The translations under genes were made by a program, and so were the position numbers. A DNA stretch of 64,000 nt, taken from positions 16,031,001-16,095,000 of the forward strand of contig NC_081812.1 in assembly GCF_030704535.1 (NCBI RefSeq). The letters are read 5' to 3'. Within the stretch, counting starts at the first letter, position 1. Each line of letters begins with the position of its first letter. The notes under the pieces are model-generated. The model was given only the letters and a program-made list of their open reading frames with translations, did no database searches and was not told where the DNA came from. Of the stretch, positions 1 through 64,000 are shown one piece after another. Source of the DNA: Vitis vinifera. Lineage: Eukaryota; Streptophyta; Magnoliopsida; Vitales; Vitaceae.

Positions 1-757
1 ATTCCCTCCTTTCTCTGCAAGATACAAAGCTCTGACACCTTCATGGTACTGCCAAAGAAAGCCCAAGGAAACAGTGAATTGACTTCCAAATCAGATTGGG
101 AAACAAAGGTATGAAAAATGAATTAAAATAATATGTTGAGTTCTAATAACCTCAATTGTTGTCTTGTTTTGCAAAATGAGATAGATATGCCAACCTAAAA
201 GAACCATCAGTGCCACAGATAATGGGACTAGCAACAGTCCAGAAATGACCTGCAAATGGGAACTGATAAATAGATCAACTAACATTCTAGGTTCTAATTC
301 AAACAAAATAGGTTTTCAGTGACATTACATATGCATTTCTGAATGAGCCTCCGCTTTGTTCTTCATCCTTCTCAGCATCATTATAAATACTACCCACAAG
401 CAGGACCTGTAATTTTATATTAAAAATGGTTATGTTCTTGAACCACTCCCTTTAATCATAAAGATCAACCCTGTGTGGCTTCCCAAAAACATAGGGCAGC
501 AAGAATAGCAAAAATACAAGGAAAGGTTCCAGTAGGATAAGGAAATTAAAACAAACAGGTTAGTATATGCATGCAGTCACAGGAGATTAAAACTCTTGAC
601 CTAAATTTTGTACATTGTGGAAGGATGTCTCATCCTTCTTGATCTTTTTAATTAATAAAAAAAACTCATTGGGTTTCTAATTGAAACTTTAGGTCTTTTT
701 TAAATTTAAATTGATTCAATTGTGAAATAAAATATCCCACATGTGTATCTAGGGAAT

Positions 758-788
<31 letters not shown>

Positions 789-3771
789 GCATGCAGTCAC
801 AGAATGTACATTGAGCAGTAAGAAGTTATAAAGGAAAAAGTCCAATTAAAGTTTTACATAACAAAATTAAGACGTACCAGAGAATAGATGCACCCAAGTA
901 CAGCATATAAAACGAAGATGAAGAAGGCCTTATAGTTTGCATGTCCCACACAATTATTTATCCAGATGCAATGATGGTCCTTATAATCAAGAGACAGAAT
1001 TTTTAACAAATTATCCAGGATATTTGAAATAAGGCAAGAGTGACGATGTAGATCACACATACCATTCGCAAAACACATCTTCTGCAAACACGACAATGGT
1101 GTGCACGGGCAGGTTTATAGTGGGCACACTTCTGGCAGTATCTCAGATCTCCACCCTGCAAAAACATCTCAATAGAAAGTCAAACCTTAGAAGCCATACT
1201 CATTTTTCTCAGTATTCAGAGCAATTTCAACCTTTTTAGAAAAAACAGGTTCCAACCTCAGATTTTATGCATACTGAACGATTAGCTAATATGAAGTGTG
1301 TTAATTTTTCCACAGAAAAATATAGACTAATGTTTATGTGCCACCCAGAATAGAGTAACCATAACATCACATGCTCCCAAGTCCCCTCAAGGCTCCTAAG
1401 GGAAACCCTATGCCTAATTATGGTAATTGGAATGGTTCAAACACGGTGCCCAGAGTTGAAGGTCACTGAGGACTATCACACATGTGCTGAGCCTACTTTG
1501 ACAAAAACTGAGAGAAAATGGAGAGTCTCCATCATTAAAGGCAGATGTCAACCCAAGCATAATACACGAGCAAAGTGGTTGACTTTTTGATACTATCATC
1601 TACCACATGAACAACCTTAGGCTCCCAGCTCAAATCCTGCACATGGCAAGACCTATTTTGGCCACAGGCCAACAACTCAACTGGCAAGCATCAACCTACC
1701 GCCTAGGGCTCAAATGGCCTTAATTCAAGGAAAGAAGAGCAGAACTTGAAGTTCAACCCCCTCCACACATATGGTTAACCTCCTCCACCTAAGAACCAAC
1801 TGTAGACAAAGTGTTTCAAGAAAGAGGCCTTTTGAAAACAAAATGCTTTCAATATATTTTAATTCTCTATAAGCCTACTCATATGAACATGATTTACATG
1901 CTTACTAGGAAACTCAATTCATAAAATTCCAGAACCAGAAAGTGCCCCAAAGCATTTCCCAAACAACTCAAGGAATTGGGATTTATAAAAAGGCATGGAC
2001 CATAGCAAATATTATATATATAAAAAAAAAATGTACCATATCAAATATTATCAAGTCCAAAAAGCATGGGGCTGCACCACTACAGAAGTTTCTCAAAAAT
2101 CCTCTCTGGTCCATGGTCTCAAGGCATATCAAAATGAGAAAAATAAATGGAAGACAGACAAAAAGAAGGCATCATTAGCTTAAGAACATAATTTTGACTG
2201 AAAAAAGGGATGTACACCTCTGCCAAAGGGTATCACACTTCAAAAACAATGATCACAAATATAACAATTTATAATGATGTCATATTCTCAATATTTAGTT
2301 GATAGTTTTAATTTGAACCTCTTCTAAGAAAAGTTTATTTAGGTTAGTTTCATTTAATTTCATTTCAGTTTTGGTTTGTTCAAAATACTTGGGTTCATGC
2401 ACCTCCATAAACCAAGTTATTGAAAGAATCCAATACCGACTCACTGAAGATGCTATGGTAATGGATGCTCCTCTAGAAAGGGCTACCATTACAACTACGT
2501 CAATTAGTGTTGAATTTACTAAATTCAAATAAAAAAATTCAACAAACTGGATATTTAGAACAAAACAAATTAATTGCAACATATATTCCTTGATTCCAAC
2601 GGATGGATTAGACGGTTAGGAAGATAAGTTAGCTTCAATTTACATGTGGACTTCATTAAGATTCAGATTTTATCCCCATATGTAGTAGATCCAAGAGCAC
2701 TTTCGAAATACGACCAATTAAAATCAATTGACATTGTCGACCAGATTCGAGCGCTTCCAAATTACACGTGGAATTCATTAAGATTCAGATTTTATCTGCA
2801 TACCTAGATCCAAGAGCACTTTCCAGAATACGACCAATTAGGATCGATTGACATTCTTGACCGGATTCGAGCACTTGCCAAATTGGGCAATTGGATTGCT
2901 CAAACATATTTCTGTTAGTTGTTTATGATATTCATGTTGGACTTTAAATGCTGCTCCTTGCCCCATTCCACCCCACACCCCACACCACACACCCAACCCC
3001 CCACCCCCACCCCCACCCCCCAGTCTTGGAAAAACATACAAGAAATTCCAACACCACCCTAAACACAGCCCACCATTCCTCAGGCTGCTTGCCATTTCAA
3101 CTGTTTTCACTGAAGCTCTTACGTAGTTTTTCAAGCCCCCAACCAGGGATCTTTAAGTCCCTCAACAAGTTTCAAGCCCCAAACCCTACCCGCATAATTT
3201 TGATTTCAGAATTGATGAAACAGCACAAAAAATGAAAAGGAACCCAGATCAAATCAACATGCATGCTAATCCCTAATGTACGAATCAAATTATTGCAAAA
3301 TCGAAACAAAAAAAAAGACTTACTTGCATCAGACAAGCAAAATTGCCAAACAGAAAACAAAACATTGTGCCAAAACCACGATCTGAGAAACAATACCTAA
3401 TTTTTCAAATACTAAGCATCACAAAAACCCTAAAGCTAGAAAGCAGACAAAAAACACCAAACAAGCATGCATGAGAAATAGAAAACAACTCTTATCACCT
3501 TACGCTTGATCTCGTGAATCGGACTCTGGGAATCCTCAATGTCAGGCATGAATGTGGCGGGAACCCGACCGGGATCGGTGAGGATGGCGACGACGTAGTT
3601 GAGGACGCACATGAACGCCACAGCCGTGAAAGCGATAGCGTTCAAGATTCCCGGAGACGTCGTGAGACCGAACCACATGTCAATGAAAATGAAGACGGTG
3701 GAGAAGTAAATGTAAGTGATTGCGGAGGCGACAACAAAGACGGGAAGAGAGAATTTGCAGTTGGGAGACAT
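1..3771 (-). CDS. PAT16-like: DHHC-type protein S-acyltransferase, PAT15/PAT16-like, 3' end beyond window
   Basis: Membrane enzyme that attaches palmitate to cysteines of target proteins through a thioester. I place exons at 3771-3499, 1155-1063, 979-878, 406-329, 249-151 and 48-1 (continuing past the left edge); all junctions are GT-AG and in frame. The product starts [12 protein letters not shown], has two N-terminal membrane segments, then HEIKRKGGDLRYC, a cysteine-rich block ([11 protein letters not shown]) and the catalytic DHHC, placed exactly at the exon 2/exon 3 junction. Two further membrane helices follow, then NKTTIE, the TTxE motif of the family, and [15 protein letters not shown]. 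Order and spacing match Arabidopsis PAT16 closely. Intron 1 is about 2.3 kb and holds a tandem duplication and a G-rich tract. The C-terminal exon or exons are missing only because the window ends. Family assignment is firm; the exact orthologue is inferred. Confidence 0.93.
758..788. repeat. (AT)n/(AC)n microsatellite
   Basis: A short atatat run followed by about ten ac repeats, in intron 3 of the DHHC gene. Confidence 0.9.
2636..2885. repeat. Tandem duplication (~125 bp x 2) in intron 1 of the DHHC gene
   Basis: Two head-to-tail copies share stretches such as cattaagattcagatttta, ccaagagcactttc and gaccaatta. Copy boundaries are about 2636-2760 and 2761-2885, and the copies differ at roughly one base in eight. 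The block is intronic with no coding potential. Confidence 0.85.
2960..3022 (-). other. G-rich tract, strong G-quadruplex candidate in intron 1
   Basis: The plus strand carries C6-A-C5-A-C5-A-C6 ending at 3022, preceded by more C4 runs from about 2961. The minus strand, which is the transcribed RNA sense of the DHHC gene, therefore has four or more G5-G6 runs separated by single bases. This is the canonical layout for a short-loop quadruplex. Confidence 0.8.
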
Positions 3772-4748
3772 ATTGGCCCTGGAACGGTCGGAGGCACCGG
3801 CGTTGAAACGACGGCGTCTCCAGCAGCCGCTTTGAAAAAGGGAGGGTTTATCAGGTGAATGTGGGAGTTGTTGGCCTTTCTCTTTGTTTCCTTTTTATCT
3901 ACGTTACTCTTTCTCCTCGTCTTTTCTCTTCGTTTCTGTTCCCTTCTATTCCGTTCTTGGAAAATTACAAAATCAACGTGTTGGGACGGTGGCCTCAGAA
4001 CTGAGCTGCTCAGTTCTGAGCAAAACCAAAACCAAAACCAAAACAAAAAAACCTCCCCTTTTCCCCCCTTCTCTGAGAAGTTCATTTATTTTACCACTGG
4101 TAGAGGGGCCCAAAATAGTAAAATACCTCCGTACCTGCCACTCATCATCATCGTAACTTCTAATTTTACTTAACAATAATTAAATTTTCTAACATTGGAA
4201 TCCAAATTATTTGCCATAATATATATGAATAATGATTAAGCCTTTAAGGATGAGTTTTCCTAATTACCAAAATATCTTCCTTTCATATTCGGTTGATACA
4301 TGAAAGATACTTTCTACCTAAATTTAATTAATATACGTGAAAGATACTAGTGTGAATACCAATGATTAACACATGCCTTGAAGTGGAGCATAACAAATTT
4401 ACAAATTTGATTGATGATTGTCCACCTACCATCTTCTTTCCTTTTACGAAGCAATATACATATATACACCCAAAAATATCGAATTCCTAAAGAATGGATG
4501 ACTGATTAATTGGGTTCTTTCCTTCATAGCATGTGTACGGTGTACCAAATTCCCCACCAATTGTTCAGAAATTGGGTGTGTAGAAATAGAATTGAAACAG
4601 CAATCATTACAAGCTAAAAGGGTAAAGACCCCCTTTTCTTCACAACTACCCTTATGGGCATCCATGTACGAAAAAGCAAAAGGAGAAGAATTTAAAAATG
4701 GGAATTAGGAAAGCAAAAAAAAAAGGTCACTGGTTAAATATCAAATTC
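3772..4748. other. Upstream region of the DHHC gene, no gene seen
   Basis: This holds the 5' UTR and presumed promoter of the minus-strand DHHC gene. There are pyrimidine-rich stretches around 3870-3960 and repeated ccaaaa units at 4023-4045. Beyond 4150 the sequence is AT-rich with no recognisable gene. Confidence 0.6.
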
Positions 4749-4880
4749 AACATTTGGGAAGATCGGAAGGTGGAGGAGGCAGCTTTTGATTGGGACGCTT
4801 TCCATCCATGACAGCCCAGCCCATCTTCAGGCCCCAGCTGGTATGGGACCTCCGGATGGCAGTGCATGAACCAAACGCCT
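4749..4880 (-). pseudogene. Relic of the last exon of a laccase
   Basis: On the minus strand the sequence reads VWFMHCH, the copper ligand block of the last laccase exon. It later resumes as GLKM and ends in a tail close to the [11 protein letters not shown] of the intact genes at 26.5-40 kb. One extra base between the EV and the TSWGL of the consensus breaks the frame, and no intact exon 5 is joined to it. The fragment keeps the acceptor-like AG before the exon. It is most simply the 3' end of the same dead laccase gene whose exon 5 remnant lies at 6228-6418. Confidence 0.9.
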
Positions 4881-4885
4881 GTTCC

Positions 4886-6227
4886 ACACATCAGCCACCA
4901 GTTCGCATACGGTTAAGGAAATAAAATTGTGAGGGATATCGTATTAAAATGGAAAACAAATAAGTAAGAGTTATTTGATTAAAAAGAATGAAATAGTTAT
5001 CAATTTGTAAATTTAATCTTTTTTTATGTTTGATTATCTCATTTTTAATATAAACATCTTTTAATATTTCAATTGTTCATATGTAAATTTTAAAAGAAAA
5101 GGTTTTCATTTTATCGATAGATTCATACGTGATCTTTTTACTTTCTTCTCTCTTCTTTTTTTAAAGCTTCAAATAGGAGATGTAGATTTACACAAGAAAA
5201 GTGATTACAACAATCTCCTTTTAGAGTTTTTATAAAGCTGGTGGTGGGTTTTGGTTAACTAATTTTTAATATAAATATCCTTCAACATTTCAACTATATA
5301 TTTATATGTAAATACCAACTTTAGTGAACAAAACAGAGGTCAGTAGCCTCATGTGCAGTCTTTTGAGTTGCAGTAGCCTGGGAATAGGGCCCTATGGAGC
5401 GATAGTAGGCAGAACAATGGGGCTTGAAGCCCATTTTTTGGCTCTATATTTGGATCTTTTTCTCTTGATTCAGATGCATGTTTTCCTTATTACAGCTTTT
5501 AAAGCCAAAACTTTCCATCTATAGATTGATATCATGTTTCTCACCTTTATTACACCTCCTTGTTTATTAGGAAACATATATCTTGATTTTATAGCCTTGA
5601 TATGTGTTAGCATGCATGGGTTGCATCTTGATCTTGTTTTTTTTTTACTATTTTTCTCATTATCTTGATTTGATTATCTAGTTTATATATTTTCCCACAC
5701 ACCACTTATCTTGAGTATAGGTGATTTTGTATATGTAGGTAACAAGTATTGGGATATTTCACCGAACTCGAATCCATCATTTAGTTTTTTGTATGTATTT
5801 GGAATTATTAGGTTTAGATGAGTGTTATATAAAATCCGAATGAGTGTTTTAATGGGTTTATGTAACTTATGTTTTGTTACAAAATTGTTAAAGAATGGGA
5901 TAGTTAAGACAATATGCTTTCACTTTTTTTGTTGGCAATTTTGTTCATTTTCATTCTGGCTTAGAACATTTTTAGATAATAACTTACCCTCTATTGAAAA
6001 CTTGATGTTGTTGTTCATTTAAATGAAATGTCACAAAGGTAAGTCTAAAAAGGCTTGTTAAAGACAAATTAGAATTTGAGAGGGAATGGATTAGGTTAGT
6101 TTCTCAAATTTGAGCTAAACATGTTTTATTTTTAAGCTTTGGAGAAATAAGACCACTTATGCGTTGGCCAAAGCGCTTGACATTGAAGCCACCACTCAAG
6201 CGATGGCTAAGTCTCTTTCTTTGAAAG
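4886..6227. other. AT-rich spacer between two laccase relic exons
   Basis: No gene is recognisable. If both laccase relics come from one gene, this stretch is the degraded and expanded intron 5. Short open frames at 5324-5524 and 5822-6022 show no family features. Confidence 0.5.
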
Positions 6228-6418
6228 ATAACACCACTACCTTCGTCCCAGTGTTTATATTGATTGGTGGAGTGTTTATGTAATTGAATTTGAAGGGAGG
6301 TTAGCTCGGAAATCGGTGGTATACATGCCCTTGGACTTTCCGAAGAATTGAACTAGAAAAAATGTTGTGTAACACATTGTTGATGGCAGTTGCTACCCTC
6401 ATGTTGTTGAGTACTGGG
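6228..6418 (-). pseudogene. Relic of laccase exon 5, cut by the LTR element
   Basis: The plus strand matches, with many differences, the part of laccase exon 5 at 26995-27205. Shared landmarks are ttgaatttgaaggg, cccttggactttccgaagaa, acattgttgatggcag and tgttgttg. Homology stops abruptly at 6418, where the LTR of the Tat element begins with tgttggtg. The rest of exon 5 and exons 1-4 are not found on the far side of the element, so the 5' part of this gene copy is gone. Orientation and order agree with the last-exon relic at 4749-4880. Confidence 0.85.
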
Positions 6419-6958
6419 TGTTGGTGCTCAACCTTCCTAGATACTGTGATCCATTGACTATTAGGGTTACTAACCAACTTCTAAGTATCATCCATTCTAT
6501 CGATGGGTGTCTTAGCTATTCAAGACCAGAATCTATTTTTTCTCTTGTTCTTCATTTTTTTTTATAGGCTTTCCAAGCCCACTCTTGATTGGCTAGGTGA
6601 GTCAGCTTTTTTCTAGTGAAGTGGCATGTCGAGAATCAAACGTTGGAGACCATTTTCCGCTTATAATTGGTTGGGCAGATCTATGTTAAGCGGCATGTGG
6701 TTGAACCCCCTGGTGTCCTCTACTAATGTGATAAGACAAAGTTCATTTTCAAAATTCATTCATCATACATGTCTTGTCATAACCCTTGGTGTCTGTGCCA
6801 TGTGAGCCATGCGGGTAGTGGAGTACTTTCTTCCCGGTACCCCCATGTTAAGCTCTTCTAGGCTTGACCAAGGTGAGTTCTTGGGCAACTTCAGGCGTAA
6901 GCAGACTTAGAAGTTTTCACACTCAAGAGAACTTGCTCAAATGATGTGATTCTATACT
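6419..6958 (-). repeat. 3' LTR of the Tat element
   Basis: Aligns along its length with 19377-20347, for example ttccaagcc...ttggct, agtggcatgtcg, cccccatgtt and tcgaccaaggtgag (or close variants). It starts tgttggtgctcaacc. It lacks about 430 bp that the other LTR carries at about 19500-19930. A pyrimidine run (cttcttctc) just inside matches a reverse-strand polypurine tract. Confidence 0.85.
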
Positions 6959-7699
6959 TCTTCTCGATATATGTTTTGGTTCCTGCCAAGAGGCATCAAT
7001 TGTAGCAAAATTTACCACCTGACTTGAACAGGTGGACGAACCCACAGGTTGGCCATCTTATATGCCTGGTACCTTCAATGCCCTATTTTGTGACCAAGTG
7101 AGTTGAGTACAACTTAGACAAGAAACCTTTGTACTGTTGTCCCATAGGGAGATAGTTAGTCACACACACGTCACTTGAATGGTTATGACACTTGGGAATT
7201 TGCATGAGACGACACAATGATGGCAGGTGTCTGGCTTGGTTGTTGCGTTGCATTCAATGTGTCTATAACATTTCTCATTCTGTTGATAAGAGAAGTGTTT
7301 GGACCTCAAAGCGTATTTTTTGCTTTGCATTGCTTCACCAACATGGTTTTTTCTATTAAACGCATTTTGAGTGCCTTGAACTTTGTTGTGTTGTGGTCTT
7401 GGTACTGCGCTCAAGGTGAGTTTTTTTTTTTGCTTTTATGTGTCATCCCCACTAATGAAAGTGGTTGGGGTTGGGGTTTTTTAAGGAGCACTGGTCAAAA
7501 CTCTATGGGTGGCAGGGTTGCATTCTTGGGTTTGTGTGGAATGTCTACTTTTCTTGGGCGTACGTGCGCAAGAGTGGGGTAGTGTTGTCTTTTCTCTTGG
7601 CTTTGGCTAGGTTAGCATTCCTCAGTAGTGGTCTTACAGTGTGGTGTGATGATAAGTAGTTCTAGAGCTTTCGAGAATGTCATCGGAGTCTGAGAGCTA

Positions 7700-9650
7700 G
7701 GTGAATGAGGAACAACCCTTGATTAATCGTTGACTATGAATGACCTTGTTGGGCACGATTGCCCGCAAGCGTTGTAGGATGGTGTTAAGTGCAAAACTAT
7801 CTAAGGTTAAGATTGAGTCATTGATAGAAAAGTTTCACACTCGGTATACTATACCGGATGATGTGTAAGTTGTTTTCTCGACGAACCTCAATGACCTCGA
7901 TCGACAGTGAATTCCTCATTTGAGGAAATCTTCCTTACTTGAAAGCAATTTCGAGCGAACCTTCGGTTACCATTGTCTTTCTTGGTGAGGCAATTCTTGT
8001 ACCACAAAGGGATACATCCGGTGCATATGCACTCAAACACTATGCACATACTTAGAGGTTGCGCGATGTTGAACAGGCTTTACGCGTTGGACCTCTTGGA
8101 ACTTGAGGTATTGTTTATGTACATTATTCGACTAAGGGCAACTAAAAGGTTTACTCTATCAACACAATGTTGTGTTTTTCAATTTGTTACAAAATTAACG
8201 AATTCCAATAAGGGTTGAGTGAAAGGAAATGTACTTGTCTCCGGGGCTTGGGAAATGCCCGTGGGTAACCTTAACAAGGATATCCGGGTGAACCGGTCAA
8301 TTGTGTATCTGGGTACTAACATTTGGTTTGTCTTTTTTTTTTCAACATTTTTTTAATAGCGAATTTGTTGCAGATTAGGAGAAACAAGGATGCCTCACTG
8401 AGTGGGTCAAGAAGACATCTTTTGACCATATCTACCAGCTGCTGAACATTGAGACGACTCAAATGAGTTACCAGATTCTACTAACTACTATGAATTTACT
8501 TGATGTTTAGTAACACCCAAAATGATTCATATGACTCATTTTACTTAAAAAAAACACCTCGTTTAGCATTGTTAAGGGAACATTTTGTGCCAAATGATAT
8601 AAAGCGTTACGATGAAGCTCGCACATAAGAATTTGAAGCGTACCAAAGACTAATAACAAATAGGGATCAAAAGTGACAAGAGGGCATGCTTCGACAAATA
8701 CAAACCCAACAAACTACTTACATAAAGTCATTTCAGTGAGCTTCTGAATTTGTCCGAGTGGCACAATCATCGAGCAAGGTAGCATCGTCTCACTTGGCTA
8801 GCTCAACGTATACATGATGGAGTTAGGTTCTTTACTCACTAAGACAGATGAACAAAAAAAAAAAAAAAAGACTTCTTGCCTCATGAAGGTTCGTTAGGAC
8901 CCTAGGGTGACACTCCCAAGGATAGCTCCCTACCCTATCTGGTAATCGAGATATCAAACTCTCCCCACCGGTCTAAAGAAATTCATCAAACTAATCTGAC
9001 CATTGTAGCATTAGCAGTTGAGAACCCTATTGTGCAGGTCCAGCCAAGTTTCTCTTTAGGCATGCTCGTGACAACTTATGTCATGAAGACTCTTTCTTTA
9101 GGATGTGCTTATTACCATGCTGCAATTTTCTACCTAAGAGTTGGGTGTGCTGGTAAGAAGTTCATCGTTGTTATTTGGTGTGTTTGAGGGCAAATTTAGT
9201 TTTTCCATATTTTTACGTTTTTCTTTCTTATTTTTGTTTTGTTTTTTTTTTGTTTTTTTTTTTTTTTTTCATTTTTAGATGAAGTATGACATCGAAGATT
9301 TCGGGTATGAGAGCAAGCTTCGCGGTTGTATTGTTGACATTGATTGATTAAGGTGTTGCACAAGAAAATGTGGACAATCACGCTCAGGATCTCACTGATA
9401 AGCTTCATGTGAGAAAAACTGGGAAACTAAAAATAAAACAAATGTTGGAGGAAGAAAACTAGAAATATTAGTCTGAACTGGACAAATCTCGATAGGAACG
9501 CACTTGGCTAGAGAAATGGGTGGTAGGGCTTCGTGAGAAACTAGAGAATACATCGTAACAATTGAGAGAACTTATTTCCCAGTACATTGTGAATATGACT
9601 TGAGCTATAAAAGGTATTTGAAGAAGCATAACATTCAAAATGACTAGAAC
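7700..9650 (+). pseudogene. Antisense accessory ORF region of the Tat element
   Basis: Lies between integrase and the 3' LTR but is coded on the opposite strand to gag-pol. An open stretch at 7973-8218 and its surroundings resemble the antisense ORF known from Tat-lineage elements such as Grande and relatives. It is decayed. No host function is proposed. Confidence 0.6.
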
Positions 9651-9934
9651 ACCAACAATAAGGATAATGTTAGGGATGCTAGAGCTAATGAAGAGGTGGT
9701 GGTCGTGCCGGAGTGGGGGCTTCCAAGCCTAGTGGGGAAATGTGATTTTGGACTTTGTTTTCTTTTGTGCTCGCTACTATGCAATTTTTTCTTTAAACTG
9801 ATTCCCATTTTTTTTTTGCTACTAAGACATGGTTTTGTATATTTTGCTATTTTTCTTTTTAGGATACCTTGATTGCATTATAATTTGACATGACTATCTT
9901 AATTGTATTTCAAAGTTTGTTTTTTTAATTGTAT

Positions 9935-10800
9935 TATGGTAGGCCTAGTTGGGTGTTTCTTGGAGCCTAAGGCTTGTTGAGGCTTGACTGGGTGCCTTTT
10001 GGCACCTAAGTGTCACAGGATGCTTCAAATAAGCCTCTCCATGGGCTTATATAGGAGGAGGGAAGCTTCTGGAGACTCCTGGAGCCATCTACACTAAGTC
10101 ATTGGTGGGAAGAGTGTAGAAGGTTCTAGAGATGCCTAGAGATGTCCACACATCTCTACACTATGGTGGAAGGCATGAGAGGAGTCCAAGGCTTTCTAGA
10201 AGATTCTAAAGATCTCTTGCATATTCTTGTAACATAGGGTTGTACATAGATTAGTGTAGGGAGTTCTAGAATATTCTTGATTTGTAAGGAAACCTCCAAG
10301 GTTCTAGATAGTTTCATTGGTGCTTATAAATAGGTGAGGCCTTCATTTGACCAAGGCACCACCCAAATCACTTCCTAACCAAGCAAGTGAGTCTTCAAAG
10401 CACTTGTAAAGGCTTCTTTGAGTAATAAGAGCTTCCATTCTCTAAGAGTTGCCTACTAAGCTTCTTAATCTTTCGAGTCGCGAACGTCTTAGCCTAGCAA
10501 GCTAAGCATTGGGAGCAAGGCTGACTTAACAAGATCAAGCGTCTTGACTTGCCTAAGTGCCGCACGAGCTTAGTGAACGACTAAGTCCGTGACATAAGGC
10601 TTTCTAAGGCATTAGGCTTGGTGAGATGTTTCTTAGCACCTAAGGCTTATTAAGGCTTAGTTAAGTGTTTTTTGGCACATGAGGTTTTTTTGGGCACCAG
10701 GCTTGGTCAAGTGTTTTTTTGGCACCTAAGGCTTATTGAGGCTTGGTCGGGTGCTTTTTAGTACCTAAGGTTTTTTTGGAGCGTTAGGCCTAGCCTGATA
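9935..10800. repeat. Minisatellite (~39 bp unit) in the 3' region of the Tat element
   Basis: Imperfect tandem units around ggcttggtcgggtg, ttttggcacctaagg and cttattgagg fill 9935-10010 and 10595-10800. The array is split by a solo LTR at 10011-10594. Tandem arrays in the 3' untranslated region are a known trait of Tat-lineage elements. Confidence 0.85.
10011..10594. mobile_element. Solo LTR nested in the minisatellite
   Basis: Starts TGTCACAGG and ends TCCGTGACA, with TGTCAC/GTGACA inverted ends. It is flanked by taag on both sides (10007-10010 and 10595-10598). It has a TATA-like cttataaatagg near 10324. At 584 bp with no internal coding it looks like a solo LTR, probably Copia-like. Confidence 0.85.
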
Positions 10801-11818
10801 TTTCTTGCCCTATTGGGCTCTACATGTGTTACCTGGTAAGGCTCTTTCCAGTTAGGGCTGAGTTTGTCATCGTCAAACTCTTTCATATTTTTAAAAACAT
10901 GTCAAACGACTTCCTTGAGAGAAAACTTCCTACTATGGACCTTCATGTTATACTATTTCATGACCCGTTGATGATAAACAATCATTTGAATGGTGGCCTC
11001 ATCCTATCTCTTATCAACAAGGTCCAAGGAAAACTCGATTGAGGACAAGTGGGCATCTTCGTTTGCTAGAATTGTCCATTCTATAGGTAAACCAATTTCG
11101 GTTAGAATGACAACCTCCATCCTAAAGACTAGGGAGAAAGATGATTCTCATGTTGGTTTCCCCAACATTGTTCGGTAGGCTCAAAGGACACTTAGGAGCT
11201 CTTCGAGCAACTTGCCTTTGGCTTTTTCCATTCGTTTTTTCAGACAACCTAATGTGGTATTATTAGTGGTCTTAGCTTGGTCATTGCTTTGCGAGAAGTG
11301 TGGTGTAGAATAGAAGTTCCTAATATTGAGGTCAGTGCAAAATTTCCAGAAAATGTGGTTGTTGAACTAGATGTCGTTATCAACTAATGCTTGGAGGATG
11401 TCGAATCTACACATTATTGTTTGTCATACGAAGTTCCATACGTCAATATCCTTGATGGTGGCATAAGTTTTTGCATCGGCCTATTTTGAGAAGTAGTTTG
11501 TAGCTATCAAGAGAAATTGTTTTCGTGTAGAATCCATAGGTACAGTGGGCCAACGATGTCAAGTCCCCATTGAGCGAATGACCAAGGGCTCATAATAGAT
11601 GTAAGTTGTTTCGCTAGGAGGTGACATACTGGTGTATACTGTTAGCATTTGTCGTATTTTTGAATGTCCGCAATAGTGTCCTTGTGAATGGTGGGCCAAA
11701 AGTATTAGGATAGTATTTTATGCGCCAATGATTTCCCATTATTGTGGTTGTCGTATTGATTTTCATAAATTTCAACAAGTACTTGGTCTCATAATTTCGT
11801 ACACATTTAAGGTATGAC

Positions 11819-13505
11819 TGATTAAAGCCAAAATATGTGCTTTAATGACACAAATTCAATATGACTTGTGCACCAAAGAACATTCAAATCACCCAATTTG
11901 ACCTAAATAAATGCTAAGGCCCTAGCCATAAATTTAACTTGTACTTTGGAGACTTATCTTATGTTTAAGGGAAGAAAAGGGTGTCAGTTGAATCACTTTA
12001 GATTTTTAAAGATAAAAAATGGCTAAATGGGAAAATAAGTGAGTCAAGACTTATGGACCATGATAAAAAGAAAGACGAGGATATCATGAGTTTGAAAGAT
12101 GAGAAATGACCATTATGGAGTAAGAAAGAAGGCAAGAAAACATGAGAAATGAGGCATGAAGTAAGATTCAACTACATGGAAATTTGGAACTCAAAATTTG
12201 GAGGTAACATGTACTCTAACTTTGAGGACAAATTTGGAGTACTTCCCAAAGTCCATTTAGACATACTACATATATCGTTTCGAAGCTCGAGAAGTCAGGA
12301 GTCCAATGCTTCAAACGATGTACAAATCAAAATTGAAATGAATAAGTTATGGTCATTTGAAGACAACTATGCAAAGTTGAAGGGTCATTTCGAAATGATT
12401 TCGAAATTCAACTTATGAATTCGAAATGACCCCAATTCGAATTCACCTGCTTCCACTTTGATGTTTCACCTCCTCTACCTCATGAATTGCATCTAGGGCA
12501 CTTCATCCGCCCTAAGTGGGCCTCACACAGCTAGAAATCACCATTTTATTATTTTTTAATCATTTTTAGATAATTATTTTGTTAATAAGTGGCCAATGAG
12601 AGTGTGCCACATGTTAGGTAATTGAGAGTATTATATAAACTCTCTTAGTTCTAGGTTTTAAGGAACTTGGATATTTATTTTTTTTCGGAGAGTTTGACAT
12701 TGAAAGTGGAAGAATATGAGAACTTTGGTTTATTTACTTATTTATTAAATATATTGTTTTTAGTTTCTTTTGATTCAAATTATAGATTTTTACCTTATTA
12801 TGGATTGTAAACGTGACGTCACACCCATGAGAGGCTAAGAAGTCAACTTGGGGCTTGAAGCATGAAAACCTAAGGGGTAGGAAATCTATAGGGATAATGG
12901 GTAAATTATTGTAATAATGAGATTAATTATTGGTTTGGTAACAATTTATCATTTTTTTTATCCTATCCTTGTGAGTTAGTTTAAGGAGCGATACGGTAGA
13001 TTATTACACGATACTAGTGATTCTTGGTAATTATTGATCATTAGTTATCCTCGTCTTCCCTATCGTTATTTGCCCCAAAATAAAGCTATAAGGAGTAAGA
13101 ATGGTTAAAAAGCCAAATCTTAAACTGGTAATCAATCTCATTCATTTGATAGCATTAAGAATCTATTTTAAAAAGCAAAAATTAAGTTTTAGATGTAATT
13201 TTGAGTTCTTGATTGCGAACGACCAAGAATCCCAAAACCCTAATATCATATTACTTAAAATTAGGTTGGATTGTGGAAAACCCCAAACTTGAATCAATAT
13301 CACATTATTCACATATTGTTTTTCACTTTAGGATTTAAACAAAATCAATTCATTTATTCTAATATTGACAATTTCCATAAACCAGTCATTGAGGACGATA
13401 CCCAGAGTACTACAAAAGTTATAGTAACTATTTCTCTAGTTTTTCTCAACCAAAGTTACTACGTAAAAGGGCTAAGTATTTTGGTACAATAGAAAAGTTT
13501 GGTAA
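11819..13505. mobile_element. LTR-type insertion in the integrase region, probably a solo LTR
   Basis: Starts tgattaaagccaaaatatg and is bounded by atgac at 11814-11818 and 13506-13510. Integrase-like sequence of the host element lies directly on both sides. At about 1.69 kb, non-coding, with tatataaactctc near 12632 as a possible LTR promoter, it is most simply a solo LTR. Family not assigned. Confidence 0.75.
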
Positions 13506-14941
13506 ATGACCCACCATACGAGTGTCTGTTTAAGTGGTTATTGATCAAGCAAAAGTGAACGGCATTTACCGGAGTTTATGAGCTTTCTTTTCATCATTTG
13601 AGACCATGTCATTCCTCAAATACTTGATATGTGGGTCCATTTATGAGCTAGCAGGAGTGTTGAAGACATTTACCAATTCTTTCATCCCCATAAAAGAGAG
13701 TTCCTTTAAAAACTCAATCGACAATGCTCAACTCTGCTTGCTTAGATAGGAGAGCCTAAATTAGCGAGATGACTATCCTAGTCGTTCTCCTCTCACGACA
13801 CTAATATGAAACTGACATAATCGAACCAAGAAGTTTTCCTATTTATGACATCTAAGTATTTGGCCATTCTTTCGTCGTATGTTTCATAGCGTCATTCTAC
13901 TTGATTGACAATGAGTTAGGAGTCACTGTGAACATCAAGCCTCTTTACCTTCAATTGTCAGGCCATCCTTAATTCTGCCAACAACTCTTCATTGTTGGAT
14001 GTCAGAAACCTTAATTTGATGGATTGTTGTAGCTCATCTCCAATAGGGGACCCAAGGAAAACTCCAACTCCTCATCTTTTTTAAGAGTCATCCACATAGA
14101 TAATCCATGTTTCACTGGTCTTGTTATTCCTATCTTTAAGCTTTGGGTTCTCATCTCTGACAATCTCAATGATGAAATCTGCTAATACTTGGTCTTTGAG
14201 GCTTTGACACAATCTATATTCAATCTCGAACTCACCTAGCTTGATGACCTACTTGATCAACTGACTAGATAGATCTAGCATGTGTAACACTGACCGCACG
14301 GGTTGATCTATGAGAATGATAATGGCATGCGCCTAACAGTATGACCTAAGTTTCTTAGTTGCAGTGTGTAGTGCAAGGGCCATTTTTTAGAGCTTAGAGT
14401 ATTGCGTTTCAATGTTAAGAAAAGTCTTGTTGACGAAGTAAACGGGTCATTGGACACCTTGCTCATCTGTCCGAATCAAAGTTGAGCTCATGACTACACT
14501 TGTGGCTGTTAGATACACATAAAGCTTTTCACCTTCACGTGTGGTTGAGGATGCGGGAATGCCAAATAGGTTTTGATGGCCCTAAACGCTCAGTTGCACT
14601 ACTTATTTCATTTGAACTTATTTTTCTTTCTAAGCACTTCAAAATAAATGTTGCAGCTTATTAAATGACTATGAGATGAACTAGTTAAGGGCTGTTAGCC
14701 TTCCTATTAGCCGTTGGACCTGATTGACTGTTGTTGAGGGGATAATTTCCTACAGGGCTTTGATCTGCTACAGGTTAGCCTTTATTCATTGCTTCATTAC
14801 CAAGTAACTGAGAAATTTGCTAGCTTATACTCCTAATGCACGTTTTTCTAGATTCAACATTATGTCATAGTTGTGAAGCAAAACGAAAACTTCTACAAGG
14901 TCTTAGAGGTGGTTTTACTTCAATCTACTTTTGATCAGTAT

Positions 14942-16457
14942 TGTTGGGTACCCTGGATTACTCCGTTCCCATGCCCTGGATCATGTAGGGTGCATGCAAA
15001 TTTATCATAGACTCTCTAAATCTATCATAGTGGATAAACATGTATTCAAAAACAATATAGATACCATAGAAAACATAGATCTAGAGAATAAAGTCATATA
15101 CCTTTAATCCAGATGTTCCCGGATCAATTCCAATCGATGTAGATAACTCTAAAGTCATAATAGATCTCATAAACACCATGATCTTCTGCTCGATGACTAT
15201 TCCTTGTATCTAAGCACTAAGATAGTGAATATCTCAAGGGTGAAGGCTAAGGTTCTTTCTCTAGACTGAAATGAGAGACTAACAAGACCTGAAAACCCTA
15301 ACCCCTAAAGAGGTATTTTTAAGCTTCTTATTTGACTTAAGTGACTTAAGCCCACCATGGGCTTAGGTTACTTAATCTAGCTTAAAAAAGTTGCTAATTG
15401 ATTAATACCACTCACTTATCCTTATGCAACCTTACGTAATTATCAAAACGCCTTCATGCATAAAAGTGAAATTAAAAACTCATCCAACCCTCATAAGTCG
15501 TGCCAACAAGGTATATAAGCTTAGAGTGAGGACTACTAGGACCCATAGGAGTATTGGATCCCTCATAATCAAATTCTGAAATTGACTCAACATCTCACTA
15601 TAGAGAGTTAACTACACCCTAGTACCCTATGTATATTACAATGGGATACCAAGTGTTCAAGTTTGTGACCTACTATCCATTGCATGCAGACTTCCCATGA
15701 ATTGGTGTTCATAATCTAACAAGATAATACTATCACCTATCAAGATTACCTCTCAAATCCTTGAATTACAGATCTCACTTATTATGTAATCAAATGACAT
15801 ACTCTAATTTTAAAGAGCATATGTCAAATTCCATTAAAAAAAATTATTGTGACCATAGATTTTATGATCACATGCCCTTTGGATCACCCAATAGGACACA
15901 CTGTCTCAATCTCATAAGATATCATGGTGCATTTATTGAGAATACCTATTATCATCAGTCTCTATCAACAGTGACCCAATCTATAGGGAAATATGACAAC
16001 TTTAGGGTCTCACCCATAAGTCAAAGTCTCTTGTTGATTTTGACACAAACTCAATATTTTCTCAAGGTTGAGAGTCCATGTAGTATAGTAGCTTTATGAA
16101 TCATGACAATTGATAGTCTTGTGTCATGATTCACCGTAGGTCTTGTCTAGTGTGCATCACATATACTAGTACACTCACCATGTGAAACTCATTCCGACAG
16201 GTAAGACAAGTCATCCATCTAATTAGGAAATAGTGCATTGCAATCTTTATTGGATTGCTTAAATCCATGAACCAACTGTAAGCAACTTATCTACTTATAA
16301 GGAACTCATGACTTGTATATCCTATGCAACTTTTAATGCATGTACAATGTAAGAGACATGAGTTGAATGCCCATATGAATGTCAATACACCAAATGGATA
16401 AGAGATATTTAAGTCTAACTTTGTTATATCATGTCTTGCAGGGACTCAATCCTAACA
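14942..16457. mobile_element. Solo LTR nested in the reverse transcriptase region
   Basis: Starts TGTTGGGTACC and ends ATCCTAACA, with short inverted ends. A perfect 5-bp target duplication agtat lies at 14937-14941 and 16458-16462. It is 1516 bp long and non-coding. The host element's reverse transcriptase lies on both sides. The clean ends suggest it is younger than its host. Confidence 0.92.
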
Positions 16458-19376
16458 AGTATATTGTCAATATAGACTTCTACGTTTTTTTTCGAATAAG
16501 GGTTGAAATAGTTTCGTCACTAGTCATCAATAAATTGCTCTAGTGTTCCTCAAACCAAACGACATTATATTGTAAACCCGAATAAGGCTAGTAATGAAAG
16601 TCATCTTCTTCGCATCTGGTGCGTATAATGGTATTTGATTATACCTGAGAAAAACGTCCAAAACTGAGAACTTGTGGTTTGTCGTGGAATCAACTATTTG
16701 GTCTATTTGAGGAAAAGGAAAACTGTCATTCAATGACGTCTCGTTGAGATATGTGAAGTCAACGCACACATACTATTTACTATCTTTTTTTTCAAGACCA
16801 CAACCACATTCACCAACCATTTCGGGTACTGCATAACCACTTAATGAATTCAAATGAATTCAACCTTAAGCAATCGGTTCACTTCTTCTGCAATGATCTT
16901 GTATTACTCTTTATGGAACTTGCATAGTTTCTACCTTACTAGACACTACCTTTTCTTAACATTCAGGTGGTAGCAAGCTACAGAGAGGTGAATCTCCTTC
17001 AAGTCTGCATGCTTCCATGCGAAAACATTTGTGTTTTCCTCCCAGCAACTGAGTAAATTTTTTCTTTTCTTTGTATGATAACATTTTTCCCAGAAACACT
17101 TTTTGATTGGAGTCATCATTGAACAAATCGACGGCTACTAATGGCTCAATGATCAATAATTCTCACTCGTCCGATCTAGGGTAGGAATCCTTCTGTAATT
17201 GTTATTTTTTCTCATAAAGACTTCATTCTCTAATGTTTGTGTTGAAAACTGGAAACGTTGACACTTGATAGCATCATTGCAAGGACATCTAATCTCTAAA
17301 GATTACTATTTTTGTTCCCAAATGGTCAGATAACTTACTTTTTGGTGGTAAGTTGATGGTATGATTTTCATGTCATGGATCAAAGCTCTACCAAGAATCA
17401 CATTATATGAAAAATGCTTGAACATCATGTTAACAAGTCCTACAAACACAGAAAGCATGATGTCGCCTAAGAAAATGGTGATTGAGATGTTGAAGCCCAT
17501 CAACGCCTTCCTGGGACTTTCTAGCACATTCATTGAGATGTTCATCTACTTGTAGGCGAATATATGCAAAAAATTCACGAAACTCCCTTGGTTGACTAGT
17601 AAAGAATACACATTATATTCGACAACATTCAATGTTAATATGAGGGAATCTTCATGCGATTGAGTGATATGTAATAAGTCTGCTTCGAAAAATACAATAG
17701 TCTCGTCTATTGGAATGAGGCTCTTGGGAACAAACACATTCCTTACATTGAAGACCTCATACATGTTCTATATTTTTCATCAAGGTCTTCACATGTTGTT
17801 TATTCCTTCATTGGCTATCGATCGACCCCCCATGTATGACATAGATCACCTGTTTAGGCTCGATACCAATTTTGAGGGTTAATTAGCAAAGGATAGCAGG
17901 TTCTGTTCGACTGTGGAAATACTTGTTAAGTAGACCGTCTCACACAATCTGCTCGACCTGGTAATGGAGGTGGCAACACCTTTTAATGGTATGGATCTTG
18001 TCTTTATGGAACTCGTAAAAGCAATTCTAATATATTTGACTCACTTCTTCCACATGGGGTTTGGCCAACAGAAGCCATCTAGACTCTGTACCACCGACAA
18101 TAGTTGGTTGTAACTGAGCATGAGCTTCATGAACTGGAGTGTTGACTTATCTTCTCAGTTTTAGGCTTTAAGATTCCCTCTTAGTTGGCTTCCCCTACCT
18201 CCTTTGTCGTTTGATGCATTTGTTGGGTCGGTTGCTCTTGTTTTTTTAAGATAGTCTCCTTTGTTGGGTCGGTTGCTCTAGTTTTGTTAAGAGAGTCTCT
18301 TGGGATGCCGTAATAATTTATTGGAACACTGCTCTGAGATCATCTTCAAGCATGACGTACTTGTTGACTTTGCGAGAAAAAAAAATCATCCATTGTTTCT
18401 AGTGGTTTCTTCGAAATAGGCTCAAAGAAGAGGTTTCTAGGATGATACTTCCTTTAAAGGCCTGCATAATCGCATCGGTGGTACATGGATCCATTTGGAT
18501 CAAGATTTGCCCAAATCTCTGCATGAAATCTTAGAAGGACTTAGATTCCTACTTCTACCTGACAAATCATAAGTGATATGCTACAAATACTTCCAATAGC
18601 TCTCTGAACTCTGAAGTCATTGATTGAATTGCTTGGGAGTTGGTGAAACCAGGTAAGGGTAGATATATGGAGACTAGCTGGGAACACCTTGCATAGAAGT
18701 GCGTCGTCGCCCACATCCAGGGTCATCACTTGGCGATAGTGCATGAAGTGGTCGAAGGGGTTTCTGGTACCATCATACATAATGAACTTTAGTACCGCGA
18801 ACCCTAGAGGATGTCTTTGCTATACGATATAGAAAGCTAAAGACATCGACAACATATCATCAAGAATGCAAGAGGTAGTCTTGAGAGGTGCTTTCTAGGG
18901 GGAGGAGGCCTCGCACGAATACACCACAAGTCATGTCCACGATTAGTTGGTGTCTTTTGGGTAGCACCTCTTGGTTCTCCCTTGAGTGGGTGTTGGTGGC
19001 TACTACTTAGGGCATTCTTCTCTCAAGGCTTGGTGGTCACGCATCCCAACTTTAGGATTTTTGCTTCCAAACGGATCAACCCATTTGGTAGGCCCAAGAA
19101 ATTTTTTTTAATAGCTTCACTAGTGCTTCTTCACCTACTGATAACACCTGGGTAATTGCGTTAAGCTGGCTGTTAAGATCATATTCTTTCTTTTCAACTA
19201 ATTAGTGGTTTTTCTTAGTTCATCCAACTACCTTTGGTACTTAGTCAACTAGAGTTTAAGTACTCATTGTTGCTGCTCATCAGTTATTGGGGTGACAAAT
19301 GTATCATTAGCATGGTTAGTTGCTTGTGTAATCACCATGGTTGGCTTTTTGTTTTTATACCATGGACGATGCCAAT

Positions 19377-20347
19377 TGTTGGTGTTTAACCATCCTAGAT
19401 GCGATAATCCATTGACTATTTGAGTCACTAGGCAATTTCTAATTATCACCCCCATCTATTGATGGGTGTTTTGGCTATTCAGGACCAGGATATAACTTTT
19501 CTTTTCCAACTGACCAAGTGTCTGGTGCATCAGTGTGCCTTCCCCGCACTGATGTGAGCCCATGCCATGTCTAGGTGCCCATGGCCTGAGCGTGTTGCTT
19601 GCTTCCACTATTAGGTCCAACTCCATAGCAACGAGCCATGGCATTGCGCCCATGGCTGATCCCTCTTGGTGCACAGGACATTGCGCCCCTGTGTTGTACG
19701 TAGGCATCATGGGTGCGAGTCAGTTGTTGTCTAAGTGCCCCATCAGGCCATGGCATTGCGCCCATGGTTTCCTCAGCTGGCTCACCGCACAAGGTTTAGG
19801 TGCCCTCGTGTGAAATAATACAAGTTGGGAAATGTTTCCCATAATCGTTTATGTCCATTTTACTTTGTTTTTCTGGAAGCTGGGAAAGAAGGTTGGCTAA
19901 ATAAGGGTCCTTAGCACCGCACACTCGTGAAAAAATTATTTTTCATTTTTCTTTATAGGTTTTCCAAGCCAACTCCTAATTGGCTGGGTGAGTCAACTTT
20001 TTTCTAAGGAAGTGGCATGTCGGGAGTTAAACGTTAGAGATTGTGTGGTGCTTATGATTAATTGAGTATATCTGAGTTAAACGGTGCATGGTTGACCCCT
20101 CTGACACCCTCTATTGATATGACAGGATAAGGTTCCCTTTGAGACTCATTCCTCGTACGTTTCTTGTCACAACCCTCAATATCTACACCATGTGAGACAC
20201 ATGAGCAATCTAATACTTTTTTCTCAATGCCCCCATGTTGAGTTCTCCTAAGCTCGACCAAGGTGAGCTCTCGAACAATTTCAAGTATAAGAAACCCATA
20301 AGCTTTCACGCTTAGGAGGACTTGCTTGGACGATGTGGTATTGGGCA
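19377..20347 (-). repeat. 5' LTR of the Tat element
   Basis: Matches the 6419-6958 LTR but carries about 430 extra bases at about 19500-19930. The extra part includes ccatggcattgcgcccatgg near 19637 and again near 19746. The primer-binding site lies just below it. Its outer end abuts integrase-like sequence, not laccase sequence. Confidence 0.85.
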
Positions 20348-20560
20348 TAGAAGACGACCAATCCGATTTTTATAGGGATGACAACCTCCATCACATAAGC
20401 TAGCATGAACGAAATTGCTTTTATTGGTTTTCACATGGTTGTCCTATACGATCATAAAACTCCCGAAAACTCTTCCACCTATTTTCCTTTAGCTTATTCC
20501 AATATATTTTTTAACATCCCAAGCAAAGTCTTTGGGCTTGCTTTTAATTAGAGATGAAGG
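20348..20560 (-). mobile_element. Fragment of a second Tat-like integrase
   Basis: About 200 bp resembling 11065-11260, the C-terminal integrase region of the neighbouring element. Shared stretches include gatgacaacctccatc and cttttggctt-like or tagcttattcc-like words. It sits directly against the outer end of the 5' LTR. It is a broken remnant of a separate element copy. Confidence 0.6.
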
Positions 20561-23500
20561 ATAAGGAGCATATTGAGTTGTTGTTGGCAAACTCCATGTT
20601 AGAAGATGAACTAAAATCCCTTAGTGCTAAGACCATGTCCTCTCCTTGACATGTTTGTTTGAGATCTAAGTTTTATTACCTCATAAGGGAGTGATAGGTT
20701 AAAGGGAAGGTTGAATGTTTCAGAAGCCTGGAGAAGGGTTTCATGTGCTTTTTTATTTTCTTCCTATTGCTTGCCTAGTTTATTCATGAGCTACAACAAT
20801 CTTTCTTTTGTTGAGATCTTAATATCAATAGTTTGTTTTTCAAATGTCATCCCTCAATTATAGATTTTTTCTTTCTATTTCCCATGGACGACACCTAATA
20901 TTATGTCTCTAAAAATACTTTAATTTAATATTTCAAGTATCTAGTAGAAGGTTACTAAAAAAAATTATGTGTTTTATAAGAGTTGAACCTCGTATTTGCT
21001 TGTATGCGAGAATCACTTTGGGAGAAAGTCAAGTCTCGTATTCCCAAAAGAACGAATTTTGTGCCACAATACCAAGTTAGAATAAATCAAGTTACCAATG
21101 CACGAGTTTTCCATGCCCCTTTCAAATGACAAGAAGATTTTGTAGACAAAAAATAGACTATGTTTTGTTCATTTAGAAAAACCAAACACTTTTATACCAA
21201 CTACCTTATCCTCGCGTAATTGGAATGATCCATTTCTTAATCATCCATAGCTCATTAAAATTCAAAATAAAAAAAAAATCATAATGCAAAGATGAGCTAA
21301 CAAAATATAATACCTACATTATGGAAAAAAAAAATCAAAATAAAAGAATTTTTTAAGGAAAAAACATATAAAAATTATAATGGATTCAAAGATAAAAAAA
21401 TCAACAAATAAAATAATACCACCACATTTAGACTGTTTCAACAATAACAACTTGATTCTCTCCAAAAATCAATTATTTGGCTGTCATTCTCACTCTCACT
21501 CCCAAAAATCAGTTAGGAGGATTAATTATTTGATATTTCCAAAAATGATAATTTCAAGAACTTATGAAAAAATTATAGTAAGTAAAATTCAAGAATCCAA
21601 ATTTTTTTTAATAATTTAATATAAGAAAACATATATTACCTTCACATTCTTTCATAAAACAAAACCTCTTTACACCAACGTCTTATCTGGTCCTAAAATT
21701 GGATTGATTCATATATTATTGTTCATAGCATTATTCAGAAATGGAAAGTGTTCAACAGCCCAAAACAAAATTATTAGAAAGAAAATATCTATACGAATTC
21801 AACAAAAAACTAAAATCCAAATTTATTGAAAAAGAAAATATACTACCTCTGTTCAAGTCACAAATAACCACAACAAGAAGATTCCATAGACAAAATATAG
21901 CCAACGTTTGTATCTTTCTAGGAAACCAAACACTTTCGTAAGAAAATGCTACTCTAATTTAGACAAAATATCCAAGTTTTTGATCAATGCCTTCGAAAAT
22001 GCTACTTTAATTTAGAAAATTAAAAAGGTTAATGATTATTCAATTCTTTGATGCAAAAATTCAGCATTTTGATCTTTTTGAGTCAAGAATAACTGGGTAC
22101 CAAAAAGAATCAAGAATATTTCGTGAAAGACATCGTACGACACAAACTCAAAACATAGGCATCAAGAAGAGGTCAGCTTCTGCTATGTTAGTAAATCAAG
22201 TACATATAGAAGCATCCTACACAATCATATCCAACCAAGAAAGAAAAACGAGGATCTGTCTGTTTATTCACCCTGCAACTAGTAAAGAGAAGCACACGAG
22301 TGAATTTATTCCGTGTATCCTATCCCATTAGAATTGAGTATTGAAAAGATTCCAACCACGAAAGCGTGTAACTTCCACCAATCAATAACCAGAAATCATT
22401 AATAAAGGTTCCAGGTTCCCAATTCATTCAGGTTCTCTAATTGAACCATCTGTATAATGATAAAATTCTGAAAACTGTTCCTGTACTTCCCAAATTTGTC
22501 CTGAGTCCTTCGTTTAACTAGGCATGTGCAGCAATTTTTTCAAGATATTTAGAACTATCCAGAGTCCCAGTGAATGATTCATGAATTATTACTGAACTTC
22601 TTAGATGTTTCTGAAAAGTTACTAACTTGAAAAAACATCTTACACACTTTGCTAATAAGGCCTAGCTTTTTCATATTCATAAATTCTCTGAGTTGTTCCC
22701 TACATTTTCCTGAATAACTCCGAGAACCTGATGCTGAAATTTCCCAAATCCCAACCATGCTATGAACACGAGGAATTACCCAAAGGAAAAAAAAAAAAAG
22801 AGAGAGAAATTATGGTTTTATTGTTCATCATCATAAGTATATAAAGCTGAAAAAAACTTCAAAATGATCGGACAGTAAGGCACAAGTCATAGATGGTCCA
22901 CTGATCTACAATTTCCAAATAAACAAAGCTTTAAATCTATAAAACCATAGTCAAAACAAATTCATACAATCAAAACACTCAAATCTTATAGTAGAAATTC
23001 CTCATTCTAACAGATTAAGAAACACAACACCAAGGCAAAACAACAAAAAAATTTCACTATAAGAAGGCCTAAAAATTCAGGCCAACCAAAGAGCCCAGTT
23101 CAATTATTGCAAGTTTCATTCCTATAAAACATCCACATCCCACAAAGATTCACAAAAAGTTGCGGAATAAAGGAAAAAATATTATCAGTTTGGTCGTTGA
23201 GAAAAGGTAGGAAAACAAAAGAAATCCAAATCTTGAAGCTTAGATTTGGGAATCACCGTTCAACTGAGCCTAATACAGCCCTATGACTCTGTTTAAGTGT
23301 GTTTCCATTTCTTAGAAACCAGACAACACAAAACACCACTAAAACAATTTTCCTTCATCTTCCCTTGCTTTCCCAACAACCAAATAGGACCAGAATGAAT
23401 AGAAGACAGAAATGGATTAAACAAACTTACAGCCATTTTCATGGGCATATTGTTTGTATCATTGTTTGTGTGTATATATATATATGTATGTATGATGTGT

Positions 23501-24075
23501 TGAGACAGAAAGATCACCATTGTTTCATGCCACAGACAAACCAAACTACATGTTCCATGATCAAATGCATGTTCAACTCATAAGATGTTTTGAGTATTCC
23601 AAAACCTATCTGCACAAGGGCCCGAGGGAGATATCCAGGGTGTGACTCTCTAATAGTTTGCATGCACTTGAAATCCCCAAGCTCTTTGAGGACGTAGTAA
23701 ATTTAACATAAAAGCAACAGTCATGACAAGCAGTATGATCAAGGTTGAAAACTTGCATCACAACATTGCAACATTGCAGCCATATCAAACATAAATTAAG
23801 TTATATACATATATTGTAGGGGCAAGTATTAAACACAAAGTTCCTAGTATACGGTTACCCATTCAACAGGATGGGCAAAGGTAAGCAAATTCACTGATTG
23901 AATTTGATGTTACAGAGTAATTAAATGCAGGTACCTCATACGTTATAACATGACATACAAGAAAACTTTAGACACAAAGATTTCAACAAGAACCAGCATA
24001 TAGCACCACATAAATAAAAGGATACCAAAATGTTGAAAAAGATCTTAAAACATTTTATAGAGGTGAAGTGCACCC
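20561..24075. other. Long region without a recognised gene
   Basis: AT-rich DNA with only short open frames. A possible remnant of retroelement coding lies near 20570-20660. At 21940-22020 there is a short repeat of gaaaatgctact plus tttaatttaga. A (TA)n run lies near 23471-23486. I see no rRNA, tRNA or conserved protein. Confidence 0.5.
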
Positions 24076-24440
24076 TTTTTTGATAGATAAAGAAAATGTA
24101 TTATAGATAAAAGAAGGTATACACTATGTATACAAGATAGCCACAAGACCTAAAAGGAAGCGCGAAGATAAATATTATGGAAGCCCCATTCATACCGTAT
24201 AGCTGCCCAAAATATTAACTAATTAGGAGTCAAGATCCATTCTGTTATTTTTTCCACCAAACCATTAAAAAGAACAGACGAATCTTTGCTAACCCATTGC
24301 TGGCAAAGAAAACCGAGGAAAAGAAAGAAGAAAAGAAAATAGAATTCTGAACCATGTAATCTATGTTACTTTTGTTTTTGGATAAATAAAAAACTAAACT
24401 CAACCTGCGAAATATTTCCGTTAGGTTCAATTAGATGGAT
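24076..24440 (-). mobile_element. LINE 3'-end remnant
   Basis: On the minus strand the stretch ends ...tttctttatctatcaaaaaa, the usual tail of plant L1-type LINEs, preceded by a tgtatacatagtgtatac motif common upstream of that tail. It is strongly 5'-truncated and has no intact coding sequence. Confidence 0.6.
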
Positions 24441-24742
24441 GTCTTGCTTTTTCAGATCCCAGAAATTTTCTTGGAGGTCAAACGGTTGTAACGAAGCCCC
24501 CACAATAACTGGCAATCATCTTATGGTGCAGATGATGTCAATTTTCTAGAGAAAAATGACAAGAAAAAAATCAAGACTAAATATGCGAGTACCATTTTCC
24601 TGATCCATAAAAGCTGAACCTGGTTAAATTATTTCTTTTAGCAATCAAGAATCAATCTCTCAGACAGCAAAAAAATAAAAATAAATAAATAAATAAAATC
24701 AAAAGAAGATAAGACAATCAAGAACAAAAAGAGTGGAGTTAC

Positions 24743-24836
24743 CATCTCGTGGATCTGTAATAGCCGAAGCTTGCAAGGTGATGAACGCCGAGAACACAAT
24801 TATAATGAAAAGCAACCGCAGATGTCGTTTCGTCAT
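24743..24836 (-). pseudogene. Orphan first exon of an LRR receptor-kinase-like gene
   Basis: The minus strand from 24836 encodes MTKRHLRLLFIIIVF, a strong signal peptide, followed by ASAITDPRD and then a GT donor (ATG|GTAACT) in phase 1. A signal peptide, the TDPRD motif and a phase-1 donor right after it are typical of first exons of plant LRR receptor-like kinases (STRUBBELIG-receptor family or LRR-VIII group). I find no LRR or kinase exon toward lower coordinates down to the Tat element, so the rest seems lost or very distant. Upstream there is a duplicated leader, a (GA)n tract and a duplicated G-box promoter block, as in a real gene. The function of the missing part is inferred only. Confidence 0.4.
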
Positions 24837-24907
24837 TTGAAAAAGCAGAGTAGTCAGCGATCTCAAGCAGTGGAACATGAGCATGCCTTTTCTCCCTGGA
24901 GATATGC

Positions 24908-25171
24908 AAAGAAAACAATCAAATCTAAAGAAGACAGAAATTAGGGAGAAAACATACAAGAGCAGCTGTTTGGCTGCCAAGAAAACTCATGAAAATAAAA
25001 GAATGAGAAAACCTTGAAAAAGAGAGCAGCGTATATGAAAAAACAACCAAATCTAAAGAAGACGGAGATATCATGAAGAAAACATATAACAGCAGTTGTT
25101 TGGCTGCCGAGAAAACTCATGAAAATTAAAAGAAAGAACGGAAGATCTAGAAAAAGAGAACATCGTATATG
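24908..25171. repeat. Tandem duplication (~130 bp x 2) in the presumed 5' leader
   Basis: Copies at about 24908-25030 and 25037-25171 share aaatctaaagaagac, gtttggctgcc and gaaaactcatgaaaat. They lie just upstream of the orphan receptor-kinase-like exon. Confidence 0.85.
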
Positions 25172-25331
25172 CAAAAAATCTTTTGTATAGGAAAAAACCA
25201 ATAAAAGTAGTTTTCAAGAACTCAAAATGAGTTTTTCCGAGAGAATTCATTGTTGAAAAAACAGAGTAAATTCTTAAAAGAAAAGTGTGTAAAACTCAAG
25301 AAAAGTTAGAACTAGGGTTTTGAACTTGGCT

Positions 25332-25333
<2 letters not shown>

Positions 25334-25370
<37 letters not shown>
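25334..25370. repeat. (GA)n microsatellite
   Basis: About 18 perfect ga units, in the presumed 5' UTR or promoter of the orphan exon. CT/GA tracts are common in plant 5' UTRs. Confidence 0.95.
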
Positions 25371-25375
<5 letters not shown>

Positions 25376-25402
25376 GAGAGAGGTCTAGACAGGACTCCGA
25401 GC

Positions 25403-25637
25403 AGGGCTCTTGAATTGCTTTTATAGGTAAATACTGCCAGCTCAACATACCCTCAATTCTTGAAGCCGTTAAGCCTGCACGTGCCATGCGAGTTCTTGAA
25501 CTATTTGAATATTTACGACACGGGCAGGGGTTCTTGATCTGCTTTTATAGGTAGATATTGCCAGCTCAGCATATTTAAGCCGTTATGCCCGCACGTGCCA
25601 TGTGATTTCTTGAATTATTTGAATATTTACGACACCC
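25403..25637 (-). promoter_or_regulatory. Duplicated promoter block with two G-boxes
   Basis: Two tandem copies of about 115 bp (25403-25518 and 25524-25637) share gcttttataggta, ctgccagctca-like text, gcacgtgccatg and tatttgaatatttacgacac. Each holds one CACGTG G-box, at 25478-25483 and 25592-25597. They lie upstream of the orphan receptor-kinase-like exon. The promoter role is inferred from position. Confidence 0.6.
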
Positions 25638-26520
25638 ACGCAAACTCTTTTTTTTTTTTTTTTTTTAATTTGAATATTAAATAAGAGTTTTAATATTTCC
25701 AATCTAGAGTATTTCAACATATAATAAGTTTTTAAATTAAAAATAAAAAATATATATTTTAATGTTTTATAAATAATAGCTTTTGAGTGTTCTAATAAAA
25801 GAAAAAATATATTCATTCAAATCTTTTTAGACTTCGAAAATGTTGTTAAACAAAATATAAAATTTTTAAAAAACAAGGCAATTGGGGAAGAGTAAAAAAT
25901 GTCTAAGGAATTGTTTAATTTTTTATAAAATAAAATATATAGGAGTTTGCCAATAAATCATATTTTTAAAGCTTCAAATGACTTGATGTATAAAATAAGT
26001 TTGGTCAAGTTAAATAAGTTTTTTAATTCATATTTTTAAAGATTGATTACGTATAAAAATAAAAGTGTTAAAATTTTAAAAAAATTTGTTAAGTTGTTTT
26101 ATTTTATTCTTTATGATAGTTGAATAAGAAAAGTAAAATTTTTAGTGATATTATTTCACCTCATCCCTAGAGTCAAATGTTCATTTTGGTTTTAGAGAAG
26201 CTGGAGAAGACAAAATCAAAAGCTGGAAAATTTTCTATACATATCTAAACGAACAAAAAACAGAAGATACAAATATGGTTGCTTCTTTCAATAATTGAAT
26301 TAGTGTTACAAGCCTAATAACAAACTTCAAAAACCCCACTTTACGTTTCCAAGTGGGCATAGAAAAAACGCGACGCAAAACCATCATTATATGCCGAAAG
26401 CAATGGAAGACTCTTCTTCATCCTTGCCCGGCAGACATAAGGGAAAAAATGCAGAAAATAATGAAATAATAACAGGAATTTGAAGGAAATAATAAAAAGC
26501 AACTGAGTTGAAAAACAAAG
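25638..26520. other. AT-rich spacer before the laccase cluster
   Basis: Starts with a T-run at 25649-25667, then very AT-rich DNA to about 26160. The last part should hold the 3' UTR and polyadenylation region of Lac-A. No gene is seen. Confidence 0.5.
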
Positions 26521-28748
26521 TTAACATTTGGGAAGATCGGAGGGCGGAGGAGGCAGTTTTTGATTGGGACGCTTCCCATCCGTGACAACCCAGGCCATCT
26601 TCAATCCCCAGCTGGTGTGGACTTCCAGGTGGCAGTGCATAAACCAAACCCCTGTTCACCACATGGAAAAAAAATAAAAAAAATCATTATAAGAGCCACC
26701 CAAGTGCGGCAGTTTCTGTCTTGACCCATTACTAATTGGTGTATTAAATTGAGTTGTTCACCTACCAGGATTGTCTGCGCGGAAACGAATGGCCACCCAA
26801 CCGCCGGAAGGCACCCCCACGGTGTTTCTCTCTATGGGATCGACCAAGTTGAAATTGGCAGGATCCTTCTTGGGATCAAAGTTTCCGAATCCCTGTCCCA
26901 CCACATAGAAATTAAAGCCGTGCAGATGAAGTGGGTGGCTCTCTGCACCTATGATACTAGTGTCCTGCAACACCAACTCCACTCTTGTATTGAAGGGTAG
27001 CACCACCACCTTGGTCCCACTGTTTACAAGAATGTTGCTTGGGGGAGTACCCGTGTAGTTGAATTTGAAGGTTGGGTTTGCTGGGAAATCAGTGGTGTAG
27101 ACGCCCTTGGACTTTCCGAAGAAATGAGCTTGAAGAAGGGCTGTGCTTGGCTGCACAAATGACACATTGTTGATGGCAGCTGCTACCATGGTGTTGTTGG
27201 GTCCTGGGCACGCTTGGTTCCGTGAGCATTGGATTAGCCCCAGTCCCACCGTGAAGAAGAAGCGTCTATTCACTGTTTGTGGGACTTTTGCTGGAAATTT
27301 GTTAGAGGCTAAGCTGCGTAATTTCTTGCTGAATTTCATGGCAAAAATTGTGTCATTGAACATGGGAAGGGCTGGTTTGAGAACAGAGGGCTTTCTGTTC
27401 TTAGTGTTTGACACGGACGATTTGTGCTCATATTCTAAAATTCCAGCTGTTGTAGAATTGTCAAAAGCAGCAGGACCGGTGGCGTAAGACCTGGCCGCCA
27501 TGAGGAAGGTGGCGTTAGGGGAGTGAGATTTGGTCTTGAGAAGGATATTGGTAGTCTGTCCAGGGGTGATGACAAGAGTGTTGGTTTTAAATGGTTTCAC
27601 ATAGACTGCATCAACTTCAACCACGGTGACAGTATGGTTGGCTATGCTGAAGAAGAGCTCGTCATTGAGTGCTGCATTGATCAGCCGGAGGAGATAAGTC
27701 TTCCCCGGTTTCACCTTCAGCCTAAATGCATCTGCAACAAATATAATCTTTATTTAAATGCACCTATTCTGAGGCCATATTAAGTGCCCTTTAATTAAAT
27801 TGAAGCAGAACAAAATACCCTTAGCTGAGCAGTTATACAAGGGCCCGGGAAGACCATTCATGGTGTAAGCGTCGGAGACATTTGGGGCTCCTCCTGTTTG
27901 CATTGCTTGGTTAATCATGGTCTCTATGTCAGCTTTCCACCACTCGCCTGCAATATTAGAAAAAAGGCCCAACTCATGCAACTTAGATCAAGTACTGGAA
28001 GAAGGTAGTATATGATTTATTTGTAGAAATTTAAATTACCAAAGATGATGGGGACTTCTTTGAAGGGTTGGGGAAATGGGTAAGGGACACCTCGCTTAGG
28101 GAGGATGACAAGGGATCCATAGACAGTAGCTCTCAGCCATGAGATGTGAGCATGCCAAAATAAGGTCCCTCTCTGTCCAGTGATAGTGAAGTTGTACACA
28201 TAGCTCTGACCTGTCTGAATTGGGCACTGTGTGATGTAGGCAGGTCCATCCGCCCATCCGCTTCTTAGCTGCCGGATCCCATGCCTGTTCCTCTCAATTC
28301 AAGTACACATGTCAATAAATGCAACAGGGGATGAATACTAACCAGAGGAAGAACAACAATAAGAATAATAATAAAAGGAGGTTGCATACCAGTGGATTGT
28401 GATATTGTTTTGGACATGGTTAACTACTTTAATGATGACCCGATCACCTTCTCTTGCTATGATCCTAGGGCCTGGGAATTGTCCATTGACGGTAACAATA
28501 CTTTTTGTTTGGCATAATCTCGTCACTGTCTGCAGCTTAATCTGTAAAAAGACCATATGAAATCAGAATGTAATTTCACTAGCAAGTGGAGATGCAGAAA
28601 GATGTTTCACATGATGAGCATGAGATGCAGTACGTACATCAAACTTGTAGTGCCTGGTTGTGCCTGCGTGCTTTGCAAATACCAGCTCAGGCAAAACCCA
28701 GAAAGCACAAAATGCAAATAGCATAACCCTCACAAAGCCAGAACCCAT
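26521..28748 (-). CDS. LAC17-like: Laccase Lac-A, LAC17-like multicopper oxidase
   Basis: Secreted copper oxidase expected to oxidise monolignols in the cell wall. Exons: 28748-28638, 28541-28390, 28284-28040, 27947-27819, 27731-26766 and 26651-26521; all GT-AG, total 577 codons plus stop, the usual laccase size and six-exon layout. The N-terminus [14 protein letters not shown] is a signal peptide, with mature sequence starting near [12 protein letters not shown]. Copper blocks: [15 protein letters not shown] (from about residue 87), [12 protein letters not shown] (about 131), [10 protein letters not shown] (about 478) and [12 protein letters not shown] (about 540), ending in SDLPKC. A Leu follows the type-1 Cys by ten positions. 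Exon 5 carries a miR397-like site. A TATA box lies about 105 bp upstream of the ATG. From exon 5 to mid exon 3 it is nearly identical to Lac-C, including introns, which suggests conversion. Confidence 0.96.
27662..27682 (-). promoter_or_regulatory. miR397-type target site in Lac-A
   Basis: The plus strand reads tcattgagtgctgcattgat plus c. Compared with the conserved plant miR397 (UCAUUGAGUGCAGCGUUGAUG, from memory) it differs at positions 12, 15 (a G:U pair) and 21. The seed half is perfect. It lies over codons INAALNDE. Confidence 0.75.
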
Positions 28749-28851
28749 CTCAGCGTTTTTTTGTTTTTTTTTTTTTGTCTCTTCTGGTTAGGAGTAGTTT
28801 TGTTTGATGGACAAGACCAAGCGGGTACAGAGAAAGAACGAAGTGTGGGTG

Positions 28852-28859
28852 TTTATATA
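28852..28859 (-). promoter_or_regulatory. TATA box of Lac-A
   Basis: TATATAAA on the minus strand, about 105 bp upstream of the ATG. Equivalent boxes lie at similar distances in Lac-B and Lac-D. Confidence 0.75.
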
Positions 28860-28873
28860 GGAGAAGAATGGTT

Positions 28874-28900
28874 GCGTTTGGTTAAATTAGGTGATGAGAA
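28874..28900 (-). promoter_or_regulatory. Conserved AC-like element upstream of Lac-A
   Basis: The minus strand reads CACCTAATTTAACCAAAC just upstream of the TATA box. The same block occurs in Lac-B and Lac-C, and partly in Lac-D. It resembles AC elements (ACC-rich sites bound by lignin MYB factors); binding is inferred. Confidence 0.5.
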
Positions 28901-29550
28901 ATGAGATTAACGTACAGATAGAAGATAGCCCGCGACCTTCCTCAACAAATTAGACTTTGATCCGACAGCCTAGCTGCTGGCCAAGCTTTATCTTAGAGTG
29001 CTGTCAAAGTCATAGATTATATTATTTCAATTTATTCTTAACGGTTTCTATCAAAGTCCCCAAAGTATCCTCCTTGGCATTCATGGACCTATATTCAGGG
29101 CATGTTGGCCAGGGCTACTGTCCCATTTTTTACTCTGCTGGCCATCTCTAAGTAGCAATAAATTTTTTTGTTCTCTCTGCACTTTCCCACTACTATAAAT
29201 AAAGAATTCATACCTATCATCTAAGAAACTCTCAGGCAAATGATATAAAACCTCAATTTAATTAATTAAATTGTAGTCTAAATATTTAGGTATTAATTTT
29301 CTCTGCACGTGTTCAATAATCTTCTCATTCTTTATCTTCGTATTATTAAAAAAATAAAAAACACGCCATTGTCATTCATTCAAGGACTGTTGGGCATGGG
29401 AGCCTGCTGGCCTTCACCCTCCGACTGTTGGAACTTGCTAATCAAACCACACCATCTCGTTGGTTGCCGCTTCTTCCTTAATCCATTACAAATAATAAAA
29501 AACTTTTGTCTAATCAAACAGAAGGGTATTTATTTAACAAGTTCCATCTA

Positions 29551-29772
29551 TGTTGGGTGTACATGCTCTATCTGATGTCTTCTTTTCGTAACGGACAACC
29601 ATGGAAGAAAATCATCACTCCACACATACAAGAAAAACCCTTTTAACTTCATCTATTCGTTTGTTGGGTGTACATGCTCTATCTGATGTCTTCTTTTCGT
29701 AACGGACAACCATGGAAGTAAATCATCACTCCACACATACAAGAAAAACCCTTTGACTTCATCTATTCGTTT
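29551..29772. repeat. Near-perfect tandem duplication, 111 bp x 2
   Basis: Copies at 29551-29661 and 29662-29772 are almost identical, including tgttgggtgtacatgctcta, gtaacggacaaccatgga and catcactccacacatacaag. They differ at only a couple of positions, so the duplication is recent. It lies about 0.8 kb upstream of Lac-A. Confidence 0.95.
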
Positions 29773-31433
29773 GGTTAGTTGCTGCATAGCAAAACGTCAT
29801 AGCAACCATAGCATTTTGTGATTTGAGGATGTGATTTACTTTTTCTGAAAGTTCAGATTGAAGGATACGGACTGCATTTTTACAATTGCAAATAAAAATC
29901 TTGAACTAGGATGAATACTCGTTTTCCTATTGCAAGATTAGGGTTCTAGTCAATTTAATTTGAGGATTGAGACTTTCAATTTTCAAGTCCTAGTTCTATT
30001 TTGATGCATCAGAATACTACATTTATAGTCTAATATATTTAATGAAGGGTAATAAGGACATTTTATCAATATTATTAACCCCTTTAGTTGATAATGTCTT
30101 GTATAATTTCAAAAAACTGAGGGACTGCCAATGTAATTGACAATAATCTCCTAGAGTTGTCCATGCAATTTTTCCATAAAAAAAATAAAAATAAATTCTA
30201 AACCTATTAATGCTTCCTCTACTATTTATGAAATAATCTAACCCTTTATTCCTAATAAGAATTGTGGGAGAGATTTAAATATTTAGAGGCGAGTTTAAGA
30301 ATTTTTTTAATATCGAAGGTGGTTCAAAGTTGCCTATCATGTATAAAATTAAATAAAAATAATAATTTATTTATTTTATTTCATTTTCAAGTGACCCATG
30401 CCTCAAACCCCTTGTTAACATTTATGGTCAAACGTAAGACTTGGAACCCTTTTTTTAGGTGTTGTTGTGCTCCTCTAACCTTGCACCCAATGGGACAAGT
30501 TTGGAAGAAGCTTAAATGGATTAGAAGGAGGTTTAATTTTTTTTTAAAAACTTAGGTTGAGTTCCCGTAAGTTTAGATATTTGTCTTGTCAAACATTACT
30601 TTACCTTGATTATATATAAATAAAAATAAATAAATTTTCTTTTCTTTTTTTAACATATATAAAATAAATTACAAAAAAATTATAATGTTTATTTATTTAT
30701 AAATTATATTTATTTTTAATATTATTTAAATGTTATAAAATGAAAATTTTGAAAAATAATAAAAATAAGTTAAATGAGGTAAAGGAGGATGAAGATTAAA
30801 TTAAATATTTTAGTTTAATATTTAAAGTTAAAAACAATTTTAAATTGAGATGTCAAGTTATTTTATCAAATATGCTTAATGAGTAAGTCAAATTAAGTTA
30901 TTAATTAATTGATTTATCAAAAACTCTTTAAAAATTGCTCAATTTCAAGAAATCTCTTTATTTTATATAATTTTTAAAAATATTATTTACTTTTCAAATA
31001 AAACTATAGATTTAAAGACATAAATTTAATAATATGTTTTTTATCTTTTAAGTTTTTATGTAATTAAATATAAAAAAATTAAATTTCTTATCATCTTTTT
31101 AATACACCATCCTAAATTCAAACAAAGAAGTCAGTTTGGCTTTAGGAAATCATAAAACTTGACATAGTGTTCTCTGCATTGGATGGACAGGTGAATGTCT
31201 TCCTTTAGAGAAATACTTATATATAAACAACAAAAGATAATTGATTATCAATACAAATATGGCTTCTAGAGCAACAAGCCCATTACCATATATCAAAGCC
31301 CTAGTGTGGGTGTACCAAAAATGGGACTAAATACACAATCTCCAGAAGCTGAAACGAATTCCAGACGCTCTTCCTTCTTACCCATTTTGGGCAGGTGCAA
31401 AGCAGCAGAAACAATTGAGCTGAATATCAAAGT
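29773..31433. other. AT-rich spacer between Lac-A and Lac-B
   Basis: No gene is recognised. Between 30600 and 31100 it is extremely AT-rich with MITE-like text. The last ~100 bp should be the 3' UTR of Lac-B. Confidence 0.5.
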
Positions 31434-33677
31434 CTAGCATTTGGGAAGATCGGCGGGCGGAGGAGGCAGCTTTTGATTGGGACGCTTTCCATCCATGACA
31501 ACCCAGGCCATCTTCAACCCCCAGCTGGTGTGGACTTCCAGGTGGCAGTGCATAAACCAAACCCCTGTTCAACACGTGGAAAAAAAAAATAGTATGAGAA
31601 CCACCCAAGTGACGCAGTTTTCTATCTGATTTCGATCTTGGCGCATTACTAATTGGTATATTGAATTGAGTTCTATACACACCTGGATTGTCTGCGCGAA
31701 AACGAATGGCCACCCAACCGCCGGAAGGCACCCCCACGGTGTTTCTCTCTATGGGATCAACCAAGTTGAAATTGGATGGATCCTTCTTAGGATCAAAGTT
31801 TCCGAATCCCTGCCCCACCACATGGAAGTTAAAGCCGTGCAAGTGAAGAGGGTGGCTCTCTGCACCTATGATACTAGTGTCCTGCAACACCAACTCCACT
31901 CTTGTATTGAAGGGTAGCACCACTACCTTGGTCCCACTGTTTACAAGAATGTTGCTTGGGGGAGTGCCCGTGTAATTGAATTTAAAGGGTGGGTTTGCTG
32001 GGAAATCAGTGGTGTAGACGCCCTTGGACTTTCCGAAGAAATGAGCTTGAAGAAGGGCTGTGCTTGGCTGCACAAATGACACATTGTTGATGGCAGCTGC
32101 CACCATGGTGTTGTTGGGTCCTGGGCACGCTTGGTTCCGTGAGCATTGGATTAGCCCCAGTCCAACTGTGAAGAAGAAGCGTCTACTGACTGTTTGTGGG
32201 ACTTTTGCCGGGAATTTGGTAGTGGCCAAGCTGCGTAATTTCTTGCTGAAGCTCATCGCAAACAATGTGTCATTGAATGTGGGAAGTGCCGGTCTGTGGA
32301 CAGAGGGCCTTTTGTTCTTTGTGTTTGACATGGACGACATATGCTCGTATTCTAGGATTCCAGCTGTTGTGGAATTGTCAAAAGCAGCAGGACCGGTGGC
32401 GTAAGACCTGGCCGCCATGAGGAAGGTGGCGTTAGGGGAGTGAGATTTGGTCTTGAGAAGGATATTGGTAGTCTGTCCAGGGGTGATGACAAGAGTGTTG
32501 GTTTTAAATGGTTTCACATAGACTGCATCAACTTCAACTACGGTGACAGTATGGTTGGCTATGCTGAAGAAGAGCTCGTCATTGAGTGCAGCATTGATTA
32601 GCCGGAGGAGATAGGTCTTTCCCGGTTTCACCTTCAGCCTAAATGTATCTGCCACAAATATAATCTTTATTTAAATGAACCTATTCCTAGGCCAAATTAA
32701 GTGTCATTAAATTGAATTGAAGCAGTACAAAATACCCTTAGCGGAACAGTTATACAAAGGCCCGGGAAGACCATTAATGGTGTAAGCGTCGGAGACATTT
32801 GGGGCCCCTCCTGTTTGCATTGCCTGGTTAATCATAGTCTCTGTGTCAGCTTTCCACCACTCTCCTGCAATATTTTTTTTTTAAAAAAAAGCCCAACTCA
32901 TACAACTTAGATCACGTACTAGAAGAAGGCAGTATATGATTTAAACGTATAAATTTAAGTTACCAAAGATGATGGGGACTTCTTTAAAGGGTTGAGGAAA
33001 TGGGTAAGGGACACCTCGCTTAGGTAGGATGACAAGGGGTCCATAAAGAGTTGCTCTCAGCCATGAGATGTGGGCATGCCAGAATAAGGTCCCTCTCTGC
33101 CCTGTGATCGTGAAGTTGTACACATAGCTCTGTCCCGTCTGAATTGGGCACTGTGTGACGTAGGCAGGTCCATCTGCCCATCCGCTTCTTAGTTGCCGGA
33201 TTCCATGCCTGTTTCTCTCAATTTAAGCATACATGCAGCAATCTTTTATCACTAAATGCAACTGGAGATGAGTACTAAGGACAGGAACAACAATAAAAAT
33301 AAAAGGAGGGCTGCATACCAGTGAATTGTGATATTGTTCTGAACATTGTTAACCACCTTAATTAAGACCCGATCACCTTCTCTCGCTATGATCCGAGGCC
33401 CTGGGAATTGCCCATTGACTGTGACAATACTTTTTGTTTGACATAATCTGGTCACTTTCTGCAGTTTAATCTGCAAAAGACCAATAGAAAGCATAATGTT
33501 ATTTCACAAGGAAGTCAGCAATGCAGCATGGTATGTCAAATGTTGCGCATGTCAAGTAATACTTACATCGAAGTTGTAGTGTCTGGTAATGCCAGCATGC
33601 TTTGCAAGTACCAGCTCAGGCAAATTCCACAATGCACAAAGTGCAAATAGCATAACCCTCAGAAAGCAGGAACTCAT
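31434..33677 (-). CDS. LAC17-like: Laccase Lac-B, LAC17-like multicopper oxidase
   Basis: Same enzyme class and six-exon design as Lac-A. Exons: 33677-33567, 33470-33319, 33208-32964, 32864-32736, 32648-31683 and 31564-31434, giving 577 codons plus a TAG stop. I chose the ATG at 33677 ([14 protein letters not shown]) because it gives a signal peptide aligned with the other copies; an in-frame ATG upstream at 33761 would add a non-hydrophobic stretch that spans the TATA-leader region. All four copper blocks are intact ([46 protein letters not shown]). Exon 5 has the best miR397-like site of the cluster. Intron 5 is homologous to that of Lac-A. Lignin-type laccase activity in the wall is inferred from the LAC17 similarity. 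Confidence 0.96.
32579..32599 (-). promoter_or_regulatory. miR397-type target site in Lac-B
   Basis: The plus strand reads tcattgagtgcagcattgat plus t. It differs from miR397 only at position 15, a G:U pair, and at the last base. This is the strongest match in the window. Confidence 0.8.
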
Positions 33678-33772
33678 CTCAACTTGTTTTTCCTTTTCTA
33701 GGCACGTAGATTTTAATCTGTTTGATGGACAAAGGCCGGTTGGATGCAGAGAAAGAATCAAGTGTGGGTGCT

Positions 33773-33778
33773 TATATA
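33773..33778 (-). promoter_or_regulatory. TATA box of Lac-B
   Basis: TATATAAG on the minus strand, about 98 bp upstream of the chosen ATG. This supports the downstream start over the one at 33761. Confidence 0.75.
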
Positions 33779-33794
33779 GGAGGAGAATAAAGGG

Positions 33795-33820
33795 TGTGTT
33801 TGGTTAATTAGGTGATAAGA
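33795..33820 (-). promoter_or_regulatory. Conserved AC-like element upstream of Lac-B
   Basis: Minus-strand CACCTAATTAACCAAACA, the counterpart of the Lac-A element at 28874-28900, in the same position relative to the TATA box. Confidence 0.5.
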
Positions 33821-34799
33821 ATTGAGATATCCTACAAACAGCTAGCCCATGGCCTGGGCAACAACTTGGACACTGATCCAACAAGCTGCTGGTCAAGGCT
33901 TGCGTTAGAGTGCTGTCAAAGTCTATATTATCTCATTTCCATTCATTCTAACGGTTTCTCTGGAGTTCCTGAAATGCCCCCTCGGTCATTCATGGACATA
34001 TCTCCAGTGCTTTTTGGACAGGCTCACCTCCTATTTTTACCCAGCTGGTTATTTCTAATGAGCAGTAGCCAGTAGGCGTGCACTATCAGCATTTTTTTGT
34101 TAGGAAAAAAGAATTCATATGATAATTTGATAATAAAATTCTGTCTAATTAACTAAATTTGAGTTGCACAATTTGCACATTATTTTTGTCAAGGCCTAAA
34201 AGTTGATCGGAACCCTGGCTAAAGTTCTTTATTTAAACTGACATTTTTCATAATTAATCAAGCTTCTTAACGGAATCATTACTAGCAAATCATTTATCGT
34301 AGCTCTCCGGTGTGAGAATCATGGGGTAAAAATGGCATTTTCGTTTAAAGTTATGAACAGTATTCTGAGGGCATTTCTGTCCTGACTCCATGAGAGCAAC
34401 TCTGTGGGTGGAGTAGAAAATGGACAACATTCACAGTAGGCATGATCTACTAAAGGAAAAGGATTGATTTATGAAAGAGGGGCAATGGGCATGGTTGCCT
34501 GGTAGCCTTCAAGCTCCTACCGTTGACACTTGGTAATCAAGCCAAGGCGTTACACCATCCTTTTAGTTGCCGGCTGTTTCTCATTTTACAACCATTAAAA
34601 TAAAAAGGATATTTATTAGAAGAATATGGGTACTAGTTTTTCCTTTCTCCTTTAATTAATAAAAATTGTTATTATTGTTAATTTAATTCTAACTTAATAA
34701 AAAATACAAGATAAATTTCTTCAGCCATTCCATAGTATTATAAGCATAAAATCTCATTGGCAATAACTATCATATCATTATAATAAAATATTCACCTTA

Positions 34800-35100
34800 G
34801 ATTTAGATTATGTTTTGTCCTCAAATAATAAAAATATTAAATTAAATTAAATTATTTTATCATATTTATTGGTTTTATCTAAAATATCAAATATAACTAA
34901 AATTAGTTAGAAATTCATATATTTCTAAATTATTTAATATTAAAATATTAAATTAAGTTAATTGAGTTTGAGGTAACATATAAGAATAATTTATTAATTT
35001 AATTTTTTTTTTCTTTTACTTTTTTTGTACTTCTTCTTTTCTTCTTTATTTTTATTTTCTTACATTTTTCTTCAATTTTTTTGGAAACTAAATATAGTAT
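34800..35100 (+). repeat. MITE-like AT-rich repeat, copy 1
   Basis: Shares with the other copies the words aaaattagttagaaattcat, a T/C-rich tail with ttttcttaca, and an end near ttggaaactaaata. Non-coding, no transposase. Classification as a MITE is tentative. Confidence 0.5.
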
Positions 35101-35869
35101 TAATGTAATTGAGTAATAGGGAAATTTTTTGTCACTAATATAATGTAAATTTATTTATACTAATAGAAAATTGAGTGATATTTTTAAAGTATTTAATACA
35201 ATTTCTTGTATATTATCTTTTGTAGCATTATACAAATTTTATATAAAATATAAAACATTTATTCAACTAGGCAATGTAACATTTCAGAGTTCATGATATC
35301 ACTCAATAATAATATTATAAAAGTTTTTGATACGTTTTAATATGATTTTACTCAATATTATTTGACTAATTATATGTCAAATGTCAATTTTTTTCTTTAT
35401 TGATTTTTTTAAAGAAAATATTATTAGCATAAAAAATAAAGTGGACAACTAGGAAAAAAAATAATTTATTTTAATACGTTGATAAGACACTTTGAAATTA
35501 TTTTGTAACATTGGTGATTATAGTTAGTGAGTAACTACTTGGCAATTCTAATTCAAATGAAATATTCGAGTATTAAAACTATCTTGAGATTTACTCAATT
35601 TATTAAAAATTAATTGATTAAAAGAGATGAAATAATTTTTATATTTGAAGTGTAACTCATTTTTTTTTTATATATAAATACCCTTGATTATTTTAAGTAT
35701 TTACATGAATGCTTTAAAAAAAATAATTATTTTTATAAGAAAAAATGAAAGTGTTTTTGTTAAAATGATGTCAAAAAAAATAATGAAGGGTTAAATTTCC
35801 AAAATTGGGTTTTCAATAACCCTTTAATCAAATAACTCATTTACCAATGCTATATTTGATTTATGAATA

Positions 35870-36105
35870 TTAGAGAGAAAAAAAACTAAATAAATTTAAG
35901 GTTAATAAATTACTTTTGCATAGTTCTTTTAATTCATTTTTTTTAATATATAAAGATTATATAATTTCAAAATATATAAATATTTAGCTAATTTTTAATT
36001 GCAACCGATTCTCTTTTATGTTTTTTATGATAAAAATAGGGAATAAATAAATAAATTTTCTTAATAATTTTTTGGGACCAAATATAATCTAAACGAAGGT
36101 TTAGT
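35870..36105 (-). repeat. MITE-like AT-rich repeat, copy 2
   Basis: Inverted relative to copy 1, with attaatttt-like and aaaaatatataaatatttag stretches and an end near tgggaccaaatataatc. Degenerate. Confidence 0.4.
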
Positions 36106-36847
36106 ATCTACTAAAAACAAGTTTACTTATATATGAAAAATTAGATTATATCATAGTTAAATAACATAAAACAAAAATCATAGACCATTCAATGAAAGAC
36201 TAATAGATCACATCTCAAGGATGGTCAATCACCCAACCGGGCTAAAATGAATTTTAATTAATCACTTAATAAATAAATTAGTATTTAATGTCACTTGTCA
36301 TTGTATAAAATAAAAAATAATGACTAATTTTATTAAGAGTATTAAGAAATTGATAAAATGTATAATTTAATGGTGATAATGATTTTAAAATCTTAAAGAT
36401 ATTATTTATGTTTTCTCATTTATTTGATGGACAGTCAGTCAAATTAATTGGCACCTAAAAACAAAAATGTTATAACCATCCAATAATTTGAGAAAAATTG
36501 TAAAAATGGAGAACCAGACCAAAGTACCTCCCTTGCTTTATACTTCCTGCTAATATTATCATGGTATTGCTTTCTTATGTTGTCTTTTTCCTCTTCCTAC
36601 TCTCTATAAACAACCAATTAAAAGAAAATTTGAGTGTTGATAGATGATTCTTTCATTGAATAATTCAATTAGAATTACAAACCTATGCATATAAAAAATC
36701 CCCCTCTTGTTTGGGAGTGTGGGTATAGAATTTGAATCAATAAAAGGCAATCATCAAACCGATACCCATTCTGGGCGATGCAAGAAGAAAAAACAAAAAA
36801 ACAAAAAACAGAGGAGAAAAAGCAAAGCAACTTGTTGAGTATCAAAC

Positions 36848-39089
36848 TCAACATTTGGGAAGATCCGATGGAGGAGGAGGTAGCTTTTGATTAGGACGCT
36901 TTCCATCCATGACAACCCAGGCCATCTTCAACCCCCAGCTGGTGTGGACTTCCAGGTGGCAATGCATAAACCAAACACCTGCTCCACAAATTTCAGAGTG
37001 ATAACAAATCAGACCATATAAGCTACGAAATTCAACCGAGTAATATCTAGAATCTAGTGGTAATTAATGTAAATATCGTCATATTAATGTCATCACTTGT
37101 ACGCACCTGGATTGTCTGCGTGGAAACGGATGGCCACCCAACCGCCTGAAGGCACCCCCACGGTGTTTCTCTCTATGGGATCGACCAAGTTGAAATTGGC
37201 AGGATCCTTCTTAGGATCAAAGTTTCCGAATCCCTGTCCCACCACATAGAAGTTAAAGCCGTGCAGATGAAGAGGGTGGCTCTCTGCACCTATGATACTA
37301 GTGTCCTGCAACACCAACTCCACTCTTGTATTGAAGGGTAGCACCACCACCTTGGTCCCACTGTTTACAAGAATGTTGCTTGGGGGAGTGCCCGTGTAGT
37401 TGAATTTGAAGGGTGGGTTTGCTGGGAAATCAGTGGTGTAGACGCCCTTGGACTTTCCAAAGAAATGAGCTTGAAGAAGGGCTGTGCTTGGCTGCACAAA
37501 TGACACATTGTTGATGGCAGCTGCTACCATGGTGTTGTTGGGTCCTGGGCACGCTTGGTTCCGTGAGCATTGGATTAGCCCCAGTCCCACCGTGAAGAAG
37601 AAGCGTCTATTCACTGTTTGTGGGACTTTTGCTGGAAATTTGTTAGAGGCTAAGCTGCGTAATTTCTTGCTGAATTTCATGGCAAAAATTGTGTCATTGA
37701 ACATGGGAAGGGCTGGTTTGAGAACAGAGGGCTTTCTGTTCTTAGTGTTTGACACGGACGATTTGTGCTCATATTCTAAAATTCCAGCTGTTGTAGAATT
37801 GTCAAAAGCAGCAGGACCGGTGGCGTAAGACCTGGCCGCCATGAGGAAGGTGGCGTTAGGGGAGTGAGATTTGGTCTTGAGAAGGATATTGGTAGTCTGT
37901 CCAGGGGTGATGACAAGAGTGTTGATTTTAAATGGTTTCACATAGACTGCATCAACTTCAACCACGGTGACAGTATGGTTGGCTATGCTGAAGAAGAGCT
38001 CGTCATTGAGTGCTGCATTGATCAGCCGGAGGAGATAAGTCTTCCCCGGTTTCACCTTCAGCCTAAATGTATCTGCAACAAATATAATCTTTATTTAAAT
38101 GCACCTATTCTGAGGCCATATTAAGTGCCCTTTAATTAAATTGAAGCAGAACAAAATACCCTTAGCTGAGCAGTTATACAAGGGCCCGGGAAGACCATTC
38201 ATGGTGTAAGCGTCGGAGACGTTTGGGGCTCCTCCTGTTTGCATTGCTTGGTTAATCATGGTCTCTATGTCAGCTTTCCACCACTCGCCTGCAATATTAA
38301 GAAAAAAGGCCCAACTCATGCAACTTAGATCGAGTACTAGAAGAAGGTAGTATATGATTTATTTGTAGAAATTTAAATTACCAAAGATGATGGGGACTTC
38401 TTTGAAGGGTTGGGGAAATGGGTAAGGGACACCTCGCTTAGGGAGGATGACAAGGGATCCATAGACGGTAGCCCTCAGCCATGAGATGTGAGCATGCCAG
38501 AATAAGGTCCCTCTCTGCCCAGTGATGGTGAAGTTGTATAAATAACTCTGGCCTGTCTGAATTGGGCATTGTGTAATGTAGGCAGGTCCATCTGCCCATC
38601 CGCTTCTTAGCTGCCGGATCCCATGCCTGTTCCTCTCAATTCAAGCATACATGTAGCAATCATTGATCAGCAAATGCAATTGGTAATGGATACCATCAAC
38701 TACAGCATATTATAAAAGGAGGGTTGCATACCAATGAATTGTAATATTGTTCTGAACATGGTTAACCACCTTAATGATGACCCGATCACCTTCTCTTGCT
38801 ATAATCCGAGGCCCTGGGAACTGCCCGTTGACAGTAACAATATTTTTGGATTGGCATAATCTCGTCACTTTCTGCAACTTAATCTGAAAAGGACCAATAG
38901 AAAGAAGACTGTTATTCCAGTAGGAAGTGGCAATGCAGCAAGATGTTTCACATAATGAGAATAAGATGAAGTGCGTACATCAAACTTGTAGTGCCTGGTA
39001 CTTCCAGCATGCTTTGCAAGTACCAGGTCAGGCAAAAACCACATTGCACAAACTGCAAACATGATAATCCTCATAATGCAAGAGCCCAT
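36848..39089 (-). CDS. LAC17-like: Laccase Lac-C, LAC17-like multicopper oxidase
   Basis: Third tandem laccase. Exons: 39089-38979, 38883-38732, 38626-38382, 38288-38160, 38072-37107 and 36978-36848, for 577 codons and a TGA stop. The signal peptide [14 protein letters not shown] is followed by mature [12 protein letters not shown]. All copper ligand blocks are intact ([46 protein letters not shown]). Over exon 5, intron 4, exon 4, intron 3 and most of exon 3 it differs from Lac-A at only a few positions, yet intron 5 and exons 1-2 differ clearly. It carries the same miR397-like site as Lac-A. The TATA box is weaker than in Lac-A and B. Role in the cell wall is inferred as for the others. Confidence 0.96.
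38003..38023 (-). promoter_or_regulatory. miR397-type target site in Lac-C
   Basis: Identical to the Lac-A site: perfect in the seed half, with differences from miR397 at positions 12, 15 (G:U) and 21. Confidence 0.75.
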
Positions 39090-39167
39090 CTCTGCCCTCT
39101 TTCTCTTCTAGCTAGCTGTTGTCTTTGATAGGCAATTTCGCTGTGTTGAGAGACAACAGAATGTGGT

Positions 39168-39176
39168 GATTTATAC
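39168..39176 (-). promoter_or_regulatory. Possible TATA box of Lac-C
   Basis: Minus-strand GTATAAATC about 83 bp upstream of the ATG, less canonical than in Lac-A and Lac-B. Confidence 0.5.
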
Positions 39177-39186
39177 AGGCAGAGCA

Positions 39187-39216
39187 GTGCGTTTGGTTTA
39201 TTAGGTAACAATGAGA
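39187..39216 (-). promoter_or_regulatory. Conserved AC-like element upstream of Lac-C
   Basis: Minus-strand TTACCTAATAAACCAAACGC, matching the Lac-A and Lac-B elements in place and core. Confidence 0.5.
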
Positions 39217-39699
39217 AATTAATTAATGAGATTGATCCTCCGGCATGAGACAGTCCATGGCCTTCAGCAACAAATTTGACGTTGATTCATCCCACTACCT
39301 AGCAGCTGGCCAAGCTTAACAGTAGAGTACTGTCCAAGTCAGATCATCTTATTTGAATAAATTCTAACGGTTTCTCTTAGAAGTTCTCAAAATGCCCTTG
39401 TCTCTGGCCTCTTACCAATTTCTCTTACAGACCTGGTTATCTCTAATAAGCCATGAAAGTTACTGGTAATGAGGGCATTGGTGGGAGCAGTGTCATCATC
39501 ATCATCCCAATGAGAAAGCAATTTGTGTAGTTTGAGTAGAAAATAGAAAACAACATCCCACTAATTCAAAGAAAAGGATTGGTTTACATGGGCACGGTTG
39601 CCTAGTAGCCTTCAACCTCCTACCTCGATACTTACTAATCAAGCCAAGGTGTTACACCATCTTGTTAGTTGTCGGTTGTTCCTTGCTCTGACTATTAAA

Positions 39700-40037
39700 A
39701 TCTCCTTCTGCTCTTATCCACGTTTTTCATCCTTTGTTACTGATCAACAATGTCATAAAAGAAAATCCCCCATCTGATTTGTTTCCTACTTTGTTATTTA
39801 AATTAATTCTTATTTTTATCTATTTATTTCTGTTAGTTCAGTATTCTCTGGAAAAGAAAATCATAAAGAAAATATTGTCTAGTCTTTTATTTCCTCTTTC
39901 GACTTATTCCAAACGGATAAACATACCTATAAGTCCAAATTCACGCGCTCAACAACAAAAACCGACGAAAATACAAAAATACAGATATTTGGATCAGGGA
40001 TTGGACTCATGGGAGTGAATTCATAACCAAGCCAAAG
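39700..40037. other. Spacer between Lac-C and Lac-D
   Basis: About 300 bp without a gene, the 3' flank of Lac-D. The sequence at 39590-39690 still belongs to the upstream block shared by Lac-A, B and C. Confidence 0.5.
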
Positions 40038-40374
40038 TCAACATGTGGGAAGATCAGACGGTGGAGGAGGCAACTTTTGATTGGGAAGCTTTCCCTCTAA
40101 GACGATCCAAACCATTTTCAAACCCCAGCTTGTGTGGACTTCCAGGTGGCAATGCATGAACCATACACCTGTCCACATGCATTGTCATCAATAGTTCGTT
40201 AGCACCAAACGTCAATATAGTAAAATGATTGAAATTATTTAATTTAACTTAGCTTATGTTTGGTTTAAAAAATAATTAAGGAAAGAAAAAATAATTAAGA
40301 AAAATGATTTTCTTATATTTGATTTTATGGTAAAAATATATAAAAAATAATCCAATATAATTAAAATTAATGAA

Positions 40375-40405
<31 letters not shown>

Positions 40406-43400
40406 ATTTATTTAATCTTTATATAACAAAATTAAATAAGTAAAATGAGTTTAAAATAAAAAATAAAAATAATTTTTTTGACTTTAAGTTTATTTATTAT
40501 TATCTCTCACGGTTTTTTTTTTCCATTTTTCCTTTTTATTTTTTTCCTTTACATTTTCTCATCTCAAATTCTCTTGAATCAATAGTAACATTAGAAATGT
40601 TTAACTGATTTTGATTCGATGAAAAATTTTGAATTTTTATTTAGAGGCTTCTCTCTCTCTCTTTGTTTTTTTATATAACTTTCTTAATTCATATCTTTGT
40701 TGAAAAATTTTCTTTTATAATTCCTATGGTTTAGAAAATACATATTCCCAGTTATACAAACAAATTGTTAATAGAACTCTAAAATTGTACATCCTTTTAT
40801 CTCTTTTTTTTCTTATCATTCAAAACAGAAAGACAAAAATTTAAAACAGAAAGACAAAAATTTCAAGATAGTAAATATTCTCTAGAATTTCTCTAATAAC
40901 TTCTCTCAATCTTGTGTAATTTTGATAAGTGTCAATTCACCATAAATTAGAAAGATTGTTATATAAAAAAAGTCAAATATTATAATTTTTTTAATAAATT
41001 ATTATTCAAAAACAAAACCATCAACGTAAAATAGCTTTATTTGAACAATAAATTAATAAAAATTAAATACTTATGATTTTAAAACGAAATTCAACTATAC
41101 ATAACAATTATTTTGTTTCATAATTCATCCAATTTTCATCGAAATCAAATTCCATAAATTGCTATAGATTTTTCACTTAAAAATAAAATTATTTTGAATT
41201 AAAAAATAATTTACTACAAAATTTCAAATTTTAATATTTTATCATCCAACAAAATCAAAATAAACTATCATTAATTCCAATAAATTTTTTTAATTAGAAC
41301 ATAAAATGAAATTTACAATTATATGATATTCACTACACTAAATAATTTCAATTGATTTTGAAAAACAAAAGTTAGAATTTAGAATTTTATCCCAAATTAA
41401 AAATCTAAAAATTCATAAATTAATAATAATGAAATAAATATTCTAACTTCAAATCCATAATCCAAAGATACACTCCATAAAAACAAGTTTTAACTTAAAA
41501 AAAATTGTATGAGATTTTTTTACCAACCAACTATAATTAAAACCCCTATTTATCATCCAACTATTTAACTAATTTTATAATTAATTATTATAAATTTTTT
41601 ATAATGATAATAAATTCTAATGTTTTTAAAGATATTATTTTTTGAACGGGTAAGTTTTAAATAAAAATAAAAATATATATAATAATAAGTTTTATAGATG
41701 TTTAATCTGTATTCATATTTTAAAACAAACATTACTTTAAATAAAATTTTAAAATAAAAATTATCAAAACATATTGTAATATGATATTAAACTTGGATAA
41801 ATTTTTAAAATAAAATTATCAAAACCTATCCTAATATAATATTAAAACAATATGTTTTAAATAGGTGAGAAGTTCCAAATTAAATAATTTTAATAAATTC
41901 AATTATGCATCGTATGAGTTTTAAGAAGACGAAGGTTATATTGGGTTTCAAAAAGTACTTAAAAAAAAACAAAAAAATATTTAAAAAAAATGATTTTCTT
42001 ATATTTTATTGCTTCAATAAAAAAACAAAAAAAAATAAATATAATCAAAATTAGTTAGGAATTTATGTATTTTCAAATTATTTATTTTTGATATCAACTA
42101 ATCAAAATAAGTGAAATAAGGTTAAAGTAATATATAAAACAAATTTATTAAATTTAACTCTATTTTTTATTTTCTTTAGCTTTTAGCCTTTTTCTTCTTT
42201 TTTTTTTCTACATTTTCTTTCTACTTTTGTTCCCTCCATTTTCCTTCCCTTAAATTTGTTCGTGAACCAAACATGACCAAAAAGAAAAAAAAGAAAAGTG
42301 TTGTTTATTACGCACCTGGGTTGTCCGCTAGAAACCGAATGGCAACCCAACCGCCGGAAGGCACACCCACAGTGTTCCTTTCTATGGGATCCACAAGATT
42401 GAATTTTGCGGGGTCCTTATTTGGATCATAGTTGCCGAAACCTTGGCCAACAACAAAGAAATTAAAGCCATGCAGGTGGAGAGGGTGGCTCTCCGCCCCA
42501 AGGATGCTCGTGTCCTGCATCACCAGCTCCACACTAGTATTATACGGTAGAACCACTGCTTTGGTTCCATTACTCACCATGGTGTTGTTTGGTGGGTTGC
42601 CCGTATAGTTAAATGGAGTTATGGGATTGTTGGGAAAGTCGGTTGTGTACACCCCATTTGATTGCCCAAAGAAGTAGGCTTGGAGAATGGCAGTGGTTGG
42701 AAGTACAAAAGATACGTTATTGATGGAAGCTGAGAATTTGGTTCTATTATTGGGTCCTTGGCAGGTTTGGTTGCGCGGGCATGGGTTTGTTCCTAGGCCT
42801 ACTGTGAAGAAGAATCGCCTCTCCACTTTCTGGGGAACTTTAGCTGGGAATTGAGCGCTAGCTAAGCTACGGATTTTTCTGGAGAAATTGGAAGCAAATG
42901 AAGTGTCATTAAAAGGAGGCAATGCCGGTTTGAAGAAAGGAAGATTCTTAGTTGAGGTGGAATTGAAAGGTGAAAAGTTTGATAACTCATATTCAAGGAT
43001 CCCGGCCACAGTGGAGTTGTCAAAGGTGCCTTGCCCTGTTGCATATGGCCTAGCATACATGAAGAAATTGGCCTTTGGGAAGTAGGGTTTGGTCTTGAGC
43101 AGAACATTTGTCGTCTGTCCAGGGGTGATGAGAAGCGTGTCGGTGTCAAAGGGTTTAACGTAAACCGCATCCACTTCTACCACTGTGATGGTGTGGTTTG
43201 CGATACTGAAGAAGAGCTCATCATCCACAGCTGCATTGATCAAACGGAGAAGGTAAGTCTTAGCAGGCTTCACCTTCAGTTTGAATGTATCTGCCAAGAC
43301 CCATTACACAAAATCAAGTTTAGCATCTGCAGTATAAATAATTACACGTACTTATTCCCAAAAAATACAATACTACCATACCTTTGGCAGAGCAGTTATA

Positions 43401-44359
43401 CAGTGGCCCTGGAAGGCCGTTGATGGTGTAAGCATCAGAGACATTTGGGCCTGCACCAGTTTGCAGTGCCTGGCTGATGACTGCCTCAGGATCTACATTC
43501 CACCACTCTCCTGCAATAGTACGTAACACTAAAGTTTTATGGAAACTGTCAACCCAGGAAAGAGACGTTGATCACAAATGAACAATTGTCAATGGTTGAT
43601 TACCGAAGATGATTGGAACTTCCTTATAAGGATTGCCGAATGGATAAGGGACATTAGGTTTGGGGAGAATGATTAAGGGACCATGGACAGTGGCTCTTAT
43701 CCACGATATATGGGCATGCCAGAAGAGAGTCCCTCTTTGGCCACTAACTGTGAAGTTGTACATATATCTCTGCCCAGTTCGAATGGGGCACTGAGTTATG
43801 TATGCAGGACCATCAGCCCACCCACTTCGAAGCTGTCTAATGCCATGCCTGATTCCAAGAAAACATATACACTTGCAAATTAGATAATGGTGTTTGATTT
43901 ATTCAAGGAACCATTGCATATTCGTAACTACCTATTATTTGGGTGAAGGTCCATACCAGTGGATACTGATGTTATTTTGAACATGGTTAACAACTTCAAC
44001 CAGAAGATTGTCACCTTCCCGAACTGTGACTAGAGGACCAGGAAACTTCCCATTTACAGTAATGACGCCCTTTGTGTGGCACAGTCGCGTCATTCTTACC
44101 AACTTGATCTACAAAATATTCTGAAAATATTAGAGAAATTAAAAGGAAGAAAACTAAAATCTAAAAATCAATTAATATTTGTCACAGCATTAATTCAGCA
44201 ATTTTAGTGCCACAACCATATGATACACACATCAAACTTGTAGCGCCTGGTTATGCCTGCATCCTTGGCAAGTGCGAGCTCAGGAAGGAGACTCGATGTT
44301 ATCAATGCGAAGAGAAAAACCCCCACAATAGCTGGAGATGAAAAAGGAAAAACGCCCAT
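40038..44359 (-). CDS. LAC17-like: Laccase Lac-D, diverged LAC17-like multicopper oxidase with a 2.1 kb intron
   Basis: Fourth laccase, clearly diverged from A-C. Exons: 44359-44231, 44108-43957, 43848-43604, 43510-43382, 43290-42316 and 40168-40038, for 586 codons plus a TGA stop. I chose the ATG giving [16 protein letters not shown], a signal peptide; in-frame ATGs further up would put a charged stretch in front. Copper blocks are intact: [46 protein letters not shown]. The protein ends DLPTC rather than DLPKC. Exon 5 is three codons longer than in A-C. Intron 5 is 2147 bp, against about 115-130 bp in A-C, and is filled with AT-rich repeats. The miR397 site is degraded. Laccase identity is certain; the substrate is inferred. 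Confidence 0.94.
40252..40565 (+). repeat. MITE-like AT-rich repeat in Lac-D intron 5, copy 3
   Basis: Starts near tatgtttggtttaaaaaata, contains gattttcttatatttgattt and an (AT)n run at 40377-40403, and ends after a pyrimidine-rich block with tttacattttctc. Resembles 41935-42285. Confidence 0.55.
41935..42285 (+). repeat. MITE-like AT-rich repeat in Lac-D intron 5, copy 4
   Basis: Starts near ttgggtttcaaaaagta, contains gattttcttatattttattg and aaaattagttaggaattt, and ends near gaaccaaacatgacc. The gtttgg.../...ccaaac ends suggest short terminal inverted repeats. Confidence 0.6.
43221..43241 (-). promoter_or_regulatory. Degraded miR397 site in Lac-D
   Basis: The plus strand reads tcatccacagctgcattgat plus c at the aligned position. 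The seed half has several mismatches to miR397 (TGAGTG replaced by CCACAG), so cleavage is unlikely. The codons are INAAVDDE. Confidence 0.7.
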
Positions 44360-44452
44360 TATGTCTCTATATTTTGAAAAGATGGTCATAAGAGCCTGAC
44401 GCATGAGCCTCAATCTGGTTATGAGTGGATTCATCAAAGCTTCGGAGATTAA

Positions 44453-44461
44453 TTTTATATA
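44453..44461 (-). promoter_or_regulatory. TATA box of Lac-D
   Basis: Minus-strand TATATAAAA about 98 bp upstream of the chosen ATG, matching the spacing in Lac-A and Lac-B. Confidence 0.7.
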
Positions 44462-44529
44462 GAGAGGGAAAGAAAAGGGTGTTTCGAGGATTAGGTGAAA
44501 CAATATAATTTAACTGAAAACAACTTTCT

Positions 44530-46010
44530 CAGCTAGTCAGCCCCATATGTCTCTACTCTAGTCTTAGTTCCTATTGTAGAATAACTTTGGAGTGTAATCA
44601 AAGAAAATCTACTTTTTGACCTTCTTTCTCTTCCTATTAAGTGTTCATTATAATAAAATAATACTGACGATGCCATAATTCACAAAAAAACAATAGGATG
44701 TGATTTTGAGCTACTTACTTTTGCCAGTGCATGCTATCAAGGGTTTCCTCTTATTTATTTATTTATAAATTAATCATAGGGTGTATTTAAGGTTTTGCTA
44801 TATTCTCAGGTTTTTTATTTATTTATTTTTTTTCCCCTGAGGATTGCAGCTAACTTCTTCCTCATCTCAAACTACATACTGATTAATTTCCTTCAATATC
44901 AGCTCCATGGCTTTGGAGTACTTTTTTAAATCTTGGAGACTATGGTGATTAGGTTGTGTTTGGACTTTGGAACAAATATTGAGAATGAAAGATTCCTCGG
45001 GATGAATAAATTTCTGCAAAGCTCGCTGTTCCGGGGGAAAAGGACGTATGCACTACTAATGAATAAGGGAAAATGGTGTTGCATTTGTTTTCTAGAAGTA
45101 TAAGGCCCCCTCCTCCCCCCATTGACCTTCATGTGATTCAGAATGATTAAGCGGCAATGGCATTCTACCCTTTGATTTAGAGAGAGGGGCTGGAAAGTTT
45201 ACATTTCTGCCATGAGCGAATGCATGGTAATGGAAGTGGTTTTGCAGACCAGAATGGAGACGGAGGGTTTATCATGAAGAGTTATTAAAACCAGAGACAT
45301 AAAAATAAAGGGGAAATCTCCATCAGAAAAACCATATTAATCTAGCAGCATGGGAACAAGAACACATTATAAGATCCACAAACGGTCATTTGGATTGAAA
45401 CTCAAAAAGGAAATAATATATATTACATAGATGACTATATTATTTCTGATTTTGCAGAAGGAAATTGGAATGCGTGCAGCAGTGCTTACAGAGTGAAAAT
45501 AACATCCCATGGAAGTTAAGGCCCGATTTTTCCTTCATGAGTGAAACAAGTCTCAACAGACGCAAGTATCTTCAAAAGTTATACTTGGACTAAAAGCAAA
45601 TAAAAGGGTTTGTTATCATGCAATTGTTTTCCAGTATGACCAAGGAAAAAGAAGCAGTTGTTGGGGGCTGCTGTCCCCTTACGCAAGCAATCAAGGGGAG
45701 GATGTATGGACATTTTGACTCCATTCTCTCCAGCAAATTTGCCTTTTTGCATACAAACAAAAACTAACTACTTTTCCTTGTCTATGAAGAAATTAATAAT
45801 ACAACCTGCTTTTTTTGTTTATGAGAGCGAAGAAGAAGGGCTTTCATTTTGATGTATGTGCATTCATGTAGCCAGCCGTGTGGCTCACAAATCCGCGTGT
45901 AGGTACAGCACCCTCCCTCTCCCTCTACACAAATATTTCCAGTTCCATTACGGTAACTCTTCCTCAAGTTCTTACACAAAATTATCTTATTCTTAACAAA
46001 GGCAGCCTTC
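44530..46010. other. Upstream flank of Lac-D, no gene seen
   Basis: Mixed-composition DNA with small unsupported open frames only. It does not share the long upstream block of Lac-A to Lac-C. Confidence 0.45.
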
Positions 46011-46019
46011 CAAGTTCCA

Positions 46020-46137
46020 CCATGTTTAGTTGCATGAAATTACAAAAGGAGGGAAAACATTTTTAAAAGAAAACAATTTTCTCATTTGATTTTAATATAA
46101 AAAGAGTTAAAATAAGTGAATTGAGTTTGAAATAATA

Positions 46138-46171
<34 letters not shown>

Positions 46172-46250
46172 CTTTTCTTTTCATTTTATTTCTTTAATGT
46201 TTTCTTTCAAATTTTTCATTAACCAAACACAGCCTTTTGGTTTCAAACTT
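46020..46250 (+). repeat. MITE-like AT-rich repeat, copy 5
   Basis: Contains gaaaacaattttctcatttg, a (TA)n run at 46136-46160, a T/C-rich tail, and ends near cattaaccaaacacagcc. Confidence 0.55.
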
Positions 46251-46289
46251 TTTCCACTTTGAAATGATTTGCTTATTGCCACATTTATA

Positions 46290-46710
46290 CTCTAAGGCTA
46301 TGTTTGGCTTTAGAAAATGAATAAAGAAGAAAAACACAAAAAAAAAAAAAAAAAAAAAAAAGTGAAAAAGAGATTAGAAATAAATTTAAAATCAATAAAT
46401 TATTTTTATATATTATTTTAAATTCATTTCTCTTATGTTATCTTTTCTATATACAAATTAATACAAGGAAAAAAAAAAGATAAAGTAGAAGAATTTAAAA
46501 AAAAAAATAAAGTTAATTAATTATTTTTATTTATTACTTTAAACTCATTTAACTTATTTTAAATTTTCTATATAAAAATTAAATAATTAAAAAATATATA
46601 AGCATTTAACTAATTTTAATTATATTTTATTTTTTTAATTTAGTATTTTTCATAAAATCAAATATAAAAAAATTGTGTACTTCTCTCATACCAAACCTAG
46701 CATAAAGTTT
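46290..46710 (-). repeat. MITE-like AT-rich repeat, copy 6, with imperfect inverted ends
   Basis: Left end aggctatgtttggctttag and right end ataccaaacctagcataaa are imperfect inverted repeats. The interior is AT-rich with an A-run at 46340-46361. No coding. Confidence 0.6.
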
Positions 46711-48870
46711 TTTTCATCAATCCATAAATAAATATTCTACACATTTAACACTTGACATTTACACTGAATAAAATCTAAGAATAATTATAACAAGTTTGAA
46801 TTTATATATGTTCTTGGTCCTACATTTCTTAATGTCATTTATACACGTTTTGGATGAGTAGAACCACTATGCTTTGTTTTTTCTTTTTTTCTTTTTTTTC
46901 TTTTTCCAACTTCTAAATTCAAAATAGTAAGTAGATTTTTATTCAATTAAAATGTGATAAATGACTTGGTATTTTTATAATTTATGCTATTAATCACTTC
47001 TGAAAATTGAACAGGTTTGAATATTCTTGAATTTGGTTTTGAAAAAGCCTATAAATCAGTCAACATGAGTGGCCCTGGTGAACGATATGGGCCTCTATGA
47101 ACAGAAAGACTCCGATTGGGCCGTGGATTATAAAAATAAAGAGCAATGGGTCAAAAGATTCTGTGGGCCGAACATGATAAAACATCATACGTGAAGTGGA
47201 CGAGTTGGGATCTCGTCTTGTCTGAGATGAGGTTCGCCTCCCAGTGAACACGATCTTCCCAGCTCACTAGAAGACGAAGATTCATATCCAAGTGAACACG
47301 AAAGAAACCAGTTCTCAGCATATATTCTTTCTGTTATCAATTTGCCAATGAGGGAAAAAATGTTCCTTTATAAGAAATCAAATGAGGAACAAGAGAATTT
47401 TTAGAGACACAATAACATGGTTTAAGAAAATGGCATTAAAGAGAAAGAGGCGGCTTTTTAGGTGCCAATACCATGCTTTTAATTGAATAATTCGTCCAGG
47501 TGGAATTGTCTCTATCAGAAAAAAAAAGAGTGAGAGACAAGGAATAGGAAGGGAGAGTTTTAAGCCAATCCCAAGTGGACGTATCTCCGAGCTAATGTCA
47601 TGCGGTGCCCCATTAATCGCCAGCCCTTCGGTGCGGTTAGCGAAATTGGCTAAGGGCTACTCTTTCTTGGACGGTCGGTTCGGTTGTTGATGTTGACCAA
47701 GTTTCACTCTTCTACTTAATTGTGCTACAAAATAAAGTACCAAAATCAGAGTCACCTGGGATTCCGTTGAAAAGAAAAAAGTGTTTCACCGTCAAAATCG
47801 CATAAGTTTTGCATGGCACTTCCCATATGTTTTGTCCCCCAAAAGCACTCTCACCGAAAAGTAGTCAAGGTTGCTTGAACAAAAAAAACGGCCCACCAAA
47901 AGGGGATAATGTGAGCAGCATGTTCAATGATAAAAATATGGATCAAGGTTTCAGATGGGATGTTCTCTGAAGAAAAAAGGGGAGCGTGGGCTTGTCAAGG
48001 TAAGAAGAATGGGAGCTTTCACCGTGGGGGCCATGCCATTAAGATTTCAACCAACATGGGCTTATGCAATTGGGTTTTTTTTTACCAACATGCCATTAAG
48101 ATTCACGTGCTGCCACAACAATATTCATGGACACACCAGTGGCCTTGGACCATCCATCTGTTTAGACTTGCGTTGTGATTCGTGAGGGCCAATCCACTAA
48201 AAAATATCTCCTTGTAAAAATTCTTCTCGTATTCGGTTTCGAGTCTTTGGAATACACAATGACGCTTGTATCATCGAATCTAAATAGCTTTTATGAAAAT
48301 AAAATTTTTATTTGAGAATATATAAAGGAAGATTTGAAAAGGAATCATGAAATCGAGAATCAAGATTCGTGTACCTCCCTTGGCATAGGAGGAAATGAGA
48401 TAGTATAGCTTTTTAAGAGGGTTTGATTTGATGTTGCCTTCATCATTTATGGTGGAGGAATACCATGTGTTCCGAAAATGGTATGTGTATTCCCATGCCA
48501 TATAGTGAAAACAAAATTGGTTGGACCATCCCATCAACTGAATATAACTACCATAACACACTAAAAAAATTATTAATTCATTATATAAAGAGGAAAATAG
48601 CGTGGTTTTGTGACTTTTGTAAAGGTAATAATAATCTATTGCGTGGACAGAAAGAAAGATCCGATGTACAATGTGGAAGAAAAGAACATCTCCCCTGCGT
48701 CTCTATAACCCTTTTGGCATCGACGGATCACCACTTCTATGGGTTACATATGAAACCAAGAGGGTGGACTGTCAATCCGACGATGTCCAACCAAGGGCCA
48801 CTGTAATATCATAACTAAAACCAGAATCAATGACACGAGCCAAGGATCAAGCGTGTCCATTACATGCCCC
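46711..48870. other. Intergenic region before the aspartic protease gene
   Basis: No gene is recognised. A catgccattaagatt word occurs at about 48030 and 48090, and a CACGTG lies near 48104. The last part should be the 3' UTR of the protease gene. Confidence 0.45.
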
Positions 48871-50196
48871 CTAGAGACCCACACCAAATCTCTGGCCAGC
48901 CAAATCACACTGTACCTGAGCAAAGCCAATTCTAGACTTTTCAAGATCGAATTCCATCCACACGTTCTGCTGATGATGGTGTCCAATTACGTACGCCTCC
49001 ACAGCTAAAAGATCCGAGTTCCCAAATGTGAAGCAATACACCGAATCACTTCCCCTCACTTCACCCGGTACCCGATACAACAACCGGTCACCCGAAACCT
49101 TCATCTCCGCCCCGCGAAACATCAGACTCACTGTCGGTAACCAGGGCAGACTCGTTTGACTCAGTGGAACCCGGTAGCACAGATCCATGCCACCCTGGAA
49201 AACGTAATTGGGATCCTCCAGGACACGCAGGATCTGTGATGTTTGATTTAGAAACTCGTTCCTCAACGCGCTGTACACCGGGCCTAGTAGAAACGTGAAC
49301 TGAGTTCCCGAATCCACCATGGTCTGACCTGCACCCGTGTGGTCCGGCACGAACACTGATTTGGGCAACGGAAGCAACTTAGACGAAACTTTAATCCCTT
49401 CCAGCTGAACCGTGTATGCCACTCGGTCAAAGTAAGGTAATGGGGTTGAGATTTGGATCAGTGGGGTGTAATTTAACGGCATCAGCCAAGAAAAATTAGC
49501 GTCCCCAAGCAATAACACGCCCGAGAAATCGGAGTCGGAAATGCAGTAGGAAAATTTCGGGAAATCCATTTGAGAAACGAAAGAGAGCGAGCCGCGATTC
49601 ATACCCATGAGTCCAGTGTTCTTGGAGTCCTCTTCTGTGTTGGTGCTGAAGCTGGAGTCCATGCACCCGAATATCGTACCGGGCATATCAGAGTTACCGA
49701 TATAGAAGGTGTCCGACGCGAGATTTCCCTCGGAAGAGGAGGCGTCGGCGTATGAGAGAATGGCGTGGCAGAGCTGGTTGGAATCGCAAGAAGCGGGAAT
49801 GGGGAAGTCGCGGGTACGGTCGGTACAGGTGAGAGAGGAACAAGGGACGGGTGAGTAGGAAGAGGATCGATTGGGGTCAAATGTGGTTTGGAAGGTTTGG
49901 GTTTTGTTGCAGCGAAGCCATGAGAGCTCGCTCCCGGTGTCGAGGACCATGGAGACGTTTTGTGGGGGAGTGCCTACAGTGAGTGAGACGGTGAGGCTTA
50001 CATTGTGGTGGAAGTGAAGTTTGTTTGGGGATCTGGGGAATGACCCAGATGGAACGACCTGGGTTTTGAGGGGAAGCACTAACATGTCTATTGATTTGGA
50101 AGCACATAAGCAGACTTGGATTTGAATTTGAACGAGAAACAAGGCGTTAGCAAGAAGAAAAGAGATGGATTTGAGAGAGGGAGTGGAGAGTGTCAT
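48871..50196 (-). CDS. PCS1-like: PCS1-like aspartic protease (nepenthesin-type, A1B)
   Basis: A secreted or endomembrane peptidase that cuts with two catalytic aspartates. It is a single uninterrupted frame of 441 residues. A hydrophobic N-terminus (about residues 10-31) acts as signal peptide. The mature domain shows FHHNVSLTVSLTVGTPPQN, the first active site VLDTGSELSW (DTGS about 86-89), a cysteine-rich nepenthesin insert around residues 119-143, the flap-region Tyr at LSYADASSSEGNLA, and the second site MVDSGTQFTF (DSGT about 295-298). The C-terminus has the family-typical IGHHHQQNVWMEFDLEKSRIGFA. Length, lack of introns and motif wording match Arabidopsis PCS1, which protects cells from death during gametogenesis and embryogenesis. 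The family is firm; that role here is inferred. Confidence 0.94.
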   Translation of the reverse strand: MTLSTPSLKSISFLLANALFLVQIQIQVCLCASKSIDMLVLPLKTQVVPSGSFPRSPNKLHFHHNVSLTVSLTVGTPPQNVSMVLDTGSELSWLRCNKTQTFQTTFDPNRSSSYSPVPCSSLTCTDRTRDFPIPASCDSNQLCHAILSYADASSSEGNLASDTFYIGNSDMPGTIFGCMDSSFSTNTEEDSKNTGLMGMNRGSLSFVSQMDFPKFSYCISDSDFSGVLLLGDANFSWLMPLNYTPLIQISTPLPYFDRVAYTVQLEGIKVSSKLLPLPKSVFVPDHTGAGQTMVDSGTQFTFLLGPVYSALRNEFLNQTSQILRVLEDPNYVFQGGMDLCYRVPLSQTSLPWLPTVSLMFRGAEMKVSGDRLLYRVPGEVRGSDSVYCFTFGNSDLLAVEAYVIGHHHQQNVWMEFDLEKSRIGFAQVQCDLAGQRFGVGL

Positions 50197-53100
50197 GGCG
50201 TGTGGTTAATGGAATGGAGAATGGAGACGTTGGGTTGGCGAAGGGCCGTTGTGCAGAGTGAAGAGACAGTGAGAGGGAAACGAGAGAGTAGTAATTATTT
50301 GGAACTGAACGTGTACAGAGAGCGCAGAACTGAGCGGAGTAATGGCATAAAATGAGATGAAAGGGGGGTGTTGTGGGTTCTCGGGACAAATGCTGCCAGT
50401 CTGAAATACTGACATCTCTGAACAGAAATGATGTTAGAAACTTAGAAGTTAGATCTACCAACAAACGACGCCGTTCAGAATGTCATTCCAACTTGTTAGG
50501 TTCACCTGTGGTCCTCTCAAGTTTTGCTCTAGGATAATACATACCAGGAGAACCAAAAGGGACAAAAAACAATTGGCCAAATGATTTTTTTCAGTTAGAC
50601 AATTAATAAACCCATTTATTTCGAGTATTCTTGGAGCAAATGTAGTTTGTAGCATTTACCAAATCTTTTATGGCTACCATTGCTCAGCATTAATTTTAAA
50701 CTACTCAATAACGAGTCTAAGAGTTGAGGTGAACAAACCCTTCTCAAACAATTTGCTCAGCATTTACCAAATAATATTTAACATGTATTTAATTAAATTT
50801 TTGACAACCCTGTTATTGAAACCAGGCATGCACCCATTTTCTTATGTCCCAACTTGATCAGCGGCTCACTTTTTTCCGGGCTAGGCTACACTTGCTCATT
50901 GCATATGATGTTCTTAAGTTCATTTACTCATATTGATTTTTTTATATACTATTTGTCAATGCGTTAGGTTTATCATCAGTCAAAATCAAATTGAATATTA
51001 AATTCATATATGAAGCCATCGAATAATTACTAATCATAAACCTTATTTTATTCCTATATTGCTCGTTAACTAACCGATAAAAATGAAAAGTTATAGGACA
51101 AATATTGGTATGGGTAGGGTTGCACGTAGGTTGGGAGTCGGGACCTAACGCAAAAAGTATGTAATGAAGCCCACTAGTTCATTGGAAAAGGGTGGACAAC
51201 CAACCTAGGGCTAGGGTGATGATGAAGTTGGGGGGTTAAGCCCATGAGATTATGAACATCACGTCAATATTCACTCATTGAGAGATAATTGGACCGTCAA
51301 ACTTTATCTTATAAGAGTAACGTGATCATTTAAAGAGGCCTTTATGACTAAAGAGAAGAACAATTAGGTAGCCCATCTCCAATATGGTCCAAAAACCCAC
51401 CTTTTTCAAGACATATTTTACAAATTTTAGACTATGTACTTTTATTATTTGATTAAGAAAGTTGTCATAATAAGAGTTCTATATACAATGAGTTATGGTG
51501 TAAAGTTTAGTATTCTCATTTATTTTGATGATATTTTATTCAAGCAGTCACATTGATGTCTCTTCTAAGGTTCTTTTTTTTTCTAGGTGCCCAAGTTGGT
51601 GAGGCCATTGACTCCATTCCATGGCTATGCAGTGAGTAGTTAAATTGATAATAAAGTAGATAAAGAGTTTTCAAACTGTTCAAGTGGTTGCACATGTTAT
51701 GCTGAATCGTGGATGGACAGCATCGTGATTGGGTCCATAAAAAAGATGGAGCAGGTGACAATGCCCCATTCCCCAACTGTGACACAACCTAAAGGCCATG
51801 CTTTCAGTCGATTCACTTTTTCCGTAGTTTTAATTTTAGAAATTAGAGCATAATTTTTTAAGAAGAGTTTAATTTTTTTACTTTTTCCGTGGTTGCATGT
51901 GCTGGCTTCCTTATAAGGTAGTGGCAGGAATGGTGGGTTGGGTGGCTTCATACAAGGACCCAACAACAGCTCAATTTCCACCACAAATTTGAGAAATGGG
52001 GTTGTCCTCAATTTTTATGACACCAATTTCTTTGAGTTTATTCAAAATAGGGAAGGTTTGAAGTAGTTTCTACACTTCCACAAATCTAGCATTATTGTTT
52101 CAGACAAAAAATGAAGAGGCTCATTTTCGTCCTCTTTCTTTGCTAAGCAAATGAAATCCCCACGGAGACCAAAATCTTGACATTTTGATTTTTCTTTGTG
52201 CTCATATTTTATAGGTCAAAAGGAGAAAAAGAAAGATATAAAAGAAAAAAAAAATAGTAATCTGTCGTGGCCCAATTAGAATCCATGAAATCCAGGTTCA
52301 ATTTCAAAGCGGGGTTCATGGAAACATTTGCTTACACGATAAGAGGTAGGGAGGTACCTTTTGAAAGCGAACGTGAATGGGAGTCTTTGAGTAGGGTGAT
52401 GGAGAGCACAAACAAATACAAAGGTGAAAACATTCTCTGATCATTTCTTTAAATGGTCCCCTTAGGATGGAAATTGCCAACCTGATATGCTCTTCCTTAA
52501 ATGATCCCCTTTGGATGGAAATTGCCAACCTGATGAAGACACTGAGATTATGGGCGGAAGTTTTTACTAAAATATATGAAAACTTTAGAAAATGTTTTCA
52601 ATATTTCTAATATTCTAAAATTTTTATTAAAAGAGTTCGTTTTCAAATATTAGAAAAATTAGAATCATTTCTTAAAATTACTATTAAATAAGTTCTTAAA
52701 GTCTGTTTGACAATGATTTTTTAAACACTTTCAATATTTTTAACACTTAAAACTAGACGTGAACTCGGTAGATAAAAAATAACAATTCGATAGAGAATAT
52801 ATCAGTGTAATTAGGACAAAGAGATTGAAGATATAGCAATTACATTTCTAAAAACCTGTGAAGGAAGATTTACCCTTTTTCTAGGTTATATATATATATA
52901 TATCCAATTCTGCACTTTCTCGATTGCCTCTACATCAGGCAAATTTGATTTGTTTCCATTGTGCTTTGTCTGCAACAATCTCGTTTCTAAGCATAAGCAG
53001 AGCCAAAATAAGGCATGGTAGCCTGAAATTATTTGTAGGCCACCTGGCTAGACTGAAATTCCGATGGTTTCTCCATGGAGGAATAGAGATACTTGGAAAA

Positions 53101-53976
53101 ACAGAATATCCAGAGTAGCACAAACCATATAGACAAATTTTTTATGTAATATGATATTCTCAAGACAACTTTGTTGTGTCAAGGGGATAGAAATTCCTAC
53201 TCAATAAAAAGCTTGATAATGATCTGAATCGACTTTAGACTTCCAGAATTTGGCATTACACAGCCGTTTCTTTTTCTCATGCCACTTCATAATCATAACA
53301 TAAGTGGTCCATGACAGTTTAATGTATTTATTTCGTCACTTCGGATTGGGATGCGGATGTTCCCGTGGCCCAACCAACTCCACAAACCCACTTTCATACT
53401 TCAAGGCAAGCGTTACCTTCCATCCACACACTCGAAAGCAAAAAATGTCGATCTTGGAAAAATGAACCATGAAACAAAAATGCAGTTTCCTGCTTTCCCT
53501 ATTATTTCTATTATTCATAACCTTAGAAGTAATAAAACCAGGGGATATTGGAGGATCTGCATTTGAAGTAATTAAAAGAAGGAGAACATTACGCTATCGA
53601 TTGAACAAGCTTGTAGATATATAGCAGAGTAGAAAGGCCACATGGCAGCCCCCCAGTCTCCTGTTCTGGGAGTTGAAACTCCCGTTGGGTGGCTCTCATC
53701 AGCAACTAGTTTGAATTAGCACCAGAATTGGAAGACCTGCACCAATAAATAGAAAGCAGAAGAAGGATCCACATCGTCTGTTGAAGCACATGCATCAATC
53801 TCCTGCACCACATTTTGCTGAGAATAGTATTTTAAATTATTCAAAGGTGATACAAAGGTGACGGGGAAGTAAAATAAGAGTTTATACAACTAGTACATTT
53901 TACATGTAAATTTGATGAGGAAGTATCTGGGGAAGGAGGGTTTTTCACATTTCAAGAAAGATGGGAGCACAAAAGT
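50197..53976. other. Long region without a recognised gene
   Basis: The first 270 bp should hold the protease 5' UTR and promoter. The rest has only short open frames. A 48-bp duplication at 52449-52540 and an (AT)n run near 52885-52902 are the only structures I noted. Confidence 0.5.
52449..52540. repeat. Tandem duplication, 48 bp x 2
   Basis: Copies begin at about 52449 and 52497 and share ggatggaaattgccaacctg. A 48-bp period would keep frame, but no real gene is seen here. Confidence 0.8.
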
Positions 53977-54465
53977 CTATTTGTCAACTTGGTTGAGCTT
54001 GCCAAGGCCATTGCAACGAGCACACACAATCTGTGCCTGGTCCTTCCTTGCTGCATTCGCCCTCAGGGCCACCCCTGATTGTCGCACGAAGCCCGCACCA
54101 TCACACTCGGGACACCTGCATCCACCATACATGGCAATTCACCAAAATGACTCAAAGAAGGGCAAAATTCAATTCACATTCACAAGTTGGTAGAGGAAGG
54201 GGCAAATTATTTACACGTCCTTGCGGGAGAAGAAAATTGGGAAGGCAGTTCCGAGCACTGTCACCGCAACAGCCCCTGCAATCAAATAGATTGTACCATC
54301 AGTTGATACCTCTCCAACAGCAGCGACCACAGTTAAAGATCTGTTTTTCTTCTTCCATGAAACTGCTGAACCAACAGGTGTTGGACGAGCATAAAAGCCG
54401 GGAAGAGATGATTGCTTCAATGAATTCCCGGGAAAGAGAGTATGCAGTGGAGCTAGTGACACCAT
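53977..54465 (-). CDS. Small plastid-type DnaJ-like zinc-finger protein
   Basis: Two exons, 54465-54215 and 54115-53977, joined by a GT-AG intron (donor GT|GTAAAT, acceptor GCAG|G), giving 129 residues. The first ~60 residues (MVSLAPLHTLFPGN..., rich in Ser, Pro and basic residues) look like a chloroplast transit peptide. One membrane segment follows (IYLIAGAVAVTVLG), then FFSRKDV. Exon 2 codes two CxxCxGxG-type motifs, CPECDGAGF and CARCNGLGKL, ending NQVDK. That is half of the four-motif zinc-binding domain of DnaJ, as in the small plastid proteins annotated as DnaJ/Hsp40 cysteine-rich. These are thought to act as membrane-held redox or folding helpers in plastids. The exact function is not known to me. 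Confidence 0.88.
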
Positions 54466-54609
54466 TGATATGTTTTCTGGCCTTCAAAATGCTCAGATCT
54501 GTAGAAAAACAACGAGGAATATGCGAGGGGTTTGGTTTAGCTGGTTTTAAAATTCACTTGGATTCAGGTTTTGTATCCATCTATTGTCTACAGATTTGCT
54601 AGCTGCTAC

Positions 54610-54693
54610 ACTTGGAATTGGATAAGGCCATGTCAGAACTCGAGATACTACAATTGGAATTGGATAAGGCCACGTCAGAACTCAAGATACTGG
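54610..54693 (+). repeat. Tandem duplication, 42 bp x 2, open in frame
   Basis: Copies start at about 54610 and 54652, sharing ttggaattggataaggcca and gtcagaact. The 42-bp period gives a repeated 14-residue, heptad-like peptide (LELDKAMSELEILQ) on the plus strand. It could be a scrap of coiled-coil coding sequence or chance. Confidence 0.75.
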
Positions 54694-55329
54694 TGGTTTT
54701 CTGGATAAGGATGGGCCCCACCTTTTTACACTCTATGGCTCACATATTATCTCGAATCCTTCTGTGGTTCAATAACCTTATATTACTACTCAGCAGTCTA
54801 TATATATGTTTTGTACTCTTTTTTAAACTATTTTTTCTCTCTCACTCAACAATATATATGTACCTGTTTTACATGAACTCATCTAGGGATAAATAAACTT
54901 GCAGGTCCTTTTATGTAGGACAAGCTTAAGAAGGTTATCTACAATCATTTAAGATGGGCTAGGGCTTCAATTTTTTAAGATTTAAAGAGAGGAACCAAAA
55001 AAAGGAAAAAATTAAATGAAAGATAGAAGAAAAAAGATAAAAAAAATCTTTAAAATTTCATTAAGCCATTCTAGGAGTATCACCTAAAAAAAAATATAAA
55101 CATCATAAAAAATTGTCCCCCTTTTTTAGCATTTAACCTTATTTATGTGCTTTAGAAAACTCTAAAAATCATAAAAAAGCATACAATAACTTATTAGGAC
55201 TCTTATCCCTTTCCCAAAAGATTAAATCATTCAAAAATAATAATTAAAAGAAAATAAAAACTTTCTTTTTAAAATTAGAACTTTTAACTTTATAGAAACT
55301 TCTTGTCATTAAAGTTTGTGATAAAGACT

Positions 55330-55660
55330 TCTGAATTCTAAAAAAAGGCTCAAATAAGAACTTTAGAAAAATATATATTTTAAAGAATAGAAAACTTTGG
55401 AAATATAAAAACTTTTTTTAAGGAGGATTTTCTAATAAAAAATTTCCCAAATTCTAAATGCAACTCAAAAAAAATTATTAACTAATTATCACTCTATAGA
55501 ACCCAAAAAAACAACATAATCACTTAAATATCCTTGATAGAGTAATTTAGGTTTTCTTTACTTTCTTTTATTTCTTTTTTAAGTAGATCTTGGAGATTCA
55601 TCACATCAACTCCCCTTAACTTGGAAAAAAACTCAACCCCAAGTTTTAGTGACTTTCCGT
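55330..55660 (+). repeat. Left member of a ~330 bp direct repeat pair
   Basis: Matches 57360-57700 in the same orientation. Shared words include cccaaattctaaatgcaa, gatagagt.atttaggttttc, and atcttggagatt. About 75% identity by eye. Confidence 0.7.
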
Positions 55661-55769
55661 AATCAATTGAAATCATGAGTGATGTCTTCCACCCTTTCTT
55701 TCATTATTGACCTACACAAGCGAATTGATAATGCAAAACATAGAGCTTTTCATTAGAATCTTGCAAACT

Positions 55770-57300
55770 TTTTTTTTCTTTTTCTTTTGAAAGATAAACA
55801 AAACATTCATTAAAGAGCACCGAATGGAGGGGGTATATAGGTAGGTGGGGTAGCAAAGTTTGATACAATTTACCAATACAACTCAAACCTAAAATGTTTT
55901 TCTCAGGTTTAAGTCGAGTATAATCAGAGTTCAGGAAAAATTCGTGTCAACCTACATGACTGTTTTAATAAATAGGTAGTTTTTGGGTGAACTTGCATAA
56001 CACGAATTTGACTCAAATTGACTAATTTAATAATCCTATTGATTAACCTAATTATAACTTTAAACTATTTAACTCATATTTGACTCATTGTAAATTTGTT
56101 TTTAAATAAATAGGGCAATTGAGTCATAAACATGTTTGGTTGAAACATCAATTATATAGAATTATACAAGACCTAACTCAACCTAATAATCTAATTATTA
56201 AATAGGAGCATCTAATTATTAAATGTGTTACATGATGTATTGCCGATTTAATAATTAGGTAATATTTAGGTTTATGTTTTTAATATAATTATTATCCGAG
56301 TTGAGTTTGGGTTTGAACTATGTAGTAGAATGTCTAGGCTTTGATACAACACGAACATGACCCACTAATATGAATTGTCACTTCTACAAATAGATGGTAT
56401 GCAAAACCTTCAAAAGGAGCCCACCAAAAAGCATATACATAAGCAATATTCATAAAAAGAAAAAAGAAAAACAAAATCTATCTGCAATTACTGCTATCTA
56501 AGAAATCCAACATTATGCAATTCTTCGTTTCTAGCAAAATGTGGGAACATTCCAATAGGGATTTAATGAAGTTCTCCTTCACTATTTGATCTAAAAGTTC
56601 TTTATTGAAAATCGTTCAATTAGGCTCTTTCCACAATTAGGGTGTCATGCATCAAACCTTCCTTCTCTTATCAAACCCCTTAAACTATCAACTAAGCAGG
56701 AAATTTCAAATTGAAGTTGGAAACGCCTATTTCAAAGCAAAGACTGCTAATAGAAACATCCATAACCCTTTTTTCCTATCATAATGTATCAAGATGTAAT
56801 CAACTAATTCTTCACTATCTTTACAAAGACTACATCTATTAACCATCCTCCACCCTCTCTTCGTTAGAAAATCAATAGTTAAAATCTTTCACATGCTACT
56901 TCCTAAGGAAAAAAACATTTTCTCAAAGGAACTCAAGACCCCAAAGTTCTTTTGCTAGGAACACCACTTTAGTCTTAGCACATAAGAAAATGTAGTACAA
57001 CTTTACACTGAATCTTCTCCTCCTATTCTCCTCCCATAGTAAATCATCCTCTCTTGCTTCTTGCACTCTCACAGAACAAATAAGATCCATTGATGAAGTC
57101 CCCACCTCTATTTCCTAATTTTGAAAGAATCTTCTAAATTGCACCTTCCAATGATCTCCACTTCCCTCTTTTACTCATAAATCTGCCACTGTACAAATGG
57201 AATGCCTCTTTCATTCAACCAAATCTCCCTCCCCCTTTTCTCCCACTAGAATTTAGTTCGCCCACCATAATCTTGTAAACTTGTTACAAAATGTAACCAC
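55770..57300 (-). mobile_element. Truncated LINE with a nested non-autonomous insertion
   Basis: The minus strand shows the C-terminal part of a plant L1-type LINE ORF2. Pieces such as EDDLLWEENRRRRFSVKLYY and AKTKVVFLAKELWG, then RGWRMVNRCSLCKDSEEL, match the zf-RVT region of these elements. The 3' end at about 55770-55800 reads gtttatctttcaaaagaaa, a typical LINE tail. The frame is broken by stops and small indels, and the 5' part is missing. Between about 55890 and 56400 a different AT-rich sequence with cgtgtcaacctacatgac and aacacgaacatgacccac at its ends interrupts it. This looks like a common non-autonomous plant repeat. Confidence 0.75.
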
Positions 57301-57359
57301 CAAGCATGATCTTCCAAGTGTTCTTTAAGTTTATTTTTTGCTAATGTTTCTAATAAAGA

Positions 57360-57700
57360 AGACTTCTGCATTCTCAAAAGGACTAAAAAAACCCTTAAAA
57401 ATTAAAATAATAACAACAATAACAACAACAACAACAACAACAACAACAATAATAATAATAATAATGTATTACAAAATAGAAAGCTTAGAAATATAAAAAG
57501 AAAATTTTTAAAAATCCAATAATCCCAAATTCTAAATGCAAATTAAATACTAACTACTAACTAATTATGACTCTAGAAACCTGAAAGACCGTAATATTAC
57601 CTAACTACCTTTGATAGAGTCATTTAGGTTTTCTTTATTTCCTTTCATTCCTTTCTTAAGGAAATCTTGGAGATTGATCATCATCAATTTCCCCTTGTCA
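57360..57700 (+). repeat. Right member of a ~330 bp direct repeat pair
   Basis: Counterpart of 55330-55660. It contains an extra (AAC)n/(AAT)n microsatellite at 57409-57462. Confidence 0.7.
57409..57462. repeat. (AAC)n/(AAT)n microsatellite
   Basis: Runs of aac and aat units, a compound trinucleotide repeat. Confidence 0.95.
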
Positions 57701-59619
57701 AAAGGGAAGCTCTTGTAAGGAACATATTCCACATTATTTATTTATGTCTTATTGCTAGATATGGGGTATCAACAACAAATAATCCAAGCACCATTCCAAA
57801 AGACTAAAGATTACACACTAAACAAGCCAACTTGTGCACACCAGTTAGACATAAAACAGCTATAGCATGTAGTAATCAAAATAACAAATCAGTGTCTTAC
57901 CTCACCAGTTTGTAATCTACCTGTACATTCATAAACAGATCTTAGCCTGAATACAACAAAGATGTCTTCATTTCCTGGAATATTCTGAGAAAATATTGAT
58001 ATTTCAGAGTGAAAAAAAGCACAATATCATCTTATGTTGTGAATTCTTGCTGCATGGATGGGTTGAAAGAAACCAAACCTATTGCAACACTCTCCAAAAA
58101 TATCACAGGCCCTAACTTTTCTCATGGTTGATCAACTTTATTTTCAGTTTTCTGCTATGGAGAAATTCCCGAAACACTTAACTTCATATTTCTGGTAGGA
58201 CTTCTTATCAGAAAGAATTAGGGTAGGATTAGGTTTGGAAACTTGACCTAGGAAATTTGAACTAGAGTCTACAAGAAACTGAACTATACTGTGTAGTAGA
58301 CCATTTCAAACAAATATTGTAAAGCTTTAAGAACACACAAACTCATTAAAGACCTTTATGCTAAGACAAAAACAAATAAGCAAAATAACACACACTGATG
58401 AGTAAATGACTTAAGGTGATTGCATAACCTTTCATAACGTGAATGCACTTCAGCACATCTAAACAAGTAACATGTTGAAAGTGTAAATTCATTTAATGCC
58501 TGATCTGTTAATCTTTTAATTTGGGACAAAAGGTCGGATATAAACTCCACATTTGTTGGGGTGATTCCTGCATCCTTTATGTGATACATTAAGAACGATT
58601 TTCTATTATGAGTTTTTAATCCATGGATGAATGGTTGGATAGAAATTTTCAATTATAAGGAACTAATCACAGGTGCAAGGAATTTAATAGGGATACACGA
58701 CCTATCTGGTAGACCCACAGTAATTCAGAGACTAGTACTTTTGAGTTGAACATCCAAAAGAAATGGAAGACTGCTGAAACAAAGAGAAAGCAACCATGTT
58801 ACATGGAATGATGGAATGGAACAACTTAAAACTTTTCCATAGAAACTGAAAATAAACACACCCAACTGGTGCAAACAAATTATGTAAATGAGAAAATGAT
58901 AAGCATTCATTAGTGAACAAAAAGAAATATTTACTACAATGCTTTAGAGACTAATTCATGTGCTGTGGTAAGCAAGCAATTATACCTTCATAACTTTTGG
59001 TAGTCACCTCTAACTGCATAGCAAACTGCAAAATCTTCTTCCTCCATGTATAAAAAACAAACCCAAACAACTTAGAAACTTTCCAGAGTAACTGAAAATA
59101 TAAGTGCCCAACTGCTACCAACAAGTTACATATAGGGGAAATGGACAACATCAATTTTTCTATTTTCATAAACTTTGATGACCAACTCTAAATGCACCGC
59201 CAACAGCATAGAGTGTTCTGCATTATGCAAAAATAAATCTGATAACGGTTGAACTTTGTATTCTCCTTGACATTTTAAATTGGAAATTTTCCTTCTGAAA
59301 AACCATCAAATTTTTTAATGCCTTCATAACCTTGAAATGCACAGCTAACAGCATAGTGTTCTCCATGCATGCAAAAACAAATCTGATAACAGTTGAAATT
59401 TCCATTCTGATTGATATATATTAAATTCGAAATCATCCTTTCTTTTTAAGTGTCATTATCTACAGAGAGTAAATCATACATTTTCACATGTGTTCCTCCT
59501 TTAGAATGATTACAACAATAAGATTCAGGTAGGGAACATAGACATTTAAAACAACAAGAATTTCACCACATGCAAAAGAGCAATCACCATCATATAATTC
59601 CATTGTTATCATCGGAAGC
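57701..59619. other. Unassigned region with an exon-like segment and degenerate repeats
   Basis: No known family is recognised. At 57974-57901 the minus strand has a TTCCAG acceptor, 74 open bases (NEDIFVVFRLRSVYECTGRL...) and a GAG|GTAAGA donor. At 58652-58400 there is an open minus-strand stretch. At 58730-59425 there are degenerate tandem units. This could be a decayed gene or the long 3' flank of the RING gene. Confidence 0.35.
58730..59425. repeat. Degenerate tandem repeats (~150-220 bp)
   Basis: The unit at 58830-58910 resembles 59067-59150 (ttccatagaaactgaaaata vs ttccagagtaactgaaaata, then cccaactg). The unit at 59166-59276 resembles 59316-59425 (acagcatag, gcaaaaa.aaatctgataac, gttgaa). 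Confidence 0.65.
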
Positions 59620-60717
59620 TCAAGACTGGTTGTGCCTTCTTGAGGATCTCTCGAACACTGTTTCAGGGTGACTTCCCTGCCTAGACCCAGTTTCTTGACT
59701 AGATCGAGAGGATGAAATTCTAAACCTCCCAAAAACAGATAAGAAATTGCGCATAACACGTCCGAATCCACCACCCTCTCTTGATCTTATTCCACTTGCA
59801 ACCCACGGATTCCTTCTGGAAGCACCACTGGGATTAAATCCGCCATCCATTTCCGTGAAAACAACAGGAAGCTCACGTTCTGCAGCTTGTCTTCCTCCAG
59901 TAAACCTTCCTACTGCAAAACCACCACCAGGGAGTCTCCATATTGTTAGCCCCACATTGTCTTCTTCTGTCAGACCGGGAGACTGCAGATGTCCTGAACT
60001 TCCACCTTCATGAGAATCCGTAGGCAACTCATGGCGGCAAACAGGGCAAGAATTACGGAGAGAGAGCCAAGGAAGGATACAATCAGAATGGTAAATGTGC
60101 TTGCATGGCAACTCACGAGCCTCCGAGTCAAGTTCGAAAGGTTCTTTGCACACAGCACAATGGGACTCACTCAAAACATGACTAGCAACAATCTTGATGG
60201 TGGGCAAAGACTCAACAGCAGCCTTTGAAGCCGGAGGGTGCTCACACCGCCCAGCTCCATTGATTTCTAATTGTGCCAATTGATCAAGAAGACGATCAAA
60301 CCCGGAACCCATCAGGAACTCGGACACGCTAGCAGGCAACGGCCTAAGTCCCGATCCTGTACCATCATCATAATACAATTCAAAGTTTCCCCTTTCACCA
60401 CTGGTACCGCCACCTTCACTGCCATTTACATCTGCAGAACCGCGGAGGACGATAACAGGGTTGAAAAGCGACCGATCACCTCCACTCCTCCTGGCCCGGC
60501 GAATTCTAGGAACCGGATCCTGATCCAAAGCATTCCTATTTTCGAGGTACATTGCCGATCCTGGAAGTCGACGACGCCGTGGAGATCGAGAGAGATTGTT
60601 GATTTGCTCCACGAATCCTGAACCGCAATCAGGACATAGGATTGCATCTTGAGCCCAAACCCTGATGAACCTGTTGCATCTGTAACACCAAAATGAAGAT
60701 CCACTCGCAGCCATCAT
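59620..60717 (-). CDS. RDUF1-like: RING E3 ubiquitin ligase, RDUF type (zinc ribbon, RING-H2, DUF1117)
   Basis: Transfers ubiquitin from an E2 to target proteins. It is a single uninterrupted frame of 365 residues. The N-terminus has a zinc ribbon (FWCYRCNRFIRV and LCPDCGSGFVEQI, about residues 9-39). A low-complexity linker follows, then a helical segment GFDRLLDQLAQLE. The RING-H2 lies at about residues 187-229: CAVCKEPFELD, LPCKHIYHSDCILPWL, NSCPVCRHEL, with all eight zinc ligands in place. The C-terminal DUF1117 block shows VGLTIWRLPGGGFAVGRF, ELPVVFTEMDGGFN and RRNPWVASG. The domain order equals Arabidopsis RDUF1/RDUF2, linked to abscisic acid and drought responses. The ligase call is firm; the stress role is inferred. 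An intron in the 5' UTR is likely between about 60760 and 61040. Confidence 0.95.
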   Translation of the reverse strand: MMAASGSSFWCYRCNRFIRVWAQDAILCPDCGSGFVEQINNLSRSPRRRRLPGSAMYLENRNALDQDPVPRIRRARRSGGDRSLFNPVIVLRGSADVNGSEGGGTSGERGNFELYYDDGTGSGLRPLPASVSEFLMGSGFDRLLDQLAQLEINGAGRCEHPPASKAAVESLPTIKIVASHVLSESHCAVCKEPFELDSEARELPCKHIYHSDCILPWLSLRNSCPVCRHELPTDSHEGGSSGHLQSPGLTEEDNVGLTIWRLPGGGFAVGRFTGGRQAAERELPVVFTEMDGGFNPSGASRRNPWVASGIRSREGGGFGRVMRNFLSVFGRFRISSSRSSQETGSRQGSHPETVFERSSRRHNQS

Positions 60718-61130
60718 CTTGAAGATGATACCCGCGAATGAAACGCTAAAATTTTATCTTTTCTTCACAAGAAACATCATTCCCCAATTTATTCCGTAAG
60801 CGTGACAAGACAATGACACAACAATAAAAAAAAAACCTCTCTAATCGATCGATCTTCTGCATCAAGCAAATCAATATCTAAGTTGAGGATCGAACGAAAC
60901 CTAGGGTTATTTCCCTTTCTTGAAATTTCTCGCAATTCAGATTCCACAGATTTCAACCAAAACAGTCCAAATCTCAGGCAGAAGTCAAATAGCCAAGAAA
61001 TACAGAAATGGGAAAAAAACCCTAATTGGTGGAGAAAATTTACCGCTCCCACAGAGAGACAAAGTGGGGAGGACGAGGGTGAATGTAGGTCGAGGGCTTT
61101 TAAGCTATCCTGGAGGATCCGAACGGTCAA
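60718..61130 (-). promoter_or_regulatory. 5' UTR region of the RING ligase with a probable leader intron
   Basis: The minus strand has a donor-like GAGCG|GTAAATTTTC near 61042-61052 and a T-rich stretch with TTTTAG near 60750, consistent with a leader intron, common in such genes. No coding sequence is inside. Confidence 0.4.
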
Positions 61131-61257
61131 AACGCGCCGTTTGTTATGCTTGGAGACATAATGACAATAACGTGAGTTGGGTAACGGCGTTGGGCTACAG
61201 GCTTCAGCCAGCGTTATATTCACGAACGATGTGAAAATGTGAATACAATATCTCATT

Positions 61258-62017
61258 TAATATAAATAAATAAAATTCCTATTTAGTATATTCTAAATTC
61301 TAATATAATTGTATTAGAATATTTATTCTAATTTAATTTATATTTATTCTAATATAAATTATAATCTTTAAAACAAAGCAGGGTGAGTATGGAAATCAAG
61401 CTTTCCCCAACCACATTTCTATTTTAGTGCAAAGTTTGAAGATAATATTTCAAAAACCAAAAAGATAATTTACTAAAAATATCATTTTTCATAAATAAAT
61501 AAAAAAATTGATTTAATGAACATTTTCACCCAATAAGAATTAAAGTAAATTTATATGATTTATTTACATTTTCGTATTAAAAATATTTCGCTAAAACACA
61601 TTGATTGAATTTGAATTACATGATAATAAAAATCGGGTTAAAATGAATTTATTAACACCGCACATGGTTTGTTTTTTATTTTTAAAATAATTTTCTATGT
61701 ATATAAAAGTAGAGCATTTTATATAGTATAATTTTACCTTTATGTCCTTAATAATTAATTTTTAAAAGTTTTAAAATTTCAAATAATAAAGAAAAAATTT
61801 TACCTTAATTTTTAACATAGATTTTAAAACTATCGAAACGTAAATGTTATAATTATATCTAGCTGTTGAATATAAGAAAACATTAAAGAGCAAATTGAGA
61901 ATGAAAAAGAATTCTAATAATAACCAGGTATAATACTGAGGTACCCTTTTTTTCTCCAGTACACTAATACAATACAATGCGATACACTATAGCCTAACCT
62001 CGGGTGATAGCCCCATC
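61258..62017. other. AT-rich spacer
   Basis: Strongly AT-rich, with no gene and no clear repeat family. Confidence 0.5.
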
Positions 62018-62159
62018 TAGAAAAGGCCAGGAAGAATGAAAAAACTCATGCCAAAAATTGAAAATTCTAACTCCCCACTGAGGCAACTTGGAGTTCTATG
62101 GAAGCCATTAGCACCATGTGCAATCTTCTGAAATTGCTGCTTCTGAGCATGCCATTTAT
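62018..62159 (-). CDS. Possible terminal exon of a gene running off the right edge
   Basis: The minus strand shows a good acceptor (CTGCTTTTGTAG) followed by an open stretch starting DKWHAQKQQFQKIAHGANGF and TPSCLSGE, continuing to a stop at about 62018. The composition differs from the surrounding AT-rich DNA. I do not recognise the protein. Upstream exons would lie at higher coordinates, and the stretch to the window end contains a LINE tail but no clear exon. It could also be chance. Confidence 0.3.
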
Positions 62160-63089
62160 CCTACAAAAGCAGATGCTTAGTTGTTAATCCTCCAAGTGTT
62201 GATGTATATCCACTAAAACACATAACAACCAACAATGACACAATTGGAATTTGATCAAGTCGTCCTCGATAATAGAGAGCAGCAGAACAATTAAGAGTGC
62301 GTTTGATAGTAATTATAAAAAGTGTTTCTAACATATTTAATATTTAAAGGATAAAAATTTTCAAGCTTTATAAAAGCTAAAAATACTTCCTAAAATCACT
62401 ACCAAATGCACTCTAAATTGCTTAATTGTCTAGGTTTGGTTTAATATTTGTGGTCATGCAGAACAAATCCATGCTAGGGTCTCAAACTCACAATTGGTTC
62501 TATGTTTGTTTTCCTGAGAAAAATTCTGCATATTAGTCATCATAGCTGTTTTTTAATGATGGGAATCCTTTAATGCTCCTAATATGCATACATCAATAAA
62601 ATCAGAATGAAAACTTATTAGTAGACCTGACCTAACCCCTGCACAACATGTCTCAAAATTCTATCAGAAAGTGGTTTCTGGCAATGCTGCTACTTTAAAT
62701 TTATGCAAGTAACGAAAATCCCAAGTCATACTTTACAAGTTTCAATCATGACATTCATGGAAATAACAGAACTAAGGATCTGTTTGGGGGTTCTTTTCTT
62801 TCCTTTTTATTTCTTGTTTCCATTTTGACAAAAAAAGAAAAGAAAAAGGAAACTACAAATTTATTAAGAAACATGCTACTGTTATTTCAGATATTTGTTA
62901 GGATTTGCAAAAGAAAAAGTGAAAATTTTAAGACACAAATTTGATACTTTCTAAAAACAGCAGTTAGCCACTAAGTAAGAGTGATGATAGCGTGATGATA
63001 GCAAGATTCACAAAGTAACATGGGAGGTGCAGCCTTTAACCACTCCTAATATAGAAATCAAAATTTCAAAGTATTGACAACAAAAAAGT
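62160..63089. other. Region without a recognised gene
   Basis: No coding evidence. If the terminal exon at 62018-62159 is real, this is its preceding intron. Confidence 0.4.
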
Positions 63090-63278
63090 ATTGGAGAGGC
63101 ACGTCTATCCCTTATAGGGTTCCTGGAGTGGTTAGCATCCAATTAAGGGGTGGTAAAGCTCTGTTGGTTTTCTCTTTGTTTGGAGAGGTGTTAGTTGTTT
63201 TGTATACCCCCTGTATGCTTTGTAGCTCTTCGCCTCTGTTTTAATACATTTTGCTTTACTTAATTAAAAAAAAAAAAT
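63090..63278 (+). mobile_element. 5'-truncated LINE tail with poly(A)
   Basis: Contains ttttgtataccccctgtatg, cctctgttttaatacattt and tgctttacttaatt followed by a run of A at 63267-63278, the standard 3' end of plant L1-type LINEs. Only the non-coding tail remains. Confidence 0.85.
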
Positions 63279-64000
63279 AGGCATAAAAACAAAATACAAA
63301 TTAACCCATTTGGTTTCTTTTAAAAACCTCACTAAGTATCTCAAGCAAAGAAGTAGATCTCCTAAACGAGCTCTGAGAAGTCCAATTCAAATGTAAGAGT
63401 AAAGACAGAAAAATGTTGCCAAAGAATTGTCTGACTATCCTACTTGCAACGGCAGCCTTACAAAGGAAAAAGAACTCAAAACAGCATCTTTGCAGAAAAA
63501 ATTGTTTACCACCAAAGCATACAAATAAGGAATCATCAGTCCTATCATCTTCACTCATGGAAGCACTATGACAAGCATGTAATGTATCAGAATGGATTTT
63601 GATAGTCTACCACACAGTTCGGGAAGCTCAATCATCTTCCTTACAAAAGCAAGACTCATGATGTACATTCACACTGGTTCATAATCACAAGACACAAAAC
63701 ATCTTAAGTGCACATAATCCAATTGAATGTGCTTCCATATTTTCCCAGTCCTCTTTAGCGAAGAGAGCCTAATACAAAAAATATACTGTTTTAATGTAGT
63801 TCAGCCATTTGAAGTGCTTGGACCTTCTAAGTACTGCCAAAATGACTGATCTTGTTACAAAGGAATACTAGCAATGACTACTCAGAATCGACAAAATTTA
63901 GCATCAGAATGAATACAAACAACAGTACCTGAGAAGACTTAAAACTGTGAATTGCTTAGAAATGTAACCATGCATCTGGAACTTTGGAACAACTTATCCA
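63279..64000. other. Right edge, no gene recognised
   Basis: An open minus-strand frame at 63301-63558 has no family features. Minus-strand tttaagtcttctcag|gtactg near 63930 could be an exon end, but nothing confirms it. Confidence 0.35.

Follow-up and report, generated by a model that had tools for sequence, protein, structure and literature searches.

An intact grapevine laccase gene with an apparent derived loss of its miR397 site

Four laccase genes, here called Lac-A to Lac-D, lie next to one another on the minus strand of a 64,000-nucleotide stretch of Vitis vinifera DNA (C8:16031001–16095000, hereafter the window; positions without a contig name refer to it). At the place where three of them can pair with miR397, Lac-D reads differently. 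Did a functioning laccase lose a repressor site that its ancestor carried, or was the site never there, and would a loss have required selection? A preliminary description of this DNA had proposed that Lac-D escapes miR397 repression linked to copper and lignin and remains active while the adjacent genes are switched off.

Integrity of the genes and their pairing with miR397

The gene models were built from homology and splice signals, without transcript support. Lac-A (26521–28748), Lac-B (31434–33677), and Lac-C (36848–39089) each comprise six exons encoding 577 aa, and Lac-D (40038–44359) has six exons (44359–44231, 44108–43957, 43848–43604, 43510–43382, 43290–42316, and 40168–40038) and an intact frame of 586 aa. 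All introns of the four models have GT–AG borders. An in-frame ATG is present at 44434, upstream of the modelled Lac-D start. Intron 5 of Lac-D (40169–42315) measures 2147 nt compared with 114–128 nt in the other three genes, possibly owing to an old insertion. Lac-D passes the laccase model TIGR03389 (904.7 bits, cut-off 558.9) and falls below the cut-off of the ascorbate oxidase model TIGR03388 (301.7 against 614.8 bits). Its four copper-ligand motifs, which we take to be HWHG, HAH, HPLHLHG, and HCHLEVH in plant laccases, are located at positions 93, 138, 487, and 549, and among solved structures its sequence matches best to a laccase, 6klg, presumably the maize enzyme. Pairwise dN/dS between Lac-D and the members of its clade is 0.06–0.16, suggesting that the gene remained under purifying selection while the site changed. 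The open frame, the six GT–AG exons, the intact copper motifs, and these dN/dS values led us to reject a pseudogene. Between Lac-A and Lac-B, the window also contains a 93-nt direct repeat (29551–29643 and 29662–29754, 99% identical, spaced 111 nt). Searches of the window returned no match to described RNA families over their gathering scores and no tRNA.

The genome searched (495.6 Mb, 21 contigs) has one locus above the Rfam MIR397 cut-off, C10:4837158–4837279, the reverse strand of which stays below it. This hairpin contains the 21-mer TCATTGAGTGCAGCGTTGATG, which is also the sequence of vvi-miR397a in Table 2 of PMC6366190; the miRNA sequence assumed in the preliminary description was therefore right. 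Exact matches to the degenerate antisense site occur at ten positions in the genome, namely the MIR397 locus and nine in laccase exons, including those of Lac-A, Lac-B, and Lac-C. In the 1500 nt before the hairpin match (L039) there are 7 GTAC motifs, counted as simple consensus matches, against the 3.9 that shuffled bases would give; six are packed at −236 to −127, that is, within approximately 110 nt.

We scored pairing by an Allen-type scheme (mismatch 1, G:U 0.5, both doubled at miRNA nt 2–13). The Lac-A site (27662–27682) scores 3.5, with mismatches at nt 12 and 21 and G:U at nt 15, and the Lac-C site (38003–38023) is identical to it; both read GATCAATGCAGCACTCAATGA in the sense direction. 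The Lac-B site (32579–32599; AATCAATGCTGCACTCAATGA) scores 1.5, with a mismatch at nt 21 and G:U at nt 15, and is the strongest of the four. The aligned place in Lac-D (43221–43241; GATCAATGCAGCTGTGGATGA) scores 10.5, with mismatches at nt 6, 8, 9, 12, and 21 and G:U at nt 5 and 15. Plant targets usually have a duplex energy of at least about 70% of that of the perfect duplex. Lac-A, Lac-B, and Lac-C (78, 91, and 78%) satisfy both this limit and a score of ≤4, and Lac-D (49%) fails both; under a stricter cut-off of ≤3, Lac-A and Lac-C no longer count as targets. The next best 21-mer elsewhere in the transcript scores 10.5 in Lac-A and 11.0 in Lac-B and Lac-C, so the sites of these three genes stand clear of the background and the 10.5 of Lac-D equals it.

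These results bear out much of the preliminary description. The four 21-nt places lie where it had put them, in exon 5 of minus-strand genes, the peptide change from INAALNDE to INAAVDDE in Lac-D is correct, and the check it had proposed, scoring miR397 against all four genes, separates 3.5, 1.5, and 3.5 from 10.5. As for the perfect seed half that it had given for Lac-A to Lac-C, pairing in Lac-A and Lac-C is perfect over nt 1–11 only, and both sites are weaker than that of Lac-B. The five to six seed-half changes that it had attributed to Lac-D need correction: the ungapped alignment has 4–6 differences to relatives (six to Lac-B, 4 to Lac-A, 5 to the laccase locus L010), and the seed-half pairs altered relative to Lac-A and Lac-C number four (nt 5, 6, 8, and 9), the nt 12 mismatch being common to all three genes.

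The Lac-D coding sequence with 300 nt of 5′ and 400 nt of 3′ genomic flank contains no plausible miR397 site, either at the aligned place or outside it (best score 10.5, then 12.0), in agreement with the absence first claimed. A substitute site was also sought in the same stretch for 35 grape miRNAs, part of the rows in Table 2 of PMC6366190, and none scored ≤6. The antisense of the Lac-D site, searched in the genome at 0–2 mismatches, occurs only at Lac-D itself; a miRNA that co-evolved with the altered site is therefore rejected, and no rewired partner is seen.

Kinship of Lac-D and direction of the change

Exon 5 has 125 matches in the genome, of which 87 (85 loci) were scored; the other 38 are fragments, split copies, members of a group on C7, and the like, several of which span the site. 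Of 72 long rows without stops (8 others contained them), 36 went into the tree, which places Lac-D in a clade of 12 laccases, presumably of the LAC17 type, with support of 100/100. Lac-A to Lac-C branch off first, and the remaining nine genes group at 95/88. L017 branches next, and Lac-D groups with genes on C6 and C13 at 97/92; the fork that unites the C6 and C13 genes apart from Lac-D is weak (85/52). The lowest dS values of Lac-D, 0.74–0.75, are to the C6 genes. Lac-D thus belongs to the cluster in that it adjoins Lac-A to Lac-C, but its nearest relatives are located on C6 and C13. L017 (C8:16019917–16020885, plus strand, opposite to the four genes) lies approximately 10 kb before the window and is the fifth clade laccase on this contig.

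Two genes flanking Lac-D have their best relatives on the same contigs. A RING gene (59620–60717) is closest to sequences at C6:6.05 Mb (68%) and C13:3.38 Mb (65%), and an aspartyl-protease-like gene (48871–50196) matches best at C13:3.37 Mb (74%). The paralogs of Lac-D sit in duplicated blocks, as judged from these two flanking genes, both of which point to C13 and one also to C6. We take C6, C8, and C13 to be a triplet of the core-eudicot triplication.

All clade members except Lac-D score ≤4 at the site (range 1.0–4.0, MFE 78–96%). The number passing falls from 11/12 at ≤4 to 7/12 at ≤3 and 6/12 at ≤2.5; Lac-A, Lac-C, and L015 (3.5 each) and L016 (4.0) are borderline targets. Since Lac-D alone among the 12 lacks the site, its absence there is derived, and the site was most likely present before Lac-D split off and lost on its own line. 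That three neighbours keep the site, as the preliminary description had put it, holds at the ≤4 cut-off but does not amount to three independent facts. Exon 5 is 94–99% identical among Lac-A, Lac-B, and Lac-C. Lac-A and Lac-C have identities of 0.82, 0.88, 0.95, 0.99, 0.99, and 0.91 over exons 1 to 6, of 0.98 and 1.00 in introns 3 and 4, and of 0.80, 0.75, and 0.56 in introns 1, 2, and 5. This pattern fits recent gene conversion over exons 3–5, and because the conversion-like tract includes the site, Lac-A to Lac-C are not independent witnesses.

Over the whole family, absence of the site is common, and only within the 12-gene clade is it unique to Lac-D. Scores of ≤4 were found at 18/85 loci: 11/12 in the clade, 1/60 in the C18 group, and 6/13 among the others. 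Contig C18 carries a very large laccase expansion at about 18.8–28.0 Mb, in which L058 (score 3.5) is the sole examined locus at ≤4. The 67/85 aligned sites above 4, which include 59/60 in the C18 group as well as L022 (4.5), L024 (5.5), L027 (7.0), L031 (5.5), L032 (11.5), L034 (9.0), and L087 (16.5) outside the clade, would agree with the idea that the Lac-D lineage never had a site. We consider this very improbable: the other 11 clade members, among them the earlier-branching Lac-A to Lac-C and L017, all have scores of ≤4, as do L021, L023, L025, L026, L036, and L081 outside the clade (0.5–3.5), and the site would have had to arise in parallel many times at the same aligned position.

One of the loci outside the clade, L027 (C13:4481116–4482033), resembles Lac-D in that its site has decayed through GTG (Val) at the codon for the Leu of AAL, giving VNAAVNDE, and its score compares with 3.0 and 0.5 in its tree neighbours L025 and L023. 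The decay of L027 is weaker (MFE 65%), and because it belongs to a different clade, it is an independent event.

Drift, selection, and promoter motifs

Overall divergence at the Lac-D site is ordinary. Compared with Lac-A, there are 4 differences per 21 nt at the site against an exon mean of 6.25; compared with L013, there are 6 against a mean of 4.02, and 61/319 windows of the exon are as high or higher. Changes private to Lac-D, counted among the 12 clade members only, are somewhat concentrated: three of the 14 fall in the site's 16 otherwise invariant columns, out of 499 such columns (hypergeometric P = 0.008), and 27/958 windows reach three. At the protein level, two of seven private residues are located in INAALNDE, a number reached by 14/319 windows. 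This mild excess could mean a selected loss; the changes are few, and all three private site changes stand in neighbouring codons. Codon difference among the other 11 clade members is 0.288 at the site and 0.431 elsewhere, and since 8/15 comparable windows have a difference as low as the site or lower, the sequence alone is no proof of selection on miR397 pairing in grape. With the ordinary divergence at the site, drift suffices for the loss in Lac-D. If the lineage age is taken as 100–140 My and a rice rate of site gain and loss is used as the loss rate, the chance of loss on one lineage is, roughly, 0.26–0.34. The rate itself, 3.0e-9 per year, is the one given for rice miRNA sites in the available text of PMC2567346.

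The promoters were compared by simple consensus matches to the SMRE, ACC(A/T)A(A/C)(T/C) (as given in the available part of PMC4419676), with the count anchored on the TATA box. In the clade, two motifs that match this consensus, typically ACCTAAT and ACCAAAC, precede the TATA box; shuffling predicts 0.06 matches per 60 nt. Both motifs are present in 9/12 clade genes, among them L012 with three; Lac-D and L017 have one, and L015 has none. On the minus strand of the window, the pair is intact in Lac-A (28876–28892), and ACCAAAC is found in Lac-B (33798–33804) and Lac-C (39191–39197) with the first motif, ACCTAAT in Lac-B, just upstream. Lac-D has kept ACCTAAT (44490–44496) upstream of its TATA box, and the second motif (44481–44487), which is ACCAAAC in the nine genes, has decayed to TCGAAAC. 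A presumed activator motif as well as the repressor site has thus been loosened in Lac-D, and the motif loss suggests that the gene may be partly out of shared lignification control. As one of the two secondary-wall MYB motifs is lost, Lac-D is possibly expressed elsewhere or more weakly, and staying on while the neighbours are shut down is not the sole reading of the site loss.

We propose that Lac-D represents, on C8, a set of laccases distributed across related blocks of C6, C8, and C13, and that its ancestor carried the miR397 site. Substitutions on the Lac-D line, mainly those that turned Leu into Val (GTG) and Asn into Asp (GAT) in adjacent codons, would have changed pairing at miRNA nt 5, 6, 8, and 9. 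Slicing by plant miRNAs depends most on the miRNA half that holds these positions. The Lac-D mRNA would accordingly escape cleavage by miR397, and those of Lac-A, Lac-B, and Lac-C would be cleaved, that of Lac-B most strongly. No special selection is needed in this account; among many laccase paralogs, drift would be enough once upkeep of the site stopped mattering. We put the probability that Lac-D is an intact C8 laccase of this set that lost an ancestral site on its own line, with drift sufficient, at approximately 0.8.

A possible, less favoured course of events is that Lac-D first left the xylem and lignin domain and that the unneeded miR397 site and MYB motif then decayed. The pair beside the TATA box in nine of the 12 genes, with one motif left in Lac-D, agrees with this order. 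The remaining ACCTAAT nevertheless fits the SMRE consensus by itself, and L017 (one motif) and L015 (none) still score 3.0 and 3.5 at the site; as these genes lost motifs and kept the site, the two losses need not be linked, and motif loss was rejected as proof of such a departure. Selection might instead have favoured the loss itself, so that Lac-D supplies laccase whenever miR397 rises, at low copper or on other cues, and Lac-A to Lac-C are thereby shut down. The excess of private changes and the intact, constrained gene would suit this scenario, as would the GTAC motifs before the MIR397 hairpin, which fit SPL7-type copper control of miR397 (available text of PMC9887407), and the fall of grape miR397a reads from 21 to 0 under copper excess (PMC6366190, Table 2). 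We regard it as unlikely, given that only a few, closely spaced changes are private to Lac-D in a site of ordinary total divergence, that Lac-D has also lost an activating-type motif, and that a copper enzyme kept on during copper shortage would bring no obvious benefit. Assembly error or a pseudogene is the least probable explanation, close to negligible: neither the gene model nor dN/dS yielded any support for it, and the features of the intact gene given above speak against it. A regulatory consequence of the site loss is plausible; the copper logic and the idea that Lac-D stays on are conjecture.

Comparable losses and implications

A close precedent is the rice whole-genome duplicate Os01g62600, which lost its miR397 site with up to five mismatches (Guo et al. 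2008, available part). The miRNA is the same as in Lac-D, the site is older than the duplication, and one duplicate lost it while its relative kept it. As in most gains and losses described there, the change in Lac-D came about by base substitution, without gaps. The rice genes differ from ours in stemming from a duplication of ~70 My and in being annotated as L-ascorbate oxidase precursors, although they are probably of laccase type; Lac-D belongs to the grape C6, C8, and C13 blocks and adjoins three site-bearing copies. In Arabidopsis, divergence at miRNA sites affects the vast majority of the duplicates that carry them (Wang and Adams 2015, PMC5322543), and Lac-D shares such divergence; the words laccase and miR397 are absent from the main text of that paper.

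In pear, 27 potential miR397a targets compare with 38 LAC genes (PMC6330545). The available parts of PMC6330545, PMC6366190, and PMC6404619 agree with our data on a miR397a–LAC module in which the site lies in the coding part of the Cu-oxidase and the family is partly targeted, and name neither Lac-D nor any site loss. Grapevine degradomes contained no slice-signature reads for miR397 targets (PMC6404619), which makes an absence of cleavage in Lac-A to Lac-C hard to score from such data; the same source states that grape LACCASE11 was validated by RLM-RACE elsewhere. The main text of the grape laccase family paper (PMC11476532), in its available form, mentions neither miR397 nor miRNA, and its VviLAC names are therefore not tied to Lac-D. 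No paper naming the site loss in Lac-D was found in our literature search, in which subscription papers were mostly outside the scope. A 2018 paper in Acta Horticulturae Sinica reportedly deals with VvmiR397a and the VvLAC genes that it targets; its data may be relevant here.

Judged from the genome sequence, the loss of the miR397 site in Lac-D is real and derived, concerns an intact gene, and adds a further case to the type of loss published for rice; in evolutionary terms it exemplifies a process already known. It can be assigned to a single branch of the tree, which allows the comparison of one free gene with eleven that have the site. Should Lac-D indeed evade miR397, most laccases of the clade would be lost in a vine with elevated miR397, and Lac-D would be kept. 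Such an escape would bear on how the phenotypes of miR397 overexpression or copper starvation are read and on the choice of laccase targets for wood or seed-coat lignin. We further suggest, tentatively and with some doubt, that the activating SMRE pair and the repressing miR397 site may have been kept together in most clade genes since the triplication and both loosened in Lac-D. If so, Lac-D would be a laccase naturally insensitive to miR397, with an expression domain of its own next to sensitive sister genes, and would provide a built-in control for the effect of miR397 on laccase activity in the wood and berry of the vine.
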